Origin: Dehalococcoidia bacterium
GTDB lineage: Bacteria; Chloroflexota; Dehalococcoidia; Tepidiformales; Tepidiformaceae
Length of the DNA: 34,173 nucleotides
Assembly (NCBI GenBank): GCA_020432105.1
Contig: JAGQGZ010000010.1
Span: forward strand, 1-34,173
Direction of reading: 5' to 3'
This document shows, piece by piece, positions 1 to 34,173 of this stretch. The position numbers and the translations under genes were made by a program. The notes below the pieces were generated by a model. It saw only the letters and a program-made list of their open reading frames with translations. It made no database searches and had not been told where the DNA came from. Positions within the stretch are counted from its first letter, which is position 1, and every line of letters begins with the position of its first letter.

Positions 1-403
1 CGCGCCGGGCGAGCGTGGGAGCGGGCTTCAAATTCACGATGGTCTTGCGCGAAGGCGCCGGCTCCTGGCAGGCCTTAACGAAGGCAGCGTCGACAACCTC
101 GATCAATCCGCGGCTTCGGGCTTCGTCACGCACATAGGACACAGTCGAACTGATCGTGGTCTCGAAACTCGGCCATTCCTCACAACGAAGCACCCGCAGA
201 TGACGGGATGACTCGTTCCACTCCACCACAAGCCGGGGATGGGACCCTGAGCCGCCGCTGTACCGCGTGTAACCCCCGAGATCTTCACCGGTGACGTGCA
301 GGCCTTTCTTCGTGGCGTCGATGCCCGCCCTTTCCAGCCCGTCCCAGAGCTGCGCCAGGGCGATAAAAAGCCGGAATGCTACGTCTGACGTGTCAGCCTG
401 CAC
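1..403 (-). CDS. Hypothetical protein, C-terminus cut by window edge
   Basis: The frame is open for 134 codons from a GTG at 403 to the left edge, so the C-terminus is missing. The start is supported by an in-frame TGA upstream and by a purine-rich ribosome-binding site (GGGGGAG) six bases before the GTG. The visible protein begins MQADTSDVAFRLFIALAQLW and later reads PRLVVEWNESSRHLRVLR and CEEWPSFETTISSTVSYVRD. It has an amphipathic N-terminal helix followed by alternating strands, with no signal peptide or membrane segment. I do not recognise the family. A good promoter lies about 55 bases upstream, so it is probably transcribed alone. It could be a small alpha/beta accessory protein, but nothing seen gives a function. 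Confidence 0.6.
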   Translation of the reverse strand, partial: MQADTSDVAFRLFIALAQLWDGLERAGIDATKKGLHVTGEDLGGYTRYSGGSGSHPRLVVEWNESSRHLRVLRCEEWPSFETTISSTVSYVRDEARSRGLIEVVDAAFVKACQEPAPSRKTIVNLKPAPTLARR

Positions 404-459
404 GATGGACTCCCCCTCGGGCGACAGGCAACCTGTTCAAGCCTCACCGCCAAGGCCGA

Positions 460-487
460 ATCATACTCGGCGAGCCCGAAATTTCAA
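460..487 (-). promoter_or_regulatory. Promoter for the partial gene at 1-403
   Basis: On the minus strand TTGAAA (482-487) and TATGAT (460-465) are separated by 16 bases, close to the sigma-70/sigma-A consensus. Transcription would start near 453 and give a leader of about 50 bases with a Shine-Dalgarno before the GTG at 403. Confidence 0.55.
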
Positions 488-548
488 CCTGAATCTATAG
501 TCACGATAGCTGTTGGCGATACCCAATCGAGTTTGCAGAGCCCGTCCA

Positions 549-578
549 TTGCCGTTTGGCGGGCACCGCTGCTACGCT
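549..578 (+). promoter_or_regulatory. Promoter for tRNA-Ala
   Basis: TTGCCG (549-554) and TACGCT (573-578) are separated by 18 bases. The predicted start near 585 lies about 11 bases before the mature tRNA 5' end. Apart from this and the promoter at 460-487, I see nothing in 404-595. Confidence 0.5.
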
Positions 579-595
579 GCAAAAGGTCTAGTTCC

Positions 596-671
596 GGGGC
601 TGTAGCTCAATTGGGAGAGCGTTTGACTGGCAGTCAAAAGGTAGAGGGTTCGAATCCCTCCAGCTCCACCA
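596..671 (+). tRNA. tRNA-Ala, anticodon GGC, CCA encoded
   Basis: A 76-base cloverleaf. The acceptor GGGGCTG pairs with CAGCTCC (661-667, one G-U), the discriminator is A668 and CCA is encoded at 669-671. The D arm is GCTC/GAGC, the anticodon stem TTTGA/TCAAA holds the loop CTGGCAG with anticodon GGC, and the T arm GAGGG/CCCTC has loop TTCGAAT. It reads Ala GCC codons, which are frequent in this GC-rich sequence. It stands alone, with its own promoter and a terminator hairpin shortly after it. Confidence 0.97.
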
Positions 672-683
672 ACACACACCTCC

Positions 684-715
684 AGGACGGGCTCATCTGA
701 GTCCGTCTTCTCTTA
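684..715 (+). terminator. Intrinsic terminator after tRNA-Ala
   Basis: GACGGGCTC (686-694) pairs with GAGTCCGTC (699-707) across a four-base loop with one G-U pair, and the stem can extend outward by a G-U and an A-T pair. A pyrimidine/T-rich run (TTCTCTTAT) follows. I see nothing else between this hairpin and the stop codon at 792. Confidence 0.6.
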
Positions 716-791
716 TCCCTTTCCCCGAAACTCATGGCTCGTAGCCCGGGACCGCACGGTGCCATTTCCTCTTGCCGATCCGACGCTTCAG

Positions 792-1640
792 CTAGCTGCG
801 CGGGCCAAAGGGCTCTGGCCGAAACGGATCGTCGCGGGCCTTGAGAAAAGAGCCGAATCCACCTTCAGCCCGGGCTTTTTCAAGGTGGTCCACGTCGGGG
901 CCATCATTCGAGGCTTCGACGATCGATGACAGCACACCGTTCATGTTGAGCGCCGCCCGGAGACCCATTGCATCGAGGCCATACGTCGTTATCGCTTTGT
1001 TGAGGCGCACGGATTCTGCCGGGACCTGTGCGAGCCGCGTGGCCAGCTGGCGCGCACGCTCCATGAGCCGGTCTGCGGGAACAACCTCGTTGACGGCGCC
1101 GATCCGGAGCGCCTCTGCCGCATCAAAGTGATCGCCCGTAAGGGCGTACCGATGGGCATTCTTCCAGCCGCACAGGATGGCGAACAACACCGTCGTGTTT
1201 GATGTCATCCGCACCTCAGGCTGGCCGAACGTGGCATTCTCCGCCGCGATCGTCACGTCACAGGCGAGGGAATACCAGAACCCGCCACCGATGCACCATC
1301 CATTGATCGCAGCGATGATCGGCTTCGGATGGCCCATCACGTTCATGATCATGTCGGGGTTACGCATTGCCGAGTCCCACCACCGCTTCAGGTGGCCGCT
1401 GGTGGGTAGCCGTGATCGGCTGCTGCTATCGCCGGAGATGTCGTAGCCGGATGAGAACGCGCGACCGGCGCCGGTGATGATGATCGACCGAACCGCGTCG
1501 TCGGTCTTCGCATGGTTCAGTGCTTCGTGCAGCTCGCGCTCAAGGTCCGGGCTCAGCGCGTTCAGCGCCTCCGGCCGGTTGAGGGTAATCGTCAGTACGG
1601 GGCCTTCCACCTCATAAAGGACGTTTTCGAATTCGGGCAT
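792..1640 (-). CDS. Enoyl-CoA hydratase/isomerase (crotonase) family protein
   Basis: A crotonase-fold protein of 282 residues, the usual family length, acting on an acyl-CoA thioester in the cytoplasm. The N-terminus has the family signature LTITLNRPEALNAL, followed by the oxyanion-hole segments AFSSGYDI and GWCIGGGF and by FGQPEV. The second catalytic Glu of enoyl-CoA hydratase (GQPE) is kept. The first, which follows GGGC in the rat enzyme, is Trp here (GGGFW), so simple hydration is uncertain and an isomerase or another crotonase reaction is possible. I chose the ATG at 1640 because GGAGG lies 10 bases upstream and the family N-terminus begins there; the open frame upstream has no crotonase sequence. 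The gene follows the DUF1295 gene by 40 bases on the same strand and may share its transcript. The substrate is unknown. Confidence 0.85.
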   Translation of the reverse strand: MPEFENVLYEVEGPVLTITLNRPEALNALSPDLERELHEALNHAKTDDAVRSIIITGAGRAFSSGYDISGDSSSRSRLPTSGHLKRWWDSAMRNPDMIMNVMGHPKPIIAAINGWCIGGGFWYSLACDVTIAAENATFGQPEVRMTSNTTVLFAILCGWKNAHRYALTGDHFDAAEALRIGAVNEVVPADRLMERARQLATRLAQVPAESVRLNKAITTYGLDAMGLRAALNMNGVLSSIVEASNDGPDVDHLEKARAEGGFGSFLKARDDPFRPEPFGPRS

Positions 1641-1680
1641 GTTGCAATCGCCTCCATCTGGTCTGGCCGATTCTACGGGC

Positions 1681-2613
1681 TCACCGATATGGCCACTGCA
1701 TCTTCGCTCGGCCAAAGGCCGGAAGTGCTGTTCCGCCTGGTTGTCGTGGAGGGCGCGGCACGAGCACGGGGGTCTTCCGCCGATACTCCTGGTAGGCGGC
1801 GTCCTCTCCCCATCTCCGGTGGGCTCGCCGCTCGAGCATCGGTATCCCACTGATTCGGGTGAGCAAGAGCAGTACGAACACCGGCGATACCAGCGTCAGC
1901 CACTGCCAGCCAGAAAGCACAGGTGCGGCGATGATCGCGATGCCCACCCAGAGCACAATCTCGCCGAAGTAATTGGGATGGCGCGACCACGACCAGAGTC
2001 CCGTTGCGATGAAGCGGTCGGCATTTTCCGGATCGCTCCGAAATGCCGACTTCTGCGCATCGGCCACCACCTCAATCACGAAACCCGCGACCCAGACGGC
2101 TATCCCCAGGAATGCGACCCACTCCAGGGGCTTCGGTTCACGCGTTGTGATTGCCGCAAGACCGGCCGCTGCGGTCAGAAGCACCCAGAGTCCCTGCAAC
2201 GTCCAGGTCATGAGGAAGTTCGGCAAGCTCGCCTTCAGGTCATCAAATCGCCGGTCTCCTCCCGGCCTGCGCACCCGCAGGAACAGAAAGGAGCTTAGCC
2301 TTGCTGCCCAAACAACGATCAATCCCCCGATGATCAGCGACCGCGGTTCCCAGTTCGCAACGGCAATCACGGCGAGCACCGAGACCGTGATATAGGTGAA
2401 GCCGCCGGTGAGGTCGAAGTAGTGCTCGGTACGCGCCACGTACGAAGGAATGAAGACGATCCACTGGATGACAAAGGCAAGCCCGGCACAGAGCGCGAAG
2501 ACGCGGACCCCACCAAGCGATTCACCGTGGTGGCTCCCGGCGGCCGCGACAAGGGCGGCGACCACGAGAATTGCGATGATTGCAGCGACTGGCTGCAGGG
2601 CAGACTTGGTCAT
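1681..2613 (-). CDS. DUF1295 membrane protein (steroid 5-alpha-reductase-like fold)
   Basis: A 310-residue integral membrane protein of the DUF1295 family, related to steroid 5-alpha-reductase and isoprenylcysteine methyltransferase-like enzymes. It has several hydrophobic helices from residue 8 onward. The conserved C-terminal part reads FIATGLWSWSRHPNYFGE followed by a long hydrophobic stretch and GIPMLERRAHRRWG, which is the family's cofactor-binding signature (RHPNYFGE). The proposed role is lipid or small-molecule reduction or methylation at the membrane, but the substrate is unknown. The ATG at 2613 is three bases past the miaB stop, with no clear ribosome-binding site, so translation is probably coupled to miaB. 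The C-terminal tail after the last helix is basic and Pro-rich. Confidence 0.85.
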   Translation of the reverse strand: MTKSALQPVAAIIAILVVAALVAAAGSHHGESLGGVRVFALCAGLAFVIQWIVFIPSYVARTEHYFDLTGGFTYITVSVLAVIAVANWEPRSLIIGGLIVVWAARLSSFLFLRVRRPGGDRRFDDLKASLPNFLMTWTLQGLWVLLTAAAGLAAITTREPKPLEWVAFLGIAVWVAGFVIEVVADAQKSAFRSDPENADRFIATGLWSWSRHPNYFGEIVLWVGIAIIAAPVLSGWQWLTLVSPVFVLLLLTRISGIPMLERRAHRRWGEDAAYQEYRRKTPVLVPRPPRQPGGTALPAFGRAKMQWPYR

Positions 2614-2616
2614 CCG

Positions 2617-3909
2617 CTAGGCCAGCTGGAGGGCGTTGACCGCAGTCCCACGCAGAGCCCATGGCCCAGCGTGGTCGATCGATACGTCGACTATCGATCC
2701 CACACGGGCGGGACTTTCGAGGTGCACGAGCTTGCCGGTCTCCGTCCGGCCGAACGGCTGGTCGCCCTTGATGCCCTCGATGAGCACAGGCTGAACCGAT
2801 CCGAGATAGCTGTTGTTGATCTCCTGGGAAATCCTGGATTCGAGTTCCTCCACGCGATGGAGCCGCTCTGCCTTCGTTTCCGCCGGGATGTCGTCCTCCA
2901 TCGTCCGCCAGGCGATCGTGCCCGGGCGGGGCGAATACGCCGCAACGTGGACCTTGTCGAATCGCAATTCCTCCAGCAGATCGAAACTCTGCTGGAAGTC
3001 AGCATCCGATTCACCCGGGTAACCGACGATGACGTCGGTCGTGATCCCGGCGGCCGGCATCAACGTCCGCACCTCAGCGATCTTGTCCACGAACTCCTGC
3101 CGCGAATAGCCTCGCCGCATCGATTCAAGCACAGCGTCACTGCCCGACTGCACGGGCAGAGAGAAGCTCTCCATGACACGGGGCAACCCGGCCACCGCTT
3201 CCAGGATCCTTCCCGTCATATCGCGGGGGTAGGAAGTGAGAAAGCGAATCCGGGCGATACCTTCCAGCGCCTGGAGTTCGCGCATGAGATCGCCGAGGTC
3301 GGGCTGTTCGGGAAGATCATGGCCGTACGCTTCAACCGTCTGGCCGAGGAGCGTCACTTCGCGCACGCCCTGGGCCGCAAGATATGCACACTCCCGCACG
3401 ACGTCAGCGAGGGGCCGGCTTTTCTCCCGGCCCCGGCGATAGGGGACGATGCAGTAGGTGCAGAACTTGTTGCAGCCGTGCACCACCGGAACGAAGGCGG
3501 TTGGGCCGTCGGGCACCGCGTAGGTCGATGGCCAGAACTCGCCGCCGAGATCTTCAGCCGGACCTTCCACAAGTTCCATGATCGGTCCGAACTCCTGGGG
3601 ACGGGCGAACACGTCCACCTGCGGAAATCGCTTGCGCAGGTCGTCGGTTCGGAGTCCGACCATGCACCCCATCACGGCAACCTTCAGTTCCGGGCGCTTT
3701 TCCTTGAGCTGGCGTACCCGCCCCAGCTGCGAATAGGCACGATCCTCGGCGTGTTGTCGAACGCTGCAGGTATTCAGGACGACAATGTCGGCTTCCTGCA
3801 TATCCTGCGTTTCGGACATCTCCAGGCGCGTGAAGCCGGCAGCCAGCTTCTCGCTGTCCGCCCGGTTCATCTGGCAGCCGACGGTCCAGAGGTAGTACTT
3901 CTCGATCAT
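2617..3909 (-). CDS. miaB: tRNA-2-methylthio-N6-dimethylallyladenosine synthase (MiaB)
   Basis: A radical-SAM methylthiotransferase that converts i6A37 to ms2i6A37 in tRNAs reading UNN codons. At 430 residues it is full length. The N-terminal MTTase domain has the cluster cysteines C12 (TVGCQMN), C48 (NTCSV) and C82 (MGCMVG). The radical-SAM motif is CNKFCTYC with C146, C150 and C153. A TRAM-like domain, with GRTETGKLVHLES, closes the protein. The ATG at 3909 gives the standard N-terminus (KYYLWTVGCQMN) and lies only 15 bases after the encoded CCA end of tRNA-Ser. The gene is therefore probably transcribed with that tRNA, and processing of the tRNA would release the mRNA. The ribosome-binding site is weak. 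Confidence 0.95.
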   Translation of the reverse strand: MIEKYYLWTVGCQMNRADSEKLAAGFTRLEMSETQDMQEADIVVLNTCSVRQHAEDRAYSQLGRVRQLKEKRPELKVAVMGCMVGLRTDDLRKRFPQVDVFARPQEFGPIMELVEGPAEDLGGEFWPSTYAVPDGPTAFVPVVHGCNKFCTYCIVPYRRGREKSRPLADVVRECAYLAAQGVREVTLLGQTVEAYGHDLPEQPDLGDLMRELQALEGIARIRFLTSYPRDMTGRILEAVAGLPRVMESFSLPVQSGSDAVLESMRRGYSRQEFVDKIAEVRTLMPAAGITTDVIVGYPGESDADFQQSFDLLEELRFDKVHVAAYSPRPGTIAWRTMEDDIPAETKAERLHRVEELESRISQEINNSYLGSVQPVLIEGIKGDQPFGRTETGKLVHLESPARVGSIVDVSIDHAGPWALRGTAVNALQLA

Positions 3910-3924
3910 GCGATGGGGCCTCGC

Positions 3925-4014
3925 TGGCGGAGGGGGAGGGATTCGAACCCTCGACCGAATTGCTCCGGAACCCGCTTAGCAGGCGGGCGCACTAGGCCAC
4001 TATGCGACCCCTCC
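3925..4014 (-). tRNA. tRNA-Ser, anticodon GCT, CCA encoded
   Basis: A 90-base class II tRNA on the minus strand. The acceptor GGAGGGG (4008-4014) pairs with CCCCTCC (3929-3935), the discriminator is G and CCA is encoded (3925-3927). The anticodon stem CCCGC/GCGGG encloses CTGCTAA with anticodon GCT. A long variable arm and a T arm GAGGG-TTCGAAT-CCCTC follow. It reads Ser AGC/AGT codons and is therefore not itself a MiaB substrate of the usual UNN type. It heads the miaB transcript. Confidence 0.96.
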
Positions 4015-4022
4015 GAACCGCC

Positions 4023-4052
4023 ATTGTAGGAGTGAAGCGGAAGTACCGTCAT
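4023..4052 (-). promoter_or_regulatory. Promoter for tRNA-Ser-miaB
   Basis: On the minus strand ATGACG (4047-4052) and TACAAT (4023-4028) are separated by 18 bases. The -10 lies eight bases before the tRNA 5' end, so transcription should begin at or within one or two bases of the mature tRNA. Confidence 0.6.
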
Positions 4053-4083
4053 CCGGACCTCCCGGCCATTAGCCCGCCTTGAG

Positions 4084-4089
4084 TACACT
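4084..4089 (+). promoter_or_regulatory. -10 element of a probably leaderless gene (NrtR-like)
   Basis: TACACT ends seven bases before the ATG at 4097, and no Shine-Dalgarno is visible. A start of transcription at the ATG is the simplest reading. No good -35 is seen. Confidence 0.5.
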
Positions 4090-4096
4090 GCTCCGC

Positions 4097-4726
4097 ATGT
4101 CGCCCGCCGTTGTTGTGGTCATTTTCACCATTCAGCACGATGCCCTCTCCGTGTTGCTCATCGAGCGTGCCGCTAACCCCGGCACCGGCCAGTGGGCACT
4201 TCCCGGCGGCATCCTCAACCCCGGCGAGACGCTGGAGGAGGCGGCCGTCCGCAAGCTCGAGGGCGAAACCGGTGTCCGCGATGTGTATCTCGAACAGCTC
4301 TTCACCTTCGATCCGATCGAGAACACCGGCGCGGGAGTCATCGTGAGCTACTTCGCGCTTGTTGACGCCAATCGTGCTCGCCTGCGCCCGGACCTGGAGT
4401 GGCGCCCCGCCTGGCGACCGGTTCGCGGCCTCGGCGAACTGGCGTTTGGCAACGAACTGATCGTCGGCGTGGCGCTGGAGCGGCTGCGGAACAAGCTCGA
4501 CTACACCAATGTCGCCTACTCCCTGCTGCCAGCGGAGTTCACCCTCACGGAGCTACAACGCGTCTATGAGGCGATCCTCGGCGAGACGATGGACAAGCGA
4601 AACTTCCGGCGACGCGTTGTCGGCCTCGGAGTGGTGAAAGAGAGTGGCGGCTGGCGTAAGACAGGCGCCCACCGCCCCGCGCGCCTGTACGAGTTCACGA
4701 GCCGTGCACCCGTGACTCTCGGCTAA
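4097..4726 (+). CDS. Nudix-winged-helix protein, NrtR-like, with degenerate Nudix box
   Basis: A 209-residue protein with an N-terminal Nudix fold and a C-terminal winged-helix part ([20 protein letters not shown], then [14 protein letters not shown]). This is the layout of NrtR-type transcription factors, which sense ADP-ribose-like ligands. The Nudix box starts [15 protein letters not shown] and continues RKLEGETGV. Against the consensus REUXEEXGU, the first Glu is Lys and the second is Gly, so two of the three metal-binding glutamates are missing and hydrolysis is unlikely. The start is the ATG at 4097: there is no Shine-Dalgarno, but a -10 hexamer lies seven bases upstream. A TTG at 4079 would add six residues and is less likely. 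It is divergent from tRNA-Ser-miaB. Its regulon is not visible here. Confidence 0.8.
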
Positions 4727-4753
4727 GGGAGTGCCGCGAACAGCCTCCTTCAA

Positions 4754-4782
4754 TTGCCGAATACTCACACCCTGAGTATCGT
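4754..4782 (+). promoter_or_regulatory. Promoter of the padR-modABC operon
   Basis: TTGCCG (4754-4759) and TATCGT (4777-4782) are separated by exactly 17 bases. Transcription would start near 4789, leaving only about three bases before the ATG at 4792. No Shine-Dalgarno is present. Confidence 0.65.
4761..4779. promoter_or_regulatory. Operator-like inverted repeat ATACTC-N7-GAGTAT
   Basis: A perfect 6-bp inverted repeat with a 7-base spacer fills the space between the -35 and the -10 and overlaps the first half of the -10. A dimeric repressor bound here would exclude RNA polymerase. PadR proteins are dimers that often repress their own operons, so autoregulation by the gene that follows is the natural inference. 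Confidence 0.65.
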
Positions 4783-4791
4783 TTCTTCTCG

Positions 4792-5343
4792 ATGTCCGAG
4801 GATGCGAAGACCCTTGCCGCCGGTGAATACGCCGCGCTTGGCTTGCTCAAACGCAGCCGTATGCACGGATACGAGATGGCCCGTACTGCGCGCGAGGAAG
4901 GCCTGACCGAAGTCTGCCCGCTCGAACAGAGCGCGCTCTACGGCTATCTCAACAACCTCGAAGCCATGGGGTTGGTTGCCTGGACCGAATCGCGACAGGG
5001 ACGCCGTCCGCCCCGGAAGCTCTACCGTCTCACGCCACGCGGGTCCGCCATCGTCGATGGCTGGCTCGCTTCACCTGTGACACGGATGCGCCTGGTCCGC
5101 ACCGAATTCCTCGCCAAGCTCCACATCCTCGCCAGCATCGACGCCGCCGCGACCGCTCCGCTGATTCAACGCCAGCTCAGCGTCTGCGAACGCTATGCGG
5201 ACTCCATCTCCAGCACGATGTCGGAAGCAAGCGGGCTTCCCCGTCTCGTTGCTCAGTCGAGACATTCCGCCGCCCTGGCGACGATTGCCTGGCTCGAAAG
5301 CTATCTCAGGGAGCTCCAGCCTCCCGTGGGGGCACCCGCTTGA
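4792..5343 (+). CDS. PadR-family transcriptional regulator, first gene of the modABC operon
   Basis: A 183-residue PadR-like regulator. The N-terminal winged helix (residues 8-85) shows the family pattern ALGLLKRSRMHGYEMARTAR, then LEQSALYGYLNNLEAMGLVAW, then the wing PPRKLYRLTPRGSAIVDGWL. The C-terminal half is a helical dimerisation domain of the longer PadR type. The ATG at 4792 follows a compact promoter containing an inverted repeat. The stop overlaps the modA start by four bases (TTGA), so it is co-translated with the molybdate transporter. Known mod operons are usually controlled by ModE or by the Moco riboswitch. Neither is seen here, so this PadR protein is a candidate molybdate- or cofactor-responsive regulator. 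That role is inference from context. Confidence 0.85.
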   Translation: MSEDAKTLAAGEYAALGLLKRSRMHGYEMARTAREEGLTEVCPLEQSALYGYLNNLEAMGLVAWTESRQGRRPPRKLYRLTPRGSAIVDGWLASPVTRMRLVRTEFLAKLHILASIDAAATAPLIQRQLSVCERYADSISSTMSEASGLPRLVAQSRHSAALATIAWLESYLRELQPPVGAPA

Positions 5344-6116
5344 AGCTCATTGCCGCTGCCTTGTCGGCAGTGCTCTGGGCGGCCGCCCTCAGCGGCTGCG
5401 CGACCAACAGCAGCGACGAAGACGTAACCGTCTACGCCGCCTCCTCACTCACCGATGCCTTCGTCGCGATTGGTGAGGCTTTCGAGGAGACCAACCCGCA
5501 GTATCGCGTGCACTTCAACTTCGCTGCCTCGTCCGAACTCGCAGTCCAGATCAATGAACGCGCGCCGGCAGATGTCTTCGCGAGCGCCAACGAGGCCCAG
5601 ATGCAAGTCGTGCTGGACGCTGGGAATGCCGGGGCCCCCGCGGTCTTCACACGCAATGAACTCGCCCTCGCCGCACCCGCTGACTCCGACGTCGTGACCG
5701 TCTTCGATGACATTGCTGCACCCGGCGCCATTATCGTCGCTGCAGCGCCCGACGTGCCGGTCGGGGAGCTCTTCCACCGCGCCATGGATGCCTTGCTGAC
5801 GAGCGGCGTCCGCGATCAGGCGTTCCTCGATGCCGTAACCGCGAACCTGGCCAGCGAGGAATCGAACGTCCGCGCGGTCCTCACCAGGGTGGAACTCGGG
5901 GAAGCGGATGCCGGCTTCATCTATGCGACCGACCTCGCCATCGCCGGCGATACGGTCCGGCGTATCCTTATGCCCGCGGAAGCACGGCTCTCCAGTGCCT
6001 ACCCGATTGTCGCAATCGGCGACGAGCCCACCGAGGGGGCGACGGCGTTCATCACGTTCGTTCTCTCTGGGGCCGGCCAGGCGGTTCTCACTTCCTATGG
6101 GTTCTCCCAACCTTGA
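5340..6116 (+). CDS. modA: Molybdate ABC transporter substrate-binding lipoprotein ModA
   Basis: The periplasmic or membrane-tethered binding protein for molybdate (258 residues). The N-terminus is a lipoprotein signal with the lipobox LSGC (Cys at about residue 20). The mature part has ModA signatures: VTVYAASSLTDAF, then HFNFAASSELAVQINERAP, and ADVFASANEAQM. The Ser residues of ASSLT and AASSE are the usual oxyanion ligands. The start is TTG at 5340, overlapping the padR stop as TTGA; GGGGG lies nine bases upstream. Tungstate cannot be excluded as a substrate from sequence alone. Confidence 0.92.
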   Translation: MKLIAAALSAVLWAAALSGCATNSSDEDVTVYAASSLTDAFVAIGEAFEETNPQYRVHFNFAASSELAVQINERAPADVFASANEAQMQVVLDAGNAGAPAVFTRNELALAAPADSDVVTVFDDIAAPGAIIVAAAPDVPVGELFHRAMDALLTSGVRDQAFLDAVTANLASEESNVRAVLTRVELGEADAGFIYATDLAIAGDTVRRILMPAEARLSSAYPIVAIGDEPTEGATAFITFVLSGAGQAVLTSYGFSQP

Positions 6117-6925
6117 TATCGGGACGGATCGCCGGGCGCACGACGGTCGCGCTTCTTGTCTTCGCCTTCGCGCTGTTTTACGTGCTGCCTTTTGCCGGCC
6201 TCGTTGAACGCGCAGCCGAAGATGGACGGACGTTCGAGCTCATGAAAAGCGACGTAGCCCTGGACGCGCTCCGCCTTTCGCTCATCACCTCCACCGTGGC
6301 AACGGTGCTCGCAATACTCCTCGGCACTCCGGTGGCTCACATCATCGCCCGCCGCCAGTTCCGGGGAAGGTCGCTCGCGAACGCCCTCATCGACCTTCCC
6401 ATCATTCTTCCCCCGACGGTCGCGGGCGTCGCCCTTCTCACCGCTTTCGGCCGACGAGGGCTGGTTGGCGAGCCTATCGAGGATCTGCTGGGAATCACCT
6501 TTGGTTTCACCACCACGGCTGTGGTGATGGCCCAGCTCCTGGTGGCGGGGCCATTCTATGTGCGAGCGGCGATTGCCGGATTCGAGAGTGTCTCACCGGA
6601 TTACGAACGGGTGGCCTCAACGCTTGGCGCCGGCGAGTGGCGCACCTTCCGCGAAGTGCTGCTTCCCCTGGCCAGGTCGAATCTCCTCGCCGGGATAGTG
6701 CTCTGCTGGACGCGGGCGATGGGCGAACTTGGCGCCACCCTGCTCTTCGCCGGCAACCTTCGCGGCGAGACCCAGACCATGCCGCTTGCCATTCTCCAGG
6801 CGTTCGAAAGCCGCGACCTCGGCTTGCCGGGAGCTATCGCCCTGTCGCTGATGCTCATCACCGTGGCGCTGGTCATTCTCGTCGCCCTGCGCCTGGTCAC
6901 CCATCGGTCGGCCTATGAGCTTTAG
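6113..6925 (+). CDS. modB: Molybdate ABC transporter permease ModB
   Basis: A 270-residue inner-membrane permease with about six hydrophobic helices. The EAA loop that contacts ModC is visible (YERVASTLGAGEWRTFREVL, around residues 163-182), followed by LPLARSNLLAGIVLCWTRAMGELGATLLFAGN, typical of ModB. The start is TTG at 6113, again overlapping the preceding stop as TTGA, so modA and modB are translationally coupled. The family N-terminus normally begins just before the first helix, as it does here. Confidence 0.92.
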   Translation: MISGRIAGRTTVALLVFAFALFYVLPFAGLVERAAEDGRTFELMKSDVALDALRLSLITSTVATVLAILLGTPVAHIIARRQFRGRSLANALIDLPIILPPTVAGVALLTAFGRRGLVGEPIEDLLGITFGFTTTAVVMAQLLVAGPFYVRAAIAGFESVSPDYERVASTLGAGEWRTFREVLLPLARSNLLAGIVLCWTRAMGELGATLLFAGNLRGETQTMPLAILQAFESRDLGLPGAIALSLMLITVALVILVALRLVTHRSAYEL

Positions 6926-8015
6926 CTTCGACGCATCCATGCACCTCGGCAACTTCCGGTACGAAGCCGCGTTTGCCGCGGACAGCGAACTGGTCGTGCT
7001 CTTCGGCCACTCCGGGGCCGGCAAGAGCGTGACGCTGCAGTTGTTTGCAGGACTAATGCGGCCCGAGCGCGGCCACATCCAGCTCAACGGGCGGGTGCTC
7101 ACCGACACCACCGCCCGAATTCACGTCCGGCCTCCAGAACGACACGTGGGTTATGTAGTGCAAGAACTGGCGCTCTTCCCCCACATGGATGTACGCCAGA
7201 ACATTGCCTTTGCCCTGGATGACCGGCGTGGTGCGGCCGCGAGGAAGCGCGTCGACGGCCTCCTCGAACTGCTCGACCTCGAAGGCTACGGAGCGCGGAT
7301 GCCACGCTCGCTCAGCGGTGGCCAACGCCAGAGAGTCGCTCTCGCCCGGGCCCTGGCCGCAGCGACGGAAATCCTCCTGCTCGACGAGCCGTTCAGCGCC
7401 CTCGATGAATCGCTCCGCGAGGGTCTTCGGGGAGAACTGCTCCGCCTGCGACGGGAGCTCGGCCTTCCCGTGCTCTTCGTGACACACGACCTGCGAGAGG
7501 CACACCTGCTGGCTGACAGGCTTGCCATTTTTGACGAAGGCAAGCTCCTGCAGTTCGGCCTTCGCGACGACGTATTCCGGCGGCCCGCATCACCCCGGGT
7601 TGCCACCCTGACCGGTGTCGCCAACCTCATACCGGGCAGGGTCCTCGAGGCTCGCGAGGGCCGGCTGCTCCTGGAATGTGCTGGTATGCGCCTCTGGTGC
7701 GGGCCCCAACCAGATGCTGGATGCTTCAGGGCGGGACAGGCCGTGGTCGCAGCTATACGGGCCGAGCTTGTCAACTTCACCCGCCACGGCGAGGACCACG
7801 AGTTCAACCATCTCCAGGCCCGCGTCGCCGAGGACCTGAGCTACGGCGCCGTCCACACCATTCGGCTCGAAGCAACCGGACGGGGTCCAGATCTCCGGGC
7901 CGAGATTGCCGCCCGCCCGCACAGCGTCCTTGGCATCAAGCCCGGCTCGGTATGGACCATCGAGCTGCCACCCGAGGACGTCCACGTCATGGCCGCCGAA
8001 GCTAACGCAAGCTAG
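6915..8015 (+). CDS. modC: Molybdate ABC transporter ATP-binding protein ModC
   Basis: The 366-residue ATPase of the molybdate importer. Walker A is GHSGAGKS (about residues 32-39), the Q-loop region is GYVVQELALFPHM, the ABC signature is LSGGQRQR, Walker B is ILLLDEPFSALDE and the switch His lies in FVTHDLREA. The C-terminal third is a TOBE/Mop-like molybdate-sensing domain (LQARVAEDLSYGAVHTIRLE). The ATG at 6915 overlaps modB by 11 bases. The stop TAG shares the palindrome GCTAGC with the stop of the opposite gene, so the two convergent genes overlap by four bases. Confidence 0.95.
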   Translation: MSFSFDASMHLGNFRYEAAFAADSELVVLFGHSGAGKSVTLQLFAGLMRPERGHIQLNGRVLTDTTARIHVRPPERHVGYVVQELALFPHMDVRQNIAFALDDRRGAAARKRVDGLLELLDLEGYGARMPRSLSGGQRQRVALARALAAATEILLLDEPFSALDESLREGLRGELLRLRRELGLPVLFVTHDLREAHLLADRLAIFDEGKLLQFGLRDDVFRRPASPRVATLTGVANLIPGRVLEAREGRLLLECAGMRLWCGPQPDAGCFRAGQAVVAAIRAELVNFTRHGEDHEFNHLQARVAEDLSYGAVHTIRLEATGRGPDLRAEIAARPHSVLGIKPGSVWTIELPPEDVHVMAAEANAS

Positions 8016-8650
8016 CCCAGCCGGTGAGCGAAAACGGCGTACAGCGGGTCGCTGTTCCCTCGATTGGGAGACAGGTCGACAGCCTGAGCCTGGCTGAATT
8101 GCCCGGAGAGGCGAAAATACAGCGCCACCAGGTCTGCGTGGTCGCGGTCGTCGAGCACGCGCCAGATTGCGACGGCCTTCGTTGGGAAACACCGGTTTGA
8201 GTAGGTGACAACGAACGGGGCGCCCGGCTTGAGGACCCGGCCAACTTCTGCGAACACTTCGACCGGGCTGGTCAAGTACTGGACCGAGACCGTGACGATG
8301 GCGCCGTCAAAGCGCCCATCGTCGTAGGGAAGCGTCGGCTCCTTGTTCAAATCCTGGATCGTCCGCTCGGTGAGTTGCCCGTTCTTCTCCAACTCCTGAA
8401 CGTTCATCCCGAGCCCCGCGACTGCCCTGAATCCGTGGGTTTCAGGTAAATGGGAAACCCAGCTCGTCATGAGATCGAGCACCTCTCCGCCCGGCGGCAG
8501 CATCTGGCCGTAGAAAGCCCGGGCGGCGGCAATCGCTGCATCGTCGATGTGCGTTACCAGCTTCGGCTCGATGTAGAAGCGGGAGTCGTCCGTTTCGTCC
8601 TCGCGAGCGAAGTGCTCCGGCCGGAGGGGATTATCTCGGGGTTGGCTCAA
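8012..8650 (-). CDS. SAM-dependent methyltransferase (class I, methyltransferase-11-like)
   Basis: A 212-residue class I methyltransferase-like protein. Motif I is the unusual VLDLMTSWVSHLP in place of a GxGxG loop. It is followed by VAGLGMNVQELEKN (acidic ribose-contact region), LPYDDGRFDGAIVTVSVQYL (motif IV) and VGRVLKPGAPFVVTYSNRCF (motif V/VI). The DLMTSWVSHLP form is seen in a distinct bacterial subfamily of unknown substrate. The start is TTG at 8650, overlapping the stop of the upstream monooxygenase gene as TTGA, so the two are coupled. It ends in a four-base convergent overlap with modC. Confidence 0.82.
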   Translation of the reverse strand: MSQPRDNPLRPEHFAREDETDDSRFYIEPKLVTHIDDAAIAAARAFYGQMLPPGGEVLDLMTSWVSHLPETHGFRAVAGLGMNVQELEKNGQLTERTIQDLNKEPTLPYDDGRFDGAIVTVSVQYLTSPVEVFAEVGRVLKPGAPFVVTYSNRCFPTKAVAIWRVLDDRDHADLVALYFRLSGQFSQAQAVDLSPNRGNSDPLYAVFAHRLG

Positions 8651-8961
8651 ACGGTGAGTCCGGCCTCTTCCACAATCACCGAGTCCCAGAACCGGGCCCG
8701 CGGATGCCCTTTCACAATCCCCTCGGGCATTCGGCCACCATGGGCCTTGCGGAATGCATCCGACTGTGTCCAGGCAAGGAATGCGTCGCGGTCGCTCCAG
8801 ACGGTGTGGGAGATGTACTGTCCCGCCTCGTCGCCCTTAAGCAGGGCGAACTGCACGAATCCGGCGAGGCCGTCGAGGTAGGTCTCGCGAGTTCGCCACA
8901 GCTCTTCGAACTCCTGCTCCCGCCCTTCCTCTACTTCGAAGTGGTTCATCGCAATAAACAT
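8647..8961 (-). CDS. Antibiotic biosynthesis monooxygenase, IsdG/heme-oxygenase-like
   Basis: A 104-residue ferredoxin-fold (ABM) protein. It carries Asn6, Trp64 and His74 in the same order and nearly the same spacing as the catalytic Asn-Trp-His triad of IsdG/IsdI heme-degrading monooxygenases. The motifs are MNHFEVEEGREQEFE and HTVWSDRDAFLAWTQSDAFRKAH. Heme degradation or binding is therefore the best inference. The start at 8961 is secure: GGAAAGGAG lies five bases before the ATG. It is the first gene of a two-gene unit with the methyltransferase. Confidence 0.82.
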   Translation of the reverse strand: MFIAMNHFEVEEGREQEFEELWRTRETYLDGLAGFVQFALLKGDEAGQYISHTVWSDRDAFLAWTQSDAFRKAHGGRMPEGIVKGHPRARFWDSVIVEEAGLTV

Positions 8962-9022
8962 AGCTACTCCTTTCCTGTCATCGTAGCGCGGCCATCAAGG
9001 TGAGCGCGCCCTTTCGAGGATG

Positions 9023-9050
9023 TTGGCAGACCGCTTGCTACCGGTAGAAT
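9023..9050 (+). promoter_or_regulatory. Promoter of the CoA transferase gene
   Basis: TTGGCA (9023-9028) and TAGAAT (9045-9050) are separated by 16 bases. A start near 9057 gives a 30-base leader containing the AGGAG ribosome-binding site of the gene at 9087. Confidence 0.6.
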
Positions 9051-9086
9051 CCAGTCGAACACGACAATCCCCAGGAGTTCTCCACC

Positions 9087-10361
9087 ATGGCTTCAGGCCC
9101 ACTCGATGGCGTCAAGGTCCTCGAATTCACCCAGATCATCGCTGGTCCTTTCTGCTGCATGCACCTCGCCGACATGGGCGCCGACGTGATCAAATTCGAG
9201 CCGGTGGAAGGCGAACCCTGGCGTATCTTCGTCGAACTGGTCCCCAAGGAATCGCGGACATTTGCCAGCCTCAACCGGGGCAAGCGCAGCGTCGCGATCG
9301 ACATGCGTACGCCCGAAGCACGCCGCGCCATCCACAACCTGGTTAAGGAATCGGACGTCGTGGTCATCAACTACCGGCCGGGAGTCGCGGAGAACCTCGG
9401 AATCGACTACGACACGCTGAAGCAAATCAACCCGCAGATCATCTACTGCGAGAACACTGCCTTTGGCCGCCGCGGCCCGCTTTCGAAGCGAGGCGGATAC
9501 GACATCATCGTCCAGGCCCTGACCGGGCTGATGGCCGGCGAAGCGAAGATGGACGGGGATGTGCCGACTGCTGCCTACCCGGCGCCGATCGACTATGCCA
9601 CCGGCATTCAGATGGCGAACAGCATCTCCGCCGCTCTCTACTACCGGGAGAAAACCGGCAAGGGACAGCGCATCGACACCACCCTCATGGGCACTGGTCT
9701 GGCCATGCAGACTTCCCAGTTCACGTTCATCGACGCCTTCGACAGCGAGATCATCCCGGCGATGAACGCTGAAGTGAACCAGGCACGGCTGGAACTAAAG
9801 ACCTTCCAGGAACAGCTCGACATCCGCGCAAAATACCGTCCGGGTGCTCCCGGCAACGTCTACTACCGCGTGTTCCAGACGAGCGACGGGTTCATCGCCA
9901 TAGGGGCCCTCAGCCATGCCCTCCGGAAGAAGGTCCTCGGCGTGACGAAGCTCAACGATCCGCGCTTCCGCGAAGATGGAACATTCGTCCTCATGCCGGA
10001 AGGCTGGGAGACGTTGGGGCCAAAGCTCGTACAGGAAGCGGAGGCCCTCTACCGCACCAAGACCACCGCCGAATGGGGCAGGCTCTTCGAAGACGCGGGG
10101 GTTCCCTCCGGTCCGGTCTACTTTGTCGAGGAGCTCTTCGACCACCCTCAAACGCTGGAAAACGGCCTCGTTGCAAACATCGACCACGAGCTGCTCGGGC
10201 CTCTCCGGATGGTTGGACCGGCCTTCCAGATGTCGGAATCGCCACTGGAGCCCCAGGGCCCGAGCCCTGTGCTTGGCGCTGACAATGACGAGATCCTCCA
10301 GCGGGCAGGTCTCTCGCCAGAGACCATCGCGAATCTGCGGGAGTCCGGGGCGGTGCGCTAG
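9087..10361 (+). CDS. Family III CoA transferase (CaiB/BaiF)
   Basis: A 424-residue family III CoA transferase, which moves CoA between organic acids in the cytoplasm. N-terminal signature: LDGVKVLEFTQIIAGPFC and ADMGADVIKFEPVEGEPWR, then LNRGKRSVAIDMR. The catalytic Asp is D139 in KRGGYDIIVQALTGLM, matching the family motif. The C-terminal domain (GAPGNVYYRVFQTSDGFIAI and later VPSGPVYFVEELFDHPQ) is complete. The ATG at 9087 has GGAG nine bases upstream and a promoter at 9023-9050. The substrate cannot be read from the sequence. Nearby acyl-CoA genes (crotonase, acyl-CoA dehydrogenase) agree with a CoA-thioester economy but are not in the same operon. It ends in a four-base convergent overlap with the next gene. 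Confidence 0.92.
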   Translation: MASGPLDGVKVLEFTQIIAGPFCCMHLADMGADVIKFEPVEGEPWRIFVELVPKESRTFASLNRGKRSVAIDMRTPEARRAIHNLVKESDVVVINYRPGVAENLGIDYDTLKQINPQIIYCENTAFGRRGPLSKRGGYDIIVQALTGLMAGEAKMDGDVPTAAYPAPIDYATGIQMANSISAALYYREKTGKGQRIDTTLMGTGLAMQTSQFTFIDAFDSEIIPAMNAEVNQARLELKTFQEQLDIRAKYRPGAPGNVYYRVFQTSDGFIAIGALSHALRKKVLGVTKLNDPRFREDGTFVLMPEGWETLGPKLVQEAEALYRTKTTAEWGRLFEDAGVPSGPVYFVEELFDHPQTLENGLVANIDHELLGPLRMVGPAFQMSESPLEPQGPSPVLGADNDEILQRAGLSPETIANLRESGAVR

Positions 10362-11266
10362 CGAGCCAGCCGCCGGTCCACGGTCGTCAACCCAAAGACG
10401 AGAATCGCTCCACACATGGCAAGCAGCACCGGGATGACGACATCGCCCGCCCCGGGCGGCCAGGCGAGGCCTGACTCCTCGACCCCCTCGGGCCACGGCC
10501 ACAGCACTCGCAGGGATCCGACCATCAGCCCGATCAGGATGGCCATCACCGAGTCGTGATGCCGTTTTAGCCCCGCGTTCAGCAACGGGGCAAACAGCGC
10601 AAGCCCACCCGCGGCTCCCACGACAAAGAGGCCAAGGGTACCGATCTCCCGGTCGTTCACGGCATCGAGCACGTTGTCGTACATCCCGAGGATGACGAGG
10701 ATGAACGAACCGCTAATCCCGGGAAGGATCATGGCGCAGACAGCGCAGGCGCCGGAGACAACCACGATCCACCACGCCGGGTCGGCAACCGTGTCACCGC
10801 GGTATCCGAGCGCCAAGAACGTCGCAATGGCGACGACGTCGGCAAGTGCCAGTCGCACCGCGTCACGATTGCCAAGGCGCTCCCAGACTGCGCCGACGCT
10901 CGCCAGCACAAGCCCGAAGAAAAGGGCAGATAACTCGACGGGATAGTCGTCCAGCAGGTGTTCAAGCGCGCTTGAGAGGATGAGGATGGCAAGGCCAATG
11001 CCGGTGACCAGCGGTAGAAGAAATCCCAGTTCGAGACGGTTGAACGCTCGCCTGGCACGAGGGCCGTTGATCCGCACCAACCAGCCCAGCACCGATGCAC
11101 CCTGCCGGACATTCGACACGAGTCGTTCGTAGATCCCGAGGACGAGGGCGACGGTACCGCCGGAAACACCCGGGACGATGTCGGCAGTGCCCATGCAAAA
11201 TCCGCGAAACACGTGGGCAATGACGGCCAGCACAGTAGAACCGTACGGGTGCTGCACCGTGCGCAC
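10358..11266 (-). CDS. DUF368 membrane protein (PopT-like undecaprenyl-phosphate translocase family)
   Basis: A polytopic membrane protein of up to 302 residues with the DUF368 signature FCMGTADIVPGVSGGTVALV near the N-terminus and a second, related motif CAMILPGISGSFILVILGMYD in the middle. This suggests two inverted halves. DUF368 proteins (PopT) have been implicated in recycling undecaprenyl phosphate across the membrane, so a role in cell-envelope lipid carrier recycling is likely by family. I give the GTG at 11266, ten bases after the DUF3179 stop on the same strand. No clear ribosome-binding site is seen, and a GTG nine bases further on would remove only three residues. Its expression probably depends on the DUF3179 promoter. 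Confidence 0.88.
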   Translation of the reverse strand: MRTVQHPYGSTVLAVIAHVFRGFCMGTADIVPGVSGGTVALVLGIYERLVSNVRQGASVLGWLVRINGPRARRAFNRLELGFLLPLVTGIGLAILILSSALEHLLDDYPVELSALFFGLVLASVGAVWERLGNRDAVRLALADVVAIATFLALGYRGDTVADPAWWIVVVSGACAVCAMILPGISGSFILVILGMYDNVLDAVNDREIGTLGLFVVGAAGGLALFAPLLNAGLKRHHDSVMAILIGLMVGSLRVLWPWPEGVEESGLAWPPGAGDVVIPVLLAMCGAILVFGLTTVDRRLAR

Positions 11267-11275
11267 GAATTCGAG

Positions 11276-12529
11276 CTAGCTGATCAGCACCAGGTCCGGG
11301 TAGAAGGCGGCGAAAGCAAACCAGAAGTGGTTGGCGTGGGGCGCGACCTCAAGCTTGCTGCCGGCCAGCGGACCCTGCACCGCCCGCCCGGTGACATCCC
11401 AGGTGCTGCCGGTCGAGCTGTCGATGAACCGCCCGTTGCCGTCCGGCTCGAAACTGAGCACCTGGCCCTCGAACGACGCGTAGTAGGCGACGGCAGTGCC
11501 GACATCGCGCGAGCCAGCGATCGACGTGCCATCAAGCGCGCTCGTGGTACCCGGCGCCCAGAGGACCACCAGCGGTGTCTCCCCCACCTCGATGTTCGCG
11601 ACACCCTCATCCGCAAGGTGCGAGAACGCCACAGCTACGGACTGTTCGCCGAGGGTAACGCCGACTACCCGTTCGAGAGCCGGGAGGCGCTCATCAATGG
11701 TTCCGTCGAAGAGGAACGGGAAGCTTGAGGTGTCGTAGCCCGGGTAGGGGTTGACGCCGTAGTCACGGCCATGGCCGGTGTCCTCGGAGAGAACGGTGGC
11801 GTCCGGGTACTCCTCGGCGAACTGGCCCCATGAGACAATCGCCGTGGACACGGCCTTGAGCCTGGTACCGGCATAGTGGCCAACCAGCGACTCGCCCGTC
11901 GCCTGTTGCCACCAGGACTCCGTCTGCCGGTCGAACATGACGAGGTCGGAGTTGCGCAACAGCCCCGACACCCCGAAATCGAGAACCTCACCGGACACCG
12001 TGCGTTCGAACGAGATGGCCGTATTGCAGAGCGGGCAGAACGTCACCGCAATCGGCTGCCCGGCAAAGTGATCGTTGATGATTTCGTGCCAGGTCAGAAT
12101 GTGTAGAGGGTAGGCGCGGGCCTGGTTCCCAATAGTGACGGCCGCCACAGGCACCTGGGGTTGATAGGAAGCCTCGGACACCGGCAGGAACCGCGCATGC
12201 CCACCACGGGGTGACGTGATGCGCACGACACCCTCCCCCTCGGCATCCAGTGCCGGGATGCAATCCGGCCCCGGGCATCCGCTAAAGAGCTCGGTGAACG
12301 CTACCGTCCGCTTCGAGAAGTCAGTATTCGGCCACTGCGGAAAGAGGGCCCGTCCCACGCTGGCGTCGTCCTCTGGTGTCGGCGACGGTCCACTCGCGGT
12401 GGCAGTCACCGTTATCCCAGGTGATTCGACCGGAGTGGGCGATGGCGGCGCCGGGCTATCACCGTCTCCTGCGCAGGCAGCCACGAACAAGATGGTGAGG
12501 ATAGCCGCAGAGACAATGCGTAGTCCCAT
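11276..12529 (-). CDS. DUF3179 lipoprotein
   Basis: A 417-residue exported lipoprotein. The signal is MGLRIVSAAILTILFVAAC with the lipobox VAAC, followed by a Pro/Thr-rich linker. The DUF3179 domain contains FCPLCNTAISFERTVSGE, then FGVSGLLRNSDLVMFDRQTESWW and VLSEDTGHGRDYGVNPYPGY. The CPLC pair and the His/Asp residues suggest a metal- or redox-linked site, but the biochemical function of the family is unknown to me. The ATG at 12529 is preceded by TACGGT with a six-base gap and no Shine-Dalgarno, so it is probably leaderless. A Crp-type site is centred 41.5 bases upstream. The gene is divergent from the operon encoding a Crp/Fnr regulator. Confidence 0.88.
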   Translation of the reverse strand: MGLRIVSAAILTILFVAACAGDGDSPAPPSPTPVESPGITVTATASGPSPTPEDDASVGRALFPQWPNTDFSKRTVAFTELFSGCPGPDCIPALDAEGEGVVRITSPRGGHARFLPVSEASYQPQVPVAAVTIGNQARAYPLHILTWHEIINDHFAGQPIAVTFCPLCNTAISFERTVSGEVLDFGVSGLLRNSDLVMFDRQTESWWQQATGESLVGHYAGTRLKAVSTAIVSWGQFAEEYPDATVLSEDTGHGRDYGVNPYPGYDTSSFPFLFDGTIDERLPALERVVGVTLGEQSVAVAFSHLADEGVANIEVGETPLVVLWAPGTTSALDGTSIAGSRDVGTAVAYYASFEGQVLSFEPDGNGRFIDSSTGSTWDVTGRAVQGPLAGSKLEVAPHANHFWFAFAAFYPDLVLIS

Positions 12530-12535
12530 CACCAC

Positions 12536-12541
12536 ACCGTA
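12536..12541 (-). promoter_or_regulatory. -10 element of the DUF3179 gene (leaderless)
   Basis: TACGGT on the minus strand ends six bases before the ATG at 12529. This places +1 at the A of the start codon. Confidence 0.5.
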
Positions 12542-12563
12542 GGGCCACCGACAGGTAATGCCA

Positions 12564-12577
12564 GTGATCGCCGTCAC
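12564..12577. promoter_or_regulatory. Crp/Fnr-type binding site GTGA-N6-TCAC
   Basis: GTGA (12564-12567) and TCAC (12574-12577) with a six-base spacer form the core of the E. coli CRP half-site pair. The centre (between 12570 and 12571) is exactly -41.5 from the inferred +1 at 12529, the class II activator position. The Crp/Fnr gene is in the divergent operon and its recognition helix has the Arg-Glu-x3-Arg pattern that reads GTGA. Confidence 0.6.
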
Positions 12578-12611
12578 GGTCCCACCCGACGGACACCAGG
12601 AGGATTGGAGC

Positions 12612-12869
12612 ATGGCGCAGCGAGAGCTCTACCTCTACGTCGTCGACGGGTGCGAGACGTGTCAGCGCGCCCGCGCTCGCCTCGAATCGTGCAAAACCAT
12701 CGCGGCGCGCGGCACGCTCGTTGTCCGTTCGCTCAGCGAGCCCTCAACCAAGCGACCGGCCGCCCTGGTGGGGGTGCCTTCGGTTATGCTCGAAGGCGAG
12801 ATCATCGCGATGGGCACACCCGACTGCTGCGCGGTCGGTGCCCTTCTCGCGGCCATGGACCGGGAATGA
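12612..12869 (+). CDS. Glutaredoxin/thioredoxin-like small redox protein
   Basis: An 85-residue thioredoxin-fold protein beginning MAQRELYLYVVDGCETCQRA. The CETC pair (C14, C17) follows the first strand as in glutaredoxins, and VGVPSVMLEGE supplies the cis-Pro segment and the next strand. Near the end it has an adjacent Cys pair (DCC), which is uncommon. The ATG at 12612 has GGAGG and GGAG upstream. The stop overlaps the Crp/Fnr start as ATGA, so it is made together with that regulator. It may pass a thiol-redox signal or simply share its regulation; this is inference. Confidence 0.75.
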   Translation: MAQRELYLYVVDGCETCQRARARLESCKTIAARGTLVVRSLSEPSTKRPAALVGVPSVMLEGEIIAMGTPDCCAVGALLAAMDRE

Positions 12870-13603
12870 GCATCGTCGACAAATTCCGCCCGCGATCCCG
12901 GCTCCGCGAAGTTGGCCAGATGAGCACAGAGCTTGCGCGGCTCAAGAACGCCCTGCTCAGGGAGAACGACCTTTTCCGGGGCCTGACGGGGCCCGAAATG
13001 GAAAGCATTGGTGAGCGCCTGCCGATGGCCACCGCGCGCACGGGGCAGCTCATCTACTCGCCGGGCCAGACTGGCGAAGCGCTGTTTCTACTGAAAACCG
13101 GTCGCGTCAGGATCTACCGGCTCGCCGCCGATGGGCGAAAGATTGTTCTGGCCACCGTGGAACCCGGCACGGCCTTCGGCGAGATGTCGTTGCTTGGAGA
13201 ATCAATGACCGGATCCTTTGCCGAGGCAATGGAAGACTGCACGGTGTGCGTCATGTCCCGGATCGACGTCGAGGAGATCATGCGCGGCCATCCCGAGGTT
13301 GCCATCCACCTCACGGAAATCGTGGCCGACCGACTCCGCCGAACGGAAGATCTGCTCCAGGCTGTGGCTTTCGAAGCGGTGCCCGTCCGCCTGGCACGGC
13401 TTCTTATCGGGCTAAGCGGCGAAAAGGACGAGATCCGCGGATTCAGCCACCAGGAACTTGCCGATATGGTTGGCACTTCACGGGAGACCGTCAGCCGAGC
13501 TCTCGTGGATCTCAAGAACCAGGGGGTCATCGACATCGATCGGCGGTCCATCGCAATCATCGACAGGGCCACACTCCTGCAGCGCCTCGCCGATCCTTCT
13601 TAG
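12866..13603 (+). CDS. Crp/Fnr-family transcriptional regulator
   Basis: A 245-residue Crp/Fnr regulator. The cyclic-nucleotide-binding fold spans about residues 35-150 (FRGLTGPEMESIGERLP, then FLLKTGRVRIYRLAADGRKI and AFGEMSLLGES). A dimer helix follows, then a winged helix with GFSHQELADMVGTSRETVSR. The recognition helix has R206, E207 and R211 in the spacing of R180, E181 and R185 of E. coli CRP, which predicts GTGA/TCAC half-sites. The phosphate-binding Arg-Ser of CRP aligns with Gly116-Ser117, so cAMP binding is doubtful. There is no N-terminal Cys cluster as in FNR. The ATG at 12866 overlaps the upstream redox gene (ATGA). The effector is unknown. It ends in a four-base convergent overlap with the thioredoxin gene. 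Confidence 0.9.
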   Translation: MSIVDKFRPRSRLREVGQMSTELARLKNALLRENDLFRGLTGPEMESIGERLPMATARTGQLIYSPGQTGEALFLLKTGRVRIYRLAADGRKIVLATVEPGTAFGEMSLLGESMTGSFAEAMEDCTVCVMSRIDVEEIMRGHPEVAIHLTEIVADRLRRTEDLLQAVAFEAVPVRLARLLIGLSGEKDEIRGFSHQELADMVGTSRETVSRALVDLKNQGVIDIDRRSIAIIDRATLLQRLADPS

Positions 13604-14172
13604 CCTCCGAGGCTCAAGGCCTCCGCAATCCGGGCTGCAAACTGGTCTGCCGACGGCTGGTACCCAAAACGGGTGAGCTGTCGGCCACTCGCGTCGATGA
13701 GCACAAAGGTTGGAGTACCGCGGACGCCGTACCGTGCGGCGGCGCTGCGGTCGTCGTCGACCGACTTCTCGACGAGGACGGCTTCCTCCCGGAACTGGCT
13801 CATCACCGAATGGGCGAACGGCTCCATCGAGTGACAGAACTCGCACCACGTCCCGGAAAACCAGACGAGGGTCGGCTTCCCATCGGGCTGTGGCGAATTG
13901 GCGTCCGGGAGGGGCGCCGACGAGTGATAGACGGTGTGCTTTGATCCCGTGAGCGCCTCAACGTTGGACCCGGCATTCCCTTCGGCCAGGGTCAACGTAT
14001 CGGCATCGACCGACGACTCCGGGTTGGCGAGTTGGATGGCGAAGTACCCTAAGACCGCGACGATACCAATCGCTGCGCTCCACAGGGCAACCCTCTTCCA
14101 GTCCATACCCGGCCGGTGCCTGGGCGATTGCCTGCTACGTCTCGTCGGCCGATGTGCCCCCTGTTTTGCCAT
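13600..14172 (-). CDS. Membrane-anchored thioredoxin-like protein
   Basis: A 190-residue thiol-disulfide protein. The N-terminus is highly basic (residues 8-26), followed by one membrane anchor (about 27-48), so the thioredoxin domain faces outside. The active site is FSGTWCEFCHSMEPF with C110 and C113, and the cis-Pro loop is GVRGTPTFVLID. The divergent neighbour is CcdA, which supplies electrons across the membrane to exported thioredoxins, so the two probably work as a pair. I chose the ATG at 14172. A TTG at 14214 would add 14 residues, and neither has an ideal ribosome-binding site. A perfect inverted repeat lies just upstream of the ATG. Confidence 0.85.
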   Translation of the reverse strand: MAKQGAHRPTRRSRQSPRHRPGMDWKRVALWSAAIGIVAVLGYFAIQLANPESSVDADTLTLAEGNAGSNVEALTGSKHTVYHSSAPLPDANSPQPDGKPTLVWFSGTWCEFCHSMEPFAHSVMSQFREEAVLVEKSVDDDRSAAARYGVRGTPTFVLIDASGRQLTRFGYQPSADQFAARIAEALSLGG

Positions 14173-14183
14173 CAACTTCCCAT

Positions 14184-14204
14184 TTCGTAAGGTCTTGTTA
14201 CGAA
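14184..14204. promoter_or_regulatory. Perfect inverted repeat TTCGTAA-N7-TTACGAA between thioredoxin and ccdA
   Basis: Two 7-base arms with a 7-base spacer lie 11 bases upstream of the thioredoxin ATG. They are about 43 bases upstream of a start predicted from TACACT (14225-14230) for ccdA. The size and symmetry suit a dimeric regulator controlling both divergent genes. It does not match the Crp-type GTGA core. Confidence 0.55.
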
Positions 14205-14224
14205 GCAAGTACAACCCGGCTCAA

Positions 14225-14248
14225 TACACTGTGACAGTGACGGTGATC
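14225..14248 (+). promoter_or_regulatory. Possible ccdA -10 and tandem GTGA-containing hexamers
   Basis: TACACT (14225-14230) could be the ccdA -10, but I find no good -35. It is followed by three tandem hexamers GTGACA, GTGACG and GTGATC (14231-14248), and another GTGAC lies at 14287. The repeats have no TCAC partner at six bases, so they are not canonical Crp sites. A small hairpin AGCCG-CTGAA-CGGCT (14253-14267) follows in the presumed leader. Confidence 0.3.
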
Positions 14249-14305
14249 GCAGAGCCGCTGAACGGCTGTGTGAGAGCGTTTCGACAGTGACCCGGGGAGG
14301 TAGCC

Positions 14306-15337
14306 GTGCAAGCAGCTAAGTCCAGCGAACATCCCCCCCAACGGGCGTGGGATGCCGGACGCATCGCCGCCTACGTCCTCATGGCGCTCTTGATCCTGGT
14401 TCCTCTCGTCGTCTTCGGTCTTGCGGGCACCGATGCCACGGGGATCGATCTCAAGGGCGCGGCCGGCCCCATGGTGGCGTTTTCAGCCGGTGTGTTGTCA
14501 TTCGTTTCCCCCTGCGTGCTGCCCATCGTCCCGATCTTTGTAACGAATCTCGCCGGAGCTTCCGTAGACCGGGACGGCAACGTCACCGCCGGCCGCGGGA
14601 CCATGTTCAAACACGGCATCGCCTTCATGGCCGGCCACGCCACTTCCTTCATCATTCTCGGTGCGAGCGCTGGTCTCGTTGGCTTCTGGGTGCTGGACCA
14701 TCAGCGGGATCTCGAGCAGTGGTCGGGGCTGGTACTCCTCGTCCTCGGCGTACTCATTGTGCCCGAGTTCGGACGGCGCTCACTCGAACGCAGCCTCATC
14801 CTGCTGGTTGCCATCGCCGCTGTCTCGGTAGTCCTCATCAACGTCGCAGACGTCCGGGGCGACACCGTACGCACGCTCTTGCTCCTGCTCGCTATGACCG
14901 CTGTCTGGGCCAAGTTCTCCGGCTACCTGCCGGGAACATCGCTACTCATGCGGACCGTTCAGTTCAACCCCGCCGCACAGAAGTCCGCGAGTTTTGGCCG
15001 CTCGGCCGTAATTGGCAGTGCATTCGGCATCGGCTGGATTCCCTGCACGGGGCCCATCCTCGGCACCATCCTCACGCTTGCCGGGGCTTCCGCATCCGCC
15101 TGGACCGGCTCCTACCTGTTGCTGTCGTACTCACTTGGCCTGAGTATCCCGTTCCTGATCACCGCACTTGCCATCGAGGACGTCAGCTGGGGGATCAAGA
15201 AGATCAGGCCGCTGATGCCCGTGTTCGAAGTTGCGGCGGCAATCATGATCGTAAGCCTTGGGATCTTGCTCTTCTCCGGGCGCCTCACCCAGATTAATAG
15301 CTGGTTCGGGTTCGCCGACTTCAACCAGGGGCTTTAA
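14306..15337 (+). CDS. ccdA: Cytochrome c biogenesis protein CcdA/DsbD-type membrane electron carrier
   Basis: A 343-residue polytopic protein that carries electrons from cytoplasmic thioredoxin to exported thiol proteins. The two reactive cysteines are in the classic proline-rich motifs FVSPCVLPIVP (C70) and IPCTGPILG (C247), in the first and fourth helices of the CcdA core. About 40 residues precede the core, including an extra hydrophobic helix (21-40), and the middle loop carries additional hydrophobic segments, making it longer than a minimal CcdA. The start is GTG at 14306, with GGGGAGG upstream. The exported thioredoxin on the opposite strand is the likely partner. The stop TAA overlaps the stop of a tiny zinc-ribbon gene. 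Confidence 0.92.
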   Translation: MQAAKSSEHPPQRAWDAGRIAAYVLMALLILVPLVVFGLAGTDATGIDLKGAAGPMVAFSAGVLSFVSPCVLPIVPIFVTNLAGASVDRDGNVTAGRGTMFKHGIAFMAGHATSFIILGASAGLVGFWVLDHQRDLEQWSGLVLLVLGVLIVPEFGRRSLERSLILLVAIAAVSVVLINVADVRGDTVRTLLLLLAMTAVWAKFSGYLPGTSLLMRTVQFNPAAQKSASFGRSAVIGSAFGIGWIPCTGPILGTILTLAGASASAWTGSYLLLSYSLGLSIPFLITALAIEDVSWGIKKIRPLMPVFEVAAAIMIVSLGILLFSGRLTQINSWFGFADFNQGL

Positions 15338-15444
15338 TTCCCGGGCTTTGGTTTGTCCCACCCGTAACACTGCGGGCATAGCTCACCCTGGGGAAACCTG
15401 GTTCCACAGCGCGGACACGTCCGCAGGTGTTCGGGTTCCGGCAT
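15334..15444 (-). CDS. 36-residue zinc-ribbon protein
   Basis: The frame starts MPEPEHLRTCPRCGTRFPQG and ends CPQCYGWDKPKPGN. Two CPxC knuckles (CPRC and CPQC) separated by 12 residues form a minimal zinc ribbon. The ATG at 15444 lies two bases after the stop of the D-threonine-aldolase-like gene, so translation is probably coupled; the only purine-rich sequence is close to the ATG. The stop overlaps the ccdA stop as TTAA, the same four-base convergent geometry as five other gene pairs here, which argues that the frame is real. Its function is unknown. A role as a small nucleic-acid- or protein-binding zinc module is possible. Confidence 0.65.
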   Translation of the reverse strand: MPEPEHLRTCPRCGTRFPQGELCPQCYGWDKPKPGN

Positions 15445-15446
15445 CC

Positions 15447-16514
15447 CTATTTGAACCTGCGTGCGGCGAGAATCGGCCACTCATCGACCACTTCGCCGTC
15501 CCGAACCACGTGGTATGTGCTGTGGAGGTTGAGGGTGGTATCGCCGTGGCTGGGGATGATGGTCACCCGGTCGCCGGTCTTCAGGTTCGCCACTCGATCA
15601 CCGGTCAGGAAAGCATGTTCCTCGCTCAGTCGCGCGACCTTCAGCGTCCCGTCTTCCGACCTCGGTGGCCCAAACTCGTTCGTCAGCGATTTCATCCCGG
15701 CGTCACACACTGCGTAGCGGTCTTTGACGCCGACCACGGTGGTGAGCATCGAAAGGGCCGACGCAAACTTGCCCGGCAGGACATCCTGGTAGCGCCCATC
15801 CATGAATACGTAGGTCCCCGCCTGCACCTCGGTGACATGTGCGAAGTTCGCTGCGAGTTCGTGCGTACCGGTCCCCCCGACCGACACGATTTGCGGCGGA
15901 AGCCCGGCCTCGGCCAGCGCCTCGACATGCTCCCCGACGATGGTCAGCGCCGCGACAGCCTTCTCGTTGCGTTCTTCCGCGTTCTCTATGAGCACGGCGT
16001 GGCCTTCGTATCCCATGATCCCGCGGTAGTCGATACCAGCATCAATTAACGCTTGCGCGAGCCGCACAGTGTCGGCCGGGTCGGTCGTGCCACAGCGGTG
16101 CATGCCGCTATCGACCTCAATGATGGCCGCGGGGCGTTGGCCGGAGCGTGCCGCCCCCGCAGCCAACTCCTGCACGTTGAATTCCGACTCTACCGCAATG
16201 GTTATGTCCACTCCGCGGGCCAGAAGTGCCATCAATCGGTCGATCTTCACGGGGCCAACAACCTGGTTTGCCATCAGGATCGGTCCGAGCCCGGCATCCG
16301 CCAGTACCTCCGCCTCGCCCAGCTTCGCGACCGTGATTCCAATCGCACCAGCCTCAAGCTGGCGGCGCGCCACCTCCGGACATTTCGGAGTCTTGAAGTG
16401 CGGACGGAGGGAGGCAGAGGCCCCTTTCATGAACTCCGCCATCCGTGCAATGTTCGATTCGACCCGGTCGAGGTCGAGCAGCAGGCAGGGTGTATCCAGT
16501 TCGTCAATATGCAT
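15447..16514 (-). CDS. D-threonine aldolase / D-serine dehydratase-like PLP enzyme
   Basis: A fold-type III (alanine-racemase-like) PLP enzyme of 355 residues. The N-terminus [20 protein letters not shown] leads to the PLP Lys in [10 protein letters not shown] (K41). The C-terminal metal-binding pair is in [12 protein letters not shown] (H323, D325), as in D-threonine aldolases and DSD1-type D-serine dehydratases. The enzyme would cleave or dehydrate a beta-hydroxy D-amino acid with PLP and a divalent metal; the exact substrate is open. The ATG at 16514 has TAGAAT six bases upstream and no Shine-Dalgarno, suggesting a leaderless mRNA. A perfect 8-bp inverted repeat lies over the -35 region. 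Confidence 0.88.
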
Positions 16515-16520
16515 GGCAGG

Positions 16521-16526
16521 ATTCTA
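16521..16526 (-). promoter_or_regulatory. -10 element of the aldolase gene (leaderless)
   Basis: TAGAAT on the minus strand ends six bases before the ATG at 16514. The expected -35 sequence is poor and is occupied by the inverted repeat at 16536-16557. Confidence 0.55.
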
Positions 16527-16535
16527 AGCCCTGGC

Positions 16536-16557
16536 GGCCTGCCCGATCTGGCAGGCC
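16536..16557. promoter_or_regulatory. Perfect inverted repeat GGCCTGCC-N6-GGCAGGCC between the aldolase and clpP
   Basis: Two 8-base arms with a 6-base spacer are centred at about -33 from the inferred leaderless start of the aldolase gene and about 79 bases before the clpP GTG. The size suits an operator. As RNA it would be a strong 8-bp hairpin in any longer transcript. No T-run follows on either strand, so it is unlikely to be a terminator. Confidence 0.5.
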
Positions 16558-16624
16558 CGGCTCTTTGCCTCAGGCGATGGTTGCCATGCACACTGGAGAG
16601 ACATTCCCCCCGAGGTGCCCGCTG

Positions 16625-17269
16625 GTGAGTATCGAGCAAGTACAGAACATCATGCCGTTCGTGATTGAATCGGACGGCCGCCGCGAGCGCGCCTACGACA
16701 TCTATTCGCTCTTGCTGAAGGAACGGATCGTCTTCCTCGGGACGCCGATCGACGCCATGGTCGCCAACAACATCGTTGCCCAGCTCCTCTATCTCGCCCG
16801 CGAGGACGATGAGAAGGACATCATGATGTACATCAACTGCCCCGGCGGGAGCGTTACCGCCGGGCTGGCGATCTACGACACGATGAGACTCATCAGGCCG
16901 GCTGTGAGCACCGTTTGCATCGGGCTCGCAGCGAGCATGGGCACGGTTCTCCTCACGTCGGGCGAACCCGGCAAGCGGCTCGCACTCCCACACTCCACCA
17001 TCCACCTCCACCAGGTGCTGGGTGGCGCCCAGGGCCAGGCGTCCGACATTGAAATCCAGGCGCGTGAAACCCTGCGTCTTCAGCGCGTACTCCGCGAGAT
17101 CATCCAGACCACGACGAAGCAGCCGATGGAGCGCATCGAACGTGACACGGACCGCGACTTCTGGCTCGATCCACCGGCCGCCAAGGACTACGGCCTGATC
17201 GACGACATCCTCATGCAACCGGGAGCACCGGTAGCGAACGTCGGCACGTCGGATAACGGGGTCAGCTAA
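16625..17269 (+). CDS. clpP: ATP-dependent Clp protease proteolytic subunit ClpP
   Basis: The serine protease subunit of the Clp machine; it assembles as a 14-mer and works with a Clp ATPase not found in this window. With the GTG at 16625 it has 214 residues. The catalytic triad is S104 ([11 protein letters not shown]), H129 ([10 protein letters not shown]) and D178 (ERDTDRDFW), with the same 25- and 49-residue spacing as E. coli ClpP. The GTG has GAGG nine bases upstream and fits the family N-terminus ([20 protein letters not shown]). An in-frame ATG at 16577 would add 16 residues. The stop overlaps the serS stop by four bases. Confidence 0.95.
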
Positions 17270-18540
17270 GCGTTAGCAGGCTCTATGCGGGCAGTCCCTG
17301 CATACGGCCGCAGGACGGCCGGTACCTCGATGCTGCCGTCTTCCTGCTGATAGTTCTCCATTACCGCGACCAGGGTCCGCACAAGCCCCAATCCGCTGGC
17401 ATTGAGCATGTGCGGGAACCGGGTCGGTCCGCCGGCTTCGGAGCGATAGCGAATGTTCGCCCGCCGCGCCTGGAAATCGAGGCAATTCGAGGCTGAACTC
17501 ACCTCCAGCCATTCGTCGGCCCCGGGTGCGTGCATCTCAATATCGAACGTCCTGGTCGCGTTGAACCCCACGTCGGCAGAGCAGAGGGCGAGCACCCGGT
17601 AGGGAATCTCCAGTGCCTCTGGTAGCGACCGCGCCTGTTTCACCAGCCGGTCGAGTTCCGCTTCACTCTCCCCGGGCTCGCAATAGACGAACATCTCTAC
17701 TTTCTCGAACTGGTGGACTCGCTTGATTCCACGGACATCTCGTCCAGCGCTCATCTTCTCGCGGCGAAAGCAGGGTGTGTGTGCGGTCAGCCTCATGGGG
17801 AGCATGCCGGGCTCAATGATTTCATCCCGATAGAGGTTCACGAGGGCCACCTCGGCCGTCGGAATGAAGAAGTAGTCCTCTTCGTCGTCGTGATAGAGAT
17901 TGTCGCGGAACTTGGGAAGCTGACCAGACGCGATCAGGGATTCTTCGTTCAGCATGTAGGGCACGTAGGCCTCTTCAAATCCCTCCGCTACGTGCGAATT
18001 CAGCATCCACTGGATCAGCGCGCGATGCAGGCGGGCAACACCTCCCCGAAGCACAAAGAAGCGGCTCCCGGACATCTTCACACCACGTTCGAAATCGATG
18101 CCCCCCAGGAGTTCGCCGAGTTCCCAGTGGGGCCGGGGGGAGAATCCGAACGACCGCGGCTCCCCAACCGTCTCAACGACGACATTCTCGCTCTCGTCCT
18201 TACCAACAGGGACGGCCGGGTCCAGGACATTGGGGATCGTGAGGAGCAACTCATGGAGTGCGCTCTCAGTCTCCTTGAGGCTCGCCTCGGAGGTCTCGAG
18301 GAGCGTATTGACCTCGCGTTGCGACTCGATTCTCCGGTTCCGCTCGTCGGGATCCCTGGTCTGACCGATGAGTTTGCTGGCAGCATTACGATCCGCGCGC
18401 AGGGCTTCGACCTCCTGGATCGCGGCCCGACGCTGTTCGTCGAGGGAGATCACCCGGTCGAGGTCGACATCGGCGCCGCGGTTCGTCATGTCACGAGCTA
18501 CACGGTCGCGGTTTTCTCTGATGAACTGAGCGGTGAGCAC
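17266..18540 (-). CDS. serS: Seryl-tRNA synthetase
   Basis: A 424-residue class II synthetase charging tRNA-Ser. The N-terminal coiled-coil arm that grips the long variable arm of tRNA-Ser occupies about residues 25-100 ([20 protein letters not shown] onward). The catalytic domain shows motif 2 ([20 protein letters not shown], then [10 protein letters not shown]) and motif 3 near the end ([16 protein letters not shown]). The start is GTG at 18540, three bases after the stop of the Nudix gene, with GGAG 11 bases upstream. It is the last gene of a leftward greA-lysS-nudix-serS group. Confidence 0.95.
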
Positions 18541-18543
18541 GGA

Positions 18544-19050
18544 TTACAGCTCCAGGGCCGCATCGAGCGCCTGGAGGCCGAGCAGGCGCACGTCTTCGGC
18601 CACGGAAACGAGACTACCATCCGGCGCTTTCAGCGAGAACCGTGATTCAAGCACTGGCCGATCCACCCATTCGTGCGGTCCATGCGGTACGGCCGCCGTG
18701 AAGTCGACAGGCGCGACCGCAACCGTGAAGTACACATGGTCGATGTGTTGGTGGAAAGGCTGATCATCGCGAACGATGTCCTCCACCAGGATTACCGCCG
18801 GCGGCGGGAGTACGGCGGGAGATTCGAACTGCGGGAGACCAGGCGGGGGAATCACCCTGACGGCAAGGCCGGACTCCTCTCGCGCCTCACGGATAACTGC
18901 CTGAACGGGGTCTTCATTCGGTTCGCAATGCCCCCCCGGCGGCAGCCACATCCTGAGTCCCCGGTGCCATAGCAGCAGCGTTCGCTGGGCGTGGACTATG
19001 TACGCCGTTGCCGTGAAATGCCGCTCGAACCCGCTACCGGGCTCAGTCAT
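18544..19050 (-). CDS. Nudix hydrolase (intact box), in the lysS-serS operon
   Basis: A 168-residue Nudix hydrolase. The box GGHCEPNEDPVQAVIREAREESGL keeps Arg-Glu and the Glu-Glu pair of the consensus, so it should be catalytically active on a nucleoside-diphosphate-linked substrate. Upstream, AYIVHAQRTLLLWHRGLRMW forms the first strands of the fold. The ATG at 19050 overlaps the lysS stop region by eight bases, giving coupling, and the stop is three bases before serS. Its place between two tRNA synthetase genes suggests clean-up of an adenylated by-product, such as a diadenosine polyphosphate made by LysRS. That is an inference from context only. Confidence 0.88.
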   Translation of the reverse strand: MTEPGSGFERHFTATAYIVHAQRTLLLWHRGLRMWLPPGGHCEPNEDPVQAVIREAREESGLAVRVIPPPGLPQFESPAVLPPPAVILVEDIVRDDQPFHQHIDHVYFTVAVAPVDFTAAVPHGPHEWVDRPVLESRFSLKAPDGSLVSVAEDVRLLGLQALDAALEL

Positions 19051-20506
19051 GCTCACGCCGGTGCTGAGGAAAGAGGATGACGTCGCGGATAGAGGGCTGT
19101 TCGGTAAGGACCATAAGCAACCGGTCGATACCCATCCCGAATCCGCCGGTCGGGGGCATGCCGTGCTCCAGCGCGAAGAGAAAGTCCTCGTCCATGAGTT
19201 CGGCTTCGTCGTCACCCGCCGCTTGCAGCCGTAGCTGTTCTTCGAAGCGTTCCCGCTGGTCGATGGGGTCGTTGAGTTCCGAGTAGGCGTTCCCCAACTC
19301 GATCCCGCCGATAAATGGCTCGAAACGCTCGACGAAGCGAGGGTCGTCCGGCTTGCGCTTCGCAAGCGGCGAAAGCTCCACCGGATAGTCCATCAAGAAG
19401 GTGGGCTGGATGAGCCGGGGCTCAACATAGTGGGAGAGTGCGTGGTCAACGAGTTTGCCGTAGCCCGCGCCCGGATCCGGCTTCAGGCCGCGCGAATCCA
19501 GCTCAGCCCGCAGGGACTCCTCAGTCTCCAGTTGTTCGAGATCGATGCCTCCGTACTCCCGCAGGGCACCGGCCAATGTGATCCGTTCCCAGGGCGGGGT
19601 CAGGTCAATCTCATGGTCCCGGAAATTAAAGGCCATCTTCCCGGTCGCTTCTTCGGCCACCGTCGAGATCATCGACTCGACCATGGAGGCAACATCCCGG
19701 TAGTCGGCGTACGCCTGGTATGTCTCGAGCATCGTGAACTCGGGGTTGTGCCGGGTGCTGATCCCCTCGTTCCGAAAAATGCGCCCCAGTTCGTACACCC
19801 GGTCGAATCCACCGACGACCATCCGCTTCAGGTGCAGCTCCAGGCTGATCCGCAGATGTCGGTCCTCGTCGAGTGCATTGAAATGCGTCGTGAAGGGTCG
19901 CGCAGCTGCCCCGCCTGCCGATTCCTGGAGGATTGGTGTCTCCACCTCCAGGAACCCACGCTCATCCAGGAAACGACGAATGGCACTCACGGCCCGGCTG
20001 CGCGTCTGAAATACACGGCGCGTTTCCTCATTGGCCATCAAATCCAGGTAGCGACGGCGCTGCCGGGCTTCAACATCGGTCAGCCCGTGGTACTTCTCGG
20101 GGGGTGCTCGCATAGCCTTGGCGAGGATCGTCCAACCGGAAGCTGCGACGGTGGGCTGCCCGGTTCGGGTCCGCATCGTCGTCCCGGTCACCTCGACGAA
20201 GTCGCCGAGGTCGAGTAGTCCAAGAGCATCGAACTCATCGCCGAGTACGTTCTTGCGAAGAAGCACCTGGATGCTGCCGGAACCATCGCGCAGATCGGCG
20301 AACGCTGCTTTCCCCATATCCCGAAAGGCGACCAGCCGCCCGGACACGACCACGTGCGTCCCGTCCTCTGCTCCTGGCTGAAGCTCGGCCAGCTGCGCCG
20401 CTTCGGCCGCTGTGTGGGTCCGCGAGGCGCGAGCCGGATAGGGATCGCGACCACTGGCCCTCAGCTGCTGGAGCTTCCGAAGCCGCTGCTCCCAGAGCTC
20501 ATCCAT
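19043..20506 (-). CDS. lysS: Lysyl-tRNA synthetase, class II
   Basis: A 487-residue class II LysRS. The N-terminal OB-fold anticodon-binding domain (about residues 50-140, VVVSGRLVAFRDMGKAAFAD) is followed by the catalytic core with motif 2 (RVYELGRIFRNEGISTRHNPE) and motif 3 (GGFGMGIDRLLMVLT). The ATG at 20506 gives the N-terminus MDELWEQRLRKLQQLRASG. A TTG six bases upstream would add two residues. TAGATT ends six bases before the ATG and no Shine-Dalgarno is seen, so lysS probably has its own leaderless promoter although greA is only 42 bases upstream. Confidence 0.95.
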   Translation of the reverse strand: MDELWEQRLRKLQQLRASGRDPYPARASRTHTAAEAAQLAELQPGAEDGTHVVVSGRLVAFRDMGKAAFADLRDGSGSIQVLLRKNVLGDEFDALGLLDLGDFVEVTGTTMRTRTGQPTVAASGWTILAKAMRAPPEKYHGLTDVEARQRRRYLDLMANEETRRVFQTRSRAVSAIRRFLDERGFLEVETPILQESAGGAAARPFTTHFNALDEDRHLRISLELHLKRMVVGGFDRVYELGRIFRNEGISTRHNPEFTMLETYQAYADYRDVASMVESMISTVAEEATGKMAFNFRDHEIDLTPPWERITLAGALREYGGIDLEQLETEESLRAELDSRGLKPDPGAGYGKLVDHALSHYVEPRLIQPTFLMDYPVELSPLAKRKPDDPRFVERFEPFIGGIELGNAYSELNDPIDQRERFEEQLRLQAAGDDEAELMDEDFLFALEHGMPPTGGFGMGIDRLLMVLTEQPSIRDVILFPQHRREHD

Positions 20507-20512
20507 TGGCAA

Positions 20513-20518
20513 AATCTA
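20513..20518 (-). promoter_or_regulatory. -10 element of lysS (leaderless)
   Basis: TAGATT on the minus strand ends six bases before the ATG at 20506. A TTGCGA 19 bases further upstream (20538-20543) is a possible -35, though the spacing is long. Confidence 0.45.
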
Positions 20519-20548
20519 CCCTGTCCAGGCCGGTACTTCGCAATTCGT

Positions 20549-21022
20549 TCAGCCGATCTTCTTGAGCGTGATCTTGATGATGCCCCGCGGAACGTTGACT
20601 TCCACCCTGTCGCCCACACGCTTGCCCATCAATGCTGCGCCGATCGGGGATTCGTTCGAGATCTTCCCCTCGGCGGGTGCTGCCTCAGGGTGGCCCACGA
20701 TCGTATATGTACGATCCTGGCCGTCCTGTTCCACTGCCACCTGGCTGCCGAGAACCACGCGGTGGCTCTTCTGGACTTCCTTCTCATCAATGAGCACCGC
20801 GCGGCTAAGCACGTCCTCCAGCTCACGTATTCTGCCCTCAACACGGCCCTGTTCCTGCTTTGCGTCTTCATATTCCGCATCGTTTTGGCTGGTGCCCTGC
20901 TCGCGTGCCAGACGAATTTGCTCAGCGACAGCCCTGCGCTCCTTGAAGAGGTCCTCCAGTTCATTGGTAAGCCGCTGTTTGCCTTCAGGCGTCAGGGATA
21001 CAGTGTTATCAGACATAGTCAT
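20549..21022 (-). CDS. greA: Transcription elongation factor GreA
   Basis: The 157-residue factor that rescues backtracked RNA polymerase through its secondary channel. The N-terminal antiparallel coiled coil (about residues 10-77) carries the acidic tip residues in SQNDAEYEDAKQEQGRVEGR, in the usual place (NDAEYE). The C-terminal FKBP-like domain ends SPIGAALMGKRVGDRVEVNVP. Length matches the family. The start may be the ATG at 21022 or that at 21016; neither has a strong ribosome-binding site. It is the first gene of the leftward greA-lysS-nudix-serS group, and greA next to lysS is a common bacterial arrangement. Confidence 0.95.
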   Translation of the reverse strand: MTMSDNTVSLTPEGKQRLTNELEDLFKERRAVAEQIRLAREQGTSQNDAEYEDAKQEQGRVEGRIRELEDVLSRAVLIDEKEVQKSHRVVLGSQVAVEQDGQDRTYTIVGHPEAAPAEGKISNESPIGAALMGKRVGDRVEVNVPRGIIKITLKKIG

Positions 21023-21182
21023 ACATCCAGCCGGGAGGGTAGGGTCTGGCAAGGGTGCCAGCGACCATATGGTATGCCGGATAACGCACGCCTGCATCTT
21101 CACCAAATCTCACCCGGCGGTTTCTCTCTAGTCGCTGCACCGAGATAATCGCCGGAGCGGCACCGGTCGCTCGCGCCCCGCT

Positions 21183-22826
21183 ATGACCAATTCGCCAATC
21201 CCCTGGAACACCGGCCGCCCACGACGGGCACGCGGAGGGCCTGACTGGCCACGGATCGCGGCGTTCGGCGCGATGGCCATGGCTGTGGTGGTTTTCGGCT
21301 GGTTCGCGCTGAACTGGCTCGGTGGCTCCAGCTGTAACGACCCGTACTGCCCCACCTCAAACAGTGCCGATCCGCCCACGGGGTTCACGCTCGCCTCGGA
21401 CGTTTACGAGTTCTCCGGTGAGCCCATTGATATCCCCCCTGGGGCCGGGGTCGATATCACGGTCGAGCTGCGAAATGACGCCGACGTCTCCTCGGGCCTG
21501 AGCTTCTTCCAGTACCGCCAGGAGAGCCAGGGCTGGGAGCCGCTGGGAGCCGCAATGGTTGGGGCAGAGGGCAGGTTCGCCACCGGCCGCTTTTCGGACA
21601 CGCCGGCGATTATCGCCGTTATGCGCCGGCTCTCACCGGCAGGGAACGTCATCGCCTATCTTGACCCCGGCGAAACGCTCCATCCGGATGCCGCTGCGCT
21701 GGTCACCATCGTCCACACGCGCGACCTCCGGCCAGCGCCGGATGGCACGGTCGAGGGTACGATTTCACCGGCTCCGGCTGCCACAGACGCGACGCACATC
21801 CCCTCCATTGCCGCGGGCAACAGCGAGACGGGGACGCTCGCAAACCTCGACCAGATCCTTCGCGACGCCACCACGCGCTCGAACCACGTACGGGCAATCG
21901 CCACGCTTGTCCAGAACTCCGGGCTCCCGGGCATTGATATCTCGTACATGGACCTCCGTGCCGACCAGCGCAATTCGTTCGCCCTCTTTATCGAAGAACT
22001 CGCCAATGTGCTGCACACCGACTCCCGGCTGCTCACGGTCACGCTGCCGGCACCGGCACGCAACGGCGAGACCATCGCCGAAGGCGCCTACGACTGGACG
22101 GTTATCGGCAATGCGGCCGATGTCGTGCAGATGCGCCCGATCCGGGATCAGACGACGTACCGGGACGACATGACGGCGATTCTGAACTACCTGGCGCCTC
22201 GCATGCCCGCCTCTCGCCTTGCCCTCACGGTGACACCGCTGGCAGCCGAGAAGTCGGCCGAGGGTGTCGTCCCCCTCACCCTCACTCAGGCGATGACGAA
22301 AGCGACCCAGCTTCGCGTGGCCGGTGCCGCCCTGGCACCCAACGAGAACGTTGAGATCGTGGGCTTCAACATCGACCAGAATGAGGACCTCACGGGTCTC
22401 ATCTGGAGTGCCAATACGGCGACCGTCGCATTCACCTACAAGCTCGAAGGCAACCGGACGGTCTGGATCGAAAACGCCTTCAGCGTTGGCTTCAAGCTCG
22501 AGTTCGCTACCGAATGGGGGCTCGGCGGAATCGCTATCGAAAAGGCGAGCAACGACCCGTTCCTCGGCAACATCTGGCCCGCGATAGCTCCCTACGTTGA
22601 AACAGGGCAGCCGCTGCTACTCCAGCCAAATGCCACAGACCTTCAGCCGCGGTGGTCGGCCGAGGAAGGGCTGCTGGAAGGTGGCCAGCGAGGTGTCGTT
22701 CGCTGGACCGCCCCCGCGGAACCGGGAGCGTACACCGTGCGCCTCTCACTCAGCGATGGCGTTGTAACCTTCGAGAGTGGGATCAGGCTCGCCGTGGAAG
22801 AACGCGAAGAATCCGGCGGAGGCTAG
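21183..22826 (+). CDS. Membrane-anchored GH18-like protein lacking the catalytic Glu
   Basis: A 547-residue envelope protein. A basic N-terminus is followed by one anchor helix (about 22-47), an Ig-like region (about 75-190), a TIM-barrel region resembling glycoside hydrolase family 18/YaaH (about 215-475), and a C-terminal beta-sandwich-like tail. The barrel is recognised from GLPGIDISYMDLRADQRNSF, where GH18 enzymes read DGxDxDxE. Here the catalytic position (residue 256) is Met. Further support is the terminal strand ATEWGLGGIAIEKASND. It is probably a carbohydrate- or peptidoglycan-binding protein rather than a hydrolase. The ATG at 21183 has no clear ribosome-binding site. rsmD begins immediately after its stop. 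Confidence 0.65.
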   Translation: MTNSPIPWNTGRPRRARGGPDWPRIAAFGAMAMAVVVFGWFALNWLGGSSCNDPYCPTSNSADPPTGFTLASDVYEFSGEPIDIPPGAGVDITVELRNDADVSSGLSFFQYRQESQGWEPLGAAMVGAEGRFATGRFSDTPAIIAVMRRLSPAGNVIAYLDPGETLHPDAAALVTIVHTRDLRPAPDGTVEGTISPAPAATDATHIPSIAAGNSETGTLANLDQILRDATTRSNHVRAIATLVQNSGLPGIDISYMDLRADQRNSFALFIEELANVLHTDSRLLTVTLPAPARNGETIAEGAYDWTVIGNAADVVQMRPIRDQTTYRDDMTAILNYLAPRMPASRLALTVTPLAAEKSAEGVVPLTLTQAMTKATQLRVAGAALAPNENVEIVGFNIDQNEDLTGLIWSANTATVAFTYKLEGNRTVWIENAFSVGFKLEFATEWGLGGIAIEKASNDPFLGNIWPAIAPYVETGQPLLLQPNATDLQPRWSAEEGLLEGGQRGVVRWTAPAEPGAYTVRLSLSDGVVTFESGIRLAVEEREESGGG

Positions 22827-23390
22827 GTGGTGGCCACCGCCCGCATCACCGGTGGCGAGTTCACCGGCCGGGTAGTACACGCCACGGGCGCACTCCCCCA
22901 GGGGTTCCGGCCCACTTCCGGCCGGCTCCGGGAAGCACTCTTCAATATCCTCGGACCTTCGGTCGAGGATGCTCGCGTCCTTGATCTCTTCGCCGGCTGT
23001 GGGCTGATTGGTTTCGAGGCCCTGAGCCGTGGTGCTTCGATCGCCACGTTCGTTGAGTCTTCGAGGAGCCTTGCCGAAATGATCACGAAGACGGCACGAG
23101 AGTTCGGCATCGGCGACCGGGTGACGGTGGTGCACAGCTCACTTCCAGGAGCTTTGCGGAAACTTCGGGGCCGGTTCGACCTGGTCTACATCGACCCTCC
23201 CTACGCGTTGCCGGATGTTGAATCGACCCTTGCCACCCTCTTTCCCCTGCTTGCACCCGGTGGGCGAGTCGTCTACGAGCACAGCAGTCGGTACAATCCG
23301 CCACAGCGTCCGCCGGGGCTGGAACTGGAGCAGCGGCGAATTTACGGCGACAGCGCCATCGCGCTGTATTGCGGCTCGGAGAGCGAATGA
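22827..23390 (+). CDS. rsmD: 16S rRNA (guanine-966-N2)-methyltransferase RsmD
   Basis: A class I methyltransferase of 187 residues that modifies G966 of 16S rRNA. The N-terminus ARITGGEFTGR resembles the RsmD start. Motif I is VLDLFAGCGLIGFEALSRGA (51-70) and the catalytic motif IV is DPPY (123-126). FRPTSGRLREALFNIL is the conserved RsmD segment before motif I. Two adjacent GTG codons directly follow the previous stop. GGAGG lies four bases before the first and seven before the second (22830), so the second is equally likely. The stop overlaps coaD as ATGA, the common rsmD-coaD pair. Confidence 0.92.
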   Translation: MVATARITGGEFTGRVVHATGALPQGFRPTSGRLREALFNILGPSVEDARVLDLFAGCGLIGFEALSRGASIATFVESSRSLAEMITKTAREFGIGDRVTVVHSSLPGALRKLRGRFDLVYIDPPYALPDVESTLATLFPLLAPGGRVVYEHSSRYNPPQRPPGLELEQRRIYGDSAIALYCGSESE

Positions 23391-23863
23391 GAATCGCAGT
23401 CTTTCCCGGCGGGTTCGATCCCGTAACCAACGGCCACATGGACCTGGTGAAGCGGATGACTCACCTCTTCGACCGCGTCGTCGTCGCCGTGGTCAAAGGG
23501 CGCGATAAGGGCTCCCTCTTCACCTGGGAAGAGCGCGTCGAGATGTTCAAGACTGCCGTCGAAGACATCCCCAACATCGAAGTCGAGATGTTCGATGAAC
23601 TGATGGTCGACTTTGCTCGCCGCAAGGGGGCAGTGGCGATCGTCCGCGGCATCCGCGCAGTCACCGACTTCGAGAACGAATTCGATATGGCGCTGATGAA
23701 TCGCAAGATGGCGCCACATCTGGAGTCGGTGTACCTGATGACCAACCAGGATTTCCTCTACGTCAGCGCCAGCCGGATCAGGGAAGTGGCAAGGCTCGGT
23801 TACGACGTCTCGGACCTGGTGCCTGCGCACGTCTACAAAGCGCTCCAGGCGAAATTCAGCTAG
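23387..23863 (+). CDS. coaD: Phosphopantetheine adenylyltransferase
   Basis: The 158-residue enzyme that transfers AMP from ATP to 4'-phosphopantetheine in coenzyme A synthesis. The nucleotidyltransferase motif is AVFPGGFDPVTNGHMDLV. The substrate-binding segment is IVRGIRAVTDFENEFDMALM, and the second ATP motif is VSASRIREVARLG. The ATG at 23387 overlaps the rsmD stop as ATGA and gives the exact family N-terminus (MRIAVFPGGFDP). Confidence 0.96.
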   Translation: MRIAVFPGGFDPVTNGHMDLVKRMTHLFDRVVVAVVKGRDKGSLFTWEERVEMFKTAVEDIPNIEVEMFDELMVDFARRKGAVAIVRGIRAVTDFENEFDMALMNRKMAPHLESVYLMTNQDFLYVSASRIREVARLGYDVSDLVPAHVYKALQAKFS

Positions 23864-23888
23864 GCTTCACCGACTTCGGGAGCCGCCA

Positions 23889-24401
23889 GTGGAGATCCTC
23901 GAACTCATAGACCACCTGGAAGACTTGATCGTCCAGTCGCGACGTCTGCCCGTCGGCGGCAACCTGGTCGTCGACCGCAAACGAATGCTCGACCTCATCG
24001 ATCAGCTTCGTCTGTCCGTGCCAGAAGATGTCCGCCGGGCGGCCCAGATTATCGAATCGCGGGATCAACTACTTTCCGAGGCAAGGGAACAGGCGAACCA
24101 GACCGCTGCTGCCGCCGCCGCTGAACGCGAAAGACTCATTGACTCCAACAGCATCGTGGCCGAAGCGCGGGAGCGTGCCCAGGCACTCATCGTCGATGGG
24201 GAAGACCGGGCGCGGAGGACGATCACCGAGGCTGACGCTACTGCTGCGGCACACCTGAGTGAGGCAGCTGATGCGGCTTCCCGACAGCTCGCCGATGCCG
24301 ACCGCTATGCACTCGAAGTGCTGACGCGACTGGATGCACAACTTCGCACCTTTCTCGATTCGATCAATACAAGTGTTGAAGGGCTGGAACAAGACCGCTA
24401 G
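23889..24401 (+). CDS. Coiled-coil protein of the coaD-linked 'ATPase' family
   Basis: A 170-residue protein, nearly all helical. The N-terminus MEILELIDHLEDLIVQSRRLP is followed by NLVVDRKRMLDLIDQLRLSV and PEDVRRAAQI. A long Ala/Glu/Arg-rich coiled coil runs from about residue 55 to 150 and resembles the stator b subunit of ATP synthase or DivIVA-type proteins. Proteins with this same N-terminal pattern sit directly after coaD in many Gram-positive-type bacteria, often labelled 'ATPase' without an ATP-binding motif; none is visible here. The function is unknown, perhaps cell division or envelope organisation. The start is GTG at 23889 with GGGAG upstream. Confidence 0.75.
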   Translation: MEILELIDHLEDLIVQSRRLPVGGNLVVDRKRMLDLIDQLRLSVPEDVRRAAQIIESRDQLLSEAREQANQTAAAAAAERERLIDSNSIVAEARERAQALIVDGEDRARRTITEADATAAAHLSEAADAASRQLADADRYALEVLTRLDAQLRTFLDSINTSVEGLEQDR

Positions 24402-24515
24402 TACCAGTTGCAGTTTGGGCGTACGCTGTCCGTGAACTCCGGCTATCCATGACAACGAGAGTGCGACTCTTTGTGGTTAGTCGAAATCGATAAGGGGGCA
24501 CAAGGGGTTCACACT

Positions 24516-24773
24516 ATGGCAAAGTTCACGAAGATTCCGAAAGCACAGGCACCGGTGCCTGTGCGCCAATCAGGCAGACTGGCCGCCCGGATGAAGCTCT
24601 ATGAAGAACACATCATGAGCGTATCGGCCGGCGAAGTCGGCAGGCTTGTTCCTGACCGCGACGAAACAGCCCGAGGCCTCGCCCTGCGCATCGGTAGAGC
24701 AGCCCGCCGGGTAAGCCGTCCTGTGAAGACCTGGATCGACAAGGGCGTCGTCTACTTCGAACCGGTTTCCTAG
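24516..24773 (+). CDS. Small basic hypothetical protein
   Basis: An 85-residue protein, MAKFTKIPKAQAPVPVRQSG onward, rich in Lys and Arg, with a central helix (RMKLYEEHIMSVSAGEVGRL) and a C-terminal part GLALRIGRAARRVSRPVKTW that could bind nucleic acid. I do not recognise the family. The ATG at 24516 is supported by AAGGGG eight bases upstream; an earlier ATG at 24471 lacks this. Codons 10-17 are embedded in a 22-base perfect palindrome. A hairpin that could end transcription follows the stop. The 114 bases before the gene hold no clear promoter. Confidence 0.65.
   Translation: MAKFTKIPKAQAPVPVRQSGRLAARMKLYEEHIMSVSAGEVGRLVPDRDETARGLALRIGRAARRVSRPVKTWIDKGVVYFEPVS
24543..24564. repeat. Perfect 22-base palindrome inside the small basic gene
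   Basis: The arm GCACAGGCACC is followed at once by its exact reverse complement, with no spacer. As RNA it could form a nine-pair hairpin with a CCGG loop, beginning 27 bases after the start codon. It may be an operator, an mRNA control element or chance within APVPV codons. Confidence 0.7.
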
Positions 24774-24784
24774 CCGGGCGATGG

Positions 24785-24822
24785 CATCGTGGGGGTGATG
24801 GCTGGGCCACTACCCCACGATG
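24785..24822. terminator. Terminator-like hairpin between convergent genes
   Basis: CATCGTGGGG (24785-24794) pairs perfectly with CCCCACGATG (24813-24822), and TGG/CCA pairs extend the stem inward. The right arm lies within the last codons of leuS, whose stop is 24810-24812. No good T-run follows on either strand, so it may be a weak bidirectional terminator or an mRNA 3'-end-stabilising hairpin. Confidence 0.5.
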
Positions 24823-27254
24823 TTGATCAGCTTTCCAGCCACGTAGATCACCTTTTTGGGGCTCCTTCCACCGAGGAACTCGCTGACGCGGGAGAGAGCA
24901 AGCACCTGATCCGTTACCGCTGCCTCAGACGCGTCCGCTGCCACAAAGAGGCGATCTCTCACCTTTCCGTTGACCTGTACGGCAATCTCCACACCCTCTT
25001 CCTGAACGTATGCCTCCACGAACTCAGGCCAGGACTGCGTGTGGACGCTGAAGGGCCGCCCCGATCGTTCCCACAATTCCTCAGCGATATGCGGGGCAAG
25101 CGGCGCCATAAGCAGCAGCATCGCCTCGATCGATTCCTCCCAACCCATTCGATCTACCGCACCTTCATCACGCTGTTTCGCGATTGCCGTGGAGAACTCC
25201 ATCAACCGTGCGATTAGCGTGTTCCAGCGAAGTGCTTCGATGTCCCCCGTAACCGCATGGATAGCGGTATGAGTAGTTTTGCGTAGTTCCGCCCGCGACA
25301 TTTCGTCATCGGAGTAGCGCGGCTCTTCGGTCACAAGCGACCACACACGGTTGAGCCAGCGGACGATTCCCTGCATACCGGTCGGGTTATATGGGCCCCC
25401 CTGGTCCCAGGGCCCGATGAACATGATCTGGCAGCGCAGAGCATCGGCACCCCACCGGTCGACCTGTTCGTCCGGCGCGACCACGTTTCCCCGGCTCTTG
25501 GACATCCTGTTTCCATCAGGCCCGAGGATCACGCCCTGGTTGAAAAGCCTGGTCATCGGCTCATCCTGATCAACCAGTCCCATATCCCGGGCAGCCTTCC
25601 AGAAGAACCGCACGTAGAGGAGGTGCATTACGGCGTGTTCGGCGCCGCCCGTGTACAGGTCCACCGGGAACCAGTAGTCCGCCGCCTCCTTACTGAATGG
25701 GGCGATCGCGTTGTTCGGATCGGCATACCGCATTTCGTACCAGCTCGAGCACACGAAGGTATCCATCGTGTCCGTCTCGCGGCGGGCCGGCGACTCACAT
25801 TGTGGACACGGCACGTTTACCCACGATTCCACCTCCGTCAACGGTGACCTGCCGGTGGGCTCGAAGGTCACGTGTTCGGGGAGAACCACGGGAAGCTGAT
25901 CTTCGGGAACCGGAACAATGCCGCACTCGGAGCAGTGCACCATGGGTATTGGTGCACCCCAGTAGCGCTGCCGCGAGATGAGCCAGTCACGAAGTCGATA
26001 GTTGACGGTGCCTTCGCCGGCTCCCGTTCGCTCTGCGATTTCGATGGCCCGCTGGACGCCTCCATCCACCGGTGTGCCATCCAGCTCACCCGAGTGGATG
26101 TAGACGTCGCCTGCGGTGTACGCCGCTTCGAGCTCGCGCTCGTGGTCGACTCCGGGGGCCGTGAAAACGGGAGTGACCGCGAGCCCGTATTTCCGAGCGA
26201 ACTCGAAGTCACGCTCATCGTGTGCCGGGACCGCCATGATCGCCCCGGTCCCGTACGTCACAAGCACGTAGTCGGCGATCCACACCGGTACGGGCTCCCC
26301 TGTGAACGGGTTGGTGGCATAACCCCCCGTGAATACGCCCGTCTTCTCCCGTTCGGTCGAAAGCCGCTCGATCTCCGTCGCTTTCGCCGTTCGGCCAATG
26401 TAGGCCTCAACTTCCGCGCGCTGGGCATCGGTGGTCAGTCCGGCCACGAGCGGGTGCTCAGGTGCCAGCACCATAAACGTCGCTCCATATACCGTGTCCG
26501 GCCGTGTCGTGAAGACGGTGATAGTCTCCTCACCTCCACCTTCAGACGGCACCGGGAAATGGAGGAGAGCGCCCTCCGAACGCCCGATCCAGTTCGTCTG
26601 CATGACCTTGATTCGCTCCGGCCAGTCGATGCCGTCGAATCGCAGCAATTCCTCTGCGTACTCCGTAATTCGGAAGAACCACTGCGTGAGGAAGCGCCGC
26701 TCAACCACGTCATCGCTCCGCTCACACTTACCATCGACAACCTGCTCGTTTGCCAGGACCGTGTTGCAACCCGGGCACCAATTGGCCGCTGCTTCGGCGC
26801 GGTAGGCCAGCCCTTTCTCGTAGAGCTTCAGGAACCACCATTGCGTCCAGCGATAGAATTCCGGGTCGCTGGTGATGACTTCGCGCGACCAGTCGAAACT
26901 CGTACCCATGCGCCGCAATTGGCCACGCATGCGGTCGATATTGCTGTACGTCCACTCCCGCGGGTCGATTCCCCGCTTGATGGCTGCGTTTTCGGCGGGC
27001 AATCCAAAACTATCGAAACCCATGGGGAAGAGCACGTTGTAGCCCTGCATGCGCCTGTAGCGGGCGGCCGCATCGCTCGGCGCCATGGGATACCAGTGGC
27101 CGGTATGGATATCACCCGACGGATAGGGAAACATCGTGAGGGCGTACCACTTGGGCCGGGACTCGTCGAAATCGACGGCCCGGTAAATCTGCTCGTCTTC
27201 CCAGCGTTTCTGCCACTTCTCTTCAATAACTGCGGGGTCGTAGCGATCGTTCAT
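24810..27254 (-). CDS. leuS: Leucyl-tRNA synthetase
   Basis: An 814-residue class I synthetase of the bacterial type. The HIGH-like motif is FPYPSGDIHTGHWYPM (H50 and H53, the second position being Thr). The CP1 editing domain contains FTTRPDTVYGATFMVLAPEHP, for clearing mischarged tRNA. A Cys pair (WCPGC) and CPQCESP suggest zinc sites. The KMSKS loop is RMSKSRGNVV. The C-terminal domain ends VNGKVRDRLFVAADASEAAV and the family's short tail. The ATG at 27254 has only a purine-rich GAGAAGCGAG before it. Upstream are a terminator and a possible Leu-rich leader peptide, so expression may depend on leucine supply. Confidence 0.96.
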   Translation of the reverse strand: MNDRYDPAVIEEKWQKRWEDEQIYRAVDFDESRPKWYALTMFPYPSGDIHTGHWYPMAPSDAAARYRRMQGYNVLFPMGFDSFGLPAENAAIKRGIDPREWTYSNIDRMRGQLRRMGTSFDWSREVITSDPEFYRWTQWWFLKLYEKGLAYRAEAAANWCPGCNTVLANEQVVDGKCERSDDVVERRFLTQWFFRITEYAEELLRFDGIDWPERIKVMQTNWIGRSEGALLHFPVPSEGGGEETITVFTTRPDTVYGATFMVLAPEHPLVAGLTTDAQRAEVEAYIGRTAKATEIERLSTEREKTGVFTGGYATNPFTGEPVPVWIADYVLVTYGTGAIMAVPAHDERDFEFARKYGLAVTPVFTAPGVDHERELEAAYTAGDVYIHSGELDGTPVDGGVQRAIEIAERTGAGEGTVNYRLRDWLISRQRYWGAPIPMVHCSECGIVPVPEDQLPVVLPEHVTFEPTGRSPLTEVESWVNVPCPQCESPARRETDTMDTFVCSSWYEMRYADPNNAIAPFSKEAADYWFPVDLYTGGAEHAVMHLLYVRFFWKAARDMGLVDQDEPMTRLFNQGVILGPDGNRMSKSRGNVVAPDEQVDRWGADALRCQIMFIGPWDQGGPYNPTGMQGIVRWLNRVWSLVTEEPRYSDDEMSRAELRKTTHTAIHAVTGDIEALRWNTLIARLMEFSTAIAKQRDEGAVDRMGWEESIEAMLLLMAPLAPHIAEELWERSGRPFSVHTQSWPEFVEAYVQEEGVEIAVQVNGKVRDRLFVAADASEAAVTDQVLALSRVSEFLGGRSPKKVIYVAGKLINIVG

Positions 27255-27328
27255 CTCGCTTCTCTCGCTTTCTACACACGCCGGTACGGCGGCACGAGTC
27301 CGCGCGCATAGGCCTGGGGATGAATGTG

Positions 27329-27360
27329 AAAAGCCCCGCCGAGCCTAGAAGCCGCGGGGC
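27329..27360 (-). terminator. Intrinsic terminator / candidate attenuator in the leuS leader
   Basis: On the minus strand GCCCCGC (27354-27360) pairs with GCGGGGC (27333-27339) across a 14-base loop and is followed by TTTT (27329-27332). It lies 75 bases before the leuS ATG. The loop contains the stop codon of the putative leader peptide. It could instead simply end the transcript of the gene at 27501-28055. Confidence 0.75.
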
Positions 27361-27410
27361 CGCATAAGTGCGAGTTCGAGGTAGGGCACAGGCCGTTGGG
27401 CCCGGCCCAT
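27345..27410 (-). CDS. Putative leucine-containing leader peptide of leuS
   Basis: A 21-codon frame on the minus strand, ATG at 27410 to TAG at 27345-27347. The C-terminal part reads VPYLELALMRPRGF. The three Leu codons (CTC, CTC, CTT) within five residues should all be read by one tRNA-Leu (anticodon GAG). A ribosome stalled on them would cover the first arm of the terminator, while one that finishes and leaves would let it form. No Shine-Dalgarno is seen before the ATG or an in-frame GTG (27389). Three Leu in five is suggestive, not decisive; the location is what makes it persuasive. Confidence 0.5.
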   Translation of the reverse strand: MGRAQRPVPYLELALMRPRGF

Positions 27411-27461
27411 CTGGCGACGCCGAACGCTACACGAGGCGGTATTTCGGGGGTCGATAGCACA

Positions 27462-27492
27462 CCGCATGTGAAGAGTATGCCATCACATGCGG
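27462..27492. promoter_or_regulatory. Perfect 10-bp inverted repeat upstream of leuS
   Basis: CCGCATGTGA (27462-27471) and TCACATGCGG (27483-27492) are exact inverted repeats with an 11-base spacer. They overlap the possible leuS -10 at 27474-27479. The spacing does not fit a Crp site (which needs six bases between GTGA and TCAC). It may be an operator or, if transcribed, a 10-bp RNA hairpin at the start of the leader. Confidence 0.6.
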
Positions 27493-27504
27493 GGAAACGG
27501 TCAA
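27474..27504 (-). promoter_or_regulatory. Possible leuS promoter
   Basis: On the minus strand TTGACC (27499-27504) overlaps the stop of the upstream gene, and CATACT (27474-27479) follows after 19 bases. The -35 is good and the -10 is imperfect. Transcription would begin near 27467, giving a leader of about 210 bases. Confidence 0.4.
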
Positions 27505-28055
27505 TCCGGACGGTAGTGTGCGACGAACAGGGTTTCCCACTCTCGAGGCTCGCTGCATTCAGAGCAGGTGAGATACCAGACCCACATTTCGTCTGGCTCT
27601 CGGCCGTATTTCTCCTTCGCCTGCTCCTTCGTCTCCCTCATCAGCCCCTTCATCGCCCCGAAATGAGCCGGTAGCAGGCGGGTCCAGGCAAATCCCCCGG
27701 GCATCTCGATGCCTGGATGTGCCCCATCTGTTTCGACCTCAAGCAGGACCGGCCGCCGGAGACGCCCCTCACCAAGCAGCAACATCGCATCCTCGGGTAT
27801 CACGGCGCCTGCCGCCTCCGCCCTCTTGCGCAACTTCCCCCTGATCGACTGGTAGCCGACGGGAACCCCGGCAACAGCCGGGAGCGAACCCCGGATGAAC
27901 TGGATGTCGCTCCAGTCACTCTCGACTTCGTGCCAATCTTCGGCATCCAGGTGCGGGCATTCGCAGAGGGGCTCGGACGGCGCCGGGTCGGGCGTCTTCG
28001 GCCGGGTGTCACCGTCCACGCGCACACGGCGGCGGGAGGATTGCTCGTCGCTCAT
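27501..28055 (-). CDS. Hypothetical protein with paired cysteines
   Basis: A 184-residue protein. A charged, disordered N-terminus (MSDEQSSRRRVRVDGDTRPK) is followed by CECPHLDAEDWHEVESDWSD, a Leu/Gly-rich middle (SIRGKLRKRAEAAGAVIPED and MLLLGEGRLRRPVLLEVE), and a C-terminal WVWYLTCSECSEPREWETLF. The CxCPH and CSEC elements could bind a metal together. I do not recognise the family. The ATG at 28055 has TAACCT seven bases upstream and no Shine-Dalgarno, so it is probably leaderless. It is divergent from the acyl-CoA dehydrogenase gene. Confidence 0.7.
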   Translation of the reverse strand: MSDEQSSRRRVRVDGDTRPKTPDPAPSEPLCECPHLDAEDWHEVESDWSDIQFIRGSLPAVAGVPVGYQSIRGKLRKRAEAAGAVIPEDAMLLLGEGRLRRPVLLEVETDGAHPGIEMPGGFAWTRLLPAHFGAMKGLMRETKEQAKEKYGREPDEMWVWYLTCSECSEPREWETLFVAHYRPD

Positions 28056-28062
28056 CAACGAG

Positions 28063-28068
28063 AGGTTA
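28063..28068 (-). promoter_or_regulatory. -10 element of the gene at 27501-28055 (leaderless)
   Basis: TAACCT on the minus strand ends seven bases before the ATG at 28055. No convincing -35 is seen. Confidence 0.4.
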
Positions 28069-28149
28069 CACAGGCCATGCCGTTCGTGGCTGCAATCCGT
28101 CGGCGAACTTGCCATACTCTCCGCACCATCGGACCGAGGGAGTCACCCC

Positions 28150-29325
28150 GTGGAATTTCAGTTCACCAAAGCGCAAGAAGATTTTCGCGGCGAAGTTCAA
28201 CAGTTCATCGCCCGCAACTGGTCACCACCGCCACCCACCGCAAGGGCGGGGGACGAGGAAACCAATGCTGCCGGCCGGGCATTCGAACAGCGGCTCGCCG
28301 AGAAGGGCTGGCTCACCATGGCCTGGCCCAGGGAGTACGGCGGACTGGGCGCCAACCATATGGACCAGATGATCTTCCGCGAAGAGACGGCCTACGCCGG
28401 TGCTCCGGGTTCCGGCGGCCAGGGCATCTCCATGGTCGGGCCCTGTCTCATGGTCCACGGCAACGAGGAGCAGAAAAAGGAGCACCTTCCGAAGATCGCC
28501 TCGGGCGAAGTCCACTGGGCCCAGGGATTCAGTGAACCGGGCTCGGGGTCGGACCTCGCCTCGCTGCAAACCCGGGCTATCCGCGACGGCGATGATTTCG
28601 TTATCAATGGCCAGAAGATCTGGACCTCCGGGGCTCATGATGCCGACTGGATCCATGTCCTCACGCGCACAGACCCCGATGCGCCGAAGCACCGCGGCAT
28701 CTCGTACTTCCTGCTCGACATGCGCACTCCGGGCGTCACGGTTCGGCCCCTCATCAACATGCTTGGTGACCACGAATTCAACGAGGTTTTCTTCGAAGAC
28801 GTTCGCGTACCCGCGCAAAACATGATGGGTGAGGAGAACCGCGGTTGGTATGTGGGTGCGACCCTGCTGGACTTCGAACGCTCCGGCGTTAACTGGTCGG
28901 CGCAAGGCCGCAAGACCGTGGAGAGGCTGACCGGCTATGCCCGGGAGACCTCGGGCCCGAAGGGCCGGCTTATCGATGATGCCGGCATCCGCCAGGGACT
29001 CGCCGAATTGAGAATCGGCGTGGAAGCGTCCCGCCTGCTGAGCTACCGCGTCGCCTGGATGCAGAGCGCGAACCTGATCCCCAATTACGAGGCCTCGATG
29101 TCGAAAGTCTTCGGTAGCGAACTGGGCCAGCGGATCGCCAATTTCGGACTGAAGCTGTTGGGACTGCCCGGTCAGAACGTAGATCCTGCCGATCCGAACG
29201 CACCGTTGAAGGCCGATATCGGCCGCAGCTACATGCGCACCGTGCCGGGAACAATCGCCGCCGGCACCAGCGAGATTCAGCGGAACATCATCGCCACCCG
29301 CGGCCTCGGGCTGCCGCGCGGGTAG
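28150..29325 (+). CDS. Acyl-CoA dehydrogenase
   Basis: A 391-residue FAD enzyme that introduces an alpha-beta double bond in an acyl-CoA. FAD- and substrate-contacting segments are WAQGFSEPGSGSDLASLQTR, VINGQKIWTSGAHDADWIHV and the C-terminal AAGTSEIQRNIIATRGLG. In medium-chain enzymes the catalytic Glu is the second residue of YEGT; here it is Ala (IAAGT). A Glu in helix G (E243 in LLDFERSGVN) matches the alternative base of isovaleryl-CoA/long-chain-type enzymes, so the protein should still be active. The start is GTG at 28150 with GGGAG upstream. The substrate range is unknown. Malate dehydrogenase follows after 64 bases. Confidence 0.92.
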   Translation: MEFQFTKAQEDFRGEVQQFIARNWSPPPPTARAGDEETNAAGRAFEQRLAEKGWLTMAWPREYGGLGANHMDQMIFREETAYAGAPGSGGQGISMVGPCLMVHGNEEQKKEHLPKIASGEVHWAQGFSEPGSGSDLASLQTRAIRDGDDFVINGQKIWTSGAHDADWIHVLTRTDPDAPKHRGISYFLLDMRTPGVTVRPLINMLGDHEFNEVFFEDVRVPAQNMMGEENRGWYVGATLLDFERSGVNWSAQGRKTVERLTGYARETSGPKGRLIDDAGIRQGLAELRIGVEASRLLSYRVAWMQSANLIPNYEASMSKVFGSELGQRIANFGLKLLGLPGQNVDPADPNAPLKADIGRSYMRTVPGTIAAGTSEIQRNIIATRGLGLPRG

Positions 29326-29338
29326 CGCTCAATCGTTA

Positions 29339-29388
29339 GTTCCTCCGCGTGTAGGCTGAAGCCAACAGCACATTACACGCGGAGGAAC
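29339..29388 (+). promoter_or_regulatory. 15-bp perfect inverted repeat covering the mdh ribosome-binding site
   Basis: GTTCCTCCGCGTGTA (29339-29353) and TACACGCGGAGGAAC (29374-29388) are exact reverse complements with a 20-base spacer. The right arm contains the Shine-Dalgarno GGAGG (29381-29385) and ends one base before the ATG. In RNA read through from the gene upstream, the stem would hide the ribosome-binding site. It has no T-run, so it is not a typical terminator. Confidence 0.75.
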
Positions 29389-29389
29389 C

Positions 29390-30328
29390 ATGGCCCGCAA
29401 GAAGGTCACCATCATCGGCGCCGGCATGACCGGCGGGGCGATGGCCGAACGTCTCATCGAACTCGACATCTGCGATGTTGTCCTCCAGGACGACCCGCAG
29501 TTCGCAGGCACCATGCACCACGGCAAGGCCCTGGACGAATCACAGGCAGCAGTCTGGCGAGGTTTCAGCACCCGCATCTCGGCCACCGATGGCTGGGACG
29601 ACACGGCCGATTCAGATGTGGTTATTTGCACCGCCGGCGCGCCGCGAAAACCGGGAATGAGCCGCGAAGAACTCCTTAACGGCAACGCCGAGATCGTCAG
29701 GGTGAAGATCGAAGCGGCAGCCAAAGTGAGTCCCAATGCCGTGCTGGTTGTTTTCAGCAATCCCATGGACGCCATGTGTCACGTGGCCATGAAGGCCAGT
29801 GGATTCCCGCGTGAGCGTGTCATCGGCCAGGGCGGCATGCTCGACAGCGCCCGGTACCGTTACTTTGTCGCCGACGCCGTTGGCGTTTCTCCGCTCGATG
29901 TTCACGGATATGTGATCGGCGGCCACACGGACACCACGATGGTGCCGGTTGTTTCCCAGACCCGCGTGGGCGGTGTTCCCCTCACCGACCTGCTTCCACA
30001 GGACCAGATCGATGCCCTTGTCGCCCGTTCGATGCGCGGTGGCGCCGAAATCGGAGAGCTCCTCAAAGTCGGCAGTGCCTATTACGCACCCTCGGCGGCA
30101 ACAATCGCGATGGTGAAGTCGGTGCTGCTCGACCAGCGCCGGCTCATGCCCTGCTCGGTGCTCCACCAGGGCGAGTACGGCATCAACGGCGTGTTCTCCG
30201 GCACGGTCTGTCAACTGGGCGAAGGGGGTATCCAACGGACCTTCGAGCTGCCGCTCAGCGATGACGAGAAGTCACGGGTGGTTGCGGCCGCAGAGGCCAC
30301 GAGAGCCCAGGTTGCACTCCTGAACTAG
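29390..30328 (+). CDS. mdh: Malate dehydrogenase (LDH-like, type 3)
   Basis: A 312-residue NAD-dependent malate dehydrogenase of the lactate-dehydrogenase-like group. The Rossmann start is VTIIGAGMTGGAMAERL, and the Asp in VVLQDD is at the NAD ribose position. The substrate loop is TAGAPRKPGMSREEL (the Arg residues bind the dicarboxylate), followed by VVFSNPMDAMCHVA and the catalytic His in VIGGHTDTTMVP. It interconverts malate and oxaloacetate in the TCA cycle. The ATG at 29390 has GGAGG five bases upstream, within a 15-bp hairpin arm. The stop TAG overlaps the argH stop (CTAG). Confidence 0.93.
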   Translation: MARKKVTIIGAGMTGGAMAERLIELDICDVVLQDDPQFAGTMHHGKALDESQAAVWRGFSTRISATDGWDDTADSDVVICTAGAPRKPGMSREELLNGNAEIVRVKIEAAAKVSPNAVLVVFSNPMDAMCHVAMKASGFPRERVIGQGGMLDSARYRYFVADAVGVSPLDVHGYVIGGHTDTTMVPVVSQTRVGGVPLTDLLPQDQIDALVARSMRGGAEIGELLKVGSAYYAPSAATIAMVKSVLLDQRRLMPCSVLHQGEYGINGVFSGTVCQLGEGGIQRTFELPLSDDEKSRVVAAAEATRAQVALLN

Positions 30329-31695
30329 AGGAGCGCACGAAGTTCCCGGCTGGCCTGCAGAACGCGTTGCGGCGCAGGCCCTCCGGGGATATCGCGTGCC
30401 GCCAGTGCCGAGTCAACGCTAACCGCCAGGACGTCCTCCTCGAAGAGGGCGCTCGCCGCCCGGTAGACGTCGATTGGCAGATCTGCGAGTTCGCAATTCC
30501 GGGCTTCCGCTTCCTGCACCAGGCCCCCGACGACGCCGTGCGCTTCGCGGAAGGGCATGCCCTTCAGAACCAGGTAGTCGGCAACATCCGTTGCGAGGCT
30601 GAATCCGCCCCCTGCCGCCTCCCTCATTCGCGGGAGGTTGAACTCGAGGGCCGGCAACATCGCGGCGAAGATGGCCACCGTGGGGAGGACGACGTCCGCT
30701 GCGTTCTTCACCGCGAGCTTGTCCTCTTGCAGGTCGCGATTGTAGGAGAGAGGGAGCCCCTTCAGTGTCGTCAGAATGCCGATGAGTTCTCCGAGTAGCC
30801 GTCCCGTACGTCCCCGTGCCAGCTCGGCGACGTCGGCGTTCTTCTTCTGGGGCATCATGCTCGACCCCGTCGCGAAGCCGTCCGGGAGCCGCAAGAACCC
30901 GAACTCCGCCGTCGACCAGACAATGATCTCTTCTGCGAGGCGCGAGAAATGCACCTGCGTGAGCGAGCAGGCAGCAAGGAACTCGGCGATGAAGTCCCGG
31001 TCAGAGACGGCGTCCAGGCTGTTCCGTGTGACGCCATCGAAGCCGAGCTCGCCAGAAACGAATTCACGATCCAGCGGATAGGGCGAGGCAGCCAGCGCGC
31101 CCGAGCCCAACGGCAGGACGTTCAACCGGCGACGGCAATCGGCGAACCGCTCCCGGTCGCGCCACAGCATCTCGCCGTAGGCCAACAGGTGATGTCCCAG
31201 CGTTACGGGCTGGGCTCGCTGGAGGTGTGTATAGCCCGGCATCGGATCCGATGCGTGGCGTTCGGCAAGGTCGCAGAGCACGCCGATCAGGTTTCCCAGG
31301 GCGGAACGGGCGTCGTCGCACAGCCCCCGCACCAGCATGCGGTTCATGAGTGCAACCTGGTCGTTGCGTGACCGCGCCGTGTGCAGCATTCCCGCGGCCG
31401 CCCCGATTCGCTCACGCAACGCTACTTCGATGTGGGTGTGAATATCCTCAAGCTCAGGCTTCCACGCGATTTCGCCGCGTTCGAATGCACCCCGGACATC
31501 TTCGAGCCCGGCGACGATTTGGTTCGCCGCATCGACCGGGATGATTCCCTGCCGGCCAAGCATCGTTGCATGGACAATTGAACCGGCAATGTCGAAGGGC
31601 CAGAGGTCGCGATCGGCGCCAGCCGTGTAGTCCTCCGTCAGGTTGTCCATGCCCGACGCGAATCGCCCGCCCCAGGTCCGCCCTTGTTCTGTCAC
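30325..31695 (-). CDS. argH: Argininosuccinate lyase
   Basis: A 456-residue enzyme that splits argininosuccinate into arginine and fumarate, the last step of arginine synthesis. The N-terminus TEQGRTWGGRFASGMDNLTE and the superfamily signature GSSMMPQKKNADVAELARGR are clear, as are the earlier conserved blocks EDIHTHIE and HTARSRNDQV. The start is GTG at 31695 with GGGAGG eight bases upstream; the open frame further upstream does not resemble ArgH. It stands alone, without other arg genes, and its stop overlaps that of malate dehydrogenase by four bases. Confidence 0.95.
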   Translation of the reverse strand: MTEQGRTWGGRFASGMDNLTEDYTAGADRDLWPFDIAGSIVHATMLGRQGIIPVDAANQIVAGLEDVRGAFERGEIAWKPELEDIHTHIEVALRERIGAAAGMLHTARSRNDQVALMNRMLVRGLCDDARSALGNLIGVLCDLAERHASDPMPGYTHLQRAQPVTLGHHLLAYGEMLWRDRERFADCRRRLNVLPLGSGALAASPYPLDREFVSGELGFDGVTRNSLDAVSDRDFIAEFLAACSLTQVHFSRLAEEIIVWSTAEFGFLRLPDGFATGSSMMPQKKNADVAELARGRTGRLLGELIGILTTLKGLPLSYNRDLQEDKLAVKNAADVVLPTVAIFAAMLPALEFNLPRMREAAGGGFSLATDVADYLVLKGMPFREAHGVVGGLVQEAEARNCELADLPIDVYRAASALFEEDVLAVSVDSALAARDIPGGPAPQRVLQASRELRALL

Positions 31696-31757
31696 GCCTC
31701 CGACCTCCCGGATGCCGATGGTGGCACGCCGCCTCTGTCCGGACAATCGAACGCCGG

Positions 31758-31763
31758 TATGCT
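31758..31763 (+). promoter_or_regulatory. -10 element of mazG (leaderless)
   Basis: TATGCT ends six bases before the GTG at 31770, with no Shine-Dalgarno. A 10-base palindrome TGTCCGGACA (31736-31745) overlaps the expected -35 position and lies between mazG and the divergent argH. Confidence 0.5.
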
Positions 31764-31769
31764 CTGGGT

Positions 31770-32795
31770 GTGGGAGACAACATCCAGCTCATCGACACAC
31801 CAGGAGCGGCTATCGATCCCCGCCGGCCTGCACTCCTTGCTTTTCCCTCCGGGCAGGAGCCGGGGGAGCGAGCCATTGCCGCCTTGCGCGAGGTCTACGC
31901 CGGGGACCATCCGGTCACACTGCTAACAAAGGACGGTCCGCTGCAGGCTACGGTGGCGACCATCAATAGTTCGCAGACCGTCGACGCTATCTACCTGCCG
32001 GCGGCGGAAGCTACCGAGAACCTGCGCACGCTCGAGGGGCTGGCCGCCATTGTCGCGCGGCTCAACGCCCCCGGTGGCTGCCCATGGGATGGCGAGCAGA
32101 CTCATGAGACCCTGCGCTCCTACCTGGTCGAGGAGACCTACGAGGCACTCCAGGCCATCGACGAGGGTGACCGTGCAGCACTCGTCGAAGAGCTCGGCGA
32201 CGTGCTGCTCCAGGTATTCATGCACGCCGAAGTGGCACGGCGAGAAGGCACGTTCACCATTGGCGACATCACCGGGTCCATCGGGAGCAAGCTCATCCGG
32301 CGCCATCCGCACGTATTTGGCGAGGTCGACGCAACGTCGGCAGACGAAGTGGCCCGGAACTGGGAACAGATCAAGAAGTCGGAAAAGCCCGGTGGCAGCA
32401 TTCTCGACGGCGTCCCCGCTGCGCTGCCCTCGCTTGCCGCGTCGCAATCGCTCCAGGGCAGGGCCCGTCGCGTGGGTTTTGATTGGCCGGACATTGAAGG
32501 GCCACTCGCGAAGCTCCAGGAGGAGCTCGGAGAATTCGCCCGGGCAGACAATACCGGGGATCGGGAGGAGGAGTTCGGCGACATTCTCTTCGTCATCGCC
32601 AACATCGCCGACCATCTCGGGATCGATGCGGAACAGGCCTTACGCCTCGCCAACAGGAAATTCCGCAGCCGCTTCGGGATCGTCGAACACCTGGCGGACG
32701 AGCGGGGCCTGGAAATGCGAGAGATGGGCTTGCCTGCGCTTGACGCGCTCTGGGAAGAGGCCAAGACCAGGCTCGCCCGTGCAAACGACGTCTAA
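31770..32795 (+). CDS. mazG: MazG nucleotide pyrophosphohydrolase with a methylase-tail remnant (YabN-like)
   Basis: A 341-residue protein with two MazG domains. The first (about residues 90-205) begins VARLNAPGGCPWDGEQTHET and has EETYEALQAIDEGD and EELGDVLLQVFMHAEVA. The second (about 240-300) has EELGEFARAD and EEFGDILFVIANIADHLG. These Glu/Asp sets bind Mg for hydrolysis of nucleoside triphosphates to monophosphates. The first 90 residues (LREVYAGDHPVTLLTKDG to VDAIYLP) resemble the end of the tetrapyrrole-methylase domain in YabN-type fusions, but the methylase body is absent. The GTG at 31770 follows a -10 by six bases, so the mRNA is probably leaderless. Confidence 0.9.
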   Translation: MGDNIQLIDTPGAAIDPRRPALLAFPSGQEPGERAIAALREVYAGDHPVTLLTKDGPLQATVATINSSQTVDAIYLPAAEATENLRTLEGLAAIVARLNAPGGCPWDGEQTHETLRSYLVEETYEALQAIDEGDRAALVEELGDVLLQVFMHAEVARREGTFTIGDITGSIGSKLIRRHPHVFGEVDATSADEVARNWEQIKKSEKPGGSILDGVPAALPSLAASQSLQGRARRVGFDWPDIEGPLAKLQEELGEFARADNTGDREEEFGDILFVIANIADHLGIDAEQALRLANRKFRSRFGIVEHLADERGLEMREMGLPALDALWEEAKTRLARANDV

Positions 32796-32797
32796 GG

Positions 32798-32826
32798 TTG
32801 TGGTGGCCCCCTGCGGTCGCTACGCT
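32798..32826 (+). promoter_or_regulatory. Promoter of the thioredoxin-family gene
   Basis: TTGTGG (32798-32803) and TACGCT (32821-32826) are separated by 17 bases. A start near 32833 gives a 25-base leader with AGGAG before the TTG at 32858. The promoter begins right after the mazG stop. Confidence 0.6.
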
Positions 32827-32857
32827 TGCGACATACTACAACTTTTAGGAGAAACTC

Positions 32858-33484
32858 TTGACCCAGGTATCCGAATCGCCCATCACTGTCGAGCGCTTCA
32901 AAACCGGCAAGACTTACCAGCAGTACATCGATAGCGGTATCCGCAATCGCGAACTGTTCGATCGCAACTTCACGGGCACGAAGGTGACTGAGGAGCAGGC
33001 CGCCAGGCTGAAGGCCATCGCCAACGGCCCGAAGGGCCCCATCACGCTCGCCGTCATCGGTGAGGATTGGTGCCCCGACGTGTACCGGGGCATGCCCGTA
33101 GCCGCCCGCATCGCCGAAGCAATGGGCATCGAAATGCGCGTATTCGAGCGTGACCAGAACAAGGACCTTATCCAGTCCTACCTGAAAAACGGCGAGTTTG
33201 AATCGATCCCGGTCTTCGTCTTCTTCGATAAGGACCACAAAGAGCTGGCACATTTCATCGAACGTCCGGTAGTGGCCAACGAGCAGATGCCTGATATGCG
33301 CGCGATTCTCGGCCCAACCCGACCCGAGGAAATCGCCAAGGAACTCGGCCGCGAACCGACCGAGGATGAAGTCAACGAGTTCCGCGCAAAGTCCCGCGAA
33401 AAGTACCTCGAATGGCAGCAGGGCGAGACCTGGGCCAGCTGGCGCGGCGCCACGATTGACGAAGTGATCGAACTACTCAGCTAA
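32858..33484 (+). CDS. Thioredoxin-family protein with a single active-site Cys (WCPDV)
   Basis: A 208-residue cytoplasmic protein with a thioredoxin fold. The active-site region is LAVIGEDWCPDVYRGMP: C72 is present but the second Cys of CxxC is Val75. The cis-Pro segment FESIPVFVFFDKD is intact. An N-terminal helical region (about 60 residues) and a charged helical C-terminus (EEIAKELGREPTEDEVNEF, then REKYLEWQQGETWASWRG) flank the fold. A monothiol site suggests mixed-disulfide or binding functions rather than ordinary disulfide reduction. The start is TTG at 32858 with AGGAG six bases upstream. It has its own promoter and a strong terminator, so it is a single-gene unit. Confidence 0.85.
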   Translation: MTQVSESPITVERFKTGKTYQQYIDSGIRNRELFDRNFTGTKVTEEQAARLKAIANGPKGPITLAVIGEDWCPDVYRGMPVAARIAEAMGIEMRVFERDQNKDLIQSYLKNGEFESIPVFVFFDKDHKELAHFIERPVVANEQMPDMRAILGPTRPEEIAKELGREPTEDEVNEFRAKSREKYLEWQQGETWASWRGATIDEVIELLS

Positions 33485-33510
33485 CCGGCATAGCTAACCA
33501 CAACGAATAG

Positions 33511-33538
33511 GGATGGATCCCGACGGGGTCCATCCTTT
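33511..33538 (+). terminator. Intrinsic terminator after the thioredoxin-family gene
   Basis: GGATGGATCCC (33511-33521) pairs with GGGGTCCATCC (33525-33535), giving 11 pairs with one U-G and a three-base loop. TTTCGTTATT follows. It lies 26 bases after the stop. Confidence 0.8.
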
Positions 33539-33541
33539 CGT

Positions 33542-33547
33542 TATTAT
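33542..33547 (+). promoter_or_regulatory. -10 element of the small membrane protein gene (leaderless)
   Basis: TATTAT, a near-consensus hexamer, ends six bases before the GTG at 33554, and there is no Shine-Dalgarno. It lies in the T-rich tail of the preceding terminator. Confidence 0.6.
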
Positions 33548-33553
33548 CCCTAC

Positions 33554-33913
33554 GTGGAGCGAGAGCCGGAGTCCGCCACAGCGTTTTCATGGCTTGCCAC
33601 CGCCACCATCATTCTTTCCTTACTCACCATCACCGGGGCCTATCTCACTCTGCTCCGGCTTGCCATCGACACGTCAAACGCGGGTGACCCCACAAACGAC
33701 GCCGACCGCGTGTACTTCGGGGTCCACGGGGCAATCCTGGCTCTCTCGCTCGTTCTTGGAGGTGTCCTTGGTTATGTCCAGGCCAGGCGCGCGTTTGCGA
33801 TTGCGGTCCTCTTTCTCGCGGTGATCCTGGTGACGATGTTCGCCGCCCAGTTGGTCACCTTCGAGCTTGCCTGTGCGGGCCACAACGACATCATTCGCCA
33901 CTGGCAGTGCTGA
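33554..33913 (+). CDS. Small membrane protein with three predicted helices
   Basis: A 119-residue hydrophobic protein, MEREPESATAFSWLATATII onward, with membrane helices at about residues 11-38, 54-76 and 80-103 and a short tail with two cysteines (FELACAGHNDIIRHWQC). I do not recognise the family. The start is GTG at 33554, six bases after TATTAT, so the mRNA is probably leaderless. The 3' end overlaps the opposite HAD gene by 23 bases. Confidence 0.65.
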   Translation: MEREPESATAFSWLATATIILSLLTITGAYLTLLRLAIDTSNAGDPTNDADRVYFGVHGAILALSLVLGGVLGYVQARRAFAIAVLFLAVILVTMFAAQLVTFELACAGHNDIIRHWQC

Positions 33914-34173
33914 GCCGCTCCACCACCACGTGGATTTCGGCCAGTTCGCCAATCACTGCCGCCGGACTCGCATCGCCCGGGTCCTCGGCCCGATACTCAT
34001 GGGTCAGGACCGCTCGCATTCCCACGGTCATCGGGCCGATCACATCTTCGCGCACGCGGTCGCCGACAAAGAGCGCCTCTCCCGCATCGACATCCAGCCG
34101 TTCGAGGGCTCGGCGATAGATATCGTGATGAGGCTTGCGGATCCCTTCATCACCGGAATAGACGCTCGAATCC
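33891..34173 (-). CDS. HAD-family hydrolase, C-terminal part
   Basis: The minus-strand frame runs from the right edge to a TGA at 33891-33893, showing the last 93 residues; the N-terminus with the nucleophilic Asp lies outside the window. Visible HAD motifs are the Lys of GIRKPHHDIYRRALERL (motif III) and the acidic ALFVGDRVREDVIGP (motif IV), followed by GMRAVLTHEYR. This is typical of small phosphatases such as phosphoglycolate-phosphatase-like or YjjG-like proteins. The substrate cannot be inferred. It overlaps the small membrane protein gene tail-to-tail. Confidence 0.85.
   Translation of the reverse strand, partial: DSSVYSGDEGIRKPHHDIYRRALERLDVDAGEALFVGDRVREDVIGPMTVGMRAVLTHEYRAEDPGDASPAAVIGELAEIHVVVERLSTASGE

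Follow-up and report, generated by a model that had tools for sequence, protein, structure and literature searches.

The 82-bp gap between a DUF3179 lipoprotein gene and a divergent operon, which encodes a small CxxC protein and a Crp/Fnr-family regulator (P0003), contains a Crp-type inverted repeat that is equidistant from both genes. The centre of the repeat is 41.5 bp from ATG 12529 on the minus strand and 41.5 bp from ATG 12612 on the plus strand, and the predicted starts are 83 bp apart. It is probable that the neighbouring Crp/Fnr protein, bound at this single central site, activates the two divergent promoters, which would be largely leaderless, in the class II manner. The locus is part of the window, the 34,173-nucleotide stretch of DNA that was analysed, which forms one contig of a 3.08-Mb draft genome (G000); the comparisons with relatives drew on 393 genomes.

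Table 1 Features of the divergent locus in the window.
Feature	Position	Strand or centre	Remarks
Gene of the DUF3179 lipoprotein (417 aa, with CPLC motif)	11276..12529	-	PF11376; proposed +1 is the A of the ATG
TACGGT, proposed -10 box of the DUF3179 promoter	12536..12541	-	29.5 bp between its first base and the centre of the repeat
Crp-type inverted repeat GTGATCGCCGTCAC	12564..12577	centre 12570.5	Homologous sites with equal geometry in relatives
AGGAGG, possible Shine-Dalgarno sequence of the CxxC gene	12598..12603	+	Perfect; rival reading of bases overlapping GAGGAT
GAGGAT, proposed -10 box (nAnnnT) of the CxxC gene-crp operon	12600..12605	+	29.5 bp from the centre; six bases before ATG 12612
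Gene of the small CxxC protein (85 aa, thioredoxin/glutaredoxin-like) at the head of the crp operon	12612..12869	+	Start 41.5 bp from the site centre
Regulator of the Crp/Fnr family (245 aa; SRETVSR as recognition helix)	12866..13603	+	Profile matches

Geometry of the intergenic gap

The window contains one exact copy of GTGA-N6-TCAC, the centre of which lies between 12570 and 12571, where the first-pass annotation had placed it. Because 0.70 copies are expected in the window by chance, the existence of the motif alone is not significant. The whole genome contains 56 copies, many of which fall within genes, and 23 copies of the reversed-pattern control. Among the 50 of the 56 sites that were listed, the window site is the only one that combines an nAnnnT box 29.5–30.5 bp from the centre with the start codon of an open reading frame of at least 60 residues, and it has such a box and start on both sides.

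On the minus strand, TACGGT (12541–12536) is followed by GTGGTG and then by the ATG at 12529, so that the box stands six bases before the start codon, as had been claimed; the distance of 41.5 bp claimed for this side is also correct if transcription begins at the A at 12529. The encoded protein matches the DUF3179 profile (PF11376) with 332 bits, compared with a cut-off of 27. In-frame GTG codons are also present at 12532 and 12535, and the reading frame extends without a stop to ATG 12613; the lipoprotein-like signal peptide MGLRIVSAAILTILFVAAC speaks for the start at 12529. TACGGT is at position -12 and a match to AGGAGG is absent, the combination expected of a leaderless gene, and the DUF3179 transcript probably begins at or beside the ATG. 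The sequence TANNNT-N6-ATG was found four times in the window, compared with 3.43 expected, and therefore the -10 box by itself proves nothing. No consensus sigma-70 promoter was found around the site in 12300–12800. The sole terminator-like match, 12537–12518, overlaps the DUF3179 start.

The first-pass annotation described the geometry of the DUF3179 side correctly; its account was incomplete in that it missed the equal spacing to the CxxC gene. On this side, GAGGAT is at position -12, yet it is overlapped by the perfect AGGAGG, eight bases before the ATG. The box is therefore ambiguous in G000, where the crp side may be leadered, and clearer boxes are present in relatives. The alternative start of the CxxC gene at ATG 12558 was rejected, because the extra residues are absent from relatives, whereas ATG 12612 keeps the common spacing. 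No Pfam match was found for the CxxC protein of the window; its orthologue in G215 matches Thioredoxin_3 above the cut-off. The CxxC gene overlaps the start of the regulator gene at 12866. At its other end, the regulator gene has a four-base overlap with a convergent thioredoxin-like gene (window 13600–14214, minus strand), and such a gene is also found beside crp in G005 (L007).

In the proposed mechanism, a CRP-like dimer would occupy the site in the middle of the gap, which is the class II position (approximately -41.5) of two divergent promoters. Transcription of DUF3179 on the minus strand would begin at its ATG or immediately beside it, without a leader. Activation of the plus-strand operon of the CxxC protein and crp would result in positive autoregulation of crp. 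The two halves of the dimer would each contact a polymerase of their own, and DUF3179 would be co-expressed with the crp operon. Since the site is palindromic and equidistant from both genes, two class II promoters sharing one dimer is the simplest reading.

The site upstream of crp and the recognition helix of the regulator

The regulator has the domains of the Crp/Fnr family, matching PF00027 with 72.1 bits (cut-off 27.5) and PF13545 with 65.3 bits (cut-off 27). A scan of genome contigs yielded no Crp relatives other than distant ones. The arrangement R-E-x-x-x-R in the recognition helix reads GTGA in E. coli CRP. The helix SRETVSR of the window protein keeps the Arg-Glu and the Arg that had been attributed to it, and the last arginine covaries with the site. 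The covariation was counted from an alignment of 28 readable orthologues of the regulator, in which helices of the form RE[TS]xxR were scored as Arg-type; G318 (two upstream sites) and G108 (none) were left out of the 28, as their frames are broken by a stop. Of the 15 orthologues with Arg-ending helices, 10 have the site in the 600 bp before crp; of the 13 others, the helices of which end in Asn, Leu, Glu, or Lys, none does (p 2.5e-4). When the site was counted anywhere in the fetched crp locus, the numbers were 14 of 15 Arg-type orthologues versus 1 of 13 others (p 8e-6).

The CxxC gene stands between the site and crp in ten genomes, not including G370, in which the CxxC gene was not recognised. 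An in-frame start is located 41.5 or 42.5 bp from the site in nine of the ten; the exception is G318, which has two sites and its start elsewhere. The gene across the site in G215, G251, and G166 encodes a TlpA-like thiol oxidoreductase, not DUF3179. Copies of GTGA-N6-TCAC are also found, at a similar distance, upstream of a crp-adjacent DUF7482 lipoprotein gene in two related genomes, G005 (L007, 49–62) and G018 (L008, 2118–2131).

The position of the -10 box was profiled in 15 promoters of both kinds, which were chosen for having the site and a nearby start codon; the distances to their starts are therefore selected, and the profile of the -10 box is less so. An nAnnnT box lies 29.5 or 30.5 bp from the centre in 14 of the 15, with counts of 10 and 4 in the neighbouring, overlapping bins and of 4 or fewer in bins clear of the peak. 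The CxxC promoter of G030 lacks the box at the expected place.

It is possible, but rather unlikely, that the arrangement is one-sided, with the site activating DUF3179 from a class II position and repressing or sparing the crp operon, the equal distance being incidental. The plus-strand GAGGAT is weak in G000 and coincides with a Shine-Dalgarno sequence, which would fit this arrangement, and Cmr of Mycobacterium tuberculosis is described as both repressing and activating its own gene from one site (PMC5499769). However, relatives that have no DUF3179 gene beside crp retain, on the crp side, both the start at 41.5 or 42.5 bp and the nAnnnT box.

Another Crp paralogue of the same cell, rather than the neighbour, might bind and activate here, but this is improbable. 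The genome has seven Crp-like matches, and the paralogue helices include VREVVSR and TRESVNK, both of which could in principle read GTGA. G008 has a DUF3179 site in the absence of a close orthologue of the neighbouring Crp. Two observations speak against a paralogue: the site beside crp tracks the helix arginine of the neighbouring Crp itself, and the site marks the promoter of the crp operon in several families. The neighbouring Crp/Fnr protein is the most likely candidate for the regulator acting at the site.

DUF3179 promoters and genome-wide occurrences

The comparison covered 96 upstream regions of DUF3179 homologues, drawn from 89 genomes and representing the better-scoring part of the matches listed; one match on G333 and the lower-scoring matches were left out. 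Exact GTGA-N6-TCAC occurs nine times, in seven genomes, within the stretch examined upstream of these genes. By contrast, 11 other orderings of the half sites and ten other gap lengths each occur zero times or once. GTGA, with nine occurrences, ranks first among 96 half sites of matched GC content, and the runner-up has three. The majority of the DUF3179 homologues are without the site.

Eight of the 89 genomes have an exact site 25–80 bp ahead of a possible DUF3179 start codon: 6 of the 13 with an Arg-type Crp orthologue versus 2 of the 76 others (Fisher p 7e-5; Fisher values overstate independence, because the genomes are related). Conservation before orthologous DUF3179 genes, the test by which the first-pass annotation had proposed that its reading could be refuted, thus holds in the lineage that carries the regulator. 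No exact site was found near the DUF3179 start in G005, G018, G225, G275, and G358, despite their Arg-type Crp.

The DUF3179 promoters of six of the eight genomes contain a TAnnnT box 29.5–30.5 bp from the site. The box is at 29.5 bp in G000 (TACGGT), G008 (TATCGT), and G185 (TACGCT), and at 30.5 bp in G013 (TACGAT), G251 (TACCCT), and G215 (TAACCT). The ATG in the six aligned promoters is 41.5 to 45.5 bp from the centre, so that the leader varies by at most four bases. Because the position of the box is stable while that of the ATG varies, the spacing of the site to the box is the feature that is kept. The sites in G247 and G061 are at 73.5 and 62.5 bp, respectively, and have no matching box. 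The DUF3179 gene of G215, G251, and G185 has a site of its own and lies on a different contig from crp, which indicates that DUF3179 is a target in its own right. The DUF3179 gene of G030 sits behind another open reading frame and has its own Shine-Dalgarno sequence. The 105-residue reading frame between site and DUF3179 gene in this genome (L038, 1067–1382) has no Pfam match and the appearance of a small membrane protein.

Twenty whole genomes with an orthologue of the regulator were scanned with the pattern GTGANNNNNNTCAC-N22,23-TANNNT-N5,10-ATG, which gave 11 matches in 8 genomes. Control patterns with the gaps moved four bases either way gave one match in one genome and three matches in three genomes of the 20. 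Five of the 11 matches are DUF3179 genes, and the window locus is the sole match in G000. The remaining matches comprise a DsrE-like and a GrdB-like gene, a gene for an HTH regulator, two matches without a real reading frame, and, beside crp in G247, a gene for a small protein that matches thioredoxin below the threshold. The looser scan, site-N{20,50}-ATG, is dominated by coding copies among the matches listed.

In 20 genomes from the same family that lack a close orthologue, the pattern has seven matches in six genomes, including the DUF3179 gene of G008. These matches weaken the notion of a regulon purely specific to P0003 and indicate that further Crp proteins make use of the architecture. 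The same site and TAnnnT spacing precede two homologous HTH regulators with Cys-rich C-termini, L233 in G006 and L167 in G030; one of these two genomes has the Crp orthologue and the other does not. In G003 (L236), a class II-like pattern is present directly upstream of another Crp gene, with the ATG 49.5 bp from the centre.

A chance palindrome between two genes, for which the expected copy number in the window and the many intragenic copies in the genome would speak, is highly improbable; it is ruled out, as far as sequence can do so, by the conservation of the motif and its spacing across several genera and families.

Thiol-redox context and comparison with known systems

In cAMP-responsive CRP, an arginine contacts the phosphate of cAMP. 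The regulator has SMTGSF aligned to GPRTSS of M. tuberculosis CRP and is missing this arginine, as are 27 of the 28 orthologues in an alignment judged by eye, which makes classical cAMP sensing doubtful. The NCBIfam CRP equivalog scores 79 bits on the regulator, with a cut-off of 266. All 28 orthologues have Cys128 of the beta-roll, and only part of them have Cys125. The CxxC of the regulator was rejected as a defining sensor, since its first cysteine is absent from many orthologues.

The conserved beta-roll cysteine, together with the CxxC, TlpA-like, DsrE-like, and DUF3179 neighbours, suggests that the signal may be thiol-redox, and the locus may form a small self-controlled circuit for thiol-redox proteins. 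Tentatively, the locus could be a mirror-symmetric leaderless divergon, in which a Crp dimer at -41.5 of both genes acts as a self-activating thiol-redox switch and the two polymerases share it or alternate. The regulator would represent a clade with an invariant beta-roll cysteine in place of the cAMP-binding arginine; DUF3179 would be the output, and the co-transcribed CxxC protein its reductant or sensor partner.

DUF3179 (PF11376) is listed as a selenoprotein family with the redox motif UxxC/T (PMC9312934, PMC13188914). Two homologues, L064 in G020 and L057 in G047, have one in-frame TGA exactly at the first cysteine of CPLC (W/Y-U-PLC) and are selenocysteine forms, whereas the gene of the window is a cysteine form. 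A single TGA is also present in many other DUF3179 matches listed.

For a Crp clade of uncultured bacteria, a target set and a binding code are suggested here for the first time, and the uncharacterised DUF3179 family is placed under a candidate regulator with thiol-redox neighbours. The code that pairs the helix arginine with GTGA is directly testable, and the locus lends itself to asking whether a single activator dimer is able to serve two symmetric polymerases on leaderless genes.

At class II CRP promoters, the site is centred at approximately -41.5 and overlaps the -35 region, the -10 box is 29.5 bp from the centre, and each CRP subunit can contact the polymerase. The spacing is alike at the window locus, where the start is predicted from the TAnnnT box, not mapped. 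In work attributed to El-Robh and Busby (2002), one E. coli CRP dimer reportedly activates two divergent promoters, a model system that resembles the locus in using a single dimer for two promoters. In cloned E. coli promoters with overlapping divergent starts, CRP at -40.5 is described as raising one transcript and blocking the other (PMC12825309); in the window, the predicted starts are 83 bp apart.

The Cmr–rv1676 divergon of M. tuberculosis is similar in that a Crp/Fnr protein, described as cAMP-independent and redox-responsive, acts from a single site between its own gene, which it regulates, and the divergent rv1676, which it activates, with both directions activated in vitro; repression by Cmr at an upstream start of its gene is also described (PMC5499769). 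Its neighbours, the peroxiredoxin-like rv1676 and dsbF, are likewise thiol-redox genes (PMC5499769). The window locus differs from it in the symmetrical spacing to both start codons and in the CxxC gene that precedes crp. The match of P0003 to Cmr (Rv1675c) is weak (E ~9e-10, ~42 bits), with many other Crp chains scoring higher, and does not indicate a close relationship.

TANNNT approximately 12 bp before the start codon is reported as a mark of leaderless genes, including those of high-GC groups, in a study whose subject, as presented, does not extend to activator sites (PMC3160421); the box of the window is alike. No report of this locus was found among the papers listed from the open-access literature on leaderless and class II CRP promoters, Chloroflexi, and divergent CRP promoters. 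The proposed architecture is a conserved and plausible variation on a known kind of control, and the second, equally spaced promoter extends the earlier reading of the locus, which the comparisons support.

Follow-up and report, generated by a model that had tools for sequence, protein, structure and literature searches.

A predicted leucine-responsive leader-peptide attenuator at leuS in Tepidiformaceae and a second family of Dehalococcoidia

The leuS gene of a Dehalococcoidia bacterium of the family Tepidiformaceae is preceded by a short open reading frame whose leucine codons run into a GC-rich hairpin. Our comparison of this leader with the leuS leaders of relatives suggests that it is a leucine-responsive, ribosome-mediated attenuator of leuS, a reading to which we give a probability of about 0.78. 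The window, by which we mean the whole 34,173-nucleotide stretch of DNA analysed, carries the following features at this locus.

24810–27254, minus strand: leuS, leucine–tRNA ligase, the putatively regulated gene (TIGR00396, 964 bits)
27329–27332, minus strand: TTTT, a short U-tract after the hairpin, not conserved in relatives
27333–27360, minus strand: GC-rich hairpin overlapping the 3′ end of the ORF, with covariation
27345–27467, minus strand: leader ORF, likely 40 codons (MRCAIDPRNTASCSVRRRQMGRAQRPVPYLELALMRPRGF, then a stop), its frame kept in 57 loci of two families
27366–27380, minus strand: putative leucine control codons CTC GAA CTC GCA CTT
27474–27504, minus strand: predicted promoter, weak in the window, with a similar pair at the corresponding position of most relatives
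27501–28115, minus strand, as leuS: upstream gene of the Bact_hydrolase family (PF20603)

The leader lies inside the 246-bp gap between leuS and the Bact_hydrolase gene. The initial annotation of this DNA had described a leucine-rich frame of 21 codons running into a GC-rich hairpin upstream of leuS. We found 21 sense codons from ATG 27410 to TAG 27345 on the minus strand (MGRAQRPVPYLELALMRPRGF, then a stop), and this frame (27345–27410) is the 3′ part of a 40-codon frame that opens at ATG 27467. The ORF ends L-E-L-A-L-M-R-P-R-G-F-stop as it enters the hairpin. Its leucine codons are CTC (27380–27378), CTC (27374–27372) and CTT (27368–27366), the last of which is near-invariant in relatives and lies 5 nt from the conserved stem core (27360). 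The arms GCCCCGC (27360–27354) and GCGGGGC (27339–27333) hold the stop codon TAG (27347–27345) in their loop, and the TTTT that follows (27332–27329) is separated from the leuS ATG at 27254 by 74 bases, where 75 had been given for a hairpin and U-tract that are otherwise as annotated. At 0 mismatches the hairpin pattern had a single match in the 3.1-Mb genome, at leuS, and with the recurrence of frame, codons and stem at leuS of relatives this exceeds what chance would give. Folding of the whole leader was only slightly better than that of shuffles (z -1.5), so the argument depends on comparing relatives. A simple terminator scan of the window missed the leuS hairpin because fewer than 5 of the 8 tail bases are T, and an Rfam search with E up to 10 returned nothing credible on the leuS strand.

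We fetched leuS loci of the window's own GTDB family, Tepidiformaceae. The element precedes leuS in 34 of the 36 genomes with leuS that were examined; two genomes (G013 and G007) have leuS without it, and two more (G004 and G009) gave no leuS match. Of the two element-less genes (L014 in G013 and L037 in G007), one has another GC-rich hairpin and the other follows its upstream gene almost directly. When a covariance model (R1) was run against 393 genomes of the class, strong matches were found only in Tepidiformaceae, in 34 of 38 genomes and at leuS, and a pattern scan of 84,980 species genomes gave 25 matches. Upstream regions in the family share a near-invariant hairpin, GGCCCCGCGGCGCNTAGCCGGCGGGGC, whose loop contains a stop codon (TAG, or TGA in L005); the frame leading into it reads ...L-x-L-x-x-P-R-G-x-stop. 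Of the cells in the stem, 95.9% pair; its covariation score is 0.178, versus at most 0.071 when it is slid. The leader stays with leuS while the upstream neighbour changes. Comparison of the sequences shows a conserved frame, leucine codons and spacing, covariation in the stem, a predicted promoter and linkage to leuS. The alignment proposed in the initial annotation was to look for leucine codons, frame and terminator changing together while the rest drifts, and hairpin, frame and leucine codons do co-occur at the leuS genes of relatives while the flanks drift.

The same design was found in a second Dehalococcoidia family, where 23 of 38 leuS upstream regions carry it. Their last codons, CTC-GTC/GCC-CTT-(ACC)-TAG, abut a hairpin that reads GGCGGCGTCGC...GCGACGTCGCC or a variant of it, both arms changing together. 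This hairpin is unrelated in sequence to that of Tepidiformaceae, yet the distance from the last leucine codon to the start of the stem core is exactly 5 nt in each family. Most members of the second family have the stop codon at the edge of the stem; in genus g19 of that family it is in the loop, as in Tepidiformaceae. One leader of the second family has six consecutive leucine codons (CTG CTT CTG CTC CTC CTC). Those members without the leader belong to low-GC genera and two others, one locus (L088) being doubtful. Inspection of about 55 other genomes of the class, outside the two families, revealed no L-x-L leader; two of them have a T-box at leuS (L046 in G040; in G058 the core, seen by eye).

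Of 57 loci across both families, 55 have CTT as the last leucine codon and 52 have leucine at codon -2, counts that are not independent events given the kinship among the compared sequences. Within leuS itself CTT makes up 7.4% and 1.7% of leucine codons in the two families. The last 8 positions contain 163 leucine codons in the frame of the ORF, compared with 47 and 21 when the two alternative frames are read, and majority frequency is 0.86–0.92 across L-x-L versus 0.44–0.47 in the flanks. The Tepidiformaceae alignment was anchored by the hairpin and not by a codon; in the second family the anchor was CTN plus the hairpin, which partly selects for leucine identity there but not for the third base. 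Judged by this conservation, the leader ORF is probably translated and rich in the cognate codon.

The predicted promoter points to the likelier start of the ORF. In the window a -35 element, TTGACC (27504–27499), is followed with 19-nt spacing by a -10, CATACT (27479–27474), or with 16-nt spacing by an alternative -10, TGGCAT (27482–27477); by itself this promoter scores weakly (p about 0.13 versus shuffles). Most relatives have at the same place a TGAC/TTGAC...TANNAT or GATACT pair spaced by 16–18 nt. In the window CATACT is followed by CTTCAC and then ATG 27467, 6 nt after the -10. An ATG or GTG 4–14 nt past the best -10 is present in 44 loci, and in 40 of the 44 the first one is in frame; a further 13 loci have none at that distance, and some of them use a longer leader. 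These positions lead us to regard the leader ORF as leaderless, or almost so, in most cases. Because of the position of the predicted promoter, the start in the window is probably ATG 27467 and not 27410, so that the 21-codon frame stands but as part of a likely 40-codon ORF. A transcription start downstream of the hairpin had been named as evidence against attenuation. The predicted promoter falls upstream of the hairpin, which speaks against a hairpin that merely terminates the upstream gene's transcript, and promoter-like scores are weaker between hairpin and leuS than upstream of the ORF.

A perfect 10-bp inverted repeat, CCGCATGTGA/TCACATGCGG, surrounds the predicted -10 in the window (27462–27492). 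It starts 8 nt past the stop of the Bact_hydrolase gene and may be the terminator of that gene or an operator; by eye, no such repeat was seen in relatives.

We propose a transcription start at the leader ATG or a few nucleotides ahead of it, so that a ribosome would load at the 5′ end and read a short peptide whose last leucine codon, CTT, lies 5 nt from the GC-rich hairpin. When charged tRNA-Leu is short, the ribosome would wait with CTT in its A site and cover the base of the stem, keeping the hairpin open and allowing transcription to proceed into leuS. When Leu-tRNA is plentiful the ribosome would reach the stop codon and depart, the hairpin would close and expression would fall. What we infer is that the leader is translated, that ribosomes stall on it, in which direction leuS responds, and that transcription ends at the closed hairpin.

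We modelled this geometry with the usual ribosome footprint, assumed to reach 13 nt from the first A-site base. With a ribosome at CTT, Tepidiformaceae hairpins retain on average 5.0 of 9.9 native pairs and -6.3 of -19.4 kcal/mol; those of the second family retain 7.4 of 12.3 pairs. What is lost is the base of the stem. A ribosome waiting at codon -2 leaves the stem whole. The initial annotation had a ribosome waiting for charged tRNA-Leu sit on the first arm, which agrees with the model for the last leucine codon but not for the earlier ones, from which the stem is untouched. These values fit the invariant position of CTT and a starvation-on response. In E. coli a terminator 5 nt past a translated stop codon is blocked by a normal ribosome (PMC4824070), and thus, with plentiful leucine, readthrough might occur in those second-family leaders whose TAG sits at the edge of the stem.

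Of the proposed steps, termination at the hairpin is less certain. The leuS tails of Tepidiformaceae average 2.0 T of 8, with 4 of 8 in the window, compared with 4.5 of 8 in 18 T-box terminators of the family and 2.8 of 8 in 14 strong hairpins between convergent genes of one genome (G012). By inspection the second-family tails have almost no U-tract, and the U-tract is largely confined to the window's species. We rejected the U-tract as proof of a terminator, since the leuS tails are normal against the G012 hairpins (2.8) but not against the T-box terminators (4.5). The hairpin that had been annotated as a terminator is therefore conserved, and TTTT follows it in the window, but the U-tract is not conserved in relatives. 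We infer that the closed hairpin ends transcription intrinsically in the window's species; that intrinsic termination is the output conserved among relatives is uncertain. The U-poor tails of relatives leave room for Rho-dependent or other output, and there the output is possibly Rho-assisted or otherwise.

The same leucine sensor could act through Rho-dependent termination, the hairpin pausing polymerase once the ribosome leaves and Rho loading on the C-rich stretch beyond; a ribosome held at CTT would shield that stretch, a TnaC-like logic. The U-poor tails agree with this, a rho gene is present, and the post-hairpin region in Tepidiformaceae has 45% C and 23% G versus 36% and 33% in upstream control regions of one relative. 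The C-rich downstream stretch together with rho makes this a serious rival. However, the excess of C over G is moderate, with 11% of control regions reaching the mean, it is weaker in the second family (41% and 30%), and the window itself carries TTTT; we consider Rho-dependent output rather unlikely, at odds of about one against three. Control could instead be exerted on translation or mRNA stability, the hairpin or leader translation affecting how accessible the leuS start is or how the transcript decays, and not termination. Although U-poor tails would suit such control, and pyrimidine-rich stretches pair with the leuS Shine-Dalgarno sequence in some folds, pairing to the leuS start is not conserved and the stretch between CTT and leuS ranges in length from about 83 to 177 nt, which makes this improbable.

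In a classical three-part attenuator the leuS hairpin would be the 1:2 hairpin, a second downstream hairpin the terminator and the freed 3′ arm the antiterminator. As in trpL, the stop codon falls between the two arms, here in the loop; many loci have a second hairpin further downstream, and the 3′ arm can pair with it in L012, L018 and L036. However, this pairing is not conserved, the second hairpin has no U-tract after it, Tepidiforma-type members such as L006 have about 50 nt left in which it was not seen, and the 3′ arm of genus g12 has no downstream complement; we regard this arrangement as improbable too. When we folded loci with and without a ribosome at CTT, the pairing of an antiterminator and second hairpin was not conserved, and we rejected that model; as no antiterminator is conserved in folds across loci, the earlier proposal that no separate one is needed is supported. 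Pairing of the leucine-codon region with the 3′ arm (CTCGCC/GGCGGG) was also rejected: it is possible in some members, but the codons between the leucine codons vary. Finally, the hairpin could be a plain terminator of the upstream gene and the frame accidental, given a same-strand upstream gene across a 246-bp gap. That gene, however, is followed, 8 nt past its stop codon, by a 10-bp inverted repeat of its own, upstream neighbours differ while the element remains with leuS, and promoter, in-frame start and leucine codons are all conserved, so we judge this very improbable.

T-box riboswitches sense uncharged tRNA and control synthetase genes. Like the T-box, the leuS leader would sense tRNA charging, but the proposed sensor at leuS is the translating ribosome. 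The annotation had seen no T-box at leuS, and our RF00230 and Rfam searches of the window likewise found none upstream of the gene. Three T-boxes occur elsewhere in the window's genome, and thus T-box and leader-peptide control would coexist in it. By eye, from translations, L001 precedes a TrpB2-like gene, L002 a gene to which we gave no name and L003 an ileS-like gene.

The E. coli pyrBI attenuator has one terminator, which is blocked by a ribosome on its leader ORF, and no antiterminator. That attenuator senses UTP through polymerase speed, and the outcome is decided by how close a moving ribosome is rather than by a stall. The leuS leader is similar in setting a ribosome on an ORF against a single hairpin without an antiterminator, and unlike it in the proposed sensing of an amino acid by a stall (pyrBI is discussed in PMC4824070). 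The closest likeness in design is to leuS of Streptomyces lividans, for which a leaderless LeuL2 leader, MRAVRLLLSEPR and a stop, followed by a hairpin and U-stretch, has been predicted (PMC8079986); classical attenuators are also predicted at leuS of S. coelicolor and S. avermitilis (PMC1262725). Both are predicted to be short, leaderless leader peptides with leucine codons before leuS and a hairpin after, a likeness of architecture alone, taken from the description in PMC8079986. However, LeuL2 has a U-stretch and a predicted antiterminator, whereas the Dehalococcoidia leader, in another phylum, has a U-poor tail, no conserved antiterminator and a single hairpin that begins 5 nt past a fixed CTT and overlaps either the ORF or the stop codon. 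Actinobacterial ilvB leaders likewise have a short ORF that contains codons for branched-chain amino acids and overlaps or adjoins a terminator hairpin (PMC1262725; M. tuberculosis, PMC13236596), but they serve a biosynthetic operon and have poly-U, and an antiterminator is proposed in M. tuberculosis (PMC13236596). In the LEU element of actinobacterial leuA a run of leucine codons pairs with the gene's Shine-Dalgarno sequence in a pseudoknot; no such pairing was found at leuS in folds modelled without pseudoknots. Within our partial coverage of the literature on Chloroflexota we found no report of such a leuS leader; leader-peptide control of leuS is apparently undescribed for this phylum, its principle being known from Streptomyces.

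Other conserved leader ORFs were observed at further genes of Tepidiformaceae. Before citramalate synthase, 12 of 30 loci (L250, L251, L253–L255, L257–L263) have an ORF of the type ...PRQSRGAAI-stop, with endings PR[QPTS]SRGxAI-stop, a hairpin inside the frame and an isoleucine codon (ATT/ATC) as last sense codon. That of the window's genome (L230/L263) ends RGAGI-stop, and in L230 a GTG start lies 6 nt after TACCAT. Before leuA, 9 of 27 loci (L224, L225, L229, L281–L283, L286, L288, L293; one match of another form excluded) have ...APDSPGRxL-stop, with endings APDSPGR[AV]L-stop, the in-frame hairpin GCCCCGGACTCACCGGGGC and a final sense codon CTT; genus g12 (L226, L227) has a related form, APVSPGR.... 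No leader was seen in pheS upstream regions. We tentatively suggest, as a possibility somewhat short of even odds, that leuS, leuA and citramalate synthase of Tepidiformaceae share minimal one-hairpin sensors, in which a leaderless mini-ORF holds a cognate codon at a fixed distance from an in-frame hairpin and ribosome position alone acts, without an antiterminator or a conserved U-tract.

If the attenuator reading of leuS is true, ribosome-mediated control of a synthetase gene would be extended to Chloroflexota. The T-box at leuS in neighbouring families would then point to one tRNA-charging sensor replacing another, and the fixed distance from CTT to the stem, in two families with unrelated hairpins, would represent a minimal design whose geometry is directly testable.
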